Positions 1 to 64,000 of a stretch of DNA of 64,000 nt are shown one piece after another. Source of the DNA: Patulibacter minatonensis DSM 18081 (GTDB taxonomy: Bacteria; Actinomycetota; Thermoleophilia; Solirubrobacterales; Solirubrobacteraceae); NCBI RefSeq assembly GCF_000519325.1, contig NZ_KI912613.1:3091432-3155431 (forward strand), in the 5' to 3' direction. The first letter of the stretch is position 1. Each line of letters begins with the position of its first letter. Under the pieces are notes generated by a model, which ran no database searches, was not told where the DNA came from, and was given only the letters and a program-made list of their open reading frames with translations. The position numbers and the translations under genes are program-made.

Positions 1-503
1 GCGCCGCCCATGACGCAGACGACGCGCAGGTGCACGTCCTGGTCGTCGAACTCCACGTGCGTGAGGTCGAGCTCGCTGCCGCCCATGAGCGAGAGCGAGG
101 TGCAGCGCCGGCCCAGGCGCCACACGCCGGCGCGCTCGACCCCGCTCATGATCGCCACCAGCCAGCGGGAACCCCCGTCGCCGCCGCGGACGGCGACGCG
201 GCCCGGAGCGGGGTCCGCGCCCGCGGCGACGCTGTGCGTCCCGGCCGGGACGAGGTCGGCGACCAGCGCGTCGAGGTCGTCGCGCGTGACCGCGGCGTAG
301 GCGGCGTCGAGGCGCCCGTCGAGCTCGTCGACGGTCAGCCGCCCGTCGCCGCCGGCGTCGCGCAGCACGGTGGCCGTGCGTTCGCGGTCCGCGTCCGACG
401 CCCGGAGGGCCGGGGACGACCGGTGCGCGGGCGGGGTGGGGGCGCCGGGGGTCTCCCGGTCCTCCGGGGGAGCGGGGGCGGGGTCCGGCTCGGGGGCGGC
501 CAT
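1..503 (-). CDS. DUF1707 domain protein, 3' end outside the window
   Basis: The reading frame opens at an ATG (503-501) and runs off the left edge after 167 codons. A Pro/Ala-rich stretch of about 33 residues is followed by a DUF1707 (SHOCT-like) domain with the typical RASDADRERTATVLRDA start and an LTVDELDGRLDAAYAA core. The rest, with its G-SELDLTHVEFDD segment, resembles the LiaF-like cell-wall stress domain often found behind DUF1707. Function beyond membrane or envelope association is unknown. On the minus strand TAGCGT (516-511) ends 7 bases before the ATG and there is no Shine-Dalgarno sequence, so it is probably leaderless. It is divergent from alkB. Confidence 0.75.
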   Translation of the reverse strand, partial: MAAPEPDPAPAPPEDRETPGAPTPPAHRSSPALRASDADRERTATVLRDAGGDGRLTVDELDGRLDAAYAAVTRDDLDALVADLVPAGTHSVAAGADPAPGRVAVRGGDGGSRWLVAIMSGVERAGVWRLGRRCTSLSLMGGSELDLTHVEFDDQDVHLRVVCVMGG

Positions 504-658
504 GCGCAGGACGCTACCGCCGGGCGGTCCCCGGATCGACCGCGGGTCCGGCCGGGGCGCATCGTCCCCCGCCGGTCCTCGGCCACGGTCCGCCCGGTCC
601 TGCGGCGCGTGTGCCGTGCGTCCGGTTCTGGACATCGGGCACGATCCTGCCCACGCGA

Positions 659-723
659 TGGACACATGCGCTATGTTCTGTCCAAGCACTTGACATCCAG
701 TGCGTCGTTGTACAAAGGAGGAG
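659..723 (+). promoter_or_regulatory. alkB promoter, candidate operators and strong RBS
   Basis: An inverted repeat TGGACA-N14-TGTCCA (659-664/679-684) overlaps a TATGTT hexamer (672-677). A second near-palindrome, TGTCCAAGCACTTGACA, lies at 679-695. AGGAGGAG (716-723) is a strong Shine-Dalgarno sequence 4 bases before the alkB ATG, which fixes the start at 728. The dyads are good candidate sites for the TetR protein encoded just downstream of alkB. Assignment of the -10 is uncertain. Confidence 0.5.
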
Positions 724-727
724 CACG

Positions 728-2302
728 ATGGGTACCGCAGCGATCCCCGGACCCCACGGCGCCGCAGGCGACGGGGCCGACGACCACCACGACCACGGGC
801 ACAGCCATGGGGGCGGCGACGCTCCCGAGGTCACGCCCGCGTCCTGGACCGACGGCAAGCGCTACGCGTGGCTGCTCGGGCTGATCGTCCCGATCTCGCC
901 GTTCATCGCCTACGGGCTCGTCGAGGCCACCGGTCTCGGCGTCCTCTGGTGGCTCGGGCCGCTCCTCGTGTTCGCGCTGATGCCGGTCCTCGACACCCTG
1001 ATCGGCACCGACGCCGAGAACCCGCCGGACCGCGTCCTGGCCTGGCTGGAGCAGGACCGCTACTACCGCTGGTGCACGTACCTCTACGTGCCGCTCCAGT
1101 ACGCCTCGCTCGTGTTCGCGTGCGTCATGTGGGCGTCGGGCGACCTCTCCGTCGTCGAGTCGATCGGCCTGGCCGCGACCGTCGGCTGCGTCTCGGGCTT
1201 CGCGATCAATGCCGCCCACGAGCTCGGGCACAAGCGCGACGCCGCCGAGAAGTGGCTGTCGAAGATCGCCCTGGCGCAGACCGGCTACGGCCACTTCTTC
1301 GTCGAGCACAACCGCGGCCACCACGTCCGCGTCGCCACGCCGGAGGACCCCGCCAGCTCGCGCCTCGGTCAGAGCTTCTGGGTCTTCCTCCCGCGCACCG
1401 TCTACGGCAGCGCGACGTCGTCCTGGCACCTCGAGCGCGAGCGGTTCCGCCGGCTCGGCACGAGTCCGTGGACGTTCCGGAACGACCTGCTCAACGCCTG
1501 GGCGATGACCGTCGTCGGCTTCGTCGTGCTCGTCGCCGCGTTCGGCGTCGACGTCGTGCCGTACCTGCTGCTGCAGGGCGTCATCGGGTTCTCGCTGCTC
1601 GAGATCGTCAACTACCTCGAGCACTACGGGCTCGTCCGACAGCAGAAGGAGGACGGCCGGTACGAGCGCACGCGTCCCGAGCACTCGTGGAACAGCAACA
1701 ACGTCGCCTCGAACGTCTTCCTCTTCCACCTCCAGCGCCACAGCGACCACCACGCGCACCCGACCCGCCGCTACCAGGCATTGCGCCACTTCGAGGAGGC
1801 CCCGCAGCTGCCCTCCGGCTACGCGACGATGATCCTGCTGGCGCTCTTCCCGCCGATCTGGCGCCGCGTCATGGACCACCGCGTCCTCGCGCACTACGGC
1901 GGCGACGTCACCCGCGCGAACATCCACCCGCGCCGCCGGGGGCACGTCCTCGCGAAGTACGGCCCCGGCACGAAGCCGGCCGAGGAGGGCGCCCGCGTCT
2001 TCGCCGTCCGCGAGGCCGCCGACGAGCGCGCCCGACTGCAGGCCGAGGCCGAGGCCGCGGCGGCCGCCGCCCAGGCCGAGGTCGTCGCCGACGCCTACTC
2101 GTGCCCGATCTGCGACTACGTGTACGAGGTCGCCGCCGGCGACCCCCGCAACGGCGTCCCGGCGGGCACCGCGTGGAGCGGCGTCCCGGACGACTGGAAC
2201 TGCCCGGAGTGCGGCGTGCGCGACAAGGCCGACTTCGTCCCCGTCACCGACGGCCGCACCGCCGTGGCCGCCGGCGGGGCATCGCGGACGCAGGACGACT
2301 AG
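728..2302 (+). CDS. alkB: Alkane 1-monooxygenase-rubredoxin fusion (AlkB type)
   Basis: Membrane non-heme diiron hydroxylase predicted to oxidise n-alkanes to 1-alkanols, with its own electron carrier attached (524 aa). All AlkB histidine boxes are present: HELGHK (164-169), EHNRGHH (193-199), LQRHSDHH (335-342), plus NYLEHYGL. Several membrane helices surround them. An Ala/Glu linker leads to a C-terminal rubredoxin with Fe ligands C459/C462 and C492/C495 (CPIC and CPEC). The start follows a strong RBS at 716-723. Such fusions are known from Dietzia, Nocardioides and Prauserella. The first 30 residues are unusually His/Asp-rich (HHDHGHSHGG). A TetR gene begins 4 bases after the stop, suggesting co-transcription. 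A rubredoxin reductase is still needed; the FAD protein at 15895 is one candidate. Confidence 0.95.
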   Translation: MGTAAIPGPHGAAGDGADDHHDHGHSHGGGDAPEVTPASWTDGKRYAWLLGLIVPISPFIAYGLVEATGLGVLWWLGPLLVFALMPVLDTLIGTDAENPPDRVLAWLEQDRYYRWCTYLYVPLQYASLVFACVMWASGDLSVVESIGLAATVGCVSGFAINAAHELGHKRDAAEKWLSKIALAQTGYGHFFVEHNRGHHVRVATPEDPASSRLGQSFWVFLPRTVYGSATSSWHLERERFRRLGTSPWTFRNDLLNAWAMTVVGFVVLVAAFGVDVVPYLLLQGVIGFSLLEIVNYLEHYGLVRQQKEDGRYERTRPEHSWNSNNVASNVFLFHLQRHSDHHAHPTRRYQALRHFEEAPQLPSGYATMILLALFPPIWRRVMDHRVLAHYGGDVTRANIHPRRRGHVLAKYGPGTKPAEEGARVFAVREAADERARLQAEAEAAAAAAQAEVVADAYSCPICDYVYEVAAGDPRNGVPAGTAWSGVPDDWNCPECGVRDKADFVPVTDGRTAVAAGGASRTQDD

Positions 2303-2306
2303 CGTC

Positions 2307-2972
2307 GTGCGCTCCGTGCTGCACCCCGACCCCCGGACCACCTCCACCGACGCCCGCACGACCGACGAGCCGACCTTCGCGGACGCGTCGCGGTCGCTAC
2401 TGCGCCGGACGCTGCTCGAGGCCGCGCGCGACCTCGCCGCGGACCGGCCCTGGCGGTCGGTCACGATGGCCGCGATCGCGTCGCGGGCCGGCGTCTCCCG
2501 GCAGACGGTCTACAACGAGTTCGGATCCCGCCCGCAGCTCACCGAGGCGCTCGTCATGCACGAGCTCGAGGAGTTCCTGGCGGCGATCGAGGGTGCGATC
2601 CGGAGCCGCGCGGACGACCCCGCCGCGGCGCTCACGGCCGCGCTCGGCGTGTTCCTCCAGGCGGCGGCCGAGGACGCGCTCGTCGCCGCCGTGATCCGGG
2701 AGGACGGCCGGGACGACCTGCTCCCGCTCGTGACCTCCGAGGGGCGTCCGCTGCTCGAGTTCGGTGGCGCCCGGCTCGCGTCGATCATGCGCGAGACCTG
2801 GCCCGTCCTCCCCGGACCGGAGGCCGCGTTCCTGGCCGGCACCGTGATGCGGCTCGGTCTCAGCTACGTCGTCCTGCCGGTGCCGGACGACGAGCGGGAC
2901 GCCACCGCGTCCGGGGTCGCCGAGCTCGTCCGCCCGTACGTCGCGATGCTCCTGGAGCGCCACGGTGCCTGA
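2307..2972 (+). CDS. TetR-family regulator, AlkX-like
   Basis: Transcriptional regulator of 221 aa with an N-terminal TetR helix-turn-helix (about residues 32-80; VTMAAIASRAGVSRQTVYNEFGS) and a helical ligand-binding C-terminal domain. The GTG start lies 4 bases after the alkB stop. A TetR gene directly downstream of an alkB-rubredoxin fusion matches the alkW1-alkX arrangement in Dietzia, where the regulator represses the hydroxylase and responds to fatty acids. Autoregulation through the dyads at 659-695 is therefore likely, but is inference. Its stop overlaps the next gene by 8 bases, so all three genes probably form one transcript. Confidence 0.85.
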   Translation: MRSVLHPDPRTTSTDARTTDEPTFADASRSLLRRTLLEAARDLAADRPWRSVTMAAIASRAGVSRQTVYNEFGSRPQLTEALVMHELEEFLAAIEGAIRSRADDPAAALTAALGVFLQAAAEDALVAAVIREDGRDDLLPLVTSEGRPLLEFGGARLASIMRETWPVLPGPEAAFLAGTVMRLGLSYVVLPVPDDERDATASGVAELVRPYVAMLLERHGA

Positions 2973-3936
2973 GTCCCGCGAGATCCGCCGGTCCGTCGTC
3001 CGCACCTCCGACGGCGTCGGCCTCGCCGTCCGCGAGCACGGCGACCCCGCGGACCCGACCGTCGTCCTCGTCCACGGCTACCCGGACACCCAGGAGCTGT
3101 GGACCGCCGTCGTCGACCTGCTCGCGGACGACCACCACGTCGTCACCTACGACGTCCGCGGCGCGGGGGAGAGCACGGCGCCCGGCGGGCTCTCCGGCTA
3201 CGCGATGACCCGCCTCTCCGACGACCTGCTCGCGGTCGTCGAGTCGACCACGACGGACGACCGGGGCGTGCACCTCGTCGGGCACGACTGGGGCTCGATC
3301 CAGAGCTGGGAGTCCGCCGCACGGCCGGCGACCGCCGCGCGACTCCGGTCCTTCACGGCGATCGCGGGCCCGAGCCTCGACCTCACGGCGCACAAGGCCC
3401 GGAAGGGCGGTCCCGTCGACGGGCTCCGGCAGCTCGTGAAGTCCTGGTACATCCTCGCGTTCCACCTACCGCTCGCCGCGCCGCTGGCCTGGCGCGCCGG
3501 CCTCGGTCGCCGCTGGGCGCGGACGTTCCAGCGGACGGAGGGCACGCCCCCGCCGGCGGGCCATCCGGCGCCCACGATCACGACCGATGGCGTCCAGGGC
3601 ATCGGGCTCTACCGTCGCAACATGCTCGACCGGCTCCTGCGGCCCCGGTACGACCGGGTCGAGGTCCCGCTCGTCCAGGTCGGCATCACGCTCCGCGACG
3701 CCTTCATCGACCCGGCGACGTACGACGACCTGCCGGGCCGGATGCCGGAGCTGTGGGTCCGCCGCGCCGCCGCGACGCACTGGATCCCGGTGCTGCGCCC
3801 GGACGTCGTCGCCGGGTGGATCCGCGACGCGGTGGACGCGACCGAACGTGGCGGCGACGCCCCGACCGACGCCGAGATCCACCGGGAGGGCGACCCGCCC
3901 GCGGCCGACCGGCGGCCACGGACGGCGACGCGCTGA
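2965..3936 (+). CDS. Alpha/beta-fold hydrolase, epoxide-hydrolase-like
   Basis: Soluble alpha/beta hydrolase of 323 aa. HGYPDT (oxyanion-hole region) and GHDWGS (nucleophile elbow, Asp as in epoxide hydrolases and dehalogenases) are visible, and a C-terminal THWIP supplies a candidate catalytic His. The GTG start overlaps the end of the TetR gene by 8 bases, so the two are probably translationally coupled. Relatives are often found as the hydrolase half of SDR/hydrolase fusions; here it stands alone. The substrate cannot be read from sequence, but the alkB context suggests an oxidised hydrocarbon or an ester. Confidence 0.8.
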   Translation: MPESREIRRSVVRTSDGVGLAVREHGDPADPTVVLVHGYPDTQELWTAVVDLLADDHHVVTYDVRGAGESTAPGGLSGYAMTRLSDDLLAVVESTTTDDRGVHLVGHDWGSIQSWESAARPATAARLRSFTAIAGPSLDLTAHKARKGGPVDGLRQLVKSWYILAFHLPLAAPLAWRAGLGRRWARTFQRTEGTPPPAGHPAPTITTDGVQGIGLYRRNMLDRLLRPRYDRVEVPLVQVGITLRDAFIDPATYDDLPGRMPELWVRRAAATHWIPVLRPDVVAGWIRDAVDATERGGDAPTDAEIHREGDPPAADRRPRTATR

Positions 3937-4075
3937 AGCGCCGATCCCGCCGCGCGCTCCGTCGCCCGACGGGCCGCCACGCCCCGCCGGGGCCGACGGC
4001 GTACGCTCCTACCGCCGGTAGGGCCGCGCGGGTACGATCGACGCGACCCGGCACCGGCGGAGGATCGCGCCGCGG

Positions 4076-4168
4076 ATGAGGACGAGCATGCAGCCAGAAG
4101 CCACGCCACCCACGACTCCCGGGGCGCTGCCTAGGCCGGCCCGCACGAGCACCCGGGCGGACGCATGA
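4076..4168 (+). other. Candidate upstream ORF coupled to the PhaC-like fusion gene
   Basis: A 30-codon frame (ATG at 4076, internal ATG at 4088) ends in ATGA with the start codon of the gene at 4165. A TACGAT hexamer (4033-4038) could be a -10, and GGAGG lies about 14 bases before the first ATG. The peptide is Pro/Thr/Arg-rich and matches no family I know. It may be a translated leader or chance. Otherwise 3937-4164 holds only GC-rich sequence with no clear terminator. Confidence 0.3.
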
Positions 4169-7158
4169 GGCTCCTCCCGAGGGCCGTCGCGCGCCGGACG
4201 AACCACATCACGTCGGTCGCCCAGAACGCGATGGAGGTGCTGCTCCTCGGCGGACTGGAGACCGGCGACGAGCCCGCGCCGTTCGAGGTCGTGACCGAGC
4301 AACGCGTCTACCGCCTGCGCCGGTACTTCGCCGAGACCCTGGCAGCGGACGCCGATCGTCCCGTCGTCCTGCTGGTCCCGCCGATGATGCTGGCGACGGA
4401 GATCTACGACGTCTCGCCCACGTCGAGCGCGGTCACCGAGCTCGAGCGCCAGGGCATGGCGCCGTGGGTCGTCGACTTCGGCGCCCCGGAGCACGAGGAG
4501 GGCGGCCTCGAGCGCACCCTGACCGACCACGTGCTCGCGGTCTCCGACGCCATCGACCGGATCCGCGCGATCACCGGCCGCGACGTCCACCTGACGGGCT
4601 ACAGCCAGGGCGGCATGTTCTGCTATCAGGCGGCGGCGTTCCGGCGCAGCGAGGGGATCGCCAGCCTCGTCACGTTCGGCAGTCCCGTGGACTTCACGAC
4701 GCTCCCGCTCGGGATCCCGGAGCGCTTCGCGTCGAGCGCCGCCAACGTGCTCGCCGACCACGTGTTCGCCGAGCGTGCGCTGCCCGGCTGGGCGAGCGCG
4801 GCGGCCTTCCGCGCGCTCGATCCGATCAAGACGATGCGTCAGCGCGTCGACTTCCTGCGGCGGCTCGGCGACCGGGAGGGGCTGCTCCCGCGCGAGGGCC
4901 AGCGGCGCTTCCTGCAGGGCGAGGGCTTCGTCGCGTGGTCCGGGCCCGCGATCGCCGAGGTGCTGCGGCAGTTCGTCGCGCACAACCGGATGATCTCCGG
5001 CGGGTTCGTGATCGAGGACCGCCTCGTCACGCTGGCCGACCTCACGTGCCCGATCCTCGCGTTCACCGGTGACTTCGACACGATCGCCCGCCCCGAGTCC
5101 GTGCGGGCGATCCAGCGCGCGACGCCGCGGACGACCTCCTGGGAGGTCTCGGTCCCGACCGGGCACTTCGGGATGGTCGTCGGGTCCTCGGCGGGGGAGA
5201 CGACGTGGCCGACCGTCGGCCGCTGGACCCGCTGGGTCGAGGCCGGGGACGACGCCGTCGCCCCGCCGCCCGAGAACATGGCGCGGATCGTCGACGACGC
5301 CCCGCGCGAGCTGCCGTCCGGCCCGACGATCGGGGCCAGCGTCGAGCTCGCCGCCACGACCGGGGCCGGCGTCGCCCGCTCCGTCGTGCGCAGCGCCCGC
5401 CGCTCCGGCCGCAACATGCTGGGGCTCGCCAACGAGGCCGCCGCGCAGCTCCCGCGGATCTTCCGGCTGGAGCAGATCCAGCCGAGCACGCGCATGTCGC
5501 TCGGACTGCTGCTGGACGAGCAGGCGCGCCGGGCGCCCGACGGCGTGCTCTTCCTCTTCGAGGACCGCGCGATCACGCACGCCGCGGCGAAGCACCGCAT
5601 CGACTCGATCGTCCGCGGCCTGATCAGCCTCGGGGTGCGCCAGGGCCAGCACATCGGGCTCGTGATGGAGACCCGGCCGTCCGGGCTCGCGGCCGTCGCG
5701 GCGCTCAGCCGCCTCGGCGCGGTCGCGGTCCTGATGCGCCCCGACGGCGACCTCGCCCGCGAGGCCGAGCTCGGGCAGGTCGAGGCCGTCATCGCCGACC
5801 CGGAGCTCGCGGCCGGCGCGGCCGAGGCGCTCGGCGTCGACGTCTTCGTCCTCGGCGGTGGTGCCGACCCGCGCGACCTCGGGCCGGGCGTCACCGACAT
5901 GGAGCGCATCGACCCCGACGCCGTCCAGGTGCCCGCGTGGTACCGGCCGAACGCGGGGCGCGCCGTCGACGTCGCCTTCGTCGTCTTCTCCGGCGAGGGG
6001 CGCAGCACCCGCGCCAAGCGGATCACGAACCACCGCTGGGCGCTCTCCGCGTTCGGCACGGCGACCGCCGCGTCGCTCTCGCCGACCGACACGGTCTACG
6101 CGGTCACGCCGCTCCACCACCCGTCGGGGCTCCTCACGTCCGTCGGCGGCGCGGTCGCCTCCGGCGCCCGGATCGCGCTGGCCCGCGACTTCGACACCAC
6201 GACGTTCTGGGACGAGGTCCGGCGCTACGGCGTGACGGTGGTCTCGTACACGTGGACGCTGCTCCACGACCTTGTCGAAGCACCGTCGCACCCCGCCGAG
6301 GCCCACAACCCCGTCCGGCTGTTCATCGGCTCCGGCATGCCGCGCGGCCTGTGGCTGCGGGTCCTCGACCGCTTCGGGTCGGGCGGCGGGTCGGGCGCGC
6401 GGGCGCGCGTCCTCGAGTTCTACGCCTCGACCGAGGGCGACGCCGTGCTCGCGAACGTGTCGTCGCGGCCGGGATCCAAGGGCCGCAGGCTGCCGGGCAG
6501 CGCCGAGATCCGGCTCGCCCGGTGGGACGCCGAGGCCGGTACCCTGCTCGAGGGCGCGGACGGCTTCGTCCTGCCCGCGGAGGACGGCGAGGTCGGCATG
6601 CTCCTGGCCCGCGTCCGCAGCGCCGTCGAGGTCGCCCCGGGCGCCCCGCTGCGCGGCGTCTTCGCGCGGGGGGACGCCTGGCACGTGACCGGGGACCTCT
6701 TCCGCGCCGACGAGCGCGGCGACCTCTGGCTCGTCGACCACGCCCAGGCCGCGATCCACACGGCCGGCGGCATCGTCTACGCGTTCCCGATCCACGACGC
6801 GCTCGGCGGCGTGCCGGCCGTCGACCTGTCCGTCGTCTACGGCGTGGACGGCCCCGGCGGCACCGTCCTCGCGATCACCGTCGTGACGGTCCGGGACGGC
6901 CACGAGCTTCGCCCGTCCGACCTGACGGCGGCGCTCTCGACGCTCGAGGCCGGGTGCCGTCCCGACGTCGTGCACGTCGTCGACGAGATCCCGGTCACGA
7001 CGTGGTACCGGCCGATGACGGGGGACCTCCGGGCCGCGGGCGTGCCGAAGGTCCGGCGGCCGGCCCGCGCCTGGGCGCTGGACCGCACGACCGACGCGTA
7101 CGTGCCGTTGACGGCGGCGGTCCGCAAGCGGCTCGCGTCGCCGGCCCCGGTGGCCTGA
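4165..7158 (+). CDS. PHA-synthase-like hydrolase fused to an AMP-binding acyl-CoA synthetase-like domain
   Basis: A two-domain protein of 997 aa. Residues about 1-370 resemble the PhaC alpha/beta hydrolase fold (VVLLVPPMML, GYSQGGMFCYQ elbow, late GHFG histidine), but the usual PhaC cysteine is serine. Residues about 440-997 resemble the FadD/ANL superfamily: a degenerate P-loop (VFSGEGRSTRAKR), a YASTEG motif and TGDLFRADERGDLWLVDH. The C-terminal catalytic-lysine motif is replaced by TTWYRPMTGDLR, so adenylation or thioesterification activity may be altered. Mycobacteria have similar fusions annotated as acyl-CoA synthetases. A role in acyl-chain activation or transfer near the alkane genes is inference. 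No strong RBS is seen. Confidence 0.8.
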   Translation: MRLLPRAVARRTNHITSVAQNAMEVLLLGGLETGDEPAPFEVVTEQRVYRLRRYFAETLAADADRPVVLLVPPMMLATEIYDVSPTSSAVTELERQGMAPWVVDFGAPEHEEGGLERTLTDHVLAVSDAIDRIRAITGRDVHLTGYSQGGMFCYQAAAFRRSEGIASLVTFGSPVDFTTLPLGIPERFASSAANVLADHVFAERALPGWASAAAFRALDPIKTMRQRVDFLRRLGDREGLLPREGQRRFLQGEGFVAWSGPAIAEVLRQFVAHNRMISGGFVIEDRLVTLADLTCPILAFTGDFDTIARPESVRAIQRATPRTTSWEVSVPTGHFGMVVGSSAGETTWPTVGRWTRWVEAGDDAVAPPPENMARIVDDAPRELPSGPTIGASVELAATTGAGVARSVVRSARRSGRNMLGLANEAAAQLPRIFRLEQIQPSTRMSLGLLLDEQARRAPDGVLFLFEDRAITHAAAKHRIDSIVRGLISLGVRQGQHIGLVMETRPSGLAAVAALSRLGAVAVLMRPDGDLAREAELGQVEAVIADPELAAGAAEALGVDVFVLGGGADPRDLGPGVTDMERIDPDAVQVPAWYRPNAGRAVDVAFVVFSGEGRSTRAKRITNHRWALSAFGTATAASLSPTDTVYAVTPLHHPSGLLTSVGGAVASGARIALARDFDTTTFWDEVRRYGVTVVSYTWTLLHDLVEAPSHPAEAHNPVRLFIGSGMPRGLWLRVLDRFGSGGGSGARARVLEFYASTEGDAVLANVSSRPGSKGRRLPGSAEIRLARWDAEAGTLLEGADGFVLPAEDGEVGMLLARVRSAVEVAPGAPLRGVFARGDAWHVTGDLFRADERGDLWLVDHAQAAIHTAGGIVYAFPIHDALGGVPAVDLSVVYGVDGPGGTVLAITVVTVRDGHELRPSDLTAALSTLEAGCRPDVVHVVDEIPVTTWYRPMTGDLRAAGVPKVRRPARAWALDRTTDAYVPLTAAVRKRLASPAPVA

Positions 7159-7185
7159 CGCTGGACGCGTGCGAAGATCCCGCGC

Positions 7186-8379
7186 GTGTCCGACCGACCA
7201 GCACACGCGCCCCGCCTCCGGACCGTCGCCCGGGGGGACAGCGCCCGGGTCACGCCGCTCGAGCTCTTCTTCGACCTCGTCTTCGTCCTCGCGCTGACGC
7301 AGTGCACCGCGCTGATGGCCCACGACCCGTCGTGGGAGGGCATCGCGCGGGGGCTCCTCGTCCTGGCGGTGCTGTGGTGGGCGTGGGTCGGCTACTCGTG
7401 GCTGACGAGCGTGATCGACCCGGAGGAGGGGGCGGTCCGGATCGTGATGTTCGCCGCGATGGCGGCGTTCCTGATCGCCGCGCTGTGCATCCCGAAGACG
7501 TTCGAGGACCTCGGCCTGCTGTTCGCGGGGTCGATCCTCGTGGTCCGCGCGCTGCAGATCGTGCTGTTCGTGCTCGCCAGCCGCGACGATCCCGACCTGC
7601 GCTCCTCGGTGATCGGCCTGGCGGCGAGCACGGCCGTGGGCGTCGGCCTGATCGCGGCGGCGTCGGCCGCGGACGGGTTCCTGCAGGGCGCGCTGTTCGC
7701 CCTGGCGATCGTGCTCGACATGGGCGGGCCGTTCTTCTTCGGGATCGCCGGGTGGAAGCTCGTCCCCGGCCACTTCGCCGAGCGCCACGCCCTGATCGTG
7801 ATCATCGCCCTCGGGGAGTCGATCGTCGCGATCGGCATCGGGGCGGAGGAGCACGTCGACGCCGGGGTCGTGTTCGCGGCGGTTCTCGGCGTCGCGATCG
7901 CCGCGGCCCTGTGGTGGATGTACTTCGACGTCGTCGCGCTCGTCGCGGAGCGGCGGCTGGAGCAGGCCGAGGTCGGGCGGGAGCAGAACGGGATCGCCCG
8001 CGACTCGTTCTCGTACCTCCACCTGCCGATGGTCGCGGGCATCGTGCTGCTCGCGCTGGGCCTGAAGAAGTCGCTGGGCCACGTCGGGGACCACCTGTAC
8101 GTCGAGCCCGCGGCCGCGCTGCTCGGCGGGGTCGCGCTCTACACGCTCGCCCACGTGGCGTTCCGCTGGCGCAACCTGGGGCGCTTCAGCGTCCACCGGC
8201 TGATCGCCGCGGTCGTCGTCGTGGCGTTCCTCCCCGTGGCCACCCACGTCCCGGCGACCGCCACCCTGGCGTACGTGCTCGCCGTCCTCGTCGCGCTGAT
8301 CGTCTACGAGACGATCCGCTTCGCGGAGCTCCGGGACCGCCTGCGGCACCAGGCCGCGGGCGCCCACGGGGTGGACTGA
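7186..8379 (+). CDS. ltrA: Low temperature requirement protein A (LtrA) family membrane protein
   Basis: Polytopic membrane protein of 397 aa with around ten or more hydrophobic segments. The LtrA signature ELFFDLVFVLALTQ lies near residue 25, followed by W-rich helices, an FFFGIAGWKL segment and ALGESIVAIGIG. The biochemical role of the family is unknown; the name comes from a cold-growth phenotype in Listeria. GTG at 7186 is preceded by TGC-GAAGAT (7170-7178) 7 bases upstream with no Shine-Dalgarno sequence, so transcription is probably leaderless. The last codons lie inside a 31-base tandem duplication that also copies the stop codon. Confidence 0.85.
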   Translation: MSDRPAHAPRLRTVARGDSARVTPLELFFDLVFVLALTQCTALMAHDPSWEGIARGLLVLAVLWWAWVGYSWLTSVIDPEEGAVRIVMFAAMAAFLIAALCIPKTFEDLGLLFAGSILVVRALQIVLFVLASRDDPDLRSSVIGLAASTAVGVGLIAAASAADGFLQGALFALAIVLDMGGPFFFGIAGWKLVPGHFAERHALIVIIALGESIVAIGIGAEEHVDAGVVFAAVLGVAIAAALWWMYFDVVALVAERRLEQAEVGREQNGIARDSFSYLHLPMVAGIVLLALGLKKSLGHVGDHLYVEPAAALLGGVALYTLAHVAFRWRNLGRFSVHRLIAAVVVVAFLPVATHVPATATLAYVLAVLVALIVYETIRFAELRDRLRHQAAGAHGVD

Positions 8380-8414
8380 GCCCGCCGCGGGCGCCCACGG
8401 GGTGGACTGAGCCC
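8353..8414. repeat. Perfect 31-base tandem duplication across the ltrA stop codon
   Basis: 8353-8383 and 8384-8414 are identical copies beginning GCCGCGGGCGCCCACGGGG and ending TGGACTGAGCCC. The first copy encodes the last LtrA residues and its TGA; the second is untranslated. It looks like a recent slippage or unequal-exchange event. Confidence 0.95.
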
Positions 8415-8450
8415 GCGGCCGCCCGGGGCGGTCGCGTCCCCGCGCCGGGC

Positions 8451-8969
8451 TCAGGCGGGGTCGGGCGCGAGGTTCCGGGTCTCCACCGGCTCCTCTGGCG
8501 GCGTCTCGAGGCCCCGGGCGATGAGCGCCGGTCCCGGGATCGCCTTCACGCTCCAGGCCGAGAGCGGCTCGCCGCACCTGTCGCACATGAGGTGGACGTC
8601 GGGATGCCCGCCGCAGCGCTTGTGGACGATCACGCGGGGCGGCCCCTCCGGCTCGGGGTAGTGCTCGTCGCCCCACTGGCGGAGGTGCTCGATGACCGTC
8701 CACAGCCCGAGGCCCTTCTCGGTCAGCACGTACTCGAACCGCGGCGGGCGGTCCTGGTACGGCCGGCGCTCCAGGACGCCCTCGTCCACGAGGCGACGCA
8801 GGCGCGCGGTGAGCACGCTGCGCGTGACGCCGGTGTGCGACTGCAGGTCGTCGAACCGCCGCACGCCGAGCATCACGCTGCGGACCAGCAGCAGCGTCCA
8901 GCGCTCGCCGACCACCTCCAGCGACCGTGCGACGGAGCAGACCTGGGTGTCGTAGTCCCGATGCAGCAC
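8451..8969 (-). CDS. HxlR-family transcriptional regulator with C-terminal zinc-ribbon-like tail
   Basis: A DNA-binding protein of 172 aa. Residues about 1-105 are a winged helix typical of HxlR/MarR-like regulators (CSVARSLEVVGERWTLLLVRS at the start, then a wing with RPPRFEYVLTEKG). The last 60 residues add CGG and CDRCGE, a possible zinc ribbon. A GTG start at 8969 is preferred because it opens directly on the HxlR core (LHRDYDTQVC). It is divergent from the MFS gene at 9042, which it probably regulates. Direct repeats in the intergenic region are candidate sites. Confidence 0.85.
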   Translation of the reverse strand: MLHRDYDTQVCSVARSLEVVGERWTLLLVRSVMLGVRRFDDLQSHTGVTRSVLTARLRRLVDEGVLERRPYQDRPPRFEYVLTEKGLGLWTVIEHLRQWGDEHYPEPEGPPRVIVHKRCGGHPDVHLMCDRCGEPLSAWSVKAIPGPALIARGLETPPEEPVETRNLAPDPA

Positions 8970-8985
8970 ATGTCCACCGTAACAC

Positions 8986-9040
8986 GGTCCAGTGATGCGA
9001 CCTGCGGACTCCCACCCACTACACCGGGTACAGTGCATCG
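8986..9040 (+). promoter_or_regulatory. Divergent promoter with repeated GGTMCAGTG sites
   Basis: GGTCCAGTGATGCGA (8986-9000) and GGTACAGTGCATCG (9027-9040) are near-direct repeats 41 bases apart. The second contains TACAGT (9029-9034), a -10 ending 7 bases before the MFS ATG, consistent with a leaderless transcript. Binding of the HxlR protein here would block both promoters; that role is inferred. Confidence 0.45.
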
Positions 9041-9041
9041 C

Positions 9042-10481
9042 ATGAAACAACTTATGCAACCCGCGTCCCCGCCGGCGCCCGGGCGCGTCCTCCTGATCGT
9101 CGCGTCGGCGGTCTTCCTCGCGAGCCTCGACCTGTTCATCGTGAACATCGCCTTCCCGGACATCGAGGACGCGTTCTCGGGCAGCTCGGTCTCGGGCCTC
9201 TCCTGGGTGCTGAACGGCTACGCGATCGTGTTCGCGGCGCTGCTCGTCCCCGCCGGACGACTCGCGGACCGGTTCGGGCGGCGCCGGGCGTTCCTGCTCG
9301 GTCTCGGGGTCTTCGTGGGGGCGTCGGCGGCCTGCGGCCTGGCGTGGTCGGTGCCGTCCCTCGTGGGATTCCGCGTCCTGCAGGCGGCCGGCGCGGCGCT
9401 CCTGATGCCGAGCTCCCTCGCGCTCCTCCTCGACGCGTTCCCGGCGGAGCGGCGCGCGAAGGCGATCGGCGCGTGGGCCGGCGTCGGTGGTGTCGCGGCC
9501 GCCCTCGGGCCGCCGCTCGGTGGCGTGCTGGTGACGCTGTCGTGGCGCTGGGTCTTCCTCGTCAACCTGCCGGTGGGGGTGGCGGCGATCGTCGCCGGTC
9601 GCCGCGTCCTGCGCGAGTCGCGCGACGAGTCCGACCTCCGGCTCCCCGACGCCCTCGGCGCGGCCCTCCTGATCGCCGGCGTCAGCGCGCTGTCGTGGGC
9701 GCTCGTCGACGCGCCCGACGTCGGCTGGGGCAGCACGAGGACCGTCCTCCTGCTGGCGGCCGGTGCCGCCCTGCTCGTCGGCGTCGTGCTCCGGTCCAGG
9801 AGCCTCGACCGCGCGCACGCGCCGATCCTGGACCTCGAGCTCTTCGGCGCCCGGGCGTTCTCGCTGGCGTCGCTCTCGGCGTTCCTGTTCTCGGTCGCGT
9901 TCGCCGCGATGCTGCTCGGGAACGTCCTCTTCCTGACGGGGCCGTGGGACGAGTCGGTGCTCGTCGCCGGGCTCTCGCTCGCACCGGGGCCGATGCTGGC
10001 GGCCGTGGTCGCGGTGACGTCGGGCCGCCTCTCGGCCCGGATCGGTCAGGGGCCGACTGCCGTGCTCGGGAACCTCGTCTTCGGCGTCGGCGTGCTCTGG
10101 TTCCTCTGGCGCGCGGAGCTCCGCCCGGACTACGTCGGCGCGATCCTGCCCGGCATGGTGCTGACCGGCATCGGCGTCGGCCTGCTGCTCCCGAGCGTGT
10201 CCACGGCGGTCGCGTCGACGCTTCGGCCGTCGCGGTTGGCGAGCGGCTCGGCCGTGCTCACCGCGTCGCGGCAGCTCGGGTCGGTGCTCGGCGTCGCGGG
10301 ACTCGTGGCCGTCTACGGCGCGCACGCGGGCCCCGACCCGCTCGACGCGTTCCGGGCCGGGTGGATCTTCATGGCGCTCGCCTGCGTCGTGGGCGCGGTC
10401 GCCGCAGCGGGGATCGGTGCCGCCCACCCGCGCGCCGCCCCGGCGCAGGACGGTGCGGCGCCGGCGGTCGCGCAGTCCTAA
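9042..10481 (+). CDS. MFS transporter, DHA2 (14-TM) drug-efflux type
   Basis: Inner-membrane major facilitator of 479 aa with about 14 hydrophobic segments. ASLDLFIVNIAFPDI in helix 1 and GRLADRFGRRRAF in the loop between helices 2 and 3 are typical of the DHA2 proton-drug antiporters. The likely job is export of a drug-like or toxic compound. Paired divergently with an HxlR regulator, a common efflux arrangement. The ATG at 9042 follows TACAGT by 7 bases and has no Shine-Dalgarno sequence. It is convergent with the helicase gene, with a strong hairpin between. Confidence 0.88.
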   Translation: MKQLMQPASPPAPGRVLLIVASAVFLASLDLFIVNIAFPDIEDAFSGSSVSGLSWVLNGYAIVFAALLVPAGRLADRFGRRRAFLLGLGVFVGASAACGLAWSVPSLVGFRVLQAAGAALLMPSSLALLLDAFPAERRAKAIGAWAGVGGVAAALGPPLGGVLVTLSWRWVFLVNLPVGVAAIVAGRRVLRESRDESDLRLPDALGAALLIAGVSALSWALVDAPDVGWGSTRTVLLLAAGAALLVGVVLRSRSLDRAHAPILDLELFGARAFSLASLSAFLFSVAFAAMLLGNVLFLTGPWDESVLVAGLSLAPGPMLAAVVAVTSGRLSARIGQGPTAVLGNLVFGVGVLWFLWRAELRPDYVGAILPGMVLTGIGVGLLLPSVSTAVASTLRPSRLASGSAVLTASRQLGSVLGVAGLVAVYGAHAGPDPLDAFRAGWIFMALACVVGAVAAAGIGAAHPRAAPAQDGAAPAVAQS

Positions 10482-10495
10482 CGGCCGGACGCACG

Positions 10496-10525
10496 ACGGG
10501 CGCGACGGGCGACCGTCGCGCCCGT
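10496..10525. terminator. Bidirectional stem-loop terminator
   Basis: A perfect 13-bp stem (10496-10508 with 10513-10525) is closed by a GCGA tetraloop of GNRA type. It lies between the convergent MFS and helicase genes. No U-tract follows, as is usual in GC-rich actinobacteria. Confidence 0.75.
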
Positions 10526-10606
10526 GGCGCGGAGCATGTGACGGGCGGCGTGGCCGCCCGCGGGTGGCGGTCCGCCGACGCGCGGCGGACCGGGCTCCGA
10601 CCGGGC

Positions 10607-11980
<1,374 letters not shown>

Positions 11981-12300
11981 GATGCTCCTCTGAGAGGACG
12001 TGGCGAGCTGCGATGCCGGCCGGTGGGAGCGCTCAGCTACCGGCCGCGACCGTGCCCGTCCACGAAGGGGGAGCGGGGCGTCGCGCGTGGAGAGAACGCG
12101 GGAACAGGTGGGTTCGGGAGCGACGCGGAGGAGCGGACTCCGTCGGCGTCGGCGCACGAGCGCACTGGACAAGAGACTACATGGCGGGCCCCTCGACTGC
12201 GTGAGGGGGGACACGGCGATGCGCCGGGAATCCCGCGAGGTGCAGGGACGACGCGGAGGACCTCGGCGCATCCCCGGCGCGCTTCGTTACGGTCGACCGC
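11981..12300 (-). promoter_or_regulatory. Long leader of the helicase gene and promoter region of mscS
   Basis: This 320-base stretch between divergent genes carries no convincing ORF. Next to the helicase start, TCCTC-TCA-GAGGA (minus strand, 11998-11986) can fold so that the GAGGA of the RBS is paired. A second stem of 8 bp pairs 12017-12024 with 12039-12046. At the far end TACGGT (12288-12293) is a likely -10 for mscS. A structured leader would suit a cold- or self-regulated helicase, which is inference. Confidence 0.4.
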
Positions 12301-13395
12301 GTGAGTCTCCTCTCGACAACCGCACCGATCCTGGCGCAGTCGTCCACGAAGTCGGCCGCCGCCGTCCAGGCCGCCGCCGACCGCAAGCTGGACCGCGCCG
12401 AGAAGGCCTGCGGCGAGGCCGGCAGCTGGCAGGGCGACCTCTGCAGGCACATCTACGACGGCTCGACGGGCCAGCCGTGGAACAAGCTGGCCGCCGACGT
12501 CGTCCACTGGCTGACGACGAGCTTCCTCGACATCCTCGTCATCTTCGTCGTGGCCTGGATCGTCAACCGCGTCGCGCGCCGGATGCTCGTCAAGGTGGGC
12601 CGCGCCGGCACGGGCGGCCGCCTGACCCGTGGCTTCTCGAAGGTGAAGAAGCTGACGCCGAGCGTCCTGCAGGAGACCCAGGAGATCGGGGTCCGGGGCG
12701 AGCAGCGCCGCGAGGCCGTGCTCGGGATCCTCAAGAGCATCGTCAGCGGCCTGATCTACGCCACCGCCATCTTCATGGCGCTCGGCAAGGTCGGGATCGA
12801 CCTCGGGCCGCTGCTCGCCGGTGCGGGCGTCGTCGGCGTGGCGCTCGGCTTCGGCGCGCAGACGCTGGTCGGCGACTTCCTGTCCGGGATCTTCATCCTC
12901 GTCGAGGACCAGTACGGGGTCGGTGACGAGGTGACGTTCCGCCCGAAGTCCGCGTCGGGCGAGCCCGTCGTCGGCGTCGTGGAGGCGCTCAGCCTCCGCA
13001 ACACGCGGCTGCGGGCCATCAACGGCACCGTGTGGCACGTCCCCAACGGCGAGATGCGCGCGGTCGGCAACACCAGCCAGCACTGGTCGCGCGCCGTGCT
13101 CGACGTCCCGGTCGCCCACGGGGTCGACATCCAGCGCGCCAAGGAGGTCATCGCGCGGGCCGCCGAGTCGGTCCGCGAGAACGACCCGGCGATCCTTGAG
13201 CCGCCGGCGGTCTGGGGCGTGCAGTCGATGAGCCCGAACGGGATCACGATCCGCCTGGTGATCAAGACGACCCCGTCGCAGCAGTGGCGCGTGACCCGCA
13301 CCGTGCGCGAGGCGCTGATCGCGGCGTTCGACAAGGAGGGCATCGAGATGCCCGTCGCCGAGTCGCCCACCGGCGTGGACATGCCCGCCACCTGA
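12301..13395 (+). CDS. mscS: Small-conductance mechanosensitive channel (MscS family)
   Basis: Inner-membrane tension-gated channel of 364 aa that releases solutes on osmotic downshock. A soluble segment with two Cys lies at residues 41-55, then a transmembrane helix (about 80-98), a helix around residue 155, and the pore helix LLAGAGVVGVALGFGAQTLVGDFLSG at about 175-200. It continues into the MscS beta domain (GDEVTF, NGTVWHVPNGEM) and a cytoplasmic cage. The GTG start follows TACGGT by 7 bases with no Shine-Dalgarno sequence, so it is probably leaderless. Confidence 0.88.
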   Translation: MSLLSTTAPILAQSSTKSAAAVQAAADRKLDRAEKACGEAGSWQGDLCRHIYDGSTGQPWNKLAADVVHWLTTSFLDILVIFVVAWIVNRVARRMLVKVGRAGTGGRLTRGFSKVKKLTPSVLQETQEIGVRGEQRREAVLGILKSIVSGLIYATAIFMALGKVGIDLGPLLAGAGVVGVALGFGAQTLVGDFLSGIFILVEDQYGVGDEVTFRPKSASGEPVVGVVEALSLRNTRLRAINGTVWHVPNGEMRAVGNTSQHWSRAVLDVPVAHGVDIQRAKEVIARAAESVRENDPAILEPPAVWGVQSMSPNGITIRLVIKTTPSQQWRVTRTVREALIAAFDKEGIEMPVAESPTGVDMPAT

Positions 13396-13443
13396 CCGAC
13401 CCCCGGGGCCGCGCGGGCGACCGGCGCCGCACCCGGCCCGTGC

Positions 13444-13482
13444 GGGGGAAACCGCGTGCGGCCCTGCACGCACGGTTGCCCC
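13444..13482 (+). terminator. Imperfect stem-loop after mscS
   Basis: GGGG-AAACCG-CGTGC pairs with GCACG-CACGGTT-GCCCC around a GGCCCT loop, with a small bulge. It sits between mscS and the promoter of the GGDEF-EAL gene and probably ends mscS transcription. Confidence 0.45.
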
Positions 13483-13515
13483 GTGGGGCCGGACGCGGCG
13501 TAGCATCACGGGGAC

Positions 13516-15876
13516 GTGATCGCCCCGGACCACCGACGCGATCCACCGCCTCCGGCGGCGGCCCGGAGCCACGCCGACCGGTGGAGGATCGCGGTCGTCG
13601 GCGTCGCCGTCCTCGTGGTGGTCGCGGTGGTCGCCGCGGCGCTCGGCCACGACGGTGGCACCGGCCTCGTGGAGAGCCCCGTCCTGCGGCTCGCCGAGGC
13701 GCTCCTCCTCGCAGCGGCGCTCGTCGGGGTCCTCGGTCGCCGGACAGGCCCTGCGACGACCGCCGGGCGTGCCGCCCGGCTCGCCGTCGCCGTCGTCGGC
13801 GTCGGCATGCTCGCGGTGCTCGCGGCGTTCGTCGTCGATCCAGGGACGGGCGGCCGGCTCTACGGCCCGTTCCCCACCGACGTGCTCCAGATGACCCTGG
13901 CCCCGCTCGTGGCCGGCGTGCTGCTGACGCTCGGCCGCCCCGTGCAGAACCGCGCGCAGGCGCTGCGGATCGTGATGGACGGCGCGGCGATCGCGTGCTC
14001 GACGATCGTGCTGGGCTGGTACGTCGCCGTCCGGCCGCTCCGCGACGTCGCGCTCGGCTCCGACCTGACCGCGACGGGCGCGATGGCCTACATCGTCCTC
14101 GACGCCGTGGCGTTCGCCCTGGGGCTCCTCGTGCTGTCGCGGGCGTCCGCCGACCTGCGGCGGACCGTCGCCGTCGCGGTCGTCGGGCTCGCGGTCCTGC
14201 TGTTCGCCGACGTCGCCCGCATCGCGCACTACCTCCCGGGACCGCAGGGGTCGAGCGTCCTCAGCGAGCTCGGCGTGATCGCCGCGCTCGCGTGCTTCGC
14301 GGTCGCCGTCGTGCTGCCGCGCCGCGCTCCCGCCGGCGGGCGCGAGGTCGTGACCGAGGGCTGGCCGTGGTGGCTCACGATGCCGTACACGTTCCTCATC
14401 CCCGTCGCGGTCGTGCTGATCGTGGCGGCCCGCCGCGGCGACGCCGACGAGCCGATGGTCGTGGGCGCGGCGGCGATCATCATCGTGCTCGGCTTCCGGC
14501 ACGTCGTGGCGGTCCGCGAGAACGAGCAGCTCAACGGCCGGCTCCGGCGCTCGGTGCAGCAGCTCGCCCACCGGGCGGAGCACGACGAGCTCACGGGGCT
14601 CCTGAACCGCAGTGGCCTGATCGACCGGCTCGACCGGCTGCGGGCCTCGCACGACGAGGACGCCGGCCGGCCGCTCGCGCTGCTGTTCATCGACGTCGAC
14701 CGCTTCAAGGGCATCAACGACACGCTCGGTCACACGGTCGGCGACGCGGTGCTGCACGCGATCGGCGGGCGGCTCGAGGAGCTGGTGACGGGGACGGGCG
14801 GGATGGCCGCGCGGTTCGCGGGCGACGAGTTCGTGCTCCTCTTCCCGGGCATGGCGACGGAGGACGAGGCGCTGCGGATCGCGCAGGACGCCCTCGACGC
14901 CGTCGAGCGCCCGATCGCCCTGGCGGACGGCGGCGAGGTCGTCGTGACGGCATCGGCGGGCGTCGCGATCAGCCCCCGCCTGATCGACGGCGAGACGATC
15001 GTCCGCGAGGCGGACCTCGCGATGTTCGAGGCGAAGTCCGGCGGCCGCGCCCGGGTCGAGCTGTTCGAGGAGGACCTCCGGGCGCGCAGCCACGACCGGA
15101 TGGAGATCGAGCAGGAGATGCGCCGCGCCCTGACCGACTGCGCAGGCTCGTTCGAGGTCCACCTGCAGCCGCTGGCGCTGCTGGACGAGGACCGCCTGTG
15201 GGGCGCGGAGGCCCTGATCCGCTGGCGCCACCCCGACCACGGGATGATCCTCCCCGGACGGTTCCTGCCGGTGGCGGAGGAGAGCGGGATGATCATCGCG
15301 CTCGGCGAGCACATCCTCGCCGAGTCGTGCGCGGCGGCGGCCGCGATCCCGGGGCTCATCGTCTCGGTCAACCTCTCCCCGCGCCAGATCCACGATCCGC
15401 TGCTCGTCGCGACGGTGCGTGAGCAGCTCGCGCTCCAGGGCCTGCCGCCGACGCGGCTCTGCCTGGAGGTCACGGAGGACGTCCTCGTGGACGCGCGGAC
15501 GATCTCGGTGCTCGAGGACCTCCAGGGGCTCGGGGTCCGGGTGGCGATCGACGACTTCGGCGTCGGGGCGTCGTCGCTGCGCCAGCTCCGCCGGATCCCG
15601 GGCGCCGTCGTCAAGATCGATCGGTCGTTCACGGAGCGGCTCGACGGCGACCAGGGCGGCGACGACCGCGTGATGATCAAGGCGCTGGTGTCGATCGCCG
15701 AGCAGCTCGAGCTCGAGATCGTCGCCGAGGGCATCGAGCGGCAGGCGCAGCTCGAGATCGTCCGCGACCTCGGGGTCACGATCGGGCAGGGGTGGCACCT
15801 CGGGGTGCCCCAGCGCTCCGCCGCCTTCGTCACCGCCCGCGGCGGCCGACCGCTCGTCCGGCGGACCCGGCGCTGA
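13516..15876 (+). CDS. Membrane-bound GGDEF-EAL cyclic-di-GMP protein
   Basis: A 786-aa protein with about nine N-terminal hydrophobic helices (residues 25-330), a GGDEF domain and an EAL domain, expected to make and/or cleave cyclic di-GMP. The GGDEF motif reads AGDEF (435-439), a variant that is active in several known cyclases. The EAL domain looks catalytically competent: EAL (565-567), VNLSPRQ, EVTEDVL, IDDFGVG, KIDRSF and the late EGIE glutamate. GTG at 13516 is preceded by TAGCAT (13501-13506), 9 bases upstream. The sensor region has no recognisable ligand domain. Confidence 0.92.
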   Translation: MIAPDHRRDPPPPAAARSHADRWRIAVVGVAVLVVVAVVAAALGHDGGTGLVESPVLRLAEALLLAAALVGVLGRRTGPATTAGRAARLAVAVVGVGMLAVLAAFVVDPGTGGRLYGPFPTDVLQMTLAPLVAGVLLTLGRPVQNRAQALRIVMDGAAIACSTIVLGWYVAVRPLRDVALGSDLTATGAMAYIVLDAVAFALGLLVLSRASADLRRTVAVAVVGLAVLLFADVARIAHYLPGPQGSSVLSELGVIAALACFAVAVVLPRRAPAGGREVVTEGWPWWLTMPYTFLIPVAVVLIVAARRGDADEPMVVGAAAIIIVLGFRHVVAVRENEQLNGRLRRSVQQLAHRAEHDELTGLLNRSGLIDRLDRLRASHDEDAGRPLALLFIDVDRFKGINDTLGHTVGDAVLHAIGGRLEELVTGTGGMAARFAGDEFVLLFPGMATEDEALRIAQDALDAVERPIALADGGEVVVTASAGVAISPRLIDGETIVREADLAMFEAKSGGRARVELFEEDLRARSHDRMEIEQEMRRALTDCAGSFEVHLQPLALLDEDRLWGAEALIRWRHPDHGMILPGRFLPVAEESGMIIALGEHILAESCAAAAAIPGLIVSVNLSPRQIHDPLLVATVREQLALQGLPPTRLCLEVTEDVLVDARTISVLEDLQGLGVRVAIDDFGVGASSLRQLRRIPGAVVKIDRSFTERLDGDQGGDDRVMIKALVSIAEQLELEIVAEGIERQAQLEIVRDLGVTIGQGWHLGVPQRSAAFVTARGGRPLVRRTRR

Positions 15877-15894
15877 CGAGATAGCGTCGGTGCC

Positions 15895-17124
15895 ATGACG
15901 AGCACCGACAGCACGGACGTCCTGATCATCGGAGGCGGGGTCGCCGGCGCGGCGGCCGCCAAGACGCTCCGCGAGGGCGGCTTCGAGGGCCGGATCGTGC
16001 TCGTCACGCGCGAGCTCGACGCCCCGTACCACCGGCCCCCGGGCTCGAAGGAGCACCTGCGCGGCGAGGCGTCCCACGACGACGCGCTGGTCGTCCCCGC
16101 GGCGTGGTGGACGGAGCACGACGTCGACCTGCGGCTCCGCACGAGCGTCCTGTCGCTCGACACCGACGAGAAGGTCGCGAAGCTCCAGACGAAGGAGCTC
16201 CTGTCCTACGACCGGGCGCTGGTCGCGACCGGCGCGATGGTCCGGCGCCTGAAAGCGGAGGGCACGGGGCACCACGGCATCCACTACCTGCGGTCGCTCC
16301 GCAACGCCGACGCGATCCGCGAGGACCTCGCCGAGGTCGGGAAGGACGCGAAGGTCGTGCTCGTCGGCGGCAGCTACATCGGGACCGAGGTCGCCGCGAG
16401 CCTCGCGTCCGAGGGCTACGCCGTGACCGTCCTGATGCAGGAGGACGAGCCGCTCGAGCGGTCGTTCGGCGCGGAGGTCGGCGCCTGGGTCCGGGCGCGC
16501 CTGACGCAGCACGGCGTCGAGGTCCGCGGCGGCGTCGAGGTCGAGGCGTTCACGGGCGAGGACCCGGAGGACGGCAAGAGCCGCGTCACCGCCGTCCGCC
16601 TCGCCGACGGCAGCACCGTCGACGCGTCCGTCGTGGTCGTGGGCGTCGGCGCGACGCCGGACGTGATGCTCGCGAAGAAGGCCGGGCTGGAGCTCGGGGA
16701 GTCCGGCGGCGCGATCGCCGACGACCGCCTGCGCTCGTCGGCCGAGGGCGTCTGGCTCGCGGGCGACGTCTGCGAGTACGCGTCGTCGCTCCACGGCGGC
16801 CGGGTGCGGATCGAGCACGAGGACGTCGCCGAGCAGCAGGGCGCGTTCGTCGCCCGCCAGTGGCTGGGCGAGGACGAGCCGTACGCGGTGGTCCCGTACT
16901 TCTTCAGCGATCTCTCCGACTGGCTCTCGCTCGAGTCGGTGTCGGTCACGCACGGCAGGCCGTTCGACGGCACCCGGATCGAGGGCAGCCTCGACGACGA
17001 CGCGTTCGCCGTCTGGCTGCTCGACGGCGACCGCGCCGTCGGCTACGCGTCGTTCAACGGGGCCGGCGACCTCGACGCCGCCCGCGAGGTCCTGCGGTCC
17101 GGCGGGCCGGTGCCGTCGGCCTGA
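15895..17124 (+). CDS. FAD/NAD(P)-dependent oxidoreductase, ferredoxin/rubredoxin reductase family
   Basis: Flavoprotein of 409 aa with an N-terminal FAD-binding Rossmann motif (LIIGGGVAGAAAA, residues 10-22), an ATG motif (VATGAMVRR), a second NAD(P)-binding motif (VVLVGGSYIGTEVAASLASEGY) and the FAD motif GVWLAGDVCEY. A C-terminal reductase domain completes the family pattern. It probably passes electrons from NAD(P)H to a ferredoxin or rubredoxin, and could serve the AlkB-rubredoxin fusion, though nothing links them except proximity of 13 kb. ATG follows TAGCGT (15882-15887) by 7 bases, so it is probably leaderless. Confidence 0.88.
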   Translation: MTSTDSTDVLIIGGGVAGAAAAKTLREGGFEGRIVLVTRELDAPYHRPPGSKEHLRGEASHDDALVVPAAWWTEHDVDLRLRTSVLSLDTDEKVAKLQTKELLSYDRALVATGAMVRRLKAEGTGHHGIHYLRSLRNADAIREDLAEVGKDAKVVLVGGSYIGTEVAASLASEGYAVTVLMQEDEPLERSFGAEVGAWVRARLTQHGVEVRGGVEVEAFTGEDPEDGKSRVTAVRLADGSTVDASVVVVGVGATPDVMLAKKAGLELGESGGAIADDRLRSSAEGVWLAGDVCEYASSLHGGRVRIEHEDVAEQQGAFVARQWLGEDEPYAVVPYFFSDLSDWLSLESVSVTHGRPFDGTRIEGSLDDDAFAVWLLDGDRAVGYASFNGAGDLDAAREVLRSGGPVPSA

Positions 17125-17142
17125 GTCCGGCCCGGGAACGAC

Positions 17143-17165
17143 GACGGGCCCCGTCGGGGCCCGTC
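17143..17165. terminator. Bidirectional stem-loop terminator
   Basis: A perfect 10-bp stem GACGGGCCCC/GGGGCCCGTC with a GTC loop lies between the convergent FAD oxidoreductase gene and the small membrane protein gene. Confidence 0.75.
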
Positions 17166-17204
17166 GCGAAGCTCGGGATCGGCGGCCTGCCGGCCGCCGG
17201 GCGC

Positions 17205-17402
17205 TCAGACGTCGACGACGACCTTGTCCGGGTCCTCGGGGCGCGCGCCGCGCTCGTACTCGAGGTTCTCCTTGCGCTCGCCGGCGACCTGGGCGATCGC
17301 GTACATGACGGGGATCACGGCGAAGGCCGGGATGATGATGCCCCACAGGACGATCAACCAGATCGTGAACGTGGACGCGCTGGTGCTGGCGAGCAGGGTC
17401 AT
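17205..17402 (-). CDS. Small single-helix membrane protein
   Basis: A 65-aa protein with one strong hydrophobic stretch (about residues 12-38, FTIWLIVLWGIIIPAFAVIPVMYAIAQVA) and a charged tail (ERKENLEYERGARPEDPDKVVVDV). No family is recognised. The ATG at 17402 is chosen because it opens just before the helix; TATGCT (17417-17412) lies 9 bases upstream. It is divergent from the rrf2 gene and convergent with the reductase. The GC-skewed codon use and membrane profile make it a believable gene. Confidence 0.6.
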   Translation of the reverse strand: MTLLASTSASTFTIWLIVLWGIIIPAFAVIPVMYAIAQVAGERKENLEYERGARPEDPDKVVVDV

Positions 17403-17478
17403 GACCGGTGCAGCATATCCGACGGTCCCGGCGTCGGCCACGCCGCCCTTTCCTACTGCGCTGGTAGGGTTTGAGGCC

Positions 17479-17997
17479 GTGATCTTCACGACCAAGGCCG
17501 AGTACGGCGTCCGGCTCATGGTGCGGCTGGGCGAGCTGCCGGGCGACGAGCCCGTCTCCCTGAAGACCGTCGCCGAGACGGAGCGCCTCCCGCTCGCCTA
17601 CCTCGAGCGGATCGTGGCCCTGCTGCGCAAGGCGGAGCTCGTCACGAGCACCCGCGGCGCGCACGGCGGCTACCGGCTGGCGCGGCCGGCGTCCGAGATC
17701 CGGATGGACGAGGTCATCATCGCCCTCGAGGGCGCGGTGGCCCCGATGTCGTGCTTCGTCGACGACCGCGAGGGCGAGCGCGATCCGGACCGCGTGCTCT
17801 GCTCGCACCTCGACGACAGCGGGTCGGGGTGCGCGACCAAGCTCCTCTGGACCCGCGTGCAGGGCGGCGTGTTCCGCGCCCTCCAGCAGACGACGCTCGC
17901 GGAGCTCGTGTCGTTCCAGTCCCCCGGTGACGCCGACCACGACCGCACCGGTCCTGCGCCGGTGCTCTCCGTCCGTCCGCCGGCCGCCACCGTCTGA
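17479..17997 (+). CDS. Rrf2-family Fe-S-sensing regulator, probably of suf genes
   Basis: Winged-helix regulator of 172 aa. The N-terminal helix-turn-helix is typical Rrf2 (FTTKAEYGVRLMVRLGE, LPLAYLERIVALLRKAELVTSTRGAHGGYRLARP). Three cysteines (MSC-FVDD, VLC, GSGC) in the centre could ligate an Fe-S cluster as in IscR, NsrR or SufR. It lies 102 bases upstream of sufC on the same strand, so it probably controls Fe-S cluster assembly. GTG follows TAGGGT (17465-17470) by 8 bases. The C-terminal extension is Pro-rich and has no assigned role. Confidence 0.87.
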   Translation: MIFTTKAEYGVRLMVRLGELPGDEPVSLKTVAETERLPLAYLERIVALLRKAELVTSTRGAHGGYRLARPASEIRMDEVIIALEGAVAPMSCFVDDREGERDPDRVLCSHLDDSGSGCATKLLWTRVQGGVFRALQQTTLAELVSFQSPGDADHDRTGPAPVLSVRPPAATV

Positions 17998-18099
17998 CGT
18001 CCCTCCGGCCGGCCTCCTCACGGGTCGGCGGAGCACGGTGCGTCGCCCCGGCGCCGCACCACGAACACCCACCCCTCCACCCCAACACCCGGAAGACCG

Positions 18100-18894
18100 A
18101 TGGCTGACCTCGAGATCAAGAACCTGCACGCCCGAGTCGCGGACGGCGAGAAGCAGATCCTCAAGGGTCTGAACCTGACCGTGAACCGCGGGGAGATCCA
18201 CGCCCTGATGGGCCCGAACGGCTCGGGCAAGTCCACGCTGGCCAACGTGATCATGGGCAACCCGCAGCTCGAGGTCACCGAGGGCCAGATCCTCTGGAAG
18301 GGCGAGGACATCACCGAGCTCGACCCGGACGTCCGGGCGCGCAAGGGCCTCTTCATGGCCTTCCAGTACCCCGTCGCGATCCCGGGCGTGACGATCGTGA
18401 AGTACCTGCGGATGGTCCTGAACGCGCACCGCGAGGAGCGCGGCGAGTCCGAGATCAAGCTCAAGGACTTCCGGCAGCTCGTGCAGGGCGAGATGGAGCG
18501 CGTCAACGTGCCGAAGGAGTTCGGCTCGCGCTACCTCAACGACGGGTTCTCCGGTGGCGAGAAGAAGCGCCTCGAGATGCTCCAGCTCGCCCTGCAGCGG
18601 CCCGAGGTGGCGATCCTCGACGAGACCGACTCCGGCCTCGACGTCGACGCGCTGAACATCGTGTCGCAGGCGGTCAACGCGGTGAAGGCGGAGTCCGAGC
18701 TCGGCGCGCTGATCATCACGCACTACCAGCGGATCCTGCACCTGATCAAGCCGGACCGCGTGTCGATCCTCGTCGACGGCCGGATCGTCAAGGAGGGCGG
18801 CCCCGAGCTCGTCGAGCAGATCGAGACCGAGGGCTACAAGGCCATCCGCGCCGAGGCCGAGGCGCTGGGCGCCGACGTCTCGACCGTCGCCTGA
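18100..18894 (+). CDS. sufC: SUF Fe-S assembly ATPase SufC
   Basis: ABC-type ATPase of 264 aa that powers the SufBCD scaffold. Walker A GPNGSGKST lies at about 37-45, the signature FSGGEKKR at about 150, and the Walker B/D-loop region VAILDETDSGLDVDAL at about 168-183, the form specific to SufC. GGAAGA upstream may act as RBS. It is unusual in standing apart from sufB and sufD, which lie 15 kb downstream. The upstream rrf2 gene is the likely regulator. Two hairpin repeats follow and probably terminate the transcript. Confidence 0.95.
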   Translation: MADLEIKNLHARVADGEKQILKGLNLTVNRGEIHALMGPNGSGKSTLANVIMGNPQLEVTEGQILWKGEDITELDPDVRARKGLFMAFQYPVAIPGVTIVKYLRMVLNAHREERGESEIKLKDFRQLVQGEMERVNVPKEFGSRYLNDGFSGGEKKRLEMLQLALQRPEVAILDETDSGLDVDALNIVSQAVNAVKAESELGALIITHYQRILHLIKPDRVSILVDGRIVKEGGPELVEQIETEGYKAIRAEAEALGADVSTVA

Positions 18895-18906
18895 TCCACG
18901 CCTGAC

Positions 18907-19021
18907 CTGTGAGCCCCGCCCCGCGACGCTCGGGGTGGGGCCCGTACTCCCTACGGGTGCCCCGAGCCCGGTCGTCGTCCTGTGAGACCCGCCCCGCGAC
19001 GCTCGGGGTGGGGCCCGTACT
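18907..19021 (+). repeat. Two 42-base direct repeats, each a terminator-like hairpin
   Basis: 18907-18948 and 18980-19021 are identical but for one base. Each holds CCCCG or similar paired with CGGGGTGGGG around a CGACGCT loop and ends in GGGCCCGTACT. They lie between sufC and uppP. The TAC of the second copy is also the start of the uppP -10 (TACTGT, 19018-19023). The hairpin at 63240-63261 has a related stem and the same GACGCT loop. Confidence 0.85.
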
Positions 19022-19030
19022 GTTCCCCGG

Positions 19031-19879
19031 GTGACCACCGGGATGCACACGTGGGAAGCCGCGATCCTCGGGGCGGTCGAGGGGCTCACCGAGTTCCTCC
19101 CCGTCTCCTCGACCGGGCATCTCACGATCACCGAGAAGCTCATGGGCTACTCGATCGACGACCCGGACGTCACGGCGTTCACGGCGATCATCCAGATCGG
19201 CGCGGTGCTGGCGACGGTGATCTACCTCCGCGCCGACATCATCCGGCTGCTCTCCGCGTTCTTCCGCGGCGTCGCGAGCCCCGAGCAGCGGCAGACGCGC
19301 GACTTCCGGTTCGCGATCTACGTCCTGGCCGGCTCGATCCCGATCGGGATCATCGGCCTGGCGTTCAAGGACCAGATCGAGACGACCCTGCGCTCCCTGT
19401 GGTTCGTCGGCTTCGCCCTGATCCTCTTCTCGGGCGTCATGTACTGGGCCGACAAGGTCGGCACCCAGCGTCGTCAGGAGGGCGACATCACCCTGCGCGA
19501 CACGCTGACCATCGGCATCGCCCAGTGCCTCGCGCTGATTCCGGGCATCTCCCGCTCCGGCGCCACGATGTCGACCGGCCTGCTGCTCGGCATCGACCGG
19601 GTCGCCGTCACGAAGCTCTCGTTCTTCCTCGCGATCCCTGCGCTGGCCGGCGCGACGGTCCTCCAGTCGGTGTCGGAGTTCGACAACATCGCGGACGGCG
19701 TCGGCTGGGGTCCGACGCTCCTGGCCACGGCGGTCTCGTTCGTCGTCGGCTACGCGGCGGTCGCCTGGCTCCTGAAGTTCATCTCCAGCCACGGGCTGGG
19801 CATCTTCATCAAGTACCGCGTCGCGCTCGGCACCGTCGTGCTGATCCTGGTCGGCACCGGGGCGCTCAGCCCGACCTGA
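19031..19879 (+). CDS. uppP: Undecaprenyl-diphosphatase UppP (BacA family)
   Basis: Integral membrane phosphatase of 282 aa that recycles undecaprenyl pyrophosphate for cell-wall synthesis; it also confers bacitracin tolerance. Both catalytic signatures are present: EGLTEFLPVSSTGHL (residues 14-28) and PGISRSGATM. About eight hydrophobic helices are visible. GTG at 19031 lies 7 bases after TACTGT and no Shine-Dalgarno sequence is seen, so the transcript is likely leaderless. The promoter is embedded in the end of the second sufC hairpin repeat. Length fits the family. Confidence 0.95.
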   Translation: MTTGMHTWEAAILGAVEGLTEFLPVSSTGHLTITEKLMGYSIDDPDVTAFTAIIQIGAVLATVIYLRADIIRLLSAFFRGVASPEQRQTRDFRFAIYVLAGSIPIGIIGLAFKDQIETTLRSLWFVGFALILFSGVMYWADKVGTQRRQEGDITLRDTLTIGIAQCLALIPGISRSGATMSTGLLLGIDRVAVTKLSFFLAIPALAGATVLQSVSEFDNIADGVGWGPTLLATAVSFVVGYAAVAWLLKFISSHGLGIFIKYRVALGTVVLILVGTGALSPT

Positions 19880-19944
19880 GCGTCCCCGGACCGCCTGTCC
19901 CCCGACCGCCGGCCGACGACGGGAGCGAGGTCCCCCTCGTCCGT

Positions 19945-20986
19945 TCACCGCTTCGCGGCTCGGACGCCGGACACGGGGTCGACGGTCCCGGTCGTCCGGG
20001 AGCCTGCTCCTCGCCTCCCGTTCGCGGCGCACCACCAGCCACAGGACCGCCAGCGTCCCGGCCAGCAACAGACCGTTCTGCGCGAGCTTGGCGCCGATCG
20101 GCACCCCGTCGGGGACGGGGGCGAGGAAGCCGACGAGGGTGCGGCCGACGAGCGCCCCGCCCGCCAGCGCACCGATCTCGCGAGCGCCCCAGCTCCGGGT
20201 GGTCGCGCGACGGCGCGCGAGGAGCGCCGCCGCGACGAGCGCCGGGGCCAGGACCGCGACGCCGGGCCACGTCCACGGCACCATGTCGAGGAGGCCCACG
20301 CCCGCGAGGCCCGCCAGGACGAGCCACCGCGACCGCGATCGCCGGTGGCCGCGAGGGACGACCGGCCGGCCGGCCCGCGAGAACGCGAGGGCGACGAGCG
20401 CGGCGACGACCCCGAGGACGACGACCGTCTGCGTCGCCGTCGGACGCGAGTCGTAGATCCGGACCCCGTCCGCGCGGATGAAGGCCGCGGCGACGAGCCA
20501 GAGCCCCACCGTCACCGCGACGCCGCAACGCCCGAGCAGGGGCCGGCCCCGGTGCCGCGGCGCGAGGGTCGCGAGCAGGGCGAGCGGTGCGCCGATGCTC
20601 ATGACGACGTGGCCGACCGTCCAGGTGAGGGCGGTGTAGGCGCTGACCCCGAGCGGCGCGATCAGCGTGCCCTGCCGCATCTCGTCCCAGTAGTCGACGT
20701 CGTCGCGGTGCGCGCCGAACAGCGCGAGGTCGACGACGCCGCTCATGAGCAGACCGAAGCCGCCGGCGAGCAGCAGGATCCCCGTCCATCCGAGTCCCCG
20801 GCGCGCGGCGACCTCGCGGATCAGCAGGGCGGCGCCGCCGTAGAGGGGCGCGAGGATCAGCAGGGAACCGGCCATCACGGGGAGATCGCCCGTCGAGGGC
20901 AGGTAGGCCTGTAGGTACTCGGCACAGATGGGGGCGCCGACGACGAGGAGCAGCACCGCGCATCGGCGCTCGCGGAAGGGGACCAT
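19945..20986 (-). CDS. Polytopic membrane protein of unknown function; 3' end uncertain
   Basis: From ATG 20986 the frame encodes about 320 residues with roughly nine hydrophobic helices and no family I recognise. After about 20010 the same frame turns Arg/Gly-rich, lacks a stop and continues antisense through uppP to 18788, which cannot be real coding. A shift of one base near 19970-20010 would give an ordinary ending, TVDPVSGVRAAKR, with a stop at 19945; that stop is used for the end here. A frameshift, decayed C-terminus or sequencing error are all possible. TACGGT (20998-20993) lies 6 bases before the ATG. It is divergent from a TetR gene and is the likely target of it. Confidence 0.5.
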
Positions 20987-21008
20987 GCGGCCACCGTAGC
21001 AGTTAATG

Positions 21009-21020
21009 GAGTGCGCACTC
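21009..21020. promoter_or_regulatory. TetR operator candidate
   Basis: A perfect 12-base palindrome GAGTGCGCACTC lies in the 55-base gap between the divergent membrane protein and TetR genes. It sits just upstream of TATGAT (21025-21030), a likely -10 for the TetR gene, and 11 bases from the -10 of the other gene. Confidence 0.6.
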
Positions 21021-21041
21021 TAGTTATGATGGGGTCGATCC

Positions 21042-21647
21042 ATGGCCCGCCCCGTCGACCCCGAGCGCCACCTCCGGCGCCGCCTGCACATCATCGACGC
21101 GGCCCTCACGCGCTTCGCCGCCGACGGCTTCGACGGGGCCTCCACCGCGGCGATCTGTCGCACCGCCGGGATCGGCTCGGGCACGTTCTTCCACTACTTC
21201 CCGACGAAGGTCGACGTGCTCCTGGCGATCCTCGAGCTCGGCACCGACGAGGCCTCGGCGTTCTTCCGCACCCAGGACGGACGCGACGACCCGGTCGAGG
21301 TCCTGCTGGCCTACGTCGATCACGAGGCCGACAGCCTCCGCGACGAGCGGGCCGGCGGCTTCGTCCGCGCGGTCGGCGCCGTCGCGACCCACGAGCGCGT
21401 CGCCGTCGCCCTGGCCCGACACCAGGAGGTCGTCCGGGACGCCCTGGCGCCGTGGGTGCAGCGTGCCCGGGACGCCGGGGCGATCCGCACCGACCTCCCG
21501 GCGGCCCAGACCATCCGCTGGGTGCTCGCCCTGATCGACGGCTTCGCCACGCAGACCGCCGAGGGCCCGGGGTTCGACGCCCGCGCCGAGAGCGCGGTCC
21601 TGCTCGACACGGTCCGGCGGTTCCTCCGGCCGGCCGACGGGGGGTGA
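21042..21647 (+). CDS. TetR-family regulator
   Basis: Regulator of 201 aa with an N-terminal helix-turn-helix (residues about 12-58; IIDAALTRFAADGFDGASTAAICRTAGIGSGTFFHYFPTK) and a helical effector domain. It is divergent from the membrane protein at 20986, and the palindrome at 21009-21020 sits between their promoters, which is the usual self-regulating TetR/target arrangement. The ligand is unknown. The ATG at 21042 immediately precedes the DNA-binding domain. Confidence 0.88.
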   Translation: MARPVDPERHLRRRLHIIDAALTRFAADGFDGASTAAICRTAGIGSGTFFHYFPTKVDVLLAILELGTDEASAFFRTQDGRDDPVEVLLAYVDHEADSLRDERAGGFVRAVGAVATHERVAVALARHQEVVRDALAPWVQRARDAGAIRTDLPAAQTIRWVLALIDGFATQTAEGPGFDARAESAVLLDTVRRFLRPADGG

Positions 21648-21716
21648 GGGGTGGCACGGACGACCGCGTGCGGGGCGTCCGAGGGATTCCCGTCCGCAGG
21701 AGTAGGGTTTGGCGCG

Positions 21717-22967
21717 ATGTCCGACGTCGCCGCCTCCACCGCACCCGCCACGCTCGACGTCACCGCGGTCCGGGCGCAGTTCCCGTACCTCGAGCGTCCC
21801 GAGGGGATCGTCTACCTCGACAGCGGCGCGTCGGCCCAGAAGCCGCGGCCGGTGCTCGACGCGATGTACGACTTCGGGGGCTCGCACTACGCCAACGTCC
21901 ACCGCGGCGTGCACCGCCTCGCCGTCGAGGCCGACCGCGGATACGACGCGGCGCGGGCCACGATCGCCGCCTTCGTCGGGTCGACGCCGAAGGAGACGAT
22001 CGTCGTCAAGAGCGTCACCGAGGCGATCAACCTCGTGGCGCAGACCTGGGGTGCGACGAACGTGGGGGAGGGCGACGAGATCGTCATCACCCAGATGGAG
22101 CACCACGCGAACCTCGTGCCGTGGCAGCAGCTCGCCATCCGCAAGGGCGCGACCCTGCGGTACCTCGAGGTCGACGGGGAGGGCCGCATCGACCTGGGCC
22201 AGCTCGACGGGTTCCTCGCCTCCGGGCGCGTGAAGCTCGTCGCCGTCGCGCACGTCTCCAACGTCCTGGGGACCCGCAACCCGGTCGCCGAGATCGTCCG
22301 GCGGTCGCACGCCGCACGGGCCCGGGTCATGGTCGACGGGGCCCAGGCCGTCCCGCAGGAGCCCGTCGACGTCACCGCGCTCGGCGCGGACTTCTACGGC
22401 TGGACCGGCCACAAGCTCTACGGCCCCACCGGCATCGGCGTACTGCACGTCCGACGCGACCTGCTCGCCGACATGCCGCCGTTCCTCACGGGTGGCGACA
22501 TGATCAACATCGTCGACTTCCACGAGACGAGCTGGGCGGGCGGCATCCAGCGCTTCGAGGCCGGGACGCCGCCGATCGTCGAGGCCGTCGGCCTCGCCGC
22601 CGCGTGCGACTGGGTCGACTCGATCGGCGGGCCGGCCGCGGTCCTCGCCCACGAGGAGTCGATCACGGCCTACGCCCTGCGGCGACTCGCCGAGGTCGAG
22701 GGCCTGCGGGTCGTCGGTCCGCCGGAGGCCCGGGACCGCGGGGCGCTGACCTCGTTCGCCCTCGACGGGCTGCATCCGCACGACGTCGCCGAGATCCTCG
22801 CCCGCAACGAGGTCTGCGTCCGCGCCGGCCAGCACTGCGCCGAGCCGCTGCACCGCGCGATCGGCATCCCGGCGACGACCCGCGCGAGCTTCGGTGTCAC
22901 GACCACGCGCGAGGAGATCGACGCGCTGATCGACGCGCTGGCCGAAGCGCGCCGCATCTTCAGTTGA
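21717..22967 (+). CDS. sufS: SufS cysteine desulfurase
   Basis: PLP enzyme of 416 aa that removes sulfur from L-cysteine for Fe-S assembly. The PLP lysine is K233 in TGHKLYGP, and the active-site cysteine is C374 in RAGQHCAEPL, the group II (SufS) form. EHHANLVPWQQ and a C-terminal TTRASFGVTTT loop also match. The ATG at 21717 is chosen because TAGGGT (21703-21708) ends 8 bases upstream; a longer frame opens at 21651 but its extra residues are not family-like. Unlike most actinobacteria, it is not adjacent to sufC or sufU. Confidence 0.95.
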   Translation: MSDVAASTAPATLDVTAVRAQFPYLERPEGIVYLDSGASAQKPRPVLDAMYDFGGSHYANVHRGVHRLAVEADRGYDAARATIAAFVGSTPKETIVVKSVTEAINLVAQTWGATNVGEGDEIVITQMEHHANLVPWQQLAIRKGATLRYLEVDGEGRIDLGQLDGFLASGRVKLVAVAHVSNVLGTRNPVAEIVRRSHAARARVMVDGAQAVPQEPVDVTALGADFYGWTGHKLYGPTGIGVLHVRRDLLADMPPFLTGGDMINIVDFHETSWAGGIQRFEAGTPPIVEAVGLAAACDWVDSIGGPAAVLAHEESITAYALRRLAEVEGLRVVGPPEARDRGALTSFALDGLHPHDVAEILARNEVCVRAGQHCAEPLHRAIGIPATTRASFGVTTTREEIDALIDALAEARRIFS

Positions 22968-22976
22968 GCGGCGCCA

Positions 22977-23006
22977 GGCGTCCGCGGACCTCGGTCCACG
23001 AACGCC
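22977..23006. terminator. Imperfect bidirectional stem-loop
   Basis: GGCGT (22977-22981) pairs with ACGCC (23002-23006), and GGAC-CTCG-GTCC (22986-22997) forms the inner stem. It lies between convergent sufS and the phytase-like esterase gene. Confidence 0.5.
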
Positions 23007-23016
23007 CGGTATCGAC

Positions 23017-24249
23017 TCAACGGCGGAGCCCCGGCACGTCGACCTGGATCAGCTCCGTGTCGTCGGCCTTGCCCGGCTGGCGGCCGGCGTCGAACGGGAA
23101 GTTGTTGTCGTTGGCGACGAGGACGCGGTCGCCGCCGATCGGCAGCACCGACTCGACGGAGACGAACGGGAACTTGAACGGCTGGCCCAGACCGAAGGTC
23201 CCCGGGGTCTCCTGCGTCACGCCCGGGTTCCTCAGGTCCAGCAGGTCCGCGACCTGCCGCTTGACCAGGGCGCCCGAGGCGTCGGTGCGCCGGAGGTCGA
23301 CGACGTAGAGCCGCTTGACGACGGCCTGCGGGCCGCCGAAGTTGTCGCGCTCCAGCACGAGCAGCCGGTTCTTGTCCAGCGCCTGGGCGTCGGCGACGAA
23401 CGTGTCGGCGCGCTCGGTCCGGTAGACCCAGGTGCGGCCCGTGTAGCGCGAGCGCCGCGCGTCGAACTCGTGGACGACGTGGCGGGTCTGGTCGGCCTCG
23501 GTGGTCAGCGCCTTCTCGGTGATCGGCAGGAGCGTCCGGCCGTCGGGCAGCGCGGCGGTGGCCTCGAAGCCCCCGCTGGCCGGCAGGTTCGGCGTCTCGC
23601 CGGCCGCCAGGTCGGGGCTCTGCGGGCTCTTCACGCCCGGCAGCGGCACCGGGGCCTCGAGGACCTTGCCGGTGCGGTCGACGTGCAGCAGGTACGGGCC
23701 GAACTCGTCGCCGATCCACAGGCTGCCGCGGTCGCCGCGCTGGATCGACTCGACGTCGAAGTCGGCGCCGGTCAGGCGGCGGTCCGCGCGGGTCAGCGGG
23801 AACGGCACCTTGTGGTCCGTGTCGCGGAGGGCGAGCGTCTCCTTCACCGCGACGCTGCCGGTGCCGCCCCGGGCGGTGTGCCAGCTCGGCCGGACGCGGT
23901 GGACCGCGAGCAGGAAGTCGGCGGAGTTCGTCTTCGCGCCGAACCCGTTGTCGGGGAGGCCCAGGACGTCGCCGTCGCGCTCGGCGAGCACGCCGGAGAA
24001 CCCGGGGACCGGCTGGCCGGGGAACGGCGGGGTGACGCCGTTGATCGTGGCGGTGCCGAGCGCGGCGCCGGACGGCCCGCCCGGCAGGTACGTGGTGGCC
24101 GGCAGCGCCGCGCGGGCGATCAGCGTCGGCACGGCCGGCGGCTTGGGCGGCTTCGGCCCGCCGGGGCGGCCGTGGGCGTCGGCGGCGGCCGGCGCGGCGA
24201 GCACCGCGGCGGTCGCGAGGAGGGGGAGGATCGGGCGTGGGGAGCGCAT
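23017..24249 (-). CDS. Secreted esterase-like phytase-family protein
   Basis: An exported protein of about 410 aa. A signal peptide (RPILPLLATAAVLAAPAAADAHG) is followed by a Pro-rich spacer and a beta-propeller-like domain of the 'esterase-like activity of phytase' family, with repeated D/E-rich segments such as GSLWIGDEFGPYLLHVD, LLPITEKAL and VLVANDNNFPF. The preferred start is ATG 24249; a GTG at 24288 would add 13 residues. Substrate is unknown; relatives are annotated as phytase-like or alkaline-phosphatase-like. It is convergent with sufS. Confidence 0.8.
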   Translation of the reverse strand: MRSPRPILPLLATAAVLAAPAAADAHGRPGGPKPPKPPAVPTLIARAALPATTYLPGGPSGAALGTATINGVTPPFPGQPVPGFSGVLAERDGDVLGLPDNGFGAKTNSADFLLAVHRVRPSWHTARGGTGSVAVKETLALRDTDHKVPFPLTRADRRLTGADFDVESIQRGDRGSLWIGDEFGPYLLHVDRTGKVLEAPVPLPGVKSPQSPDLAAGETPNLPASGGFEATAALPDGRTLLPITEKALTTEADQTRHVVHEFDARRSRYTGRTWVYRTERADTFVADAQALDKNRLLVLERDNFGGPQAVVKRLYVVDLRRTDASGALVKRQVADLLDLRNPGVTQETPGTFGLGQPFKFPFVSVESVLPIGGDRVLVANDNNFPFDAGRQPGKADDTELIQVDVPGLRR

Positions 24250-24315
24250 CCGCGCCAGCCTGTCGCGGCCCGGGCGTGACGGTGTCACGCGTCCGTGAAG
24301 TGGGCGGGCGGCCGC

Positions 24316-24996
24316 TCAGCGCACCCAGAGGTACCGGTGCTCCGGGCGCCCGGAGCTGCCGTACCGCATCGAGAGCTCGGCGCGCCCCTCGCCGACGAGG
24401 TGCTCGAGGTACCGCCGCGCGGTGACGCGGGAGACGCCGGTGCTCGCGGCGACGTCGACGGCGGAGCACTCACCGTCGGCACCCTGCAGCGCTCCGGCGA
24501 CGAGGTCGTAGGTCGGGCGCGAGAGGCCCTTCGGCAGCGCCGGTGCCGCCGACCCGCGGAGTCCTGCGAGCAGGGCGTCGACGCCGTCCTGGTCGGCCTC
24601 GCGGGCGCCGCCGGTCACCGCGCTCCGGAACGCCGCGTAGCGCTCGAGCTTGTCGGCGAACGCCGCGTACGCGAACGGCTTGACGAGGTACTGCACGACG
24701 CCCGAGCCGATCGCCCGGTGGACCGTCGCGACGTCCCGCGCGGCCGTGACCGCGATGACGTCGGGCCGCGGGCCGGCCGCGGCCTGGATCCGCCGGCAGA
24801 CCTCGAGGCCGTGGAGGTCGGGCAGGTAGAGGTCGAGCAGGACGAGGTCGATCCCGCCCCGGGCGACGGCCTCGAGCGCCTCCGCTCCGCGGTGGGCGAC
24901 GCCGACCGCGGCGAACCCCGGGGTCCGGTCGACGAACCCGCGATGGACGTCGGCGACGTGCGCGTCGTCGTCGACGACGAGGACCCGGACCGTCAC
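24316..24996 (-). CDS. Response regulator, CitB/DcuR family
   Basis: A 226-aa two-component regulator. The receiver domain (1-120) has the acidic pocket (VVDDD), phospho-acceptor Asp in LVLLDLYLPD, and the conserved T and K (VTAARD, LVKPF). The C-terminal helix-turn-helix (STGVSRVTARRYLEHL) is the type found in citrate/malate regulators. It overlaps its sensor kinase by 4 bases (GTGA/ATGA junction), so the pair is co-translated. DctA follows upstream on the same strand and is the probable target. Confidence 0.9.
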   Translation of the reverse strand: MTVRVLVVDDDAHVADVHRGFVDRTPGFAAVGVAHRGAEALEAVARGGIDLVLLDLYLPDLHGLEVCRRIQAAAGPRPDVIAVTAARDVATVHRAIGSGVVQYLVKPFAYAAFADKLERYAAFRSAVTGGAREADQDGVDALLAGLRGSAAPALPKGLSRPTYDLVAGALQGADGECSAVDVAASTGVSRVTARRYLEHLVGEGRAELSMRYGSSGRPEHRYLWVR

Positions 24997-26684
24997 CGGG
25001 CCCCCGCCCCGTCGGGGGCCGCGTGCCGGACCGGCAGGAGCGCGCGGACCAGCGCGCCGCCGCCCGGCCGGGGCTCGGCCGCGACGGTCCCGCCGAGGCG
25101 CTCGGCGGCCCCCGCGACGAGCGCCAGGCCGACCCCGCGGCCGCCGGGCCCCGACCGCTTCGTCGAGAACCCGGCCGCGAAGAGCCGGTCGTGGTCGCCG
25201 GCCGGGAGCCCGGCCCCGTCGTCGTCGACCTCGATCACGAGCTCGCCGTCGACGACGCCCAGGACGAGGCCGACGTGGCCGCGGGCGCCGGACGCGGCTC
25301 CCGTGGCGTGCGACGGCGTGCGGTGATCGTCCGCCCCGTCCGACACCGTGCCGCCGCCGTCCGCGCCGTCCGCCGCCGCGTCGATCGCGTTGTCGAGCAG
25401 GTTGCCGACGATGGTCACGAGGTCCGCGGCCGGGATCCCCGTCGCCGGGACGCGGCCGTCCTCGTCGACGCGGAGCGCCACGCCGCGCTCGCGCGCGACG
25501 GCGACCTTGCCGAGCACGAGGGCCACGAGCGCCGGCTCGTCGATCCGGGCCTCGAGGTCGCGCAGGAGGTCGGACGCGAAGGCGGCCTCGTCGCTGCCGA
25601 AGCGGACCGCCTCGTCGGCGCGCCCGAGCTCGACGAGCCCGACGATCGTGTGCATCCGGTAGGCGGCCTCGTGGGCCTGCGCGCGCAGGGCGTCGGTCAT
25701 GCCGCGGACGGCGTCGAGCTCGCGGCCGAGCGCCTCGAGCTCCGTGCGGTCGCGCAGGACGGTCACGTCCCCGGTGCGCCGTCCGCCGACGACGGTCGGC
25801 GTGCGCGAGACCACGAGGACGCGGCCGCCGACGGCGAGCGTCGCGTCCCGGATCGTCCCGTCGGACGTCAGCAGGTCCGCCGCGCCCGCAGGGAGCCCGA
25901 GGTCCGCGACCCGGCGTCCCTCGGCGTCGGCGGGGAGCCCGAGCAGCCCGCGCGCCTCGTCGTTGACGAGCGTCAGGCGGCCCTCGGCGTCGGACACGAG
26001 GACGCCCTCGCCGATCGCGTGGAGCGTCGCGTCGTGGTGGCGGTAGAGCGCCGTGATCCGCTCCGGCTCGAGCCCCAGCGTCTGGCGCTTGATGCGTCGC
26101 GCGAGGAGGAGGGACAGCGTCCCGCCGATCGCGAACGTCGCGAGCGCGAGGAGCAGGAGTCCCGGGACCTGCTTGCCGGCCAGGGCCCCGATCCGGTCGA
26201 GCGTCACGCCGACGGCGACGAGCCCGACGATCCGGCCGCTCGCGTCGCGGAGCGGCGCGACCGTGCGGACCGACGGCCCGAGCGTCCCGCGGTAGCGCTC
26301 GGTGAACTCGCGGCCGGCGAGCGCCGGGGCGATCCGGCCGACGAACGGCTTGCCGATCAGCGACGCCGTCGGGTGCGTGATGCGGGTGCGGTCGGGGCGC
26401 ATGACGGTGATGAACGACATGCCGCTGCCCCGCCGCATCCGCTCGACGAGCGGCTGCAGGGTGCGGGTCGGGTCGGGGCGGGTGAGCGCGCGGGGCACGG
26501 TCGGGTCGATGGCGAGGATCCGGGCGATCGCGCGCGTCTCGTCCCGGTGCTGGTCGTACGTGCGGTCGCGGGCGGTGAGGAGCGCGACGACCGCGCCGAC
26601 GGCGACCACGACCGCGACGACCACGAGCTGCAGGCCGAGCAGCCGGGTCGCGAGGCTCCGGTCGGTCAGGAGGCGCCGCGGCAC
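24993..26684 (-). CDS. Sensor histidine kinase, CitA/DcuS/DctS-like
   Basis: Membrane sensor of 563 aa: TM1 (about 18-38), an extracytoplasmic PAS-like sensor (about 40-170), TM2 (about 175-195), a cytoplasmic PAS domain (about 215-310), and a short kinase core. The phospho-acceptor His lies in LRAQAHEAAYRMHTIVGL, and the N box reads NLLDNAIDAA with a following DDGAGLP. This HPK7-like layout is typical of C4-dicarboxylate and citrate sensors. GTG at 26684 is the start. A disordered Gly/Asp insert lies just after the N box. Confidence 0.9.
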   Translation of the reverse strand: MPRRLLTDRSLATRLLGLQLVVVAVVVAVGAVVALLTARDRTYDQHRDETRAIARILAIDPTVPRALTRPDPTRTLQPLVERMRRGSGMSFITVMRPDRTRITHPTASLIGKPFVGRIAPALAGREFTERYRGTLGPSVRTVAPLRDASGRIVGLVAVGVTLDRIGALAGKQVPGLLLLALATFAIGGTLSLLLARRIKRQTLGLEPERITALYRHHDATLHAIGEGVLVSDAEGRLTLVNDEARGLLGLPADAEGRRVADLGLPAGAADLLTSDGTIRDATLAVGGRVLVVSRTPTVVGGRRTGDVTVLRDRTELEALGRELDAVRGMTDALRAQAHEAAYRMHTIVGLVELGRADEAVRFGSDEAAFASDLLRDLEARIDEPALVALVLGKVAVARERGVALRVDEDGRVPATGIPAADLVTIVGNLLDNAIDAAADGADGGGTVSDGADDHRTPSHATGAASGARGHVGLVLGVVDGELVIEVDDDGAGLPAGDHDRLFAAGFSTKRSGPGGRGVGLALVAGAAERLGGTVAAEPRPGGGALVRALLPVRHAAPDGAGAR

Positions 26685-26699
26685 CGGCTCATGCTTCCA

Positions 26700-26720
26700 C
26701 GCCCGGCGCCGCTCCGGGCG
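26700..26720 (-). terminator. Stem-loop after dctA
   Basis: CGCCCGG (26700-26706) pairs with CCGGGCG (26714-26720) around a 7-base loop, just downstream of the dctA stop and before the kinase gene on the same strand. Confidence 0.5.
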
Positions 26721-26763
26721 GCACCGGTCGTCGCCGCGCCGCGCAGCACGTCGCGACCCCGCC

Positions 26764-28227
26764 TCAGGCGACGCCGCCGCCGACGAGGTCGGGGGTCCGG
26801 CTCCCGACGGGCGACGGGCGCCGCTCCGGGTCCCCGGCGACCGGGGCCGGCGGGCCGGCGGGTGCCGTGCCGTGGGCCGGGACGTCGCCGGCGACGGGCT
26901 CGGCGTCCTCGACCGGCGCGACGTACGGCAGCTCCCCGGCGAGCACCTTGCGGGCCCGCTCCTCGTCGAAGAGCCCCTCGGACCGCGCGACGACGATCGA
27001 GGCGACGCTGTTGCCCACGACGTTCGTCAGGGCGCGGCACTCGGACATGAACTTGTCGATGCCGAAGATCAGCATGATCCCGGCGACCGGCACGGTGCCC
27101 AGCGACGAGAGCGTCGCGGCGAGCACGATGAACCCGGAGCCCGTGACGCCGGCCGCGCCCTTGGAGGTCAGGAGGAGGATCCCGACGAGCCCGAGCTGGG
27201 CGCCGAGCGACAGCGTGATGTCCTGCGCCTGGGCGACGAAGAGCGCGGCGAGCGTCAGGTAGATCGCGGTCCCGTCGAGGTTGAACGAGTAGCCGGTGGG
27301 GACCGTGAGGCCGACGACCTGCTTGGACGCCCCGAGGTGCTCGAGCTTGCGCATGACGTTCGGCAGCACCGACTCCGACGAGCTCGTGCCGAGCACGATC
27401 AGCAGCTCGTCCTTCATGTACCGCAGGAGCTTGAAGATGTTCACCCCGTTCTTCCAGGCGATGCCGCCGAGGACGACGAGGACGAAGAAGAGGGACGTCC
27501 CGTAGAAGATGAGGATGAGCTTCAGGAGGCTCGTCAGCGCGTCGGTGCCGTACTCGCCGACCGTGTAGGCCATCGCGCCGAACGCGCCGATCGGGGCCGC
27601 GTACATGACGAGGCCGACGATCTTGAAGAAGACCTGGGCGATCGTGTCCACGCCCGCGGCGATCGGCTTGCCCTTCGCGCCCATGAGGTTCAGCGCGACG
27701 CCGAAGAGGATCGCGAAGAACAGGACCTGGAGGATCTCGCCCTCGGCGAAGGCCCCGACGACGCTCGACGGGATCATGTGGGTGATCACCTCGTACCAGC
27801 GCTGCGACTCGCCCTGGCCGATGTAGCCGGAGACCGCCTCGCTGACCTGGATCTTCGACGGGTCCGCGTGGACGCCGACGCCGGGCTGCAGGACGTTCAT
27901 GACGACGAGCCCGAGCACGAGCGCGATCGTCGTGACGACCTCGAAGTAGAGGAGCGACTTGCCCCCGATGCGGCCGACCTTCCGCAGCGAGTCGAGCGAG
28001 CCGATGCCCGCGACCACCGTGCAGAAGATGATCGGCGCGATCACCATCTTGATGAGGCTCACGAAGGACGAGCCGACCGGCTCGAGGCTCGCGGCGAAGC
28101 CGGGCGCCAGCGCGCCCAGGATCCCGCCGGCGAGGATGCCGACGAGCACCCAGAAGTAGAGCCGTCTCGTCCAGGGCTTCCGGGCGGTCGGCGTGGCGGT
28201 CGTGTGCGGTACGGGGGTCGTCGTCAT
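26764..28227 (-). CDS. dctA: Dicarboxylate/cation symporter DctA
   Basis: Membrane symporter of 487 aa in the DAACS family that imports succinate, fumarate or malate with protons or sodium. Two re-entrant hairpin motifs are visible: a serine-rich GTSSSESVLPNVM and the substrate-binding PTGYSFNLDGTAIYLTLAALFVAQ, then SKGAAGVTGSGFIVLAATL. ATG 28227 has a GAGAGAG RBS about 10 bases upstream. The C-terminal 60 residues are Pro/Ala-rich and probably disordered. Adjacent sensor and regulator genes suggest substrate-induced expression. Confidence 0.94.
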   Translation of the reverse strand: MTTTPVPHTTATPTARKPWTRRLYFWVLVGILAGGILGALAPGFAASLEPVGSSFVSLIKMVIAPIIFCTVVAGIGSLDSLRKVGRIGGKSLLYFEVVTTIALVLGLVVMNVLQPGVGVHADPSKIQVSEAVSGYIGQGESQRWYEVITHMIPSSVVGAFAEGEILQVLFFAILFGVALNLMGAKGKPIAAGVDTIAQVFFKIVGLVMYAAPIGAFGAMAYTVGEYGTDALTSLLKLILIFYGTSLFFVLVVLGGIAWKNGVNIFKLLRYMKDELLIVLGTSSSESVLPNVMRKLEHLGASKQVVGLTVPTGYSFNLDGTAIYLTLAALFVAQAQDITLSLGAQLGLVGILLLTSKGAAGVTGSGFIVLAATLSSLGTVPVAGIMLIFGIDKFMSECRALTNVVGNSVASIVVARSEGLFDEERARKVLAGELPYVAPVEDAEPVAGDVPAHGTAPAGPPAPVAGDPERRPSPVGSRTPDLVGGGVA

Positions 28228-28300
28228 GTCCGTGGCTCTCTCGAGGGATCCGGATGCCACGACGGACGTCGTGGCGCTGATCGAGGAACCTAGGACGGTC

Positions 28301-28316
28301 TGTGACCCCGGTCACG
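28301..28316. promoter_or_regulatory. CRP/FNR-type site upstream of dctA
   Basis: TGTGACCCCGGTCACG matches the TGTGA-N6-TCACA consensus in nine of ten defined positions. It lies 74 bases before the dctA ATG and about 85 before sufU. A carbon-status (CRP-like) input on dctA would be natural, but the regulator is not in this window. Confidence 0.45.
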
Positions 28317-28401
28317 CTTGTGGTCGTTGTGGTCGTAGGCGGCGTTGCGGTCGCGACCGGAAGACCGGGCGCGTCGCCCCACCTGCGACGATGTAGGGGT
28401 C

Positions 28402-28839
28402 ATGGACGAGCTGTACCGCGAGAACATCCTCGACCACTACAAGCGCCCGCGGAACTGGGGCGTGCTCGATCCCGCGGACCTCGAGTTCGAGGACAAGAAC
28501 CCCTCCTGCGGCGACCAGCTGAAGGTGATGATGCGCGTCGACGACGACGGCATCGTCACCGACGTGAAGTTCGACGGCCACGGCTGCGCGATCTCCCAGT
28601 CCTCGGCGTCGATGGCCTCCGAGGAGCTCGTCGGCAAGTCGGTGGACGAGCTGCGCGCGCTGGACCAGGACTTCATCCTCGACCTGCTCGGCATCGACAT
28701 CTCGGCGACGCGCATCAAGTGCGCGCTGCTCTCCCTGAAGATCATCAAGTCCGCCGCGATCGGCGCCTCGGTGGACTGGGAGGACGACACCGAGGCCGTG
28801 CCGCCCCCGAGCGGCACGGGCCCCGCCGCCGGGTTCTAG
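28402..28839 (+). CDS. sufU: SufU-type Fe-S assembly / sulfur transfer protein
   Basis: A zinc-dependent sulfurtransferase or scaffold of 145 aa that accepts persulfide from SufS. Zinc and sulfur ligands are in place: C36 and D38 (PSCGD), C62 (GHGCAIS) and C107 (IKCALL), plus the SufU-specific insertion before C107. TGC-GACGAT (28384-28392) ends 9 bases before the ATG. It is 5.4 kb away from sufS, although the two usually neighbour each other. Its stop codon overlaps the stop of the convergent MFS gene (28836-28839). Confidence 0.93.
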
Positions 28840-30305
28840 TCCGCGGCGCCCATCGACGCCCGGCCGGTCGGCCGCGCCGCCGCACGCGCGCGCTCCCCGG
28901 AGGGCCGGAGGAACGCGACCGTCGCGACGGCCGCGAAGACCATCAGCAGCATCATCACGTGGAACGCGGCGGTGAAGCCGTCGGTCGCGGCCAGCGCCGG
29001 CGCCGTGCCGCGGGCGAGCTCGTCGCCCGTGCGGGTCGTCGCGATCGTCACCATCGCCGCGATCCCGATCGCCGCGCCGATCTGCTGGCCGGTCGTCAGC
29101 ATCGCCGACGCCAGGCCGCCGTCGCGGTCCTCGGCGCCGCCGGTCGCGATCTCCATCACGACGACGAACGCGGTCCCGACGCCGTAGGCCGTGAGGACGA
29201 GGCTCGGCGCGAGGTGGCCGACGTACGAGCTCTCCGGCGTCAGCGTGCTCATCAGGTACAGGCCGACGGCGGCCAGCAGCATGCCGCCCGCCACCGGCAG
29301 CCGCGGGTCGACCCGCGTCAGGAACCGGCCGGTGACGACCGACGCGAGCCCCATCGACACGCTGAACGGCAGGAACGACAGCCCGGTCTGCAGCGCGCCG
29401 TAGCCGAGCACGCGCTGCATGAAGAGCGTCTGGAAGAAGAACATCGCCATCAGCCCGCCGGCGGCGAGCAGCACCAGGCCGTTGGCGATCATCGGCTGCC
29501 GGCGACGCAGCAGGGTGCGGGGGAGCAGCGGCGAGGCCGACCGGGCCTCGGAGACCGCGAACAGCGCGGCGAGCACCAGGACGCCGCCGAACCCCGCGAG
29601 CGTCCGGGCGGACGTCCAGCCGGCGCCGTCGGTCTCGACGACGGTGAAGACCAGGAGCAGGAGCGACGCCGTGCCGAGCAGGGCGCCGAGCACGTTCGGG
29701 GCCGTGCGCGCCGCGGACAGGTCGTCCTTCGGGATCACGCGCGGCACGAGCGCGAGGGCGATCGCCGCGACGGGGAGGTTGATGAGGAAGACCCAGCGCC
29801 AGTCCAGGGCCTCGGTGATCGCGCCGCCGGCGAGCAGGCCGGTCGCCGCGCCCAGGCCGATCAGGCTCGCCCACGCGGCCAGCGCCCGGCTGCGCCCGGG
29901 GCCCTCGGCGTAGGTCGCCAGCAGGATCGCCAGGGCGGCGGGGGAGAGCATCGCGGCGGCCAGGCCCTGCACGGCGCGGGCGCCCACGAGGACCTCGGGC
30001 GACCACGCGGCGCCGCAGACGGCGGAGGCGGCGGCGAACGCGGCGAGGCTGACCGTGAACATCCGGCGCGCCCCGACGCGGTCGGCGATGCGCCCGCCGA
30101 TCAGGAGGAACCCGCCGAACGTCAGGAAGTACGCGTTGACGACCCACGAGAGGTCGCGCTCGGAGAACCCGAGGTCCTCGCCGACGGTCGGCAGCGCGAC
30201 GTTCACGATCGTGTCGTCGAGGATCAGCATGAACTGCGCGACGCACGCGAGCAGCAGGATCACCACGGGTGCCACGGCGCGGGTGGTGGGGGTGGGCGAG
30301 GACAT
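28836..30305 (-). CDS. MFS transporter, DHA2 (EmrB/QacA) drug-efflux type
   Basis: A 489-aa major facilitator with about 14 helices. [18 protein letters not shown] in helix 1, [14 protein letters not shown], and [15 protein letters not shown] are typical of the EmrB/QacA subfamily. It is divergent from a TetR gene, with two perfect copies of a 16-base palindrome between, so it is probably a drug-induced exporter repressed by that TetR. No strong RBS is visible. It ends in an overlapping-stop arrangement with sufU. Confidence 0.92.
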
Positions 30306-30327
30306 CGTGGGCTCCGGGAGGCGGGGG

Positions 30328-30367
30328 TTCTACAGTTGTAGAAGAGAATTCTTCTACAGTTGTAGAA
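30328..30367. promoter_or_regulatory. Double TetR operator between MFS and TetR genes
   Basis: TTCTACAGTTGTAGAA occurs twice, at 30328-30343 and 30352-30367, with 24 bases between centres (a little over two helical turns) and GAATTC between them. The run is A/T-rich against its GC-rich surroundings. It starts 23 bases upstream of the MFS ATG and ends 28 bases before the TetR -10 hexamer. Confidence 0.8.
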
Positions 30368-30409
30368 GAACCGTCTCCGGTCGTCAAGACCCGCTGCGAT
30401 ACTCGCCCT

Positions 30410-31024
30410 GTGGCCCGCAGATCCGACCAGCCCGACCGCCGCGACCTGCTGCTCGACGAGACGATCACGCTCGTCGTCGAGGGCGGGCTCTCCGCGGTCA
30501 CGCACCGCGCCGTCGAGCGGGCGGCTGGCGTCCCGCACGGCTCGGTCACCTACCACTTCGGCACGCGCGACGACCTGATCGACGCGCTCGTCGACCGCAT
30601 GGTCGCCGTCTGCTCCGCCCAGGTCGCCGAGATCGCCCGGCAGGTGACGATGGCGCTCGCCGGCCCGGCGGGTCGCGCGAGCGCCGCGGGGCTCGACGTG
30701 GACGCGGTGACCGACGCCCTGATCCGGTGGATGGACGAGTCGCGGAACCTGCAGCTCGCCCGTCTCGAGCTCGAGCTCGCCGCCGCCCGCGACGCGCGGC
30801 TCCGCGCCCGCATGACCGAGGCCGCGCTCGTCTTCTGGCGGATGTGCGAGCCGATCGTGCTGGCGATGGGGTCGGCCGACCCCGAGCTCGACGGCCGGGC
30901 GATGGGTGCGGCCGTCGACGGATTCCTGCTGGACCACCTCTCCCACGACCCGCCGGACCCCGCCGTGGTGCGTGCCGGTGTCCGTCAGCTGCTCCGTTCG
31001 TGGGCCCCGGATCCCGGTCCCTGA
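30410..31024 (+). CDS. TetR-family regulator of the adjacent MFS exporter
   Basis: A 204-aa TetR protein: N-terminal helix-turn-helix (VVEGGLSAVTHRAVERAAGVPHGSVTYHFGTRDDLI) and an effector domain rich in helices. GTG 30410 is chosen since TGC-GATACT (30395-30403) ends 6 bases upstream and the DNA-binding domain starts soon after. The double operator at 30328-30367 lies between it and the divergent exporter, so it should repress both. The inducer is unknown. Confidence 0.88.
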   Translation: MARRSDQPDRRDLLLDETITLVVEGGLSAVTHRAVERAAGVPHGSVTYHFGTRDDLIDALVDRMVAVCSAQVAEIARQVTMALAGPAGRASAAGLDVDAVTDALIRWMDESRNLQLARLELELAAARDARLRARMTEAALVFWRMCEPIVLAMGSADPELDGRAMGAAVDGFLLDHLSHDPPDPAVVRAGVRQLLRSWAPDPGP

Positions 31025-31038
31025 CGAATGTTCGTTGA

Positions 31039-31095
31039 AAACCCCCGAAACCCGACGGGATTAAAACACTTAAACCCCGACCGATTTGCTACCTT
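31039..31095 (+). promoter_or_regulatory. Repeat-bearing promoter of the amidohydrolase operon
   Basis: AAACCC(C)(C)GA occurs three times: 31039-31048, 31048-31055 and 31072-31080. TACCTT (31090-31095) then ends 7 bases before the GTG start. The stretch is strikingly A-rich for this genome. Repeats of this kind upstream of a -10 suggest an activator or repressor site. Confidence 0.4.
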
Positions 31096-31102
31096 TCGAT
31101 GC

Positions 31103-32098
31103 GTGAGCACCGCGACCGACCTGCACCAGCACGCATGGCCGGAGCCGTTCCTCGCCGCGCTTTCGGCGCGCACGGATGGCCCCCGGACCCGCGTCGACGC
31201 CGACGGCAGCTGGAACCTGCTGCTGCCGGGCGAGCCGGACTGCGTCCTGGGCGAGAAGGAGATCGACCTCCACCGTCGCGAGGGCGCGCTGTTCGCTGCG
31301 GACCTCGACCGGGCGCTCCTGGTGCCGCCGCTCGCGATCGGCATCGACGGGCTGCCCGCCGACGACGCGCGGGCGCTCCTGACGGCGTGGCACGAGGGCG
31401 TGCTCGCCCACGGCGGCCCGTTCGGCGTGTGGGCGTCGGTGCCGTCGCAGGACCCGCGGCCGTCCGACCTGCGGGCCGCGCTCGACCGCGGCGCGATCGG
31501 GCTGGCCGTGCCGGCCGCCGCGCTCGCGGACGCCGATGCCCTGGAGCGGTTCGGACCGGTCCTCGAGGAGCTCGCCCGCGCCGACCGGCCGCTCTTCGTG
31601 CACCCGGGCGCACCCGCGAACGGCGCCGTCAGCGGTCGCCCGGACGACGCCGCCTGGTGGCCCGCGCTCGGCGACTACACCGGGCAGCTGCTGCGCGCCT
31701 GGGCCACGTGGCTCGACCGCGGGCACCGCGACCACCCGACGCTGCGGGTCGCGTTCGCCGCGCTCGCGGGCGGCGGCGCGCTGATGCTCGAGCGCCTCGC
31801 GGCCCGTGGCGGCCCGGTCGACCTGGCCCGCTCGGAGCACATCGCCTACGAGACCTCGTCGTTCGGCCCGCGGACGATCGCGGCCGCCGCCCAGTCCGTC
31901 GGCGCCGACCGCCTCGCCTTCGGGAGCGACCGGCCCGTCGTCGCGCCGGAGGAGCAGCACGTCCCGCGCGTCGCCGGCGTCGACGCCCGGCGTCTCGCGA
32001 CGGTCGCGGCCGCCCGCCTGCTCGGCGAGCCGGTCCCGTCGGCGGAGCAGGACGCCGACGTCGTCGCGGCGCCATCCGTCGTCGCGGTGGCGGCATGA
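31103..32098 (+). CDS. Amidohydrolase-family protein (metal-dependent hydrolase)
   Basis: A 331-aa TIM-barrel hydrolase of the amidohydrolase-2 type. DLHQH near residue 6 (the HxH metal motif), LFVHPGAP, an ETSSFG segment and GSDRPVVAPE near the end (metal/catalytic Asp) support this. GTG 31103 follows TACCTT by 7 bases. Its stop overlaps the start of a cysteine-dioxygenase-like gene (ATGA), so both probably act in one small-molecule pathway, perhaps sulfur-compound degradation. Substrate is not identifiable. Confidence 0.8.
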   Translation: MSTATDLHQHAWPEPFLAALSARTDGPRTRVDADGSWNLLLPGEPDCVLGEKEIDLHRREGALFAADLDRALLVPPLAIGIDGLPADDARALLTAWHEGVLAHGGPFGVWASVPSQDPRPSDLRAALDRGAIGLAVPAAALADADALERFGPVLEELARADRPLFVHPGAPANGAVSGRPDDAAWWPALGDYTGQLLRAWATWLDRGHRDHPTLRVAFAALAGGGALMLERLAARGGPVDLARSEHIAYETSSFGPRTIAAAAQSVGADRLAFGSDRPVVAPEEQHVPRVAGVDARRLATVAAARLLGEPVPSAEQDADVVAAPSVVAVAA

Positions 32099-32625
32099 GC
32101 GTCGTCGCACGGCCGGCCGAGGAGTTCGAGGGCACCTACCCCGTCCGCCGCGGAACGCTGTCGAGCGGCGAGCTCGCCGAGTTGGCGCGGACCATCGCGG
32201 ACGACCCGTCCCGGTGGGAGGACGCGGTCCGCCACGACCCCGACCAGCGCACCTACGCCCTGCTGCACGAGGACGACGACGTCACGATCTGGCTGATCTG
32301 CTGGAGCGCCGGGCACGACACCGGCTTCCACGACCACGACGTCTCGAGCGCCGGCGTCGCCGTCGCGTCGGGCACGGTCGTCGACGAGCGGCTGACCGCG
32401 TTCGGCGACCCGATCCGGCGCGAGCTCGACCCGCGTCACGGCGCGACCATCGAGCCGACGGAGATCCACCGCATGCGCCACGGCGGCGGCGGCCCGGCGG
32501 TCTCGATCCACGCGTACTCCCCGCCGCTCCTGCGGACCGGCGCGTACGAGATCGCGGCGGACGGGCAGCTGCTGCGCCACGCCCAGCCGGGCGAGGACGC
32601 GCTCGTGCCGGCCGGCGGCGAGTAG
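32095..32625 (+). CDS. Cysteine dioxygenase-like cupin
   Basis: A 176-aa cupin of the cysteine dioxygenase type I family, predicted to oxidise cysteine or a related thiol to the sulfinate with Fe(II). The HxH pair is in GFHDHDVSSAG, and a third His lies in EIHRMRH. YPVRRGTLSSGELAELARTI and the SIHAYSPPL strand are typical. The ATG overlaps the stop of the preceding amidohydrolase by 4 bases. Actinobacterial homologues sometimes act on other thiols. Confidence 0.83.
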   Translation: MSVVARPAEEFEGTYPVRRGTLSSGELAELARTIADDPSRWEDAVRHDPDQRTYALLHEDDDVTIWLICWSAGHDTGFHDHDVSSAGVAVASGTVVDERLTAFGDPIRRELDPRHGATIEPTEIHRMRHGGGGPAVSIHAYSPPLLRTGAYEIAADGQLLRHAQPGEDALVPAGGE

Positions 32626-32659
32626 GCGCACCGGGCCGCTCCGGGTAGGCTCGCCGCCG

Positions 32660-33484
32660 GTGAGCACCCCGCCCCGGATCCACCACCTCGACTGCGGCAC
32701 GATGTGCCCGCACGGCCTCGTCGCCCTGGGGCTCGCGCCACGCGACCCCGGGCACCTGGTGGCCCACTGCCTCCTGATCGAGGCACCAGACGGGCTGGTC
32801 CTCGTCGACACGGGCTACGGCACGGGCGACGTCGCGACGCCCCGCCGCCTCGGGCCCGCCCGGCACCTCCTCGGGGCCCGCCTGGACCCCGAGCAGACCG
32901 CGGTGGCGCGGGTCCGCGCACTGGGGCTCGACCCCGCGGACGTCCGCCACGTGCTGATCACCCACCTGGACCTCGACCACGCCGGCGGCCTCGGCGACTT
33001 CCCGAACGCGACGGTCCACCTGCACGCCCCGGAGCTCGAGGCCGCCCGCGCGCGCCGGGGGGACGCGAAGCTCCGCTACCGGCCCGCCCACTGGGCGCAC
33101 GGGCCGCGCTGGGCCCCGCACGCGACTGGGGACGGCGACCCGTGGCGCGGCTTCGAGCGGGCGCGGCTGCTCGAGGACGTCGGCGTCGAGATCGCCCTCG
33201 TGCCCCTGCCCGGCCACTCGGCGGGCCACGCCGGCTACGCGATCGACACGGGGGCCGGCTGGATGCTGCACGCCGGCGACGCCTTCCTCCACCCCGACGA
33301 GATCGCGTCGCCCCCGCGGCGCAGCCGGGGCCTGCGCGCCTACCACCGGATCAACAGCGACGACCACCGCCTGCTGCGGGAGAACGCGGGCCGCCTCGGG
33401 GAGCTCGCGCGGGACCACGGGGCCGACGTCGACGTCTTCTGCTCGCACGACGCGGTGGCGCTGCGGCGGCGCCAGGGCGCCTGA
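32660..33484 (+). CDS. MBL-fold metallohydrolase
   Basis: A 274-aa metallo-beta-lactamase-fold hydrolase. The zinc motif THLDLDHAGG near residue 100, a VPLPGHSAGHAGY histidine, GDAFLH and a late SHDAV histidine are all in place. The layout resembles N-acyl-homoserine lactonase (AttM/AiiA-type) proteins, but the substrate is unproven. GTG 32660 follows TAGGCT (32646-32651) by 8 bases, so it is probably separately transcribed and leaderless. An intrinsic terminator follows. Confidence 0.85.
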   Translation: MSTPPRIHHLDCGTMCPHGLVALGLAPRDPGHLVAHCLLIEAPDGLVLVDTGYGTGDVATPRRLGPARHLLGARLDPEQTAVARVRALGLDPADVRHVLITHLDLDHAGGLGDFPNATVHLHAPELEAARARRGDAKLRYRPAHWAHGPRWAPHATGDGDPWRGFERARLLEDVGVEIALVPLPGHSAGHAGYAIDTGAGWMLHAGDAFLHPDEIASPPRRSRGLRAYHRINSDDHRLLRENAGRLGELARDHGADVDVFCSHDAVALRRRQGA

Positions 33485-33497
33485 AGCGGGGCGTCCC

Positions 33498-33516
33498 GGG
33501 CGCCCTTAGGGCGCCC
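33498..33516 (+). terminator. Intrinsic terminator after the MBL hydrolase gene
   Basis: GGGCGCCC-TTA-GGGCGCCC forms an 8-bp stem followed by TAGTTTGT, one of the few U-containing tails in the window. Confidence 0.75.
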
Positions 33517-33527
33517 TAGTTTGTAAT

Positions 33528-33571
33528 CCCTTCAATTGCGGGGAGAGATCGGGGCCCGGTCGCGATACAAT
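33528..33571 (+). promoter_or_regulatory. Promoter region of the Rieske-sufB-sufD operon
   Basis: TACAAT (33566-33571) is a good -10 and would place transcription start near 33578, giving a leader of about 78 bases. An imperfect dyad CCCTTCAATTGCGGGG (33528-33543) lies upstream and is a candidate site for the Rrf2 regulator. No convincing -35 is seen. Confidence 0.45.
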
Positions 33572-33655
33572 CCCGTCCATCGGCATCGGACATGACCGCG
33601 GAGCGCGACGTGCGCCCCGAAGCCGTCCGATCCACGATCGCCCGCCGCCCTTCCT

Positions 33656-33970
33656 GTGCCCCTGATCGACGTCTGCCCGCTGAACGAGCTCCCCGTAGGG
33701 GGGCGCGTCACGCTGGAGCACGACGACGTCGAGGTGCTGGTCGTCAACTGCGGCGGCACGATCCTGGCGATGGAGGACCGGTGCAGCCACGACGACGGCG
33801 ACATGTCGGACGGCGAGCTGGACCCTGAGGCGTGCACCATCGAGTGCCCACGCCACGGCTCCGTGTTCGACCTCCGCACCGGCCGACCGAACACCCTTCC
33901 GGCGTACCAGCCGGTTGACACCTTCCCCGTCGTGATCGACGGGGACACGATCAAGTTGGAGATGGACTGA
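33656..33970 (+). CDS. Rieske-type [2Fe-2S] ferredoxin of the suf operon
   Basis: Small soluble iron-sulfur protein of 104 aa. Cluster ligands are C43/H45 (CSHDDG) and C64/H67 (CPRHGSVF), the form of bacterial Rieske ferredoxins such as those of dioxygenases. It ends 1 base before sufB and is probably its first operon partner. Rieske genes sit inside suf operons in many actinobacteria, where they may supply electrons or sense redox state. GTG at 33656 is the start. Confidence 0.92.
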
Positions 33971-33971
33971 C

Positions 33972-35423
33972 ATGCCCACGCCTCCCGAGACCACCGGCTC
34001 CCTCCTGAACGAGGAGGAGTCCTCGCTCGTCGACCTGAACGCTGACTACACGGCGAAGTACGGCTTCCACGACGCCGAGAACTACCTCTACAAGGCGCCG
34101 AAGGGCATCAACCGCGAGATCGTCGAGAAGATCTCGGAGTTCAAGCAGGAGCCGCAGTGGATGCGCGACTTCCGCCTGAAGGCGCTGGACTACTTCCTCG
34201 CCCGTGAGCAGCCGACCTGGGGCAGCCCGATGCTGGCCGAGGTCGACTACGACGACATCCACTACTTCGTGCGCGCCTCCGAGCGCTCCGAGCGCTCCTG
34301 GGACGACGTCCCCGAGGACGTCAAGAAGACGTTCGACCGCCTGGGCATCCCGGAGGCCGAGCGCAAGTTCCTCTCCGGCGTCGGCGCGCAGTACGAGTCC
34401 GAGGTCGTCTACCACCAGGTGAACGAGGAGCTCGAGAAGCAGGGCGTCATCTTCACCGACATGGACACCGCGCTCCGCGAGCACCCGGAGCTCGTCCGCG
34501 AGTACTTCGCCACGGTGATCCCGCCGAACGACAACAAGCTCGCCGCGCTCAACAGCGCCGTGTGGTCGGGCGGCTCGTTCGTCTACGTCCCGCCGGGCGT
34601 GCACGTCGAGATGCCGCTGCAGGCCTACTTCCGCATCAACACGGAGAACATGGGCCAGTTCGAGCGGACGATCATCCTGGCCGACGAGGGCTCCTACGTG
34701 CACTACGTCGAGGGCTGCACCGCCCCGACGTACTCGAGCTCGTCGCTGCACTCCGCCGTGGTGGAGCTCATCGCCAAGCCGGGCGCCCGCATCCGCTACA
34801 CGACCGTGCAGAACTGGTCGAACAACGTCTTCAACCTCGTGACGAAGCGCGCGATCGCCGAGAAGGACGCGACGGTCGAGTGGGTCGACTGCAACCTCGG
34901 CTCCAAGCTGACGATGAAGTACCCGGCCGTCTACCTGATGGGCGAGCGGGCGCACGGCGAGGTCCTCTCCATCGCGTTCGCCGGCAACGGCCAGCACCAG
35001 GACGCCGGCGCCAAGATCGTGCACGCCGCGCCGAACACGACGTCGAACATCTTCGCCAAGTCGATCTCCAAGGACGGCGGGCGCTCCAGCTACCGCGGAC
35101 TGCTCGAGGTCGGCAAGGGCGCCTACGGCTCCAAGTCGAAGGTCGTCTGCGACGCCCTGCTGCTCGACGACAAGTCGCGCACCGACACGTGGCCGACGAT
35201 CCGCATCGACGAGGACCAGGTCGACATCGGCCACGAGGCCACGGTCTCGAAGGTCGGCGACGAGCAGCTCTTCTACCTCCAGTCCCACGGGATCGACGAG
35301 GAGGAGGCCGCGAAGCTCATCGTCAACGGCTTCATCGAGCCGATCGTCAAGGAGCTCCCGATGGAGTACGCGGTCGAGATGAACCGGCTCATCGAGCTCC
35401 AGATGGAAGGCAGCATCGGGTGA
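33972..35423 (+). CDS. sufB: SUF Fe-S scaffold protein SufB
   Basis: Core scaffold of the SufBCD complex, 483 aa, close to the family length. An N-terminal helical part ([29 protein letters not shown]) is followed by the right-handed beta-helix core with [41 protein letters not shown] and [25 protein letters not shown]. The ATG follows the Rieske stop directly; the stop overlaps the start of sufD (GTGA). It forms a complex with SufD and SufC, whose gene is 15 kb away. Confidence 0.96.
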
Positions 35424-36712
35424 GCACGACCACCGCGCCCGCCCCCGTCTGGCTCTCCGCGCTGCGCTCCGGCGCCGCCGAGGAGCTCCCCAACATCGCG
35501 ATGCCGCACTTCCGCGGCACGCCGGGGTGGGAGTTCACCGAGATCCCCGAGCTCGACCTCGACGCGTTCCCGACGGCGCAGACCGCCGACGCGTCGATCG
35601 TGTCCACGGTCGTCGACGACGCCCCGCGCGTCTTCGACCACCTGCCCGAGGGCACGATCCGCCTGACGCAGGTCGACCACGCCGTGGTGCGCGAGTCCGC
35701 GGCGCTGCCGGACCCGACGGCCGCGGGCAAGCAGGCCATCGTCCTGCCGCTCGAGACCGCCGCCGCCGAGCACCCCGACCTCGTCGAGCGGTACCTCGGG
35801 AGGATCGAGACCGCGCGCACCCCGTTCACGGCCCGCAACGACCGCGACTGGGTCGGCGGGTTCTTCGTGTACGTCCCGCGCGGTGTCACGCTCGACGCCC
35901 CGGTGCTCCTGACCCTGATCCAGGACCAGGCGGGTCGCAGCGTCGCCCCGCGCACCCTGATCGTGCTCGAGGACGGCGCGTCGGCCGAGGTCTGGTCGCA
36001 GACCACGTCGAGCTCCCCCGAGCTCGAGGCGCTCGTCAACGGCGTCGTCGAGATCCACGTCGGCGCGAACGCCCGGCTGCGCTTCGTCGACGTCCAGGAC
36101 CTCTCGGAGAAGTCGTGGATCTTCGGCGCCCAGCGCGCCACGATCGATCGCGACGGCTGGGTCGACTGGATCACGCTCGGTCTCGGCTCCGCGAAGGGCA
36201 AGGTCTTCCAGGAGACCTCGCTCGACGGCGCCGGCGCCCACGGCCGCGTGACCGGCGGCTACGCCACGCACGGCAAGCAGCACCTCGACTTCGACACGCT
36301 GCAGACGCACATGGCGCCGAACACGACGTCGGACCTCGCGTTCCGCGGCGTCCTGGCGGAGAAGAGCTCCACCGTCTGGCGCGGCATGATCAAGGTCGAC
36401 GAGAAGGGCCAGCAGACCGACGCCTTCCAGGAGTCGCGCAACCTACTGCTGGGCCGCAAGTCGCACGCGGACAACATCCCGGGCCTCGAGATCGCGGCCA
36501 ACGACGTCCGCTGCACCCACGCCGCGGCGATCGCCCAGATCGACCCCGAGCAGCTGTTCTACCTCCGCTCGCGCGGCCTCGGCCTGAACGCCGCCCGGCG
36601 CCTCGTGATCGAGGGCTTCCTCGCCGAGCTCGTCACGCGGTTCGAGGAGGGTCCGGTGCGCGAGGCGCTCGGCGAGATCCTGCAGCGCCGCATGGACGCC
36701 GTCCTCGGCTGA
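35420..36712 (+). CDS. sufD: SUF scaffold partner SufD
   Basis: SufB paralogue of 430 aa that completes SufBCD. The N-terminus ([22 protein letters not shown]) and the beta-helix with [35 protein letters not shown] and [26 protein letters not shown] are typical of SufD. GTG 35420 overlaps the sufB stop, so the two are translationally coupled. A strong hairpin just after the stop ends the operon. Confidence 0.95.
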
Positions 36713-36719
36713 CGGCCCT

Positions 36720-36744
36720 GGCGTCGCCCCCTGCGGGCGACGCC
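36720..36744 (+). terminator. Stem-loop terminator of the suf operon
   Basis: A perfect 10-bp stem GGCGTCGCCC/GGGCGACGCC with a 5-base loop lies 8 bases after the sufD stop. Confidence 0.7.
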
Positions 36745-36782
36745 GCGATCGAGCTGCGCGGCGGACCGGTCGGTCTGCCAGC

Positions 36783-38429
36783 ATGGCTCGCGTGTCACGG
36801 GTCACGCACGCAGCCGTCCGCGCACCCCGGCCGGGGCGCCGATCACGCTCCGGGTCGACGCTCGGCGCCGCGGTGCTCACGGCCGCCCTCGGCGGCGCGC
36901 TCCTCGCCCCGACGGCGGGTGCCGCGCCCCGGCTGAAGACCGACGGGAAACCCCGGGCCGGGTCGTCGAAGACCGGCGCCGTCTGGGCCGAGCGGGCCCG
37001 GGCCGCCGCCGGCGACGTCCCCGGGCCGTTCGTGGCCTCCGACGCCCTGAAGGTCGCGGCGGCGCCGGACGGCAGCCGGATGCTCGAGACCGCCTCCGGT
37101 CGCCGCGTCCTGCTGCGTGGCGCGAACGTCAACGGACTCGTCGACTACGGCGGCGTGCACGGCGCGGTCGGCATCACGTCGGTCGACGGCGAGCAGGCCC
37201 GCGCCGTCGGGCTGAACGTCGTGCGGCTCGCCGTCTCGTGGTCGCGGATCATGCCCGCGCCGAACAGCGTCGACCAGGCGTACGTCGAGCAGGTCCGGTC
37301 GGCCGCGCGGGTCTTCGCGGACCGTGGCATCTACGTCCTCATCGACATGCACCAGGACCGCTACGCGGCGAACCTCGGGCAGCCCACCGCGACGGAGTCC
37401 GACGGCGCGCCGCGCTGGGCGGTCGACACGCAGGGCGCCAGCTGCGACTTCGCGGCGAGCACCCTCATGGGGTACGCCAGCTACTACACGACGGCGTGCG
37501 CGGCGAAGGCCGCCGAGGGCCTGTTCCAGAACCGCACCGTCGCGGGTCGCCCGCTGCAGGACGCCTACGGCGACGCGGTCACCGCGATGGCCGGCGTCGG
37601 CAAGACGCTGGGCCCTGCGTTCGCCGGCATCGAGCTCTACAACGAGCCGCGGAGCGAGGACCCGTCGCTGCCCGACGCCTGGGTCTCGCGGGAGCTCTGG
37701 CCGATGTACACGAAGCTCATCGGCCGCCTCCGGGGCGCCGGGATGCAGGCCCCGATCTGGTTCGACAGCGTCGGCGCCCTCGCGTCCCGGTTCAGCGACG
37801 ACGGCAACCTCGTCTACGCGCCGCACCTCTACACCGACGTCTTCGGGCGGTTCCCCGACGACGGCACCGCGGAGCGGCAGCGGACCGACTACGCCAAGGA
37901 GGTCGCCCGCGCCCGGACGTTCGGCGCCGCGATGGTCGTCGGCGAGTACCCCGGCGCCCGCGGCGGCGTCTGGGAGGCCTACCGCCAGACCGGGCTCCAG
38001 GCGCAGGACAAGGCCCTCATCGGCGGCATCATGTGGGTCTGGAAGCAGCACCCGACCAAGGACTACGGCTGGGGGCTGCTGCAGCCCTCCGGTGCCCTGC
38101 AGCCCGAGGGGCAGGTCGTCTTCGACCTCGGACGGCCTCGGATGGTCACGTCCGCCCCGACGGTCGTGAGCCAGGGCTACGACGGGACGACGATGACGCT
38201 CGTCACCCGCGGCGCCGGGATCGTGGAGCTGTGGAACGGCGTCGCGTCGGGCGCCGCCGCCGGCCGTGGTCGCGCTCCCGTCCTGACGGTCGACGGCGCC
38301 CGTCCGACCGCGCGGATGACGGTCAAGGCGCGGACGCTCCGGGCGACGCTGCCGTCCGGTCCCGTCGGCGGGCAGCGGATCCGGCTGCGGCTCCCTGCCG
38401 GCGAGCACACGCTGCGGCTGAAGCCCTGA
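36783..38429 (+). CDS. Secreted glycoside hydrolase family 5, endoglycoceramidase-like
   Basis: A 548-aa exported glycosidase. A long Arg-rich n-region and hydrophobic core ending in ALLAPTAGAAP form a signal peptide. The GH5 barrel has RLAVSWSRIMPAP, the acid/base E288 in ELYNEP, and nucleophile E388 in VVGEYPG. A small beta-domain follows at the C-terminus, as in endoglycoceramidases. It likely cleaves a glycolipid or a beta-glucoside outside the cell; exact substrate is unknown. ATG 36783 is the start. Confidence 0.87.
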   Translation: MARVSRVTHAAVRAPRPGRRSRSGSTLGAAVLTAALGGALLAPTAGAAPRLKTDGKPRAGSSKTGAVWAERARAAAGDVPGPFVASDALKVAAAPDGSRMLETASGRRVLLRGANVNGLVDYGGVHGAVGITSVDGEQARAVGLNVVRLAVSWSRIMPAPNSVDQAYVEQVRSAARVFADRGIYVLIDMHQDRYAANLGQPTATESDGAPRWAVDTQGASCDFAASTLMGYASYYTTACAAKAAEGLFQNRTVAGRPLQDAYGDAVTAMAGVGKTLGPAFAGIELYNEPRSEDPSLPDAWVSRELWPMYTKLIGRLRGAGMQAPIWFDSVGALASRFSDDGNLVYAPHLYTDVFGRFPDDGTAERQRTDYAKEVARARTFGAAMVVGEYPGARGGVWEAYRQTGLQAQDKALIGGIMWVWKQHPTKDYGWGLLQPSGALQPEGQVVFDLGRPRMVTSAPTVVSQGYDGTTMTLVTRGAGIVELWNGVASGAAAGRGRAPVLTVDGARPTARMTVKARTLRATLPSGPVGGQRIRLRLPAGEHTLRLKP

Positions 38430-38440
38430 CGCGGCCGATC

Positions 38441-38463
38441 GGGGACCGCACCGGGCGGTCCCC
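38441..38463 (+). terminator. Stem-loop terminator after the GH5 gene
   Basis: GGGGACCG pairs with CGGTCCCC around a 7-base loop. Its end lies 1 base before the TGC-GAAGGT promoter element of the next gene. Confidence 0.65.
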
Positions 38464-38479
38464 GTGCGAAGGTGGTCGG

Positions 38480-39640
38480 GTGGCCCTCGTCGACGACCCC
38501 ACCGCCCGCGCGCTCCTCGACGCCTCCGACGCGGTCGCGTCGATCGCGGGCGACCTGATCGGGCCCCTCGTGGCCGTGTCGTCGCCCTCCGGCGACGCCC
38601 CCGCGTTCGAGCGGTGCGTCGACCTCGTGCTGGCCGCGCTGCCGGACGACGCCGAGGTCGAGCGGATCCCGTGCTCGACCGCCGGCAGCGCCCCCGACCT
38701 GCTCGCCCGCGTCCGGGGGACCGGCACCGCGCGGGTCGTGCTGCTCGGGCACCTCGACACCGTGATCCCGCACGACCGGCACCGGCCGGTCGAGCAGGAC
38801 GGCGACCGCTGGACGGGGTCGGGCACCTTCGACATGAAGGGCGGCGACGCCCTCGCGATCGGCCTCCTCGACGCCGTGGCCCGGACGCCGGGCGCACGCG
38901 ACCTGTTCGCGGAGGTCGCGCTGCTGCTCGTCGCGGACGAGGAGTGGCGCACCGAGGACTTCGCCCACGGCCCGCGCTTCCGGGACTGGGACGCCTGCCT
39001 CTGCTTCGAGGGCGGCGAGCGGACCGCCACGGGCGACGAGGCGGTCGTCGTCCGCCGCAAGGCCGCCGCCGCGATCGCCGTCACGGGCGCCGGGGTCTCC
39101 GCCCACGCGGGCTCGAGGCCAGGCGACGGCCGGAACGCGCTCCTGGCCCTCGCCGAGGTCGCCCGGCGCGCCGCCGCGTCGCACGAGCCGTCGGGCCCCG
39201 AGCTCCTGAGCGTCGTGCCGACGATGATGCGGAGCGGGACCGCGCTGAACGTCGTGCCGGACGACGGCGAGCTGATCATCGACGTCCGTGCGGCCGAGAT
39301 CGCGTCGCTGGAGCGCGTGCTCGCGAGCCTGCCGGACGACGTCGACGGGGTCGGCATCTCCTCGCGGTTCAGCCGGGTGTGGCCGGGCATGGACCACCGC
39401 GCGGCGGCGGCCCCGGTGCTCGATCGCGCCGCGGCGCTGCTGGGTCGCCCGATCGCGGCGTCGAGCCGCGGCGGTGCGTCGGACGCCAGTCACCTGGCGT
39501 CGTGGACCCGCGTCGCGATCGACGGCCTGGGCCCCCTCGGCGGCGGCGCCCACGCCGTCGACGAGCACGTCGACGCGGGCACGCTGCGGGAGCGCGCTGC
39601 GGTCGCACTGGCCGTCCTGGCGGGCGTTCTCGTCTCCTGA
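38480..39640 (+). CDS. M20-family metallopeptidase, DapE/ArgE/carboxypeptidase G type
   Basis: A 386-aa zinc peptidase or deacylase. Metal ligands are in LLGHLDTVIP, GTFDMKGG, ADEEW, CFEGG and AHAVDEH, with the catalytic Asp two residues after the first His and Glu in the DEE motif. An SAHAGSRPGDGRNAL segment marks the dimerisation lid. The substrate is not clear; glutamate carboxypeptidase, succinyl-diaminopimelate desuccinylase and acetylornithine deacetylase share this pattern. GTG 38480 lies 6 bases after TGC-GAAGGT (38465-38473). Confidence 0.85.
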   Translation: MALVDDPTARALLDASDAVASIAGDLIGPLVAVSSPSGDAPAFERCVDLVLAALPDDAEVERIPCSTAGSAPDLLARVRGTGTARVVLLGHLDTVIPHDRHRPVEQDGDRWTGSGTFDMKGGDALAIGLLDAVARTPGARDLFAEVALLLVADEEWRTEDFAHGPRFRDWDACLCFEGGERTATGDEAVVVRRKAAAAIAVTGAGVSAHAGSRPGDGRNALLALAEVARRAAASHEPSGPELLSVVPTMMRSGTALNVVPDDGELIIDVRAAEIASLERVLASLPDDVDGVGISSRFSRVWPGMDHRAAAAPVLDRAAALLGRPIAASSRGGASDASHLASWTRVAIDGLGPLGGGAHAVDEHVDAGTLRERAAVALAVLAGVLVS

Positions 39641-39676
39641 ACGACCACGGATCCGGCGGCCGTTAGAGTCGCGGAC

Positions 39677-40399
39677 GTGACCGATTCCGCACGTCGTCCC
39701 GGGTCCGCCGACGAGGAGCTCCTGAGCGCCGAATGGGCGCAGGTCGAGACCGAGCTCACCGATCCCCAACGGATCGACCGGATCGCCGCCGAGCTCGACA
39801 TGGCGTTCGGGCAGCTCGCCGACGTCCGTCGCGGGATCACCGTCTTCGGCTCCGCCCGGCTGGGCGAAGGCACCCCGCAGTACGAGCTGGCCCGCGAGCT
39901 CGCGCGGCGGCTCGCGACCGAGGCCCGCGCCGCCGTCATCACGGGCGGCGGACCGGGGATCATGGAGGCCGCCAACCGCGGGGCGCACGAGGGGGAGGCC
40001 CGCTCGATCGGCCTGCTGATCGACCTGCCGTTCGAGACGGGCAGCAACCCGTACGTCGAGCTCGCGGTGCCGTTCCACTACTTCTTCACGCGCAAGGTCT
40101 CGTTCGTCCGGTACTCCGACGCGTTCGTCGCGATGCCCGGCGGGTTCGGCACGCTCGACGAGCTGTTCGAGGTGCTCTGCCTCGTGCAGACCAAGAAGAT
40201 CCGCTGGTACCCGGTGGTCCTCGTCGGCACGGACTACTGGGGCGGGCTCGTCGACTGGATCCGCGAGCGCGTCCTCGCCGAGGGCCTGATCTCACCCGGC
40301 GACGAGGACCTGATCACGTGCACCGACGACCTCGACGAGGTCGTCCGGATCTGCACCGAGGCCTGCGACCTGCGGTCCGGGCCGGTCAACGCCGCCTAG
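39677..40399 (+). CDS. LOG-family Rossmann-fold protein (TIGR00730)
   Basis: A 240-aa nucleotide-monophosphate phosphoribohydrolase-like protein. The two signature segments are present: VITGGGPGIMEAANRGAHE and MPGGFGTLDELFEVL. In plants and actinobacteria this family releases cytokinin bases from ribotides; other members have unknown nucleotide substrates. GTG 39677 follows TAGAGT (39664-39669) by 7 bases, with no Shine-Dalgarno sequence. It is transcribed towards a convergent rhodanese pair; the 33-base gap holds no clear hairpin. Confidence 0.9.
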   Translation: MTDSARRPGSADEELLSAEWAQVETELTDPQRIDRIAAELDMAFGQLADVRRGITVFGSARLGEGTPQYELARELARRLATEARAAVITGGGPGIMEAANRGAHEGEARSIGLLIDLPFETGSNPYVELAVPFHYFFTRKVSFVRYSDAFVAMPGGFGTLDELFEVLCLVQTKKIRWYPVVLVGTDYWGGLVDWIRERVLAEGLISPGDEDLITCTDDLDEVVRICTEACDLRSGPVNAA

Positions 40400-40432
40400 G
40401 AGCAGAGGCCGGGAGGACGGACCAGACGGAAG

Positions 40433-41302
40433 TCAGACCGACGTCCCGCCGGCCGTCGTCCGGTCGGCCGGGGCGCCGTCGGCGGGCGCCGGCTCGAGCT
40501 GCTCCCAGCCCGGCCACGCGAACGGCTGCGCGTCCGACCGCAGGCGCGTCGTGCACGCCGCCGCCGCTGCCGGGTCGACGGCGAGCGCCCGGAGGAACGC
40601 GCCCCGCGGCGCGCCGTCCGCGGTCCGGCCGTGGACGAGCCGCAGGACGCCCGGCTCGTCCAGCGCCGGCAGACGGCGCCCGTCCGCGGGCACCGGGCCC
40701 ACCGCGACGGGCGCCCCGGCGTCGGTCAGCGCGCCGTGCAGCGACACGTAGGTGCGGAGGTCCCGGCACGGGCTGCCGTCCGCCCACGTCGCGCGTGCGC
40801 CGCGGAGCCGCCCGAGCGCGTAGTTGCGCCCGAGGCTCTCGCTGGCGTTGACCACGCCGAGCTCCTCGTCGGTCAGGAGCAGCGCCCACGCCCGCAGCAC
40901 CGTCCCGGGGGAGGGCGCGATCGTGGCGGGCACGTAGCCCGCGTGCACGTGCGCCGACCACACCGCGTCGACGTCGTGGAGGGCGAGCGCGAGGACCGGC
41001 ACCGCGACGCCGCGGTCCGGCGCGGACCGGAACTTGCGGGCCAGGGTCTCCGGCGCGGGGTTCGACCCGTAGCCGAGGACGGCGTGGCGCGGGACGTCGG
41101 CGGCCCCGGCGGCGTCGCGGACCCCGGACCACGTGGTCGTCCGCCCGCCGTCCCGGAGCAGCGTCCCGGGGCCCCACGGCGCCGCGGGGTCGACGAGCGG
41201 CAGGTCGCCCGCCCGGGTGTGGACGTACGACCCCGCCGGCTGGGCGAAGGGGTACCGGGCGGCGCGCTCCTCCGGAGGCTCGGCCGGACCGGCGGTGCTC
41301 AA
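40433..41302 (-). CDS. Unknown protein with GYGSN motif, coupled to a rhodanese
   Basis: A 289-aa protein I do not recognise. A TTG start at 41302 overlaps the rhodanese stop (TTGA). The central LGYGSNPAPETLARKF recalls the YGSN loop of gamma-glutamyl cyclotransferases, and a WSAHVHAGYVPATIAPSPGT segment follows; similarity may be superficial. Both ends of the coding frame are well defined and codon use matches its neighbours. The tight coupling suggests a shared, perhaps thiol-related, task. Confidence 0.7.
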   Translation of the reverse strand: MSTAGPAEPPEERAARYPFAQPAGSYVHTRAGDLPLVDPAAPWGPGTLLRDGGRTTTWSGVRDAAGAADVPRHAVLGYGSNPAPETLARKFRSAPDRGVAVPVLALALHDVDAVWSAHVHAGYVPATIAPSPGTVLRAWALLLTDEELGVVNASESLGRNYALGRLRGARATWADGSPCRDLRTYVSLHGALTDAGAPVAVGPVPADGRRLPALDEPGVLRLVHGRTADGAPRGAFLRALAVDPAAAAACTTRLRSDAQPFAWPGWEQLEPAPADGAPADRTTAGGTSV

Positions 41303-41655
41303 TGGTCGGCGACGGTCCCGCCGGCCGGGACGAGCGGGTGCCCGGCGCGGTCCCAGTCGAGGATGCCGCCACGCAGCGACCACGCGTCGTACCCGGCGTC
41401 GCGCAGCGCCTGGGCCGCGATCCCGGACCGCCCGCCGATGCGGCACTGCACGACGATCGTCGCCTGCCGGTCGAGCTCGCCGATCCGTGCGCCGAGCTCG
41501 CCCAGGGGCACGTGGAGCGCCCCCTCGATGCGGCCGGCGTCCCACTCGTAGCCCTCGCGGACGTCCACCAGCAGGACGCTGTCGCGCTCGAGCTCGGCGG
41601 CGAGCTGCGCGGCGTCGACCTCGAGGCCGGGCTGGTCGAACACGGGGGAGGGCAT
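41299..41655 (-). CDS. Single-domain rhodanese-like sulfurtransferase
   Basis: A 118-aa rhodanese with DVREGYEWDAGRIEGALHVPLGEL and the active-site loop C71-RIGGRSG. It would carry sulfane sulfur as a cysteine persulfide. On the minus strand TAGCGT (41667-41662) ends 6 bases before the ATG, so it is probably leaderless. It heads a two-gene unit with the GYGSN protein and is divergent from a Fur-family gene. Confidence 0.88.
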   Translation of the reverse strand: MPSPVFDQPGLEVDAAQLAAELERDSVLLVDVREGYEWDAGRIEGALHVPLGELGARIGELDRQATIVVQCRIGGRSGIAAQALRDAGYDAWSLRGGILDWDRAGHPLVPAGGTVADH

Positions 41656-41682
41656 GCCCGCACGCTACCGTGCCGCCCGGCC

Positions 41683-41699
41683 CCCGACCGACGGTCGGG
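41683..41699. promoter_or_regulatory. Dyad between the rhodanese and Fur-family genes
   Basis: CCCGACC-GAC-GGTCGGG is a perfect 7-bp inverted repeat 27 bases from one start codon and 67 from the other. It may be an operator or a structural hairpin. Confidence 0.35.
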
Positions 41700-41766
41700 C
41701 GGTGCTCCTCCGTGCCCGCCCGTCGCGCGCGGCCCGCGCAGATTGCGGGACCTCTAGAATGCTGGT

Positions 41767-42204
41767 ATGGAGCCGACCTCGACCCCCGCAGACGTGGACG
41801 CCGTGCTGGTCTCCCGCCTCCGCGGAGCCGGGTTGCGGGTCACGCCCCAGCGCCTCGCGCTGCACCGGCTGATCGCCTCGAGCAACCGGCACCTGACGGC
41901 CGAGGCCCTGCTGCGCGAGGCCGCGCAGGAGCTCCCGGGCCTCGCCCTGCCGACGGTCTACTCGACGCTCGAGCTCTTCGCCGAGCTCGGGGTCGTCCGC
42001 CGCGTCGCCGCGCCCGGCGCCGCGCGGTACGACACCGACCCGACGCCGCACGACCACTTCACGTGCGTGCGCTGCGGGCAGCTCTACGACCTCGACACCA
42101 GCGCCGGTCGCGCCGCCGCACGCCGTGCGGCCGAGGGCGCGGGCCATCGCGTCGAGAACGCGACGGTCGTCGTCAGCGGCGTCTGCGCCGGCTGCCTCGC
42201 CTGA
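41767..42204 (+). CDS. Fur-family metal-responsive regulator
   Basis: A 145-aa Fur/PerR/Zur-type repressor. The winged helix (LRVTPQRLALHRLIASS and LALPTVYSTLELFAELGVV) is followed by a metal domain with HDHF, FTCVRCG and VCAGCLA, the two CxxC pairs of the structural zinc site. Whether it senses iron, zinc or peroxide is not clear from sequence. ATG lies 6 bases after TAGAAT (41755-41760). Confidence 0.88.
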   Translation: MEPTSTPADVDAVLVSRLRGAGLRVTPQRLALHRLIASSNRHLTAEALLREAAQELPGLALPTVYSTLELFAELGVVRRVAAPGAARYDTDPTPHDHFTCVRCGQLYDLDTSAGRAAARRAAEGAGHRVENATVVVSGVCAGCLA

Positions 42205-42279
42205 CGCCTCCGTCGCGGTCCGCCGGTCCGCCGTGGCGCGGGACGCACGAGGACCTCGCCCCATCGCGGACGGGGTGCA

Positions 42280-42299
42280 CCGGTGTCCCGCCACACCGG
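42280..42299 (+). terminator. Stem-loop after the Fur-family gene
   Basis: CCGGTGT pairs with ACACCGG around CCCGCC, upstream of the acyl-CoA dehydrogenase promoter. Confidence 0.5.
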
Positions 42300-42330
42300 G
42301 CCCGATGTGTCCGCGTCATAGGATCGAGCC

Positions 42331-43488
42331 ATGTCCGAGCTCGGGTCCGACCTCTACGACATCCCGGAGGAGTTCCGGGACCTGCGGGCGGCGATCCGCC
42401 AGATCGCCGAGGAGCAGATCGCACCCGGCGCCGCGGAGCGCGACGACAAGGCCGAGTACGCCTGGGACGTCAAGAAGCTCCTCGGCGAGCAGGACATCCT
42501 CGGCCTCGCCGTCCCTGAGGAGTACGGGGGCAACGCGATGGGCACGCTCATGCTCCAGATCGCGGTCGAGGAGATCGCCCGGGTCGACGCGTCCTGTGCC
42601 CTGATCCTCATGGTGCAGGAGCTCGGCTCGCTCCCGATCCGCCTGTTCGGGTCCGAGGAGCTCAAGCAGCGGTTCCTGCCGAAGGTCGCCACCGGCGAGT
42701 GCATCCCGGCGTTCGCGCTGTCCGAGCCCGAGGCCGGGTCCGACCCGTCGTCGATGAAGACCCACGCCGTCCGGGACGGCGACGAGTGGGTCATCAACGG
42801 CTCGAAGAACTGGATCACGAACACCTCGGTGGCCGACGTCTACGTCGTGTTCGCGAAGACCGACCCCGAGTCCGGGCGCATCACCGCGTTCGCCGTCGAG
42901 TCCGACCGGGAGGGCTTCTCCTACGGGCCGCTCGAGCACAAGATGGGGATCCGCAGCTCCCCGACCGGCTCCCCGGTCTTCGACGACGTCCGCGTCCCGC
43001 ACGAGAACGTGATCGGCGAGGTCGGCCGCGGCATGTCGGTCGCGCTGGGCACCCTCGAACGCACCCGCCTCGGCGCCGCCGCGCAGGCGGTCGGCATCGC
43101 CCAGGGCTCCATCGACTACGCGGCCTCCTACGCCAAGGAGCGCATCGCGTTCGGCCGCCCGATCGCCGAGTTCCAGGGCCTGCAGTGGAAGCTCGCCGAC
43201 GCCGAGACGAAGGTCGCGGCCGCACGCGAGCTCCTCTACAAGGCGTGCGCGGTGTCGGACCGGACCGACCGCGACGGCGGCTTCGGGAAGTGGAGCTCGA
43301 TGGCGAAGCTCTTCGCGTCGGACACCGCGATGGGGGTCACCGTCGACATGCTGCAGATCCTCGGCGGCTACGGGTACGTCAAGGACTACCCGATGGAGCG
43401 CTTCATGCGCGACGCGAAGATCACGCAGATCTACGAGGGCGCGAACGAGATCCAGCGCGTCGTGATCTCCCGCGCGATGCTGGGCTGA
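42331..43488 (+). CDS. Acyl-CoA dehydrogenase
   Basis: A 385-aa FAD enzyme that makes the first double bond in acyl-CoA beta-oxidation. The FAD-binding FALSEPEAGSD, WITNTSVADVYVVFAKT and the catalytic E369 in YEGANEIQR are all present. The length and sequence are typical of short/medium-chain dehydrogenases. ATG follows TAGGAT (42319-42324) by 6 bases. It could act on fatty acids from alkane oxidation, though no other beta-oxidation genes neighbour it. Confidence 0.93.
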   Translation: MSELGSDLYDIPEEFRDLRAAIRQIAEEQIAPGAAERDDKAEYAWDVKKLLGEQDILGLAVPEEYGGNAMGTLMLQIAVEEIARVDASCALILMVQELGSLPIRLFGSEELKQRFLPKVATGECIPAFALSEPEAGSDPSSMKTHAVRDGDEWVINGSKNWITNTSVADVYVVFAKTDPESGRITAFAVESDREGFSYGPLEHKMGIRSSPTGSPVFDDVRVPHENVIGEVGRGMSVALGTLERTRLGAAAQAVGIAQGSIDYAASYAKERIAFGRPIAEFQGLQWKLADAETKVAAARELLYKACAVSDRTDRDGGFGKWSSMAKLFASDTAMGVTVDMLQILGGYGYVKDYPMERFMRDAKITQIYEGANEIQRVVISRAMLG

Positions 43489-43577
43489 TGACGACCAGCG
43501 GGCTCCGTCCGGGCGTCCGCGGACGTCCGATCCCCAGTCCGTACCGGTCCGCCCCGCGCGTGGCGTAGATTGGGCGC

Positions 43578-44204
43578 ATGAACGCTCGTACGCCACTCGT
43601 CGTCGCCGTGGTCGGCGTCTGCCTGGCGTCGACGCTCACGTACCTCCTCATGGGCGACTGGACGAGCCAGCCGCTCGTGAAGGTCGTCCAGCAGGTCGGG
43701 GTCGTCGCGACCGTCGTCGGCGTCATCGTCGGCGTGCTGGCGCTGATCACCGGACGGCTCGCCGACTACCGCGAGCCCGCGACCGACGAGGAGTTCGAGA
43801 AGGTCGTCGCGCGGTCCGAGTACCTGGCGGCCCAGGGCCTCGCGGTCGAGCCCGACGAGGACGAGTTCCTGGCCAAGGACCCGTACGACGACACCGACTT
43901 CGCCGAGCTCGTCCGGGACGCCCTGGACGACCTGCCCGACCTCCTGATCGGCGTGCTGCAGGGCAACGTCGCGGTCGTGATCTCCGATGACGGCCGCAAA
44001 CACCACGCGTACGGGCTCTACATGGGCGACGGCGCCACGCGGGACGACCACTCCGACCGCATCATGATCTTCCGCGACACCCTGCGCCGCGACTTCGGGC
44101 ACGACGCGGACCTCCTGCGCGAGCAGGTCACGATCACCGTCCGGCACGAGCTCGCCCACCACGTCGGCTTCGACGAGCTCGGCGTCCGCGACCTCGGGCT
44201 CTAG
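43578..44204 (+). CDS. Membrane-anchored zincin-like metallopeptidase
   Basis: A 208-aa protein with two N-terminal transmembrane helices (about 7-25 and 39-60), then a minimal zincin-like domain with LPDLLIGVLQGNVAVVI, a GLYMG loop and the zinc-binding H190-E191-L-A-H194. The family (zincin_1, PF06262-like) has few characterised members; the membrane anchor is an addition to the usual soluble form. ATG follows TAGATT (43566-43571) by 6 bases. Substrate is unknown. Confidence 0.78.
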   Translation: MNARTPLVVAVVGVCLASTLTYLLMGDWTSQPLVKVVQQVGVVATVVGVIVGVLALITGRLADYREPATDEEFEKVVARSEYLAAQGLAVEPDEDEFLAKDPYDDTDFAELVRDALDDLPDLLIGVLQGNVAVVISDDGRKHHAYGLYMGDGATRDDHSDRIMIFRDTLRRDFGHDADLLREQVTITVRHELAHHVGFDELGVRDLGL

Positions 44205-44225
44205 CCCGGCCGGCCCCGCCGGCGC

Positions 44226-44756
44226 TCAGTCCGCCCCGGGGTCGCCGCCCTGCCCCAGCGCCGCGAGCTGGTCGGCGGAGGCGTCGATCGCGTCGGCGAG
44301 CGCCGCCAGCGCCCGGGCCCCGGCCGCCCGGTCCTCAGGCGCGACCGTCTCGGCGATCCCCCGCCGCCACGAGAGCACCTTCGCCCGGCGCCCGCCGGCC
44401 AGCGCGCGGCCCTCGTCGGTGAGCGCCAGCCGGACGACCCGGCCGTCCGCCGGATCCCGTGACCGGACGACGAGCCCCTGCGCCTCCAGCTTGCGCACCA
44501 TCGTCGTCGCCGTCGGCGCCGCGGTCCCCGCGATCTCGGCGAGCGTCCCGACCGGCAGCGGCTCCCCGGCGTCGAGCAGCGGCTCCACGAGCAGGTACTG
44601 CGGCATCGAGAGCGGGCCCAGGTGCTGGTTGCCGTGCCCGCGGACCCGGCGGAGGGCGCGGGTCAGCCGCCGGAGCTGGAGCTCGAGCTCCCGCCGGCCG
44701 GCGGTCGCCGCGTCGACGTCGTCGGGGAGCGCAGGAACGTCGTCGGCGGCGGTCAT
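44226..44756 (-). CDS. MarR-family transcriptional regulator
   Basis: A 176-aa winged-helix regulator: LSMPQYLLVEPLLDAGEPLPVGTLAEIAGTAAPTATTMVRKLEAQGLVVRSRDPADGRVVRLALTDEG shows the helix-turn-helix and the wing with the typical D-x-R. It is divergent from the lipoprotein gene and may regulate it. Signals are unknown. Confidence 0.87.
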   Translation of the reverse strand: MTAADDVPALPDDVDAATAGRRELELQLRRLTRALRRVRGHGNQHLGPLSMPQYLLVEPLLDAGEPLPVGTLAEIAGTAAPTATTMVRKLEAQGLVVRSRDPADGRVVRLALTDEGRALAGGRRAKVLSWRRGIAETVAPEDRAAGARALAALADAIDASADQLAALGQGGDPGAD

Positions 44757-44839
44757 CGGTCCCGCGGATGATGGCGGGTCGGCAGGCCGACCGCCCCCGT
44801 CCGCATCTGCCGGGGACGCGGGCGCGTAGGTTGCGGGAG

Positions 44840-45526
44840 ATGGACCGCCTCCGCCTCCCCGTCCTCCGCAGTGGCGCCTGCGCGCTCGTGGCCGCCGCCG
44901 GGCTCGCGGTCGCGGGGTGCGGTGGGGACGACGGGGGAACGACGAGCACCGTCGCCTCCACCCCGCGGACCACGAGCACGGCCACGACGACGGAGGCGAC
45001 GACCGGCGGGACGACGACCACCACCCCGTCGCCCGGCGGCACGACCACGCGGCGCGACCCGTCGCCGGAGCCGGAGGCCCCGCTGACGGAGAAGCAGGCG
45101 TTCCCGGACCTCGTGCCGCTGCGGAAGGTGCCGCAGGCGGGAGACCGGAGCCCCGACGCGCGGACGGTGGCGATCGCCGAGCGCTGGTTCGCGGCGATCC
45201 GGCGCGGCAGGGCCGGCGAGGCCGCCGACCTGATGGCCGACGGGACGCGCTACTCGAACGTCTACACCGCGCAGCTCTCCGACCGTGCCGCGCGGCTCGC
45301 GGTGTCGGACGACCTGCCGTGCGGGGCCGTGCCCACCGAGGTCGCGGGCGCGCGGGGCGGCTACGTCGTCCTCACCCTCAAGCTCGTGGACAAGGCCGGC
45401 GAGCCGCCGTGCGACGGTGCCGGCGCGCCGGTCGCGGTGTCCCTGCACGTCACGGACGGGAAGATCGACGACTGGGTCCGGGTCGTGGCTGCCGACGCCC
45501 CGATCAACAAGGGCGCCCCGGCGTAG
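44840..45526 (+). CDS. Lipoprotein with Thr-rich linker, unknown function
   Basis: A 228-aa protein with an N-terminal lipoprotein signal peptide (LVAAAGLAVAGCGG, lipobox LAVAGC). A low-complexity Thr/Ser/Pro linker of about 55 residues, likely surface-exposed, leads to a globular domain of about 150 residues resembling an SnoaL/NTF2-like fold (RWFAAIRRGRAGEAADLMADGTRYSN), with two Cys that could pair. ATG lies 7 bases after TAGGTT (44827-44832). Role unknown. Confidence 0.78.
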   Translation: MDRLRLPVLRSGACALVAAAGLAVAGCGGDDGGTTSTVASTPRTTSTATTTEATTGGTTTTTPSPGGTTTRRDPSPEPEAPLTEKQAFPDLVPLRKVPQAGDRSPDARTVAIAERWFAAIRRGRAGEAADLMADGTRYSNVYTAQLSDRAARLAVSDDLPCGAVPTEVAGARGGYVVLTLKLVDKAGEPPCDGAGAPVAVSLHVTDGKIDDWVRVVAADAPINKGAPA

Positions 45527-45611
45527 CCCGGACCGACGCCGCCGGGGCCCTCCGCGGTCGCCGTCGCCCGGGCACCGGACGCCGGAGTGCCGCTCGCCAC
45601 CCGTCCGTCGT

Positions 45612-45633
45612 GGCACCCCGATCGTCGGGTGCC
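45612..45633 (+). terminator. Stem-loop after the lipoprotein gene
   Basis: GGCACCC (45612-45618) pairs with GGGTGCC (45627-45633) around an 8-base loop. Confidence 0.5.
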
Positions 45634-45683
45634 TCCGACGCCGGGAGGGTCGGCGGTGCCCCCGGCGGCCATAGGGTCGGTCC

Positions 45684-46718
45684 ATGCGCATCGGGATCCT
45701 GACCGCCGGCGGCGGCGGTCCCGGCCTCAACGCCGTCATCCGCGCCGCCGGGCGCAAGCTCCTGCGCGAGGGCCACCAGCCGGTCGGCCTGCTGCGCGGC
45801 TACCGCGGACTCGCCTACGGGGACCATCGCGAGCTCGACCACGACGCGCTCTCCGGGCTGCTGCCGCTCGGCGGGACGATCCTCTCGACGTCGAGCTACG
45901 ACCCGTTCCGCCACGACGACGGCCCGCAGCTCGTGCGGGAGGCGATGGCGCGTGGCGACGTCGACGGCGTGATCGCCATCGGCGGCGAGCACACGATGGA
46001 GATCACGGCCCAGCTGCACGCCGAGCTCGGCGTCCCCGTCGTCGGGGTGCCGAAGACGATCGACAACGACATCGTCGGCACCGACCGCACCTTCGGCTTC
46101 GACACGGCCGTGCACGTCGCCGCCGAGGCGATCGACCGCCTCCACTCGACCGCCCAGTCCCACGACCGCGTGATAGTCGTCGAGGTCATGGGCCGCAACG
46201 CCGGGTGGATCGCCGTCACGGCCGCGATCGCCGGCGGTGCCGACGGGGTGCTCGTGCCCGAGGTCGACGTCCCGGTGGAGAAGATCGCCGCCACCATCCG
46301 CCAGCGCCACGACCGCGGCAAGGACTTCTCGATCATCGTCGTCTCCGAGGGCGCCCGGCTCGCCTTCGAGGACGGCCGCAGCCACAAGGTCGTCGCGAAC
46401 GCCGAGACCGACGAGTACGGCTACGAGCGCCTCGGCGGCATCGGGAACGCCCTGGCCGCCGAGCTCGAACAGATCACCGGCTACGAGACCCGCACCGTCG
46501 TCCTCGGCCACATCCAGCGCGGCGGCACGCCGACGGCCACCGACCGCGTGCTCGCCACCCGCTACGGCGTCGCCGCGGCCGAGACCGTGCTCGCCGGGAC
46601 GTTCGGCACGATGGTCGCGCTCCGCGGCGCCGAGATCGAGCCGATCCCGCTCACCGACGTCGTGGGCGTCAAGGGCATCGACCTCCGGCTGCTGGAGCTC
46701 GCCGAGGTCTTCTTCTAG
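45684..46718 (+). CDS. Phosphofructokinase-family enzyme with PPi-type signature
   Basis: A 344-aa phosphofructokinase homologue; the usual reaction is fructose 6-phosphate to the 1,6-bisphosphate. PKTIDNDIVGTDRTFGFDTA contains the catalytic Asp, with K124 as in PPi-dependent and group III enzymes. MGRNAGWIA and GHIQRGGTPTATDR are also intact. The N-terminal loop is GGGGPGLN instead of GGGDxPGxN, and position 103 is His where ATP enzymes have Gly and PPi enzymes Asp. Phosphoryl donor is therefore uncertain. ATG follows TAGGGT (45672-45677) by 6 bases. Confidence 0.88.
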   Translation: MRIGILTAGGGGPGLNAVIRAAGRKLLREGHQPVGLLRGYRGLAYGDHRELDHDALSGLLPLGGTILSTSSYDPFRHDDGPQLVREAMARGDVDGVIAIGGEHTMEITAQLHAELGVPVVGVPKTIDNDIVGTDRTFGFDTAVHVAAEAIDRLHSTAQSHDRVIVVEVMGRNAGWIAVTAAIAGGADGVLVPEVDVPVEKIAATIRQRHDRGKDFSIIVVSEGARLAFEDGRSHKVVANAETDEYGYERLGGIGNALAAELEQITGYETRTVVLGHIQRGGTPTATDRVLATRYGVAAAETVLAGTFGTMVALRGAEIEPIPLTDVVGVKGIDLRLLELAEVFF

Positions 46719-46740
46719 ACGAGGGAGGGGAGCGGGCCCC

Positions 46741-46792
46741 GGTCCGGACGTCGCGGAGCCCTGCCGCGCCGGGCTGCGGCGAGGTCCGGACC
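46741..46792 (+). terminator. Long stem-loop after the phosphofructokinase gene
   Basis: GGTCCGGAC (46741-46749) pairs with GTCCGGACC (46784-46792), with an inner AGCCC/GGGCT stem. The outer arms are themselves palindromic. It lies between the phosphofructokinase and wecB genes. Confidence 0.5.
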
Positions 46793-46844
46793 ACCCGCAG
46801 GGCGCCGGGGCACGCCGACCCGCGAGGTGCGACCATCGGCGGCG

Positions 46845-47939
46845 ATGCGGATCGTCACCGTCGTGGGCAACCGCCCCCAGTTCGTGAAGGCCGCCGCCGT
46901 GTCGCGGCGGCTGCGCGAGCGGCACGAGGAGGTCCTGATCCACACGGGCCAGCACCACGACGACGCGCTGTCGGCCGTGTTCTTCCGCGAGCTCGACCTC
47001 CCCGCCCCCGACCACGAGCTGCGTCTCGGCGGCGGGACGAACCTGCAGCAGACGTCGCGGATGATCGCCGAGCTCGAGGCGCTGATCGTGGGGGCGGGGG
47101 AGGCCGGCGTGGTCGACGCCGTGCTCGTCTACGGCGACACGAACACGACCCTGGCCGGGGCGCTCGTCGCCGCCGACCTCGGGATCCCGATCGCGCACGT
47201 CGAGGCCGGCATGCGCTCCTTCGACCGCCGGATGCCCGAGGAGCGCAACCGCATCGTCACCGACCACCTCGCGCAGCTGCTGCTCGTGCCGACGGAGACC
47301 GCGACCCGCAACCTCGAGCGCGAGGGCCTCGCCGACCTCACCGTCGACGTCGGCGACGTGATGACCGACGTCACCCTGCTCGTCCACCCGAAGGCCCGCG
47401 AGCGGGCGGACGCCTGGCTCGCCGAGCGCGACCTCGAGCCCGGCGGCTACCTGCTGGCGACCGCCCACCGCGCCGGCAACGTCGACGACCCCGAGCGCCT
47501 GACCGCGCTCGTCGACGTCCTGACCGCGGCCGCGACCACGGAGCGCCCGCTCGTCCTCCCGCTGCACCCGCGCACCGCCGCCCGACTGACCGAGCACGGC
47601 CTCGACGAGCGGCTGCGCGGCGCGCCCGGGGTCCGGCTCGTCGATCCCGTCGGACCGCTGGACTTCGCGACGCTCCTCGTGGGCGCCGCGGCGGTCCTCA
47701 CCGACTCCGGCGGCGTGCAGAAGGAGGCCTACCTCGCGGGGGTCCGCTGCGTCACACTGCGCGACACGACGGAGTGGGGCGAGACCGTCACGGCCGGCTG
47801 GAACGCCCTCGTGGACCTGAACGCCCGCGCGGCGGTCGACGCGATCGACGTGCCGCTGCCCCCCGTCCGCCCCGACGTCTTCGGCGACGGGCAGGCGGGG
47901 GAGCGGGTCGTCGTCGCGCTCGAGCGCGCGTTCGCCTGA
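46845..47939 (+). CDS. wecB: UDP-N-acetylglucosamine 2-epimerase, non-hydrolysing
   Basis: A 364-aa GT-B fold epimerase converting UDP-GlcNAc to UDP-ManNAc for surface polysaccharides. VVGNRPQFVKAAAVSRRL at the N-terminus, HTGQHHDD, VYGDTNTTLAGALVAADLGIPIAHVEAGMRSFDRRMPEERNR and TDSGGVQKEAYLAGVRCVTLRDTTEW are family hallmarks. ATG 46845 is preferred; TGC-GACCAT (46828-46836) ends 8 bases upstream. No other polysaccharide genes neighbour it here. Confidence 0.92.
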   Translation: MRIVTVVGNRPQFVKAAAVSRRLRERHEEVLIHTGQHHDDALSAVFFRELDLPAPDHELRLGGGTNLQQTSRMIAELEALIVGAGEAGVVDAVLVYGDTNTTLAGALVAADLGIPIAHVEAGMRSFDRRMPEERNRIVTDHLAQLLLVPTETATRNLEREGLADLTVDVGDVMTDVTLLVHPKARERADAWLAERDLEPGGYLLATAHRAGNVDDPERLTALVDVLTAAATTERPLVLPLHPRTAARLTEHGLDERLRGAPGVRLVDPVGPLDFATLLVGAAAVLTDSGGVQKEAYLAGVRCVTLRDTTEWGETVTAGWNALVDLNARAAVDAIDVPLPPVRPDVFGDGQAGERVVVALERAFA

Positions 47940-47980
47940 ACGGATCGGCTCCCGCCGTGGCGTCGGGCGGAGGAGGCAGG

Positions 47981-48006
47981 CCCGGACCGCGCCCGCGCCG
48001 TCCGGG
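47981..48006. terminator. Bidirectional stem-loop
   Basis: CCCGGAC (47981-47987) pairs with GTCCGGG (48000-48006) between convergent wecB and the SDR gene. Confidence 0.5.
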
Positions 48007-48012
48007 ACGGTC

Positions 48013-48783
48013 CTACTTCGGCGCCATCCGGATCGCGCCGTCCAGGCGGATCGTCTCGCCGTTGAGCATCGTCTGCTCGACGATGTGCGCGACGGTCGAC
48101 GCGTACTCGTCCGGGCGGCCGAGCCGGGGCGGGAACGGCACCTGGGCGCCGAGCGACGCCCGGGCCTCCTCCGGGAGCGCCCCGAGGAGCGGGGTGTCCA
48201 TGAGGCCCGGGGCGATCGTCACGCACCGGATGCCGTAGCGCGAGAGATCGCGCGCGACGGGCAGGGTCATGCCGACGATCGCGCCCTTCGAGGCGGAGTA
48301 GGAGACCTGGCCGATCTGGCCGTCGAACGCGGCGACCGACGCCGTGTTGATCAGCACGCCGCGCTCGCCCTCGGCGTCGGGCTCGTTCTGCTCCATCGCC
48401 TCGGCCGAGAAGCGGATGGCGTTGAACGTGCCGAAGAGGTTGATCCGCATCACCGTCTCGAAGGGCTGCATCGGGTGCGGGCCCTTCTTGTGGTGGAACA
48501 CCTGCTGCGGCCAGCCCGTGCCGGCGCACGAGACCGTCGCACGGAGCGGGGCCTGCCCGGCGGCCGCGGCGACCGCGGCCTTGACGGCGTCCTCGTCGGT
48601 GACGTCGGTCTTCACGAACAGGGCGCGCTCGCCGAGCTCGGCGACGAGCGCCTCGCCCTTGTCCTCCTGGACGTCGGCGATCGTCACGAACGCCCCGTCG
48701 GCGTGGAGCCGGCGGGTCGTGGCGGCGCCGAGGCCCGAGGCCCCGCCGGTGATGAGGGCGCTGTTGCCCTTGAGGTCAGCCAT
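48013..48783 (-). CDS. Short-chain dehydrogenase, 3-hydroxyacyl-CoA dehydrogenase type 2-like
   Basis: A 256-aa NAD(P)-dependent SDR. The cofactor motif ITGGASGLG, acidic D (IADVQ) suggesting NAD, and catalytic S-Y-K (YSASKGA) are in place. Sequence features (FHHKKGPHPMQPFETVMRINLFGTFN, PGLMDTPLL) match the HSD10-like 3-hydroxyacyl-CoA dehydrogenase group, which acts in fatty-acid or branched-chain oxidation. The usual NNAG motif is SCAGTGW. On the minus strand TAGGGT (48795-48790) ends 6 bases before the ATG. Confidence 0.88.
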   Translation of the reverse strand: MADLKGNSALITGGASGLGAATTRRLHADGAFVTIADVQEDKGEALVAELGERALFVKTDVTDEDAVKAAVAAAAGQAPLRATVSCAGTGWPQQVFHHKKGPHPMQPFETVMRINLFGTFNAIRFSAEAMEQNEPDAEGERGVLINTASVAAFDGQIGQVSYSASKGAIVGMTLPVARDLSRYGIRCVTIAPGLMDTPLLGALPEEARASLGAQVPFPPRLGRPDEYASTVAHIVEQTMLNGETIRLDGAIRMAPK

Positions 48784-48869
48784 GGGGCCACCCTAGCCGT
48801 GCGACTGGCCGGCCGGCCAGGCGGACGGCGCACGCATCCGGTGGTTCCCACGAACCCTCGGCGCGGCGC

Positions 48870-49562
48870 TCAGGCGTTCCAGCGCACGAGCGCCGGCCGG
48901 CCGCGCTCGGCGCCGAGCACCGAGACCGTCGCCGTGCCGAGGACGAGGTGCGCGCCGAACCCGGCCGGCTGCTGCAGCCACCGCGCGGCGAGGATCCGCA
49001 GCAGGTGCCCGTGTGCGACGACGAGCACCGCGGCGCCCGGCGTGTCGTGCGCCTGTCGATCCTCGCCGGCGGTCGCCCGACGTCCCGCGGCCACCGCGCG
49101 GACGATCGCGCGGTCCGCCCGCGTGCCGACCTCGTTGATCGTCTCCGCGCCGTCGACGACGCTCGTCCACGAGTTCCACCCGGGGTCGGTCTCGCGCATC
49201 GCCGCGGTGGTGATCCCCTCGGCCGCGCCGTAGTCGCGCTCCTGCAGGTCGTCGTCGAGCTGCGCCACCGACCCCGGCAGCGCGAGCTCCAGCGTCTCGC
49301 GGGCCCGCGACAGCGGGGAGCACCGGATCGCCGCGAAGCGCTGCGAGCCGAGGTGCTCGCCGAGCGCCGCCGCCTGCTCGCGGCCCTTCGCCGTCAAGGG
49401 CAGATCGGTGCGGCCGGTGTGCCGACCGTCGCGGGCCCACTCGGTCTCGCCGTGGCGGACGAGCCAGAGCCGGACCGTGGTGGCCTCGGCCGAGCCCGCC
49501 TCGGCGCCGGGGGTACCGTCCGGACCCGGGGCGTGCGGCGGCGGAACCTGCGGTGCCGACAT
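48870..49562 (-). CDS. Histidine phosphatase family protein (phosphoglycerate-mutase-like)
   Basis: A 230-aa phosphatase with the RHGETEW catalytic motif at about residue 36, RTDLPLTAKGREQA, CSPLSRARET, ERDYGAAEG and the second catalytic His in VVAHGHLLR. The family includes sugar-phosphate phosphatases and cofactor-dependent mutases; substrate is uncertain. A Pro/Ala-rich segment of about 27 residues precedes the domain. Its ATG shares one base with the TGA of a preceding 18-codon ORF, so it is probably translated by coupling at the end of the carbohydrate operon. Confidence 0.85.
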   Translation of the reverse strand: MSAPQVPPPHAPGPDGTPGAEAGSAEATTVRLWLVRHGETEWARDGRHTGRTDLPLTAKGREQAAALGEHLGSQRFAAIRCSPLSRARETLELALPGSVAQLDDDLQERDYGAAEGITTAAMRETDPGWNSWTSVVDGAETINEVGTRADRAIVRAVAAGRRATAGEDRQAHDTPGAAVLVVAHGHLLRILAARWLQQPAGFGAHLVLGTATVSVLGAERGRPALVRWNA

Positions 49563-49618
49563 CAGACGCCGGAGCCCGTCGACGCCGCACCGCGGCGTGC
49601 TGCCGTCGACCTCGACAT
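49562..49618 (-). CDS. Candidate 18-aa micro-ORF 2 between pgl and the phosphatase
   Basis: MSRSTAARRGAASTGSGV is encoded by 18 codons plus TGA. Its ATG shares a base with the stop of micro-ORF 1 and its TGA shares a base with the phosphatase ATG (TGATG at both ends). The DNA is an imperfect copy of the previous 56 bases (42 of 56 identical by my count). It is probably a coupling spacer or a translated regulatory peptide. Translation is unproven. Confidence 0.4.
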   Translation of the reverse strand: MSRSTAARRGAASTGSGV

Positions 49619-49674
49619 CAGGCGCCCGCGCCCGGCGTCGCCGCTCCGAGGGGTGCTGCCTCCCGCACCGACAT
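49618..49674 (-). CDS. Candidate 18-aa micro-ORF 1 after pgl
   Basis: MSVREAAPLGAATPGAGA starts on the A shared with the pgl TGA and ends in TGATG with micro-ORF 2. It is the first of two tandem 56-base units. The Ala/Gly-rich peptide has no known relatives that I recognise. Confidence 0.4.
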   Translation of the reverse strand: MSVREAAPLGAATPGAGA

Positions 49675-50417
49675 CAGTCCGTGAACGCCCCGTCCGACCT
49701 GGCCTCCGCGAGCGCGGCCTCGTCGGCGATCACGGTCAGCGTCTCCGGCCGCAGCAGGCTGGCGGGGGCGTCGGGACCGACGGTGCGCAGGGTGCGCGAC
49801 AGGGCCTCGGCCTTGCCCTCGCCGGTCACGAGCAGCAGGATCCGTCCCGCGGCGCGCAGGGCCGGCACCGTCAGCGACACGCGCTCCGGCGGCGGCTTCT
49901 TCATGTCGAGGACCGCGACGGTGACGCCGTCGGCCTCGAGCGACGGGTGACCGGGCTCGAGCGACGCGGTGTGGCCGTCCTCGCCGAGGCCGAGCAGGAC
50001 GACGTCGAGCGGGGCGGCGCCGAGCTCGTTGGCGTACGCGCGGGCGCGGTCGCCGGGGGAGCCGTTCTCGTCCAGCCGGTGCAGGACGTGCCCGCGGTCG
50101 GTGCCGAGGGCCTCGTCGATCAGCCGCGCGTTGGAGTCGTCGTCGCCGTACGGGACGCACCGCTCGTCGGCGAGGAAGACGTCGACCGACGGCCAGTCGT
50201 CGATCAGCGTCGCCAGGCGCTCGTAGGCGCCGACGGGCGTGCCGCCGCCGGACAGCGCGAGCCGCACGCGCGCCGCGGCCTCCGCCCGGACCGCGGTGAT
50301 CGCGTCCGACAGCGCCCGCGCCGTCACGTCCTTCGCGGCCTCGGCGTCGGCGACCGGGACGACCCGGAACCCGTTCTGCGCGGTCAGGTCGGTCGGACGG
50401 GGCGCGGCGTCGGCCAT
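49674..50417 (-). CDS. pgl: 6-phosphogluconolactonase
   Basis: A 247-aa hydrolase of 6-phosphogluconolactone, second step of the oxidative pentose phosphate pathway. LSGGGTPVGAYERL, FLADERCVPYGDDDSN and GLGEDGHTASLEPG are the family motifs. The ATG at 50417 shares a base with the TGA of a 14-codon ORF upstream (TGATG). GAGG lies about 9 bases upstream and may help. The TGA is again followed by overlapping micro-ORFs. It is the only pentose phosphate enzyme after the phosphorylase module. Confidence 0.93.
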   Translation of the reverse strand: MADAAPRPTDLTAQNGFRVVPVADAEAAKDVTARALSDAITAVRAEAAARVRLALSGGGTPVGAYERLATLIDDWPSVDVFLADERCVPYGDDDSNARLIDEALGTDRGHVLHRLDENGSPGDRARAYANELGAAPLDVVLLGLGEDGHTASLEPGHPSLEADGVTVAVLDMKKPPPERVSLTVPALRAAGRILLLVTGEGKAEALSRTLRTVGPDAPASLLRPETLTVIADEAALAEARSDGAFTD

Positions 50418-50461
50418 CAGCGGGCCTCGAGAATCGTCGGGAAGATCGACATACGTCCCAT
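50417..50461 (-). CDS. Candidate 14-aa leader ORF before pgl
   Basis: MGRMSIFPTILEAR begins 11 bases after the GH65 stop and ends in TGATG with the pgl start. GGGTAGGG before the ATG might act as a weak RBS. It may carry ribosomes from the phosphorylase gene to pgl. Expression is unproven. Confidence 0.3.
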   Translation of the reverse strand: MGRMSIFPTILEAR

Positions 50462-50472
50462 CCCTACCCGGT

Positions 50473-52863
50473 TCACAGCGGCTGACGGTGCGATCGGCGG
50501 TGCGGCGTGCGGCCGGCCGGCTGCACCGGGAGGATCGGCGGATCGAGGTGCACCAGGGGACGGACGACCGGCACGCCGGCGACGAGCTCGAGCTCCTCGT
50601 CCTCGTGCACGATGGTGACCGGGGTGAGACCCGACTCGTCGCCTCCGTCCTCCACGGAGGTGAGCGAATACGTCGCGCGTCCCGGTTCGATGACGACACG
50701 GATGCGCTGACCGCGGAAGATGACCGGGAACGCGACCCGGGTGAGGCCGTCCGGAATGCGGGGCCGGAAGGCCAGACGGCCCCCGATGTCCCGGAACCCG
50801 CCGAGGCCGAACATCACGGCGCCGAGCACTCCGCCGAGGGAGGCGATGTGCAGGCCCTCCGCGGCGTCGCCCTTGAGGTCGTGGAGGTCGGTGAACGCCC
50901 CCTCCGCCAGGTAGTCGTAGGCGAGGTCGACGTGCCCGACCTCCGCCGCGACGATCGACTGGACGCCGGCGGAGAGCGAAGAGTCGCGGACGGTCAGGCC
51001 CTCGTAGTAGGCGAAGTTCTGCTCCTTCTCTTCCGCGGTGAAGACGTCGCCGCGGACGAACAACGCCATCACGAGGTCGGGCTGCTTGACGACCTGCTTG
51101 CGGTAGAGCTGGAAGTACGGGAAGTGCAGGAGGAGCGGGTAGCGCTCCTGGTCCGTCCCCTCGAAGTCCCAGCGCTCCTGCAACAGGAAGTCCTGGTCCT
51201 GCGGGTGGATGCCCAGCCGCTCGTCGAACGGCACGTGCATCATCGCCGCGGCGACGCGCCAGCTCGCGACCTCCTCCGGGTTGACCCCGAGGCTGTGGGA
51301 CACGTCGAGGTGCGCCTCCGCCGCGTCGGCCGCGGCCGTGAGGTTCAGCTGCGCCATCAGGTTCGTGTAGACGTTGTTGTTGACGATCGCGGTGTACTCG
51401 TCCGGACCCGTCACGCCATCGATGCGAAACTCGCCGTCCGTACCGTGGTGGCCGAGACTCGACCAGAGCCGGGCCGTCTCGACGAGGAGCTCGAGTCCGT
51501 GGGCCCGCTCGAAGGCCACGTCGCCCGTCGCGAACACGTAGCGCTGGACGGCGTGGGCGATGCTGGCGTTGACGTGGAAGGCGGCGATGCCGGCCGGCCA
51601 GTACCCGGAACACTCCTCGCCATGGATCGTGCGCCACGGGAACGCGGCGCCCCGCAGCCCGAGCTGCGCGGCGCGGTCCCGCGCCTGCCGCAGCGTCGCG
51701 GCCCGCCACATCAGCTGATCACGCACCAGTGCGGGCTTCGTGTACGTCAGCGGCGGGAGCATGAAGCTCTCGGTGTCCCAGAAGGCATGCCCGTCGTACC
51801 CGGTCCCGGTCAGACCCTTCGCGCCGACGGCGCGCGTCTCGGCGCGCGCGCTGGCCTGGAGGAGCTGGTACTTCGCGAAGCGGATCGCCTGTTGGAGCTC
51901 GGGATCGCCGTCGATCTGGAAGTCTGCGACACGCCAGTACCGGTCGAGGTAGTCCCGTTGCGCCGCCGCCAGGCCCGCGAATCCTGCGCCGATGGCGTTC
52001 TCCAGGCTCGCGTCCACCTGGTCCCGCAGCCAGTCCATCGACTGTCGGCCCGACCAGTGGTACGCCAGGAACTTGACGATCCGCAACGGCTCGCCGGGCT
52101 TCAGGAGCGCCGAGATCGTCACGCGCCCGAGGTCCTCGTCGATCTGCAGCAGCGTCTTCGGCGTGCCGTACGTCCGGTCGATGACGTGGTCCATGCCGGC
52201 CGCGAGTGCCAGTCCGGACCGACGGGTGCGGTGCCCGAGGACCACGCGTAGGTCGTGCCCCGTGTGCAGTTCGCTCTCGAGGACGGTGCCGAGAGCCGCG
52301 GCCTTCCGGGGGTCCATCGTCTCTGCCTCCTGGACCTGGTTGGCCAGGAGGTTCGACTGGAGGGCGATCCGCACATCCTCGTCGACGGCCTCGACCTCGT
52401 ACTCGATGGCCGCGACGCTCCGTTGGGTGAAGGACACGAGCCGCCGGCTCTTCACCCGGACCGACCGCCCCGCCTGCGACCGCCACGTGACGTTGCGCTC
52501 GAGGATGCCCGTGCGGAAGTCGAGGAACCGGTCGTGCTGCTGCAGCCACCCGCGGTGGACGTCGAACGGCTCGTCCTCGACGAGGAGGCGGATCAGCTTG
52601 CCGTCCGTCACGTTGATGATCGACTGGCCGTCCTCCGCGAAGCCGAAGCCGCGCTCGCCGTAGCTCAGGGGGTACAGCTCGTGGAAGCCGCCCAGGTAGG
52701 TGCCGGACTGCCCGCGGGGCTCACCTTCGTCCAGATTGCCACGCAGGCCCAGATGTCCGTTCGACAGCGCGAAGATCGACTCCATCGCCGGCAGACGGTC
52801 GAGGTCGAGTCCGTGCTCCTGGATGCCCCAGGGCTCGAGAAGGGAGTGCTGGTGATCGGTCAC
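50473..52863 (-). CDS. GH65 disaccharide phosphorylase/hydrolase
   Basis: A 796-aa glycoside hydrolase family 65 enzyme. The N-terminal beta-sandwich (FALSNGHLGLRGNLDEGEP) is followed by an (alpha/alpha)6 barrel with FWDTESFMLPPL and the general acid E489 in GVTGPDEYTA, and then a beta-domain. Family members phosphorolyse maltose, trehalose, kojibiose or nigerose to beta-glucose 1-phosphate and glucose; which one is used here cannot be read from sequence. GTG 52863 overlaps the pgmB stop (GTGA). The paired pgmB would convert the product to glucose 6-phosphate. Confidence 0.92.
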   Translation of the reverse strand: MTDHQHSLLEPWGIQEHGLDLDRLPAMESIFALSNGHLGLRGNLDEGEPRGQSGTYLGGFHELYPLSYGERGFGFAEDGQSIINVTDGKLIRLLVEDEPFDVHRGWLQQHDRFLDFRTGILERNVTWRSQAGRSVRVKSRRLVSFTQRSVAAIEYEVEAVDEDVRIALQSNLLANQVQEAETMDPRKAAALGTVLESELHTGHDLRVVLGHRTRRSGLALAAGMDHVIDRTYGTPKTLLQIDEDLGRVTISALLKPGEPLRIVKFLAYHWSGRQSMDWLRDQVDASLENAIGAGFAGLAAAQRDYLDRYWRVADFQIDGDPELQQAIRFAKYQLLQASARAETRAVGAKGLTGTGYDGHAFWDTESFMLPPLTYTKPALVRDQLMWRAATLRQARDRAAQLGLRGAAFPWRTIHGEECSGYWPAGIAAFHVNASIAHAVQRYVFATGDVAFERAHGLELLVETARLWSSLGHHGTDGEFRIDGVTGPDEYTAIVNNNVYTNLMAQLNLTAAADAAEAHLDVSHSLGVNPEEVASWRVAAAMMHVPFDERLGIHPQDQDFLLQERWDFEGTDQERYPLLLHFPYFQLYRKQVVKQPDLVMALFVRGDVFTAEEKEQNFAYYEGLTVRDSSLSAGVQSIVAAEVGHVDLAYDYLAEGAFTDLHDLKGDAAEGLHIASLGGVLGAVMFGLGGFRDIGGRLAFRPRIPDGLTRVAFPVIFRGQRIRVVIEPGRATYSLTSVEDGGDESGLTPVTIVHEDEELELVAGVPVVRPLVHLDPPILPVQPAGRTPHRRSHRQPL

Positions 52864-53615
52864 GAGTGACCTCCGATCGTCAGGTTCAGGTCGGTGAGGC
52901 GGGACACGACGAGATCGGCCCCGGCAGCGCGGAGGGCATCGGCGTGGTCGGGCGCGTGACGGTTCACGCCGATGACCATGCCGAAGGCGCCGTCCCGACC
53001 GGCAGTGACACCGGACACGGCGTCCTCCACGACGGCGGCACGGGCGTGGTCGACGGACAGGTCGGCGGCGGCAGCGAGGTAGCTGTCGGGTGCGGGCTTC
53101 CCGCGGAGCCCGCGCGGTACCAGGTCGGCCCCCGACACCACGACGTCGAAGAGCCCGCGCGTGCCCGAGAGCTCCAGGATTCGTTCGGCGTTGGCGCTCG
53201 ACGACACGAGGGCGGTTCGGACACCCGCGCCGCGGATCGCCTCGAGCGTCGTTCGCGCGTCGGGGTAGACGACGATGCCTCCGGCGTCGATGCTCTCACG
53301 CAGCAGCGCGTTCTTCCGATCGCCGAGGGCGACGATGCGCTCCTCCTCGGTCCCGTCGCCCGGGGGGGCGATCCCCCGGGACGCCAGGAAGCTGCGGATG
53401 CCGTCGAGGCGGGGGCGGCCGTCGACGTGGCGTTCGTAGTCCATCCGGGTGTCGAAGGGCACGAACGCCGGACCTCCTCCGGAGGCGGTCGTCCGCAGGA
53501 CGTCGTCGAACATCGACTTCCACGCGGCGGCGTGGAGCCGCGCGGTGTCCGTCAGGACACCGTCCATGTCGAACAGGTAGGCGTCGATCTCGCCGAGATC
53601 TCGGGGTCCGGCCAT
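52860..53615 (-). CDS. pgmB: Beta-phosphoglucomutase, HAD superfamily
   Basis: A 251-aa HAD phosphatase-fold mutase converting beta-glucose 1-phosphate to glucose 6-phosphate. The nucleophile motif LFDMDGVLTDTARLH, the S motif (ALVSSSANA), K in GKPAPDSYL and the final acidic VVEDAVSGVTAG are intact. A cap domain lies between residues 25 and 115. It starts 1 base after the preceding gene's stop (TGA-C-ATG) and overlaps the GH65 start by 4 bases, so the two enzymes are made together. Confidence 0.92.
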   Translation of the reverse strand: MAGPRDLGEIDAYLFDMDGVLTDTARLHAAAWKSMFDDVLRTTASGGGPAFVPFDTRMDYERHVDGRPRLDGIRSFLASRGIAPPGDGTEEERIVALGDRKNALLRESIDAGGIVVYPDARTTLEAIRGAGVRTALVSSSANAERILELSGTRGLFDVVVSGADLVPRGLRGKPAPDSYLAAAADLSVDHARAAVVEDAVSGVTAGRDGAFGMVIGVNRHAPDHADALRAAGADLVVSRLTDLNLTIGGHS

Positions 53616-53616
53616 G

Positions 53617-55017
53617 TCAGTCTCCGTCGCTCGCGCGGGGGAGCTCGCCCTCGGGACGAGGGACGAGCCGCGGCTGTTCGTGGTGGGGGGAGGAGGGGAC
53701 GTCCGGTGCGCCGACGCCGCGGTCCGAGTCCTCGGGTTCCGGGACCGGAGGGGCGGAGGGGAGGGTGGTCGTGTCGATCGCGAGCCGGGGGGGCGCCGCG
53801 CTGCGGTCGAGGCCCTGGTCCCACTCCCGGCCCGCGGTGGTGCGCAGGATGAACCGTGGTGTGAGGAACACCGTCCGCCGGCTCGCGGCGAGCCTGCCCC
53901 GACGTTCCTGCGTCAAGAGCATCGCGGCTTGGACCCCGAGCTCCTCGGCGAGGATGTCGACGGTCGCGTCGACAGCGTGCCACGCGACGACCGGAACCTG
54001 GCCGGAGTCGTCGGGCGTGCCGTTGCAGCCGACGATGAACATCCTCGCCCGGAGTTCTGGGGCCTCTTGCAACGTCAGCATGTGCAGGGCCATCGCGTTC
54101 TCGTCGTCGGCACAGTAGACGGCCGTCACCCCGGCGCGGCCCCGGACGTCCTCGAGCGTTTCGCGGCAGCGTTGTGCGTCCGGCGTCCAGGAGTCGATCG
54201 GCCGGAGCGTGCACCGCCCGAGTTGCCCCGCCCGGGCGACTTCGTAGAGGATGTTCCTGCTGCGCTCCTCACCCGGGTAGCTCGACTCCGGTCCGTTCCA
54301 GAGGATGCAGCTCCGCGAGCTGTCCGCCGCGAGCCAGCGTCCGAGGAACTCTCCGATGACGAGCCCGCTCGCGTCGAACTTGGGCGAGACGAACCGGGGC
54401 GGCTCGACCCCGATGTCGCGGAAGACGTGGTTCGGCGGCTTGGTGTCCGCGACGACTACGAACGTCCCGTCGCGGATCAGGCGGGCGACGACGTTCCACA
54501 ACGCTGGGGAGTTGCCCGCCGGGATGAGGATCAGGGCGTCGAGGTCCTGCTCCTCGGCGCGCTCGAGCTGGCGGATCTGCCAGTCCAGAGCGCCGTCCGC
54601 GGACTGCGTCCCGGTGTTGCGGAACTCGGTCTTCCAGCTCCGCGGGTCGATGTTCAGGTGGCGCTCCACGCCTCGGCCGATGGCCTTCCCGAACTGGTGG
54701 GCCCGGTAGTCGAGGAGCAGGACCTCGCGGGTGCGGCCCTCCCTGGACCGGACCTCCGCGCCCCAGGCGAGCACCATCGCGAGGACCAGGCCGACGACCA
54801 TCGAGTTGGTGCCCGAGTCGACGCCTGCGACGGCGAGGATGGTGAAGAGGACGAGGCCGACGCCGGACGTCGCCCCGAACAGGAGGAAGAGGCTCAACCG
54901 CCGCTCCCGCACGCGGGACGCGCCGCTCGTCCGCCATTGCGCCAGGCCGACGCCGATGCGGCGCAGCGAGACGCCGGGTGGACGCCCCGCCCCATCTTCG
55001 GGTGTCGAACGTTTCAC
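53617..55017 (-). CDS. Membrane-tethered sugar-binding (Peripla_BP_4/RbsB-like) protein
   Basis: A 466-aa protein. A basic start (about 1-40) precedes two adjacent hydrophobic helices (LSLFLLFGATSGVGLVLFTILAVAGV and TNSMVVGLVLAMVLAWGA) with only a short loop. Then comes a sugar-binding domain like RbsB or LacI effector domains (LDALILIPAGNSPALWNVV, GTFVVVADT, VTAVYCADDENAMALH, VGCNGTPDDSGQV), and a disordered Pro-rich tail. No lipobox and no permease gene were found. Positive residues lie before helix 1 and after helix 2, so the binding domain is predicted to face the cytoplasm. GTG overlaps the opcA stop (GTGA). It may be a sensor; this is inference. Confidence 0.75.
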   Translation of the reverse strand: MKRSTPEDGAGRPPGVSLRRIGVGLAQWRTSGASRVRERRLSLFLLFGATSGVGLVLFTILAVAGVDSGTNSMVVGLVLAMVLAWGAEVRSREGRTREVLLLDYRAHQFGKAIGRGVERHLNIDPRSWKTEFRNTGTQSADGALDWQIRQLERAEEQDLDALILIPAGNSPALWNVVARLIRDGTFVVVADTKPPNHVFRDIGVEPPRFVSPKFDASGLVIGEFLGRWLAADSSRSCILWNGPESSYPGEERSRNILYEVARAGQLGRCTLRPIDSWTPDAQRCRETLEDVRGRAGVTAVYCADDENAMALHMLTLQEAPELRARMFIVGCNGTPDDSGQVPVVAWHAVDATVDILAEELGVQAAMLLTQERRGRLAASRRTVFLTPRFILRTTAGREWDQGLDRSAAPPRLAIDTTTLPSAPPVPEPEDSDRGVGAPDVPSSPHHEQPRLVPRPEGELPRASDGD

Positions 55018-56126
55018 GAGCACGAGAGCAGCCTCCGGGCTGTGGCGAGGGCGCCGATGTAGCCGTCGTCCGGGACGAGGGTACGACGGAGCGCCCTCCC
55101 GAGCACCCCGGCCTCCCCGCGGGAGGCCCCGAGGACGGTCCACTGACGTTCGGTGGACGAGTGCTCCAGGGCGGCGGAGTACACGTCGGTGCGGGCGGCG
55201 CGCAGCCCCCCGCGGCCGCGGTCCAGCGCGAACGACGCGCCGTCCCGGGTGGTGAGCGTGGCGCCGGCCAGCCCCTGGACGCCGACGTCGGCGGGGCTGA
55301 GCCGCAGGCCGACCTCGTCCCCCGTCGCGTCGCGCGTGCGGCCGTGCTCGGGGACCCACCCCAGGCGGTCGCCGAGCCAGCCGAGGAACAGCCACGCGGC
55401 GGCCTCCGACCCGGGCTGGTGGCGGACCTGCACGTCGGAGATCCGCCACAGCTCGGGACGTCGTTGCACGGGCTCGAAGTGCGCGGCGAGCCGCTGCCGC
55501 CACGGCGTGGCGCGCAGCCACGACAGGTCGACGATCGAGAGCGCGTGCTCGTCGATCAGGTGCTGCGCGTCGTTCAGTCCGCTCGGCACGTCCGCGGCGT
55601 CGCCGGAGTCGAGCAGCACCGTCTGGCCGAGCTCGCCGAGCGCCTCGACCGCGACGTGGTGCCCGTGCGGGGCCCAGAGGAGCGTCGGGACGTCGGTCAT
55701 CACCATCGGGTCGACGATCGACGCCAGCCGCGTGAGGTGCCGTTCGGCGATGTCGACGGTGACCTGCTCGGTGGACGACTCCTCGGTGGTGCCCTCCTCG
55801 ACGGTGGCGACCGTGACCCGGGCGCTCAGGCGCGCGCGCCGGACGTGGACGCGGACGAGGATCGTGCGGGACGGGGCGTTGCGGCCGACGCCGTCCAGGC
55901 GCCGCGCGACCTCGCCGGTGAAGGCGGCGTCGACGACCACGACGAGGTTCAGCGCCCGCGCGGGCAACGCGCTGCGCCGCCGCCGGAAGCGCTCGTGCTC
56001 GAGCGCGCGCATCGCCTCCTCGACGGCGCCGGGGTCGACGTCGTCCTGCTGCCAGACGGTGTGCTCGACGGCGGTGGCGGAGCCGGGGACGGGCGGCGCC
56101 GCGCCGGTGCTCTCGGCGCCCGCCAT
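55014..56126 (-). CDS. opcA: OpcA, glucose-6-phosphate dehydrogenase assembly protein
   Basis: A 370-aa protein of the OpcA/YcbA-type family required for G6PDH activity in cyanobacteria and actinobacteria. The pattern RALNLVVVVDAAF, RTILVRVHVRR, EQVTVDIAERHLTRLASIVDPMVMTDVPTLLWAP and the repeated W and H residues fit. Its ATG shares a base with the zwf stop (TGATG). Gene order zwf-opcA is the standard actinobacterial one, here continued by a sugar-phosphorylase module rather than directly by pgl. Confidence 0.9.
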   Translation of the reverse strand: MAGAESTGAAPPVPGSATAVEHTVWQQDDVDPGAVEEAMRALEHERFRRRRSALPARALNLVVVVDAAFTGEVARRLDGVGRNAPSRTILVRVHVRRARLSARVTVATVEEGTTEESSTEQVTVDIAERHLTRLASIVDPMVMTDVPTLLWAPHGHHVAVEALGELGQTVLLDSGDAADVPSGLNDAQHLIDEHALSIVDLSWLRATPWRQRLAAHFEPVQRRPELWRISDVQVRHQPGSEAAAWLFLGWLGDRLGWVPEHGRTRDATGDEVGLRLSPADVGVQGLAGATLTTRDGASFALDRGRGGLRAARTDVYSAALEHSSTERQWTVLGASRGEAGVLGRALRRTLVPDDGYIGALATARRLLSCS

Positions 56127-57649
56127 CAGATGGCCCGCCAGCGGTCGCCCGGGAGCAGGATCCGCCGAGCGGTCCGCGGCCCGGACGACCCGGCGGGGTA
56201 CTCGTCCGGCGGCGCGGAGCTGCGGCCCCAGGCGGTCAGGATCGGGTCCATCACCGTCCACTGGGCCTCGACCTCGTCGGCACGCGTGAACAGCGTCGCG
56301 TCGCCGCGCATGGCGTCGGTGATCAGCCGCTCGTACGCCTCAGGGGACGCCGACAGGAACGCGGTGCCGTACGAGAAGTCCATCGTCACCGGCCGCAGGT
56401 TCATGCCGGAGCCCGGGACCTTCGCGGCGAGCTTGATCGAGACGTGCTCGTCCGGCTGGATCGAGAAGACGATCTGGTTGGGCTCGACGACCGCCCCGTC
56501 GAACGCGTTGTGCGGGACGGGCTTCAGCGTCACCGCGATCTCGGTCAGCTTGCGCGAGATCCGCTTGCCGGTCCGGATGTAGAACGGGACGCCCGCCCAG
56601 CGCCAGGTGTCGACCTCGAGCCGGAGCGCGACGAACGTCTCGGTCGTCGACGTCTCGGGGACGTCGGGCTCCTCGAGGTAGCCGCGGACCTCCTCGCCGC
56701 CGATCGACCCCGGGCCGTAGCGGCCGCGGACGGCGATCTCCTCGATGCGGTCGGGGTCGATCGGGGTGATCGCCCGCAGCACCTTGACCTTCTCGGTGCG
56801 GATGTCGTCCGCGGTGAAGGTCGTCGGGGGCTCCATCGCGAGGTTGCAGAGCAGCTGGAGGAGGTGGTTCTGGACGAGGTCCCGCAGCGCACCCGAGGTG
56901 TCGTAGTAGCCGGCCCGACCGCCGACGCCGACGGACTCGCCCGCGGTGATCTGCACGGACTGGATGTGGTTGCGGTTCCAGATCGGCTCGAACAGGCCGT
57001 TCGCGAAGCGCAGCGCCAGGAGGTTCTGGACCGTCTCCTTCCCGAGGTAGTGGTCGATCCGGTAGACCTGCTCCTCGCGCAGGACCTTGAGGATGCGGGC
57101 GTTGAGGGCGAGGGCCTCCGCCTTCGTCGTGCCGAACGGCTTCTCGACGATCACGCGGACGTCGGAGCCCGAGCGGTCCGACAGGCCGTGGACGCCCAGC
57201 TGCTCGATGATCGTCCCGAAGAACCGCGGGGCCGTCGAGAGGTAGAAGATCCGGTTCAGCCGCTGCCCCGCGCGGTCGTCGAGGGCCTTCAGCCGCGGGG
57301 CGAGCTCCGCGTAGGCGGCGTCCTCCTCGAAGCCGCCGGAGACGAACGAGATCGTCGACAGGAACGTCTCCAGCACGAGCTCGTCGCACGGACGGCGCGA
57401 GTTCCTCGTGACGGCCTCGCGGACGAGCTCGCGGTACTGCTCGTCCGTCAGGTCGTCCATCGCGACCGCGACGAGCCCGAACCGCTCCGGCAGCGCCCCG
57501 TCGTGCGCCAGGTTGTAGAGCGCCGGCAGGAGCTTGAGCTTCGACAGGTTCCCGGTGCCGCCGAAGATCACGAGGACCGACGACGGCGGGGGCAGCTGGT
57601 CGAGGCCCTCGCCGAGGGGGTTGTCGTCGGGCGGGGAGGCGGGCGTCAT
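56126..57649 (-). CDS. zwf: Glucose-6-phosphate 1-dehydrogenase
   Basis: A 507-aa NAD(P)-dependent enzyme, first step of the oxidative pentose phosphate pathway. The active-site RIDHYLGKE, EKPFG and PFYIRTGKRI are intact. The Rossmann motif reads GGTGNLSKLK (about 30-39), where GASGDLxxRK or GGTGDL is usual, so the Asp is Asn. The ATG lies 27 bases after the gnd stop. The final residues (RRILLPGDRWRAI) end in TGATG with opcA. Confidence 0.94.
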   Translation of the reverse strand: MTPASPPDDNPLGEGLDQLPPPSSVLVIFGGTGNLSKLKLLPALYNLAHDGALPERFGLVAVAMDDLTDEQYRELVREAVTRNSRRPCDELVLETFLSTISFVSGGFEEDAAYAELAPRLKALDDRAGQRLNRIFYLSTAPRFFGTIIEQLGVHGLSDRSGSDVRVIVEKPFGTTKAEALALNARILKVLREEQVYRIDHYLGKETVQNLLALRFANGLFEPIWNRNHIQSVQITAGESVGVGGRAGYYDTSGALRDLVQNHLLQLLCNLAMEPPTTFTADDIRTEKVKVLRAITPIDPDRIEEIAVRGRYGPGSIGGEEVRGYLEEPDVPETSTTETFVALRLEVDTWRWAGVPFYIRTGKRISRKLTEIAVTLKPVPHNAFDGAVVEPNQIVFSIQPDEHVSIKLAAKVPGSGMNLRPVTMDFSYGTAFLSASPEAYERLITDAMRGDATLFTRADEVEAQWTVMDPILTAWGRSSAPPDEYPAGSSGPRTARRILLPGDRWRAI

Positions 57650-57676
57650 GCGGGCGGGGCGGCCGAGCCGGAGCGC

Positions 57677-58615
57677 TCAGTCGTTCCGCTTGACGGCGTG
57701 GCCGCCGAACTGGTTCCGGAGCGCGGCGAGCACCTTGGAGCCGTAGTCGTCCTCGGTCCGGGACGCGAACCGGGAGTACAGCGACGCGGTGATGACCGGG
57801 AGCGGCACGCTCTCGTCGAGCGCGGCCTCGATCGTCCAGCGGCCCTCGCCGGAGTCGTCGACCCACGGCTGCAGGGCGTCGAGCCCGGTGCCCTCCTGCT
57901 CGAACGCGCGGGCGGAGAGCTCGTTGAGCCACGACCGCACGACGGAGCCCTGCTCCCAGAGGTGCGCCACGCGGGCGAGGTCGAGCTCCGGGTTGTTCTT
58001 GTGCAGGAGCGCGAAGCCCTCGGCGAACGCCTGCATCATCCCGTATTCGATGCCGTTGTGGACCATCTTCACGTAGTGGCCCGAGCCGGAGCCGCCGACG
58101 TGCTCCCAGCCGCGCTCGCCGATCACGTGGCGCGACTTCTCGGACGTCTCGGGCGCCAGCGAGTCGAGCACGGGGGAGAGCGTCTCGACGGCCTCCGACG
58201 GGCCGCCGACCATCATGCAGTAGCCGACGTCGAGGCCCCACACGCCGCCGGAGGTGCCGACGTCCAGGTAGTGGATGCCCGCGCCGGAGAGCTCCTCGGC
58301 GCGCGCGGCGTCCTCGCTCCAGCGGCTGTTCCCGCCGTCGATGATGACGTCGCCCTTCGACAGGAGCTTCCCGAGCGCCTGGACGGTCGAGATCGTCGGG
58401 TCGCCGTGCGGGACCATGACCCACACGTGGCGCGGGGCCTCCAGCCCGGCGACGAGGTCCTCCAGCGAGGAGACGGCGCGCGCGCCGGTCTCCTCCGCCA
58501 GGGATGCGGCGAGGTCGGCGTCGCGGTCGTATGCGACGACGTCGTGGTCGTCGCGGCGGAGGCGGCGGACCATGTTGCCACCCATCTTGCCGAGTCCGAC
58601 GAAGGCGATCTGCAT
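57677..58615 (-). CDS. gnd: 6-phosphogluconate dehydrogenase, decarboxylating, short type
   Basis: A 312-aa enzyme giving ribulose 5-phosphate. The N-terminal Rossmann motif GLGKMGGNMVRRL, NSRWSEDA, DVGTSGGVWGLDVGYCMMVGG and HNGIEYGMMQAFAEG are the family signatures. The short length indicates the NAD-linked GntZ/YqeC-like type rather than the 470-aa form. The ATG shares a base with the pgi stop (TGATG). Confidence 0.93.
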   Translation of the reverse strand: MQIAFVGLGKMGGNMVRRLRRDDHDVVAYDRDADLAASLAEETGARAVSSLEDLVAGLEAPRHVWVMVPHGDPTISTVQALGKLLSKGDVIIDGGNSRWSEDAARAEELSGAGIHYLDVGTSGGVWGLDVGYCMMVGGPSEAVETLSPVLDSLAPETSEKSRHVIGERGWEHVGGSGSGHYVKMVHNGIEYGMMQAFAEGFALLHKNNPELDLARVAHLWEQGSVVRSWLNELSARAFEQEGTGLDALQPWVDDSGEGRWTIEAALDESVPLPVITASLYSRFASRTEDDYGSKVLAALRNQFGGHAVKRND

Positions 58616-60285
58616 CAGGAGTCCTCCTTGATGGCGGTGGTGAGGTCGGCGAGGCTCGTGAGCCAGTCGCTGCCCAGGCTGACCCGCAGCACGGGCCGGT
58701 CGTGGGCGCCGAGGGTGCGCAGGTCGCCCTGCGACTGGGCGTGGAAGAGCGTGCGGAACGACGTCGTCGGGTTCGTCGGCTCGTCGTCGGACGCGGGCGC
58801 CGGGATCGTGCGCTCGGCCCGCGGGTCGTGCTCGAGGATCAGGTACCGGCCGACGGCCGGCCCGCCCTTGTGGAGCTGCCCGGTGGAGTGCAGGTAGCGC
58901 GGCCCGAAGCCGGTCGTGATCGCGGCGTCGGTGCGGCCGGCGAGCGCGGTGCGCAGGCGCCCGACCTCGGACGCCGCCGAGGCGCTCGGGGGCAGGTACG
59001 CCAGGATCGCCAGGTACTCGGGCGCGGCGAGCCCGTCGACGAACGCGAGCACCGCCTCCGGGTCGACGTCGTCGGCGCCCGGGATCGGGGTGCCCGCGGC
59101 GACCTCGGCGAGGACCTCCTTCGTGGCGTCCTTCGCCGCCTGCACGTCGGGCTGGTCGAACGGGTTGATCCCGAGGCCCCAGCCGACGACCGCGGTGGCG
59201 ACCTCCGCGATCGCGAAGGCCGCGCCCAGGGCCTCGTCGCCCTCGACGACGAGTTCCAGCACGGGGACCCCGGCGTCCGTGGACTCGGTGATCGCGGCCT
59301 CGAGGTCCGCGTCCTCGCCGCTGCCGCGCAGGACGAGGAGCTGGCGGTCCTTCGCGACGGTCGGCAGGCGCCCGAGGTCGGCGGCAGGGTCGTCGACGAC
59401 CGGCAGGACGCCGTGCCCGTGCTTGCCCGTCGACTCGGCGACGAGCTGCTCGAGCCACAGCCCGAACGAGCCGAGCCGCTCGTCCTGGACGCGGAGCGCG
59501 AGCTTGTCGCGTCCGGTCTTCGCGAGCGCCGAGATCGCGGCGCCCAGGCGGACGGCCGGGTTCTCGTCGACCGGGGCGTGCGAGGACTCGATCGCCCGTG
59601 CGCCGCCGTGCAGCAGCGCGCCGAGGTCGGCCCCGGTGAGGGCGGCCGGGACGGTCCCGAACGGCGAGAGCGCGCTGTAGCGCCCGCCGATCTCGGGATC
59701 GCCGTGGAAGATCGCGCGGAAGCCGTGGACCTGCGCGATCGCCTCGAGCCCCGACCCGGGGTCCGTGACCGCGACGAACGCCTTCCCGTCGGGGTTCAGC
59801 GACCAGTAGTGCCGGAACAGCGACAGCGTCTCGAGCGTGCCGCCGGACTTCGTCGAGACGAGGACGAGGGTCCGCTCGGGCTCGATCGCGGCGTCGACGG
59901 TCGCGACCGCGTCGGGGTCCGTCGAGTCGAGCATCCGCAGGCGCAGCCGGCCGTTCTGCGGGCCGCTCCAGTGCCAGACGACCTCCGGGGCCAGCGACGA
60001 GCCGCCCATGCCGACGAGGACGACGTCGGTGTAGCCCTCCGACGCGACGGTGGCGGCGAGGTCCTCGAGCGTCGTCCGGTCCTCGAGGCCGTGCCCCGGT
60101 GCGTCGAGCCACCCCAGGCGGTCGGCGACCTCGGCCTGCCCGGCGGGACCCCAGAGCGTGTCGTCGCGGTCCCGGAGGCGCTCCGGCACGCGCTCCTCGG
60201 CGGCGCGCCGGACCTCGGCGTCGACGGCCTGGCGCTGGTCGTCGGTGAGTCGCCAGCGGAGGGCGGGGGGCGTCGGGTCGCTCAT
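58615..60285 (-). CDS. pgi: Glucose-6-phosphate isomerase, actinobacterial single-chain type
   Basis: A 556-aa isomerase with GMGGSSLAPEV, LVSTKSGGTLET, FRAIFHGDPEIGGRYSALSPFG and, near the end, PRYLHSTGQLHKGGP. The sequence is closest in pattern to the isomerase half of transaldolase/glucose-6-phosphate isomerase fusions; the transaldolase part is absent. The ATG overlaps the glucokinase stop (ATGA) and the stop is TGATG with gnd, so translation is coupled on both sides. Confidence 0.92.
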   Translation of the reverse strand: MSDPTPPALRWRLTDDQRQAVDAEVRRAAEERVPERLRDRDDTLWGPAGQAEVADRLGWLDAPGHGLEDRTTLEDLAATVASEGYTDVVLVGMGGSSLAPEVVWHWSGPQNGRLRLRMLDSTDPDAVATVDAAIEPERTLVLVSTKSGGTLETLSLFRHYWSLNPDGKAFVAVTDPGSGLEAIAQVHGFRAIFHGDPEIGGRYSALSPFGTVPAALTGADLGALLHGGARAIESSHAPVDENPAVRLGAAISALAKTGRDKLALRVQDERLGSFGLWLEQLVAESTGKHGHGVLPVVDDPAADLGRLPTVAKDRQLLVLRGSGEDADLEAAITESTDAGVPVLELVVEGDEALGAAFAIAEVATAVVGWGLGINPFDQPDVQAAKDATKEVLAEVAAGTPIPGADDVDPEAVLAFVDGLAAPEYLAILAYLPPSASAASEVGRLRTALAGRTDAAITTGFGPRYLHSTGQLHKGGPAVGRYLILEHDPRAERTIPAPASDDEPTNPTTSFRTLFHAQSQGDLRTLGAHDRPVLRVSLGSDWLTSLADLTTAIKEDS

Positions 60286-61199
60286 CGGGACGGGACCTCC
60301 TCGAGTCGGGCAAGCAGTGCGGCGCCGCGGAGCCCGGCCTGGGGGCCGTGAACGGCGACGCGGATCTCGGTCTCGGTGCCGAGACCGGGGAGCAGGAGCC
60401 GGTGGGCGGCCTCGCGGGCGGGGCCCACCAGGAGCTCGCCGGCGCGGGACACGCCCCCGCCGACGACGACGGCCTCGGGCTCCAGCAGCGTGATGACCGC
60501 GGCGATGCCGACCCCGAGGCGCTCGCCGAGGATCCGCAGGCCGTCGATCGCCTGCTCGTCGCCCCGCTCGGCGGCGTCGGTCAGCGCGGGACCGTCGGCG
60601 AAGCCGCGCTCGCGGGCCAGCCGATCGAGCGCCCGGCCGCTGGCCCAGTGCTCGAGCGAGCTGGGCAGCGGAGCGTCGCCGGCGGCCGGCGCGCCGGCGG
60701 TCAGGTCGGCACCGACCGTCAGGTGGCCGAGCTCGAACGCCGAGGTGCGCGCGCCGTGCAGGGGCCGACCGTCGAGCACGGCGCCGCCACCGATGCCGGT
60801 CCCGACGGTCACGCAGACGAGCGAGCGGTGCAGGAGCTGCAGGTCCTCGTCCCAGGCCTCCGACAGGGCGGCGAGGTTGGCGTCGTTGTCCACGTGGACG
60901 GGAACGCCGAGGCGATCCGCGAGCTCGTCGCGCAGCGCGACGTCGCGGAACGCCGCGATGTTCACGCTCGAGACGACGCGGCCGTCGGAGATCCGCACGA
61001 CCGACGGGACGCCGATCCCGACGCCGTCGACGGGGCCGAGCTCCCCGACGAGCCGCACGATCTGCGCGAGCAGGGCTTCGGGCTCGTCGACCGCGGTCGG
61101 TTCGAGCCCCCGGGGGGTGAGTGTGGTGCCGTCGAGCAGGCCGACGGCGACCTTCGTGCCTCCGACGTCGACTCCCGCGGTACGGGCCGTGCGATCCAT
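60282..61199 (-). CDS. ROK-family sugar kinase, probable glucokinase
   Basis: A 305-aa ROK protein heading the operon. The ATP motif GVDVGGTKVAVGLLDG, the catalytic DNDANLAALSEA, GTGIGGGAVLDG and the ELGH segment are present. The usual zinc motif CxCGxxGCxE after ELGH is missing: the region reads HLTVGADLTAGAPAAGDAPLPSSLEHWASG with no Cys. Glucokinase is likely from context (it precedes pgi). The ATG lies 7 bases after TGC-GAACCT (61215-61207). Confidence 0.87.
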   Translation of the reverse strand: MDRTARTAGVDVGGTKVAVGLLDGTTLTPRGLEPTAVDEPEALLAQIVRLVGELGPVDGVGIGVPSVVRISDGRVVSSVNIAAFRDVALRDELADRLGVPVHVDNDANLAALSEAWDEDLQLLHRSLVCVTVGTGIGGGAVLDGRPLHGARTSAFELGHLTVGADLTAGAPAAGDAPLPSSLEHWASGRALDRLARERGFADGPALTDAAERGDEQAIDGLRILGERLGVGIAAVITLLEPEAVVVGGGVSRAGELLVGPAREAAHRLLLPGLGTETEIRVAVHGPQAGLRGAALLARLEEVPSR

Positions 61200-61206
61200 C
61201 CCGGCG

Positions 61207-61215
61207 AGGTTCGCA
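61207..61215 (-). promoter_or_regulatory. Extended -10 promoter of the carbohydrate operon
   Basis: TGC-GAACCT on the minus strand ends 7 bases before the ATG of the kinase gene. No Shine-Dalgarno sequence lies between, so the operon probably begins with a leaderless start. Confidence 0.55.
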
Positions 61216-61392
61216 CATCACCGACGCCCTTCCGGTGTCCGCGGGTGAAGATCCCCGACGACCGGCGTTGGACGCTCGCGCAGGACCCGGCCCCGGCGGA
61301 CGCGCTTGCCGCGCCCGGCGAGCGGGAGCGCGCCGGACGGGTCCGGCGACCGGACGACAACCTTTCCGCGCGGTCGCGCGTACTCTGCGGTG

Positions 61393-62310
61393 ATGGTGTC
61401 ACGCACGGTGCCCGACCGGATCCTCCTGACCGGTGCCACCGGTTCGATCGGGGGACGACTGCTGCCCGGCCTGCTCGGGGACCGGCAGGGCGGCGCGGCG
61501 ATCCGCGCGCTCGTGCGCGACCCGGCGCGCGCACGGCTGCCCGAGGGCGTCGAGACCGCGAAGGGCGACGTCTTCGCCGGCGAGGGTCTCGACGCCGCGC
61601 TCGAGGGCGTCGACGTCGCCTACTACCTGATCCACGCGATGGGCCGCGGCAACAAGGGCGACTTCGCCGACCTCGACCGCCGCGGCGCCTGGGCCTTCGG
61701 CGAGGCGGCGGAGCGGGCCGGGGTCCGTCGCATCGTCTACCTGGGCGGCCTCGGCGGGAAGCAGGCGGAGGAGTCGCACCACCTCCAGAGCCGGGCCGAG
61801 GTCGCGAAGATCCTGGCCCGCCACGTCCCCGAGCCCGTGCACGCCCGCGCGGCGATGGTGATCGCCCCCGACAGCCAGTCGTTCGTGATCCTCAAGCACC
61901 TCGTCGACCGGCTGCCGGTGATGGTGTGCCCGAAGTGGGTCTCCACGCGCAGCCAGCCGATCGCCGCGCGCGACGTGACCGCCGCGCTGCTCGCGCTGAG
62001 CACCGTCGACGACGTGCCGGGCGAGGTCCAGCTCGGCGGCGCCGAGGTCCTCACGTACCGCGAGATGATGCTGCGGACGGCCGACGCGCTGGAGCGCCGC
62101 CGTCCGCCGATGGTCCCGGTGCCGTTCATGACGCCGCGGCTGTCGTCGCTCTGGGTCAGCCTCTTCGGCGGGGTCGAGTACCCGCTCGTCCGACCGCTGG
62201 TCGAGGGCCTCCGCGCGGAGATGATCGTCACCGCCCCGCCGCCGGACGGGGTCAACGACGCACCGCTCGGCTTCGACGCCGCGGTCGCCGAGGCGCTCGC
62301 GGACGACTGA
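61393..62310 (+). CDS. NAD(P)-binding, NmrA/atypical SDR-like protein
   Basis: A 305-aa Rossmann protein with LLTGATGSIGGRLLPGLL at the N-terminus and VAYYLIHAMGRGNKGDFADLDRRGAWAFGEAAERAGVRRIVYLGGLGG in the middle; the Y-x3-K dyad is missing, as in non-catalytic or atypical SDR5 members. The C-terminal 120 residues carry a REMM segment and YPLVRPLVEGLRAEMIV. ATG follows TACTCT (61381-61386) by 6 bases. Function unknown; related proteins are annotated as NAD(P)H-binding or epimerase-like. Confidence 0.85.
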   Translation: MVSRTVPDRILLTGATGSIGGRLLPGLLGDRQGGAAIRALVRDPARARLPEGVETAKGDVFAGEGLDAALEGVDVAYYLIHAMGRGNKGDFADLDRRGAWAFGEAAERAGVRRIVYLGGLGGKQAEESHHLQSRAEVAKILARHVPEPVHARAAMVIAPDSQSFVILKHLVDRLPVMVCPKWVSTRSQPIAARDVTAALLALSTVDDVPGEVQLGGAEVLTYREMMLRTADALERRRPPMVPVPFMTPRLSSLWVSLFGGVEYPLVRPLVEGLRAEMIVTAPPPDGVNDAPLGFDAAVAEALADD

Positions 62311-62361
62311 TCGGGCCGCCGGGCGTGCCCTGCGCGTCCGTGGCTGCTTGACTCCATCCCG

Positions 62362-63177
62362 ATGCCGTTCGTCCCCCTCGTCGCGGTCGTGATGATGTTC
62401 ACGACCTGGCTGGCGCTGAAGATCGTCCGGGCCCGGCTGCGGGCGCAGGAGCGGCGGGAGAACATCACGGTCGGCCGGCTCGTCAACCACACGGGTCTCG
62501 ACGCCGCCACCGGCGCGGTGTACTCGATCCAGACGGCGTCGATCACGACCCCGACGGAGCGGCTCGACAGCATGTGGTCGACCGAGGACCTCGAGCGCCT
62601 CGCGCGGTCCTACTGGCTGTACATGGAGAAGTTCTCGCTCGGCCTGGTGCGGGTGCACTACGACGACCGTGGGCGCTACGTCTGCTTCCTGACCCGGCAC
62701 CTGCCGCTCCTGGGCTTCAAGGAGCCGGAGTACGAGTTCGGGGAGACCCTCGGCGTCGTGCGCTGGCCGATCGACCGCGGACTCCTGATCTCGCGCAAGG
62801 GGCGGGGGAGGGGCTACCTCGAGATCGAGGTGCACCGGCGCGACGGCGTCGGGACCGACGAGACGCCGCTCAGCCGGGCGTACGTCGAACTCGAGGTCTC
62901 CGGCTTCTACCCGACCATGAACTCGGGGCTCGCCTACCTCGTCTACAAGCACACGCAGTCGCGGTACCACGTGCTCCTCGCGTACGGCTTCATGCGCTCG
63001 CTGGCCCGCGCGGACCTGGCGCCGTCGAAGACCGGGCGGTTCGCCCGGGCGGTCGAGGGCGGCGGGGGCGGCGGATCGCCGGAGCCGATGCCGCGGGCGG
63101 GGACGGGACGCGCGCCGACGGACATGACCGAGGACGAGGCGTCCTCGGGCAAGACCCCGCGCGGCGCGGCCGGCTGA
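62362..63177 (+). CDS. Unknown protein with N-terminal membrane anchor
   Basis: A 271-aa protein. One N-terminal hydrophobic helix (about 3-22, VPLVAVVMMFTTWLALKI) is followed by a soluble domain with many aromatic residues (SYWLYMEKFSLGLVRVHYDDRGRYVCF, YVELEVSGFYPTMNSGLAYLVYKHTQSRYHVLLAYGFM), and a disordered Gly/Pro tail. No family is recognised. The start is the ATG at 62362, 51 bases after the previous stop. It may be co-transcribed with the NAD(P)-binding protein gene. Confidence 0.7.
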   Translation: MPFVPLVAVVMMFTTWLALKIVRARLRAQERRENITVGRLVNHTGLDAATGAVYSIQTASITTPTERLDSMWSTEDLERLARSYWLYMEKFSLGLVRVHYDDRGRYVCFLTRHLPLLGFKEPEYEFGETLGVVRWPIDRGLLISRKGRGRGYLEIEVHRRDGVGTDETPLSRAYVELEVSGFYPTMNSGLAYLVYKHTQSRYHVLLAYGFMRSLARADLAPSKTGRFARAVEGGGGGGSPEPMPRAGTGRAPTDMTEDEASSGKTPRGAAG

Positions 63178-63239
63178 CCGGCCGGTCCGGGGCCGGCACG
63201 TCCGAGGGTGCGCCGAGCCCGGTCGACGACCGCCGCGAT

Positions 63240-63261
63240 CCGCCCCGGACGCTCGGGGCGG
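63240..63261. terminator. Bidirectional stem-loop
   Basis: CCGCCCCG pairs with CGGGGCGG around a GACGCT loop, between the unknown membrane protein gene and glpX. Stem and loop resemble the repeats at 18907-19021. Confidence 0.65.
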
Positions 63262-63277
63262 GGGCCGCACGGCCTCC

Positions 63278-64000
63278 CTAGGAGATGCCGTAGCCGGGCA
63301 TGTCCGCCAGCTTCAGGCGGCGGTGCCGGGCGTGGACGCGGCGGACGGTGTCCGAGCCGGCGCGCATGACGACGGACTCGGTCGTCGCGCCACCGCGCGG
63401 CGTGCGGCGCACGCCCTGGAGCAGCTCGCCGTCGGTGACGCCGGTGGCGGAGAACATGCACTGGTCGGCGTTGACCAGCGTGTCCTGCGTGAGCTGCTGG
63501 TCGAGGTCGTACCCGCCGGCGACCGCTGCCTGGCGCTCGGCCGCGTTGCGCGGGTAGAGCCGGCCGACGAGGGCGCCGCCGAGGCACTTGATCGCGGCGG
63601 CGGAGATCACGCCCTCCGGCGTGCCGCCGATGCCCCACAGCAGGTCGACGGCGGACTCGTCCATGACGGCGAGCAGCGAGCCCGCGACGTCGCCGTCGGA
63701 GATCAGGCGGACCTTGCCGCCGGCCTCGCGGATGGCCTCGATCTGCTCCTGGTGGCGCGGACGGTCGAGCACGACCGTCAGGACCTCGGAGACGTTCTTC
63801 TTGCGACGCTCGGCGACGAGGCCGATCGTCTCGACGACCGGGCGGTCCAGGTCGAGGAGGTCGGCGATGTCGCGGTCGCCGGCGAGCTTCTCCATGTAGA
63901 CGCACGGGCCCGGGTCGAACATCGACCCGCGGGGGGCGATGGCGATGACGGCGAGCGCGTTGGGCTGCCCCTTGGCGGTCAGCGTCGTGCCCTCGAGCGG
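63278..64000 (-). CDS. glpX: Class II fructose-1,6-bisphosphatase GlpX, 5' end outside the window
   Basis: At least 240 residues of a class II FBPase of gluconeogenesis. The reading frame enters from the right edge with PLEGTTLTAKGQPNALAVIA (the family metal/phosphate loop), followed by DPGPCVYMEKLA, LDRPRHQEQI, DGDVAG, LWGIGGTPEGV and SAAAIKCLGG. An internal Met at 63922 is not the true start. The gene's first part and promoter lie outside. Together with the phosphofructokinase at 45684 it covers both directions of the F6P/FBP step. Confidence 0.94.
   Translation of the reverse strand, partial: PLEGTTLTAKGQPNALAVIAIAPRGSMFDPGPCVYMEKLAGDRDIADLLDLDRPVVETIGLVAERRKKNVSEVLTVVLDRPRHQEQIEAIREAGGKVRLISDGDVAGSLLAVMDESAVDLLWGIGGTPEGVISAAAIKCLGGALVGRLYPRNAAERQAAVAGGYDLDQQLTQDTLVNADQCMFSATGVTDGELLQGVRRTPRGGATTESVVMRAGSDTVRRVHARHRRLKLADMPGYGIS

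What the first reader, a model, noticed from the sequence alone, without database searches (positions are those of the whole stretch)
49562..49674. Two tandem 56-base units form a relay of 18-codon ORFs between pgl and a phosphatase
On the minus strand pgl ends TGATG, an 18-codon ORF follows and ends TGATG, a second 18-codon ORF follows and ends TGATG with the phosphatase ATG. Both units are 56 bases and about 75% identical (42 of 56 by my count), so the junction itself seems to have been duplicated with the stop-start overlap preserved. The phosphatase N-terminus (GTPGAEAG) may hold a third remnant. Tandemly duplicated stop-start junctions that keep coupling across four ORFs are new to me.
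Basis: seen in the sequence. Interest (0 to 1): 0.75.

Follow-up and report, generated by a model that had tools for sequence, protein, structure and literature searches.

The report
Duplicated stop-start junction with micro-genes
Between two linked genes of a Patulibacter-group bacterium, a 56-base stop-start segment is tandemly doubled so that two tiny 18-codon reading frames chain the first gene's stop to the next gene's start; one relative in the family has the same design at a different gene pair, and mycobacteria have a known look-alike, so this is a new, locally made variant of a known arrangement rather than a new kind.

Summary
It is the only such chain in the 5.5-Mb genome. In the family the pgl/phosphatase pair is usually directly overlapped: 30 of 42 distinct junctions, including the nearest relatives G007 and G002, have no unit. 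So the units are a lineage-specific insertion. Two parallels were found. G004 has one 59-nt unit at the same junction, with a 28-nt junction repeat (25/28). G036 (another genus) has three 56-nt 18-codon units (54-55/56) between pstS and pstC, and relatives there are directly overlapped. All unit lengths are 2 mod 3, the class that regenerates the overlap. Published data say coupling fails beyond about 20 nt but needs only 15 nt of upstream ORF (PMC10666635), so a ribosome relay is the best reading, though unproven. The peptides are not conserved. The phosphatase 'third remnant' is not supported. Mycobacterial MIRUs (senX3-regX3: 3x77 or 2x77+53 bp) are the known look-alike. This array differs in being local and non-interspersed. 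Verdict: new variant of a known kind.

The parts
49674..50417 (-). pgl, 6-phosphogluconolactonase (upstream gene; stop TGA overlaps the ATG of micro-ORF 1)
   Evidence: TIGR01198 138 bits, above its cut-off of 124; PF01182
49618..49674 (-). micro-ORF 1, 18 codons MSVREAAPLGAATPGAGA* (unit 1)
49562..49618 (-). micro-ORF 2, 18 codons MSRSTAARRGAASTGSGV* (unit 2), 42/56 identical to unit 1
49556..49677 (-). tandem array, period 56, 2.2 copies
   Evidence: 0/500 shuffles reach the unit-unit score
48870..49562 (-). histidine phosphatase (branch 1); ATG at 49562 is the only in-frame ATG/GTG/TTG start before the catalytic core
49672..49676 (-). TGATG junction 1 (pgl / micro-ORF 1)
49616..49620 (-). 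TGATG junction 2 (micro-ORF 1 / micro-ORF 2)
49560..49564 (-). TGATG junction 3 (micro-ORF 2 / phosphatase)

Best explanation
In the ancestor pgl and the phosphatase were directly overlapped (GTGA/ATGA/TGATG) and translationally coupled. In the lineage of this genome a 56-bp, 18-codon spacer bounded by TGATGTCG was inserted and tandemly doubled. Because 56 = 2 mod 3 and the copies carry the TGATG, each copy regenerates a stop-start overlap. A ribosome that ends pgl can then reinitiate on micro-ORF 1, then micro-ORF 2, then the phosphatase, never having to cross a gap. The peptides are by-products; the micro-ORFs act as carriers that keep (and probably lower somewhat) coupled phosphatase synthesis. 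Shown: the tandem repeat, the overlaps, the relatives without units, the lack of an alternative phosphatase start, and parallel cases in G004 and G036. Inferred: actual translation, the relay, and its effect on yield.
For: Direct -4 or -1 overlap in 30 of 42 distinct family junctions (tally), including both closest relatives. On a pgl+phosphatase tree G000 groups with G007/G002 (100/99) and G004 lies outside. The phosphatase frame has only one usable start, ATG 49562, and no strong Shine-Dalgarno before it (-2.6 kcal/mol duplex). Published: gaps of about 20 nt nearly abolish coupling, while the last 15 nt of an upstream ORF suffice for reinitiation (PMC10666635), so a 112-nt insert should uncouple the genes unless relayed. 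Parallel cases have unit lengths in the same class: G004 59 nt, G036 3 x 56 nt. The units have diverged less (75% identical) than four-fold sites between G000 and G007 (55-65% identical), so they fit a duplication within this lineage. Peptides are not conserved: of 14 differences 6, 6 and 2 fall at codon positions 1, 2 and 3, with 9 of 10 changed codons nonsynonymous. No unusual RNA fold (z = +1.25) and no Rfam family at its curated threshold.
Against: No transcript, ribosome or protein data. Single micro-ORF relays occur at chance level in this genome (19 vs 16.9 expected). The genome has many intergenic 44-99-bp tandem arrays (about 26 in 1.255 Mb), so the array could be neutral. Only two independent unit lengths at this junction (56, 59) and one at pstS-pstC (56) support the 2-mod-3 rule. 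Most TGATG-56 arrays elsewhere (G036 L298, G150, G200, G316, G541) and one 59-nt array (G155) do not link coupled genes. The origin of the first 56-bp unit is unknown.
Confidence: 0.6

Rival explanations
1. Neutral tandem repeat: an intergenic duplication of the sort common in this genome that happens to sit at this junction; the TGATG overlaps are inherited by copying and do nothing special; the phosphatase is made by weak independent initiation.
For: Many intergenic tandem arrays in the same genome; single relays occur at chance; copying a TGATG-bounded 56-bp piece keeps the overlap automatically.
Against: It is the only array in a short co-directional gap in the sample (111 bp; others at least 151) and is unrelated to the other arrays. 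Parallel relays in G004 and G036 with lengths 2 mod 3 and direct overlap in relatives. No strong SD before the phosphatase.
Confidence: 0.26
2. Expression-tuning device: the number of units sets how many reinitiation steps a ribosome must survive, so unit number is a dial on phosphatase (or PstC) level relative to the upstream gene.
For: Unit number is 0, 1, 2 or 3 in different genomes and loci. In M. tuberculosis the length of an intercistronic repeat region (rnc-fpg1) correlates with expression (PMC2734929). G036 units are nearly identical, as expected of a young, copy-variable array.
Against: No expression data; no population-level variation in copy number could be examined here.
Confidence: 0.09
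3. MIRU-like mobile or interspersed element inserted at the junction.
For: Same architecture as MIRUs: small ORF, overlap with flanking genes, tandem copies (PMC12548453, PMC4213456).
Against: No other copy of the unit in its genome beyond chance; no homologous copy in 7 congeners (chance-level hits only); the G036 unit is also single-locus.
Confidence: 0.03
4. The micro-ORFs encode functional small peptides.
For: Both frames are open; in G036 three copies encode nearly the same peptide MTQTEKMTVVEVIAEIGS.
Against: In the window 10 of 18 codons differ, 9 nonsynonymously, with few third-position changes; no relative has the peptides; the G036 copies are simply young.
Confidence: 0.02

Closest known systems
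Mycobacterial interspersed repetitive units (MIRUs), especially senX3-regX3 (Supply et al. 1997; cited in PMC12548453, PMC4213456)
   Same: Tandem short units between two genes of an operon; each unit has a small ORF coupled by stop-start overlap to the neighbouring gene; lengths 77 and 53 bp are 2 mod 3, like 56 and 59 here; copy number varies.
   Different: MIRUs are one sequence family scattered over about 41 places in the M. tuberculosis chromosome (PMC2734929) and appear mobile. The units here are found at one locus only, and the G000, G004 and G036 units are unrelated to one another in sequence; in G004 and G036 they carry copies of their own upstream gene's 3' end.
Termination-reinitiation at overlapping gene pairs (ATGA/TGATG; Huber et al. 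2019, 2023: PMC6728339, PMC10666635)
   Same: The same overlaps and the presumed same ribosome mechanism.
   Different: There the two functional genes overlap directly; here two non-conserved micro-ORFs are interposed and the overlap is multiplied.
Short upstream ORFs that deliver ribosomes to a coupled gene (for example the iraD uORF, PMC5574718; review PMC12548453)
   Same: A short ORF whose role may be only to bring ribosomes to the next start.
   Different: Those are single leader ORFs; here there are two tandem copies inside an operon, bridging a previously direct overlap.
rnc-fpg1 intercistronic variable repeats of M. tuberculosis (VNTR3239, PMC2734929)
   Same: Repeats invade a junction that is only a few bp long in relatives.
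   Different: Complex 55/79-bp repeats; no stop-start chain is reported in the passages read.

Membership tests
MIRU (mycobacterial interspersed repetitive unit) | Tandem short units in an intercistronic region, each with an ORF overlapping the flanking start/stop codons | tested here: met
MIRU (mycobacterial interspersed repetitive unit) | Interspersed: homologous copies at many loci of the genome | tested here: not met
   Own-genome search finds only chance-level partial matches; congeners likewise; G036 unit single-locus
MIRU (mycobacterial interspersed repetitive unit) | Sequence homology to the MIRU consensus | not tested
   MIRU consensus not retrieved; the G000 and G004 units share no sequence
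Overlap-coupled gene pair (termination-reinitiation) | -1 or -4 nt overlap at each junction | tested here: met
   TGATG at all three junctions
Overlap-coupled gene pair (termination-reinitiation) | Downstream translation depends on upstream translation | not testable with these tools
   needs reporter or ribosome profiling
Tandem junction duplication | Two adjacent homologous units spanning the stop-start overlap | tested here: met
   42/56, 0/500 shuffles
Tandem junction duplication | Unit contains sequence of the flanking genes | tested here: inconclusive
   G000: only TGATGTCG(G) shared, no similarity to pgl tail or phosphatase N-terminus. G004 and G036: met

The most novel reading that the evidence does not exclude
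Coupled stop-start junctions are self-propagating sites: local tandem duplications of length 2 mod 3 repeatedly convert a direct overlap into a chain of micro-ORFs whose copy number can grow without breaking coupling. This would make unit number an evolvable dial on operon stoichiometry, with MIRUs being the instance that became mobile.
Probability: 0.25. Interest if true: 0.7.

Novelty: new variant of a known kind. Interest (0 to 1): 0.52.

Why it matters
If the relay works, it shows how DNA can be inserted into a coupled junction without uncoupling the genes, using micro-ORFs whose sequence is free but whose length class is fixed. The window array (2 units), G004 (1 unit) and G036 pstS-pstC (3 units), all with relatives that have none, form a natural series for testing how many successive reinitiations a bacterial ribosome can make and whether MIRU-like arrays begin as local junction duplications.

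Tried and rejected
Third copy in the phosphatase N-terminus: rejected. MIRU-like interspersed element: rejected for lack of dispersed copies. RNA structure as the conserved feature: no unusual stability, no Rfam family at its curated threshold. Conserved peptide: rejected. Shared origin of the G000 and G004 units: no sequence similarity, different length and overlap type; a common origin with loss in G007/G002 is not strictly excluded. Single micro-ORF relays as a general feature of this genome: at chance level, so the 19-codon relay between the GH65 gene and pgl and the 15-codon one in G154 (L144) were not counted as evidence. TGATG-56 or TGATG-59 arrays in G036 (L298), G150, G200, G316, G541, G155: intergenic or antisense, not relays; G527 is a shorter minisatellite. 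A named-genome scan gave two congeners (one labelled Patulibacter sp.) plus distant pgl genes of no use. Apparent 56-bp repeats at other sites were runs of masked N.

Full report
What is there. The window lies in a 5.52-Mb single-contig genome; the nearest named congener in a public scan is labelled Patulibacter sp.. On the minus strand a GH65-family gene (52863-50473), pgl (50417-49674, TIGR01198) and a branch-1 histidine phosphatase (49562-48870, PF00300) follow one another. Between pgl and the phosphatase lie two 18-codon ORFs, and each of the three junctions reads TGATG. Tandem Repeats Finder sees the same array, and no dinucleotide shuffle reaches the alignment score. The phosphatase N-terminus is not a third copy: beyond TGATGTCG(G) the similarity is at shuffle level.

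Chance. In the whole genome only this place has three TGATG 40-70 bp apart with two open in-frame micro-ORFs. In 1.255 Mb with a simple codon-usage gene call, 154 of 685 same-strand gene pairs overlap directly and 19 show a micro-ORF relay of any kind, against 16.9 expected when intergenic DNA is shuffled. So single relays, which need only NTGA overlaps, are background. An all-TGATG relay was seen once (this one) against 0.01 expected. The array is therefore best seen as one duplication event, not several coincidences.

Relatives. Across the family the pgl-phosphatase pair is widespread; 42 distinct junctions were read and by my tally 30 are direct -4 or -1 overlaps. The closest congeners, G007 and G002 (about 79% identical Pgl), have GTGA with no insert. 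G005 and G001 are also direct. G004 has one 59-nt unit: pgl GTGA, 20 codons, then a second GTGA at the phosphatase; the two junctions share 28 nt at 25/28, including 11 nt of the pgl end, and no shuffle reaches this. The tree ((G000,(G007,G002)),G004) has support of 100/99 and 95/95. The G000 and G004 units share no sequence, so two independent gains are the simpler reading, though one gain plus loss in G007/G002 is not excluded. The units are 75% identical to each other, against 55-65% identity at four-fold sites between G000 and G007, which fits an origin within the G000 lineage.

A second locus with the same design. A scan of 146 family genomes for three TGATG exactly 56 apart gave, besides the window, a complete G000-like relay in G036: pstS, then three 56-nt units (MTQTEKMTVVEVIAEIGS*, 54-55/56 identical), then pstC, with TGATG at all four junctions. 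Its relatives G062 and G065 have a direct pstS/pstC TGATG, and G064 and G066 have near-adjacent variants. The last 16 nt of the G036 unit before TGA match the G062 pstS tail at 15/16, while 854 control gene tails reach at most 12. So there the junction, including the end of the upstream gene, was copied. That unit also has no other copy in its genus. The names pstS and pstC rest on my reading of the translations; no family search was run on them. Other TGATG-56 arrays (L296, L298, L308-L310) and one TGATG-59 array (L313) are intergenic or antisense and do not link coupled genes, so such periodic arrays are not by themselves relays.

How it most likely works. Published reporter work finds that intergenic distances near 20 nt almost abolish coupling, while 15 nt of upstream ORF are enough for reinitiation (PMC10666635). 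A 112-nt insert would therefore be expected to uncouple the phosphatase unless ribosomes are handed on by the micro-ORFs. The phosphatase frame offers only ATG 49562 as a start before its core, and the region before it pairs poorly with the anti-Shine-Dalgarno sequence. A duplicated piece keeps the overlap exactly when its length is 2 mod 3: 56, 59 and 56 here, and 77 and 53 in senX3-regX3. The relay itself is inferred. The peptides show no sign of selection: 14 differences, 6/6/2 by codon position, 9 of 10 changed codons nonsynonymous. RNA structure is unremarkable.

Known relatives. MIRUs of mycobacteria are described as short repeats inserted at start codons, with an ORF coupled to the gene at -4 nt (PMC12548453); senX3-regX3 holds three 77-bp units in H37Rv, or two 77-bp plus one 53-bp in CDC1551 (PMC4213456). 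The arrangement works like these. It is not a MIRU by the defining test of interspersion, which was tested and not met. No paper found in seven searches describes local duplication of a coupled junction into a micro-ORF chain; the library is open-access only.

Limits. No expression data; eight congeners were held, one without the phosphatase (G003) and one with only a fragment (G006); the relay survey used a home-made gene call on 1.255 Mb; only periods 56 and 59 were scanned across genomes. The same genome has many intergenic tandem arrays, which keeps the neutral reading alive at about one in four.

Noticed in passing
window 50417-50476 (-): The GH65 gene stop (GTGA) and the pgl start (TGATG) are also linked by a 19-codon ORF, again with 56 nt between the junctions; no sequence similarity to the 56-bp units, and such relays occur at chance in this genome.
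   Followed up: partly
L295:343-2681 (genome G036): pstS and pstC are joined by three nearly identical 56-nt units, each an 18-codon ORF bounded by TGATG; relatives have a direct overlap.
   Followed up: yes
L012 (genome G004), pgl-phosphatase junction: One 59-nt unit with GTGA at both ends and a 28-nt junction repeat (25/28) that includes the pgl 3' end; the rest of the unit is near background similarity.
   Followed up: yes
window 18888-19039 and about 25 further sites in L230-L289: This genome is rich in intergenic tandem arrays of 2-3 copies with periods of 44-99 bp; several (55, 61, 70-71, 72-74 bp) belong to small interspersed families, reminiscent of mycobacterial minisatellites.
   Followed up: partly
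L310 (genome G316) and L309 (genome G541): 56-bp arrays whose units each carry an 18-codon ORF bounded by TGATG, lying in intergenic regions; in L310 just upstream of what looks like the SRP RNA gene.
   Followed up: partly
L144 (genome G154), pgl-phosphatase junction: pgl GTGA, a 15-codon ORF, then TGATG at the phosphatase: a single relay without visible repeat, probably chance.
   Followed up: no
L301 (genome G066), pstS-pstC junction: pstS ends TAA followed by GTGAGCTGATG, a two-codon ORF that ends in the TGATG of pstC: a minimal relay after a stop-codon shift.
   Followed up: no
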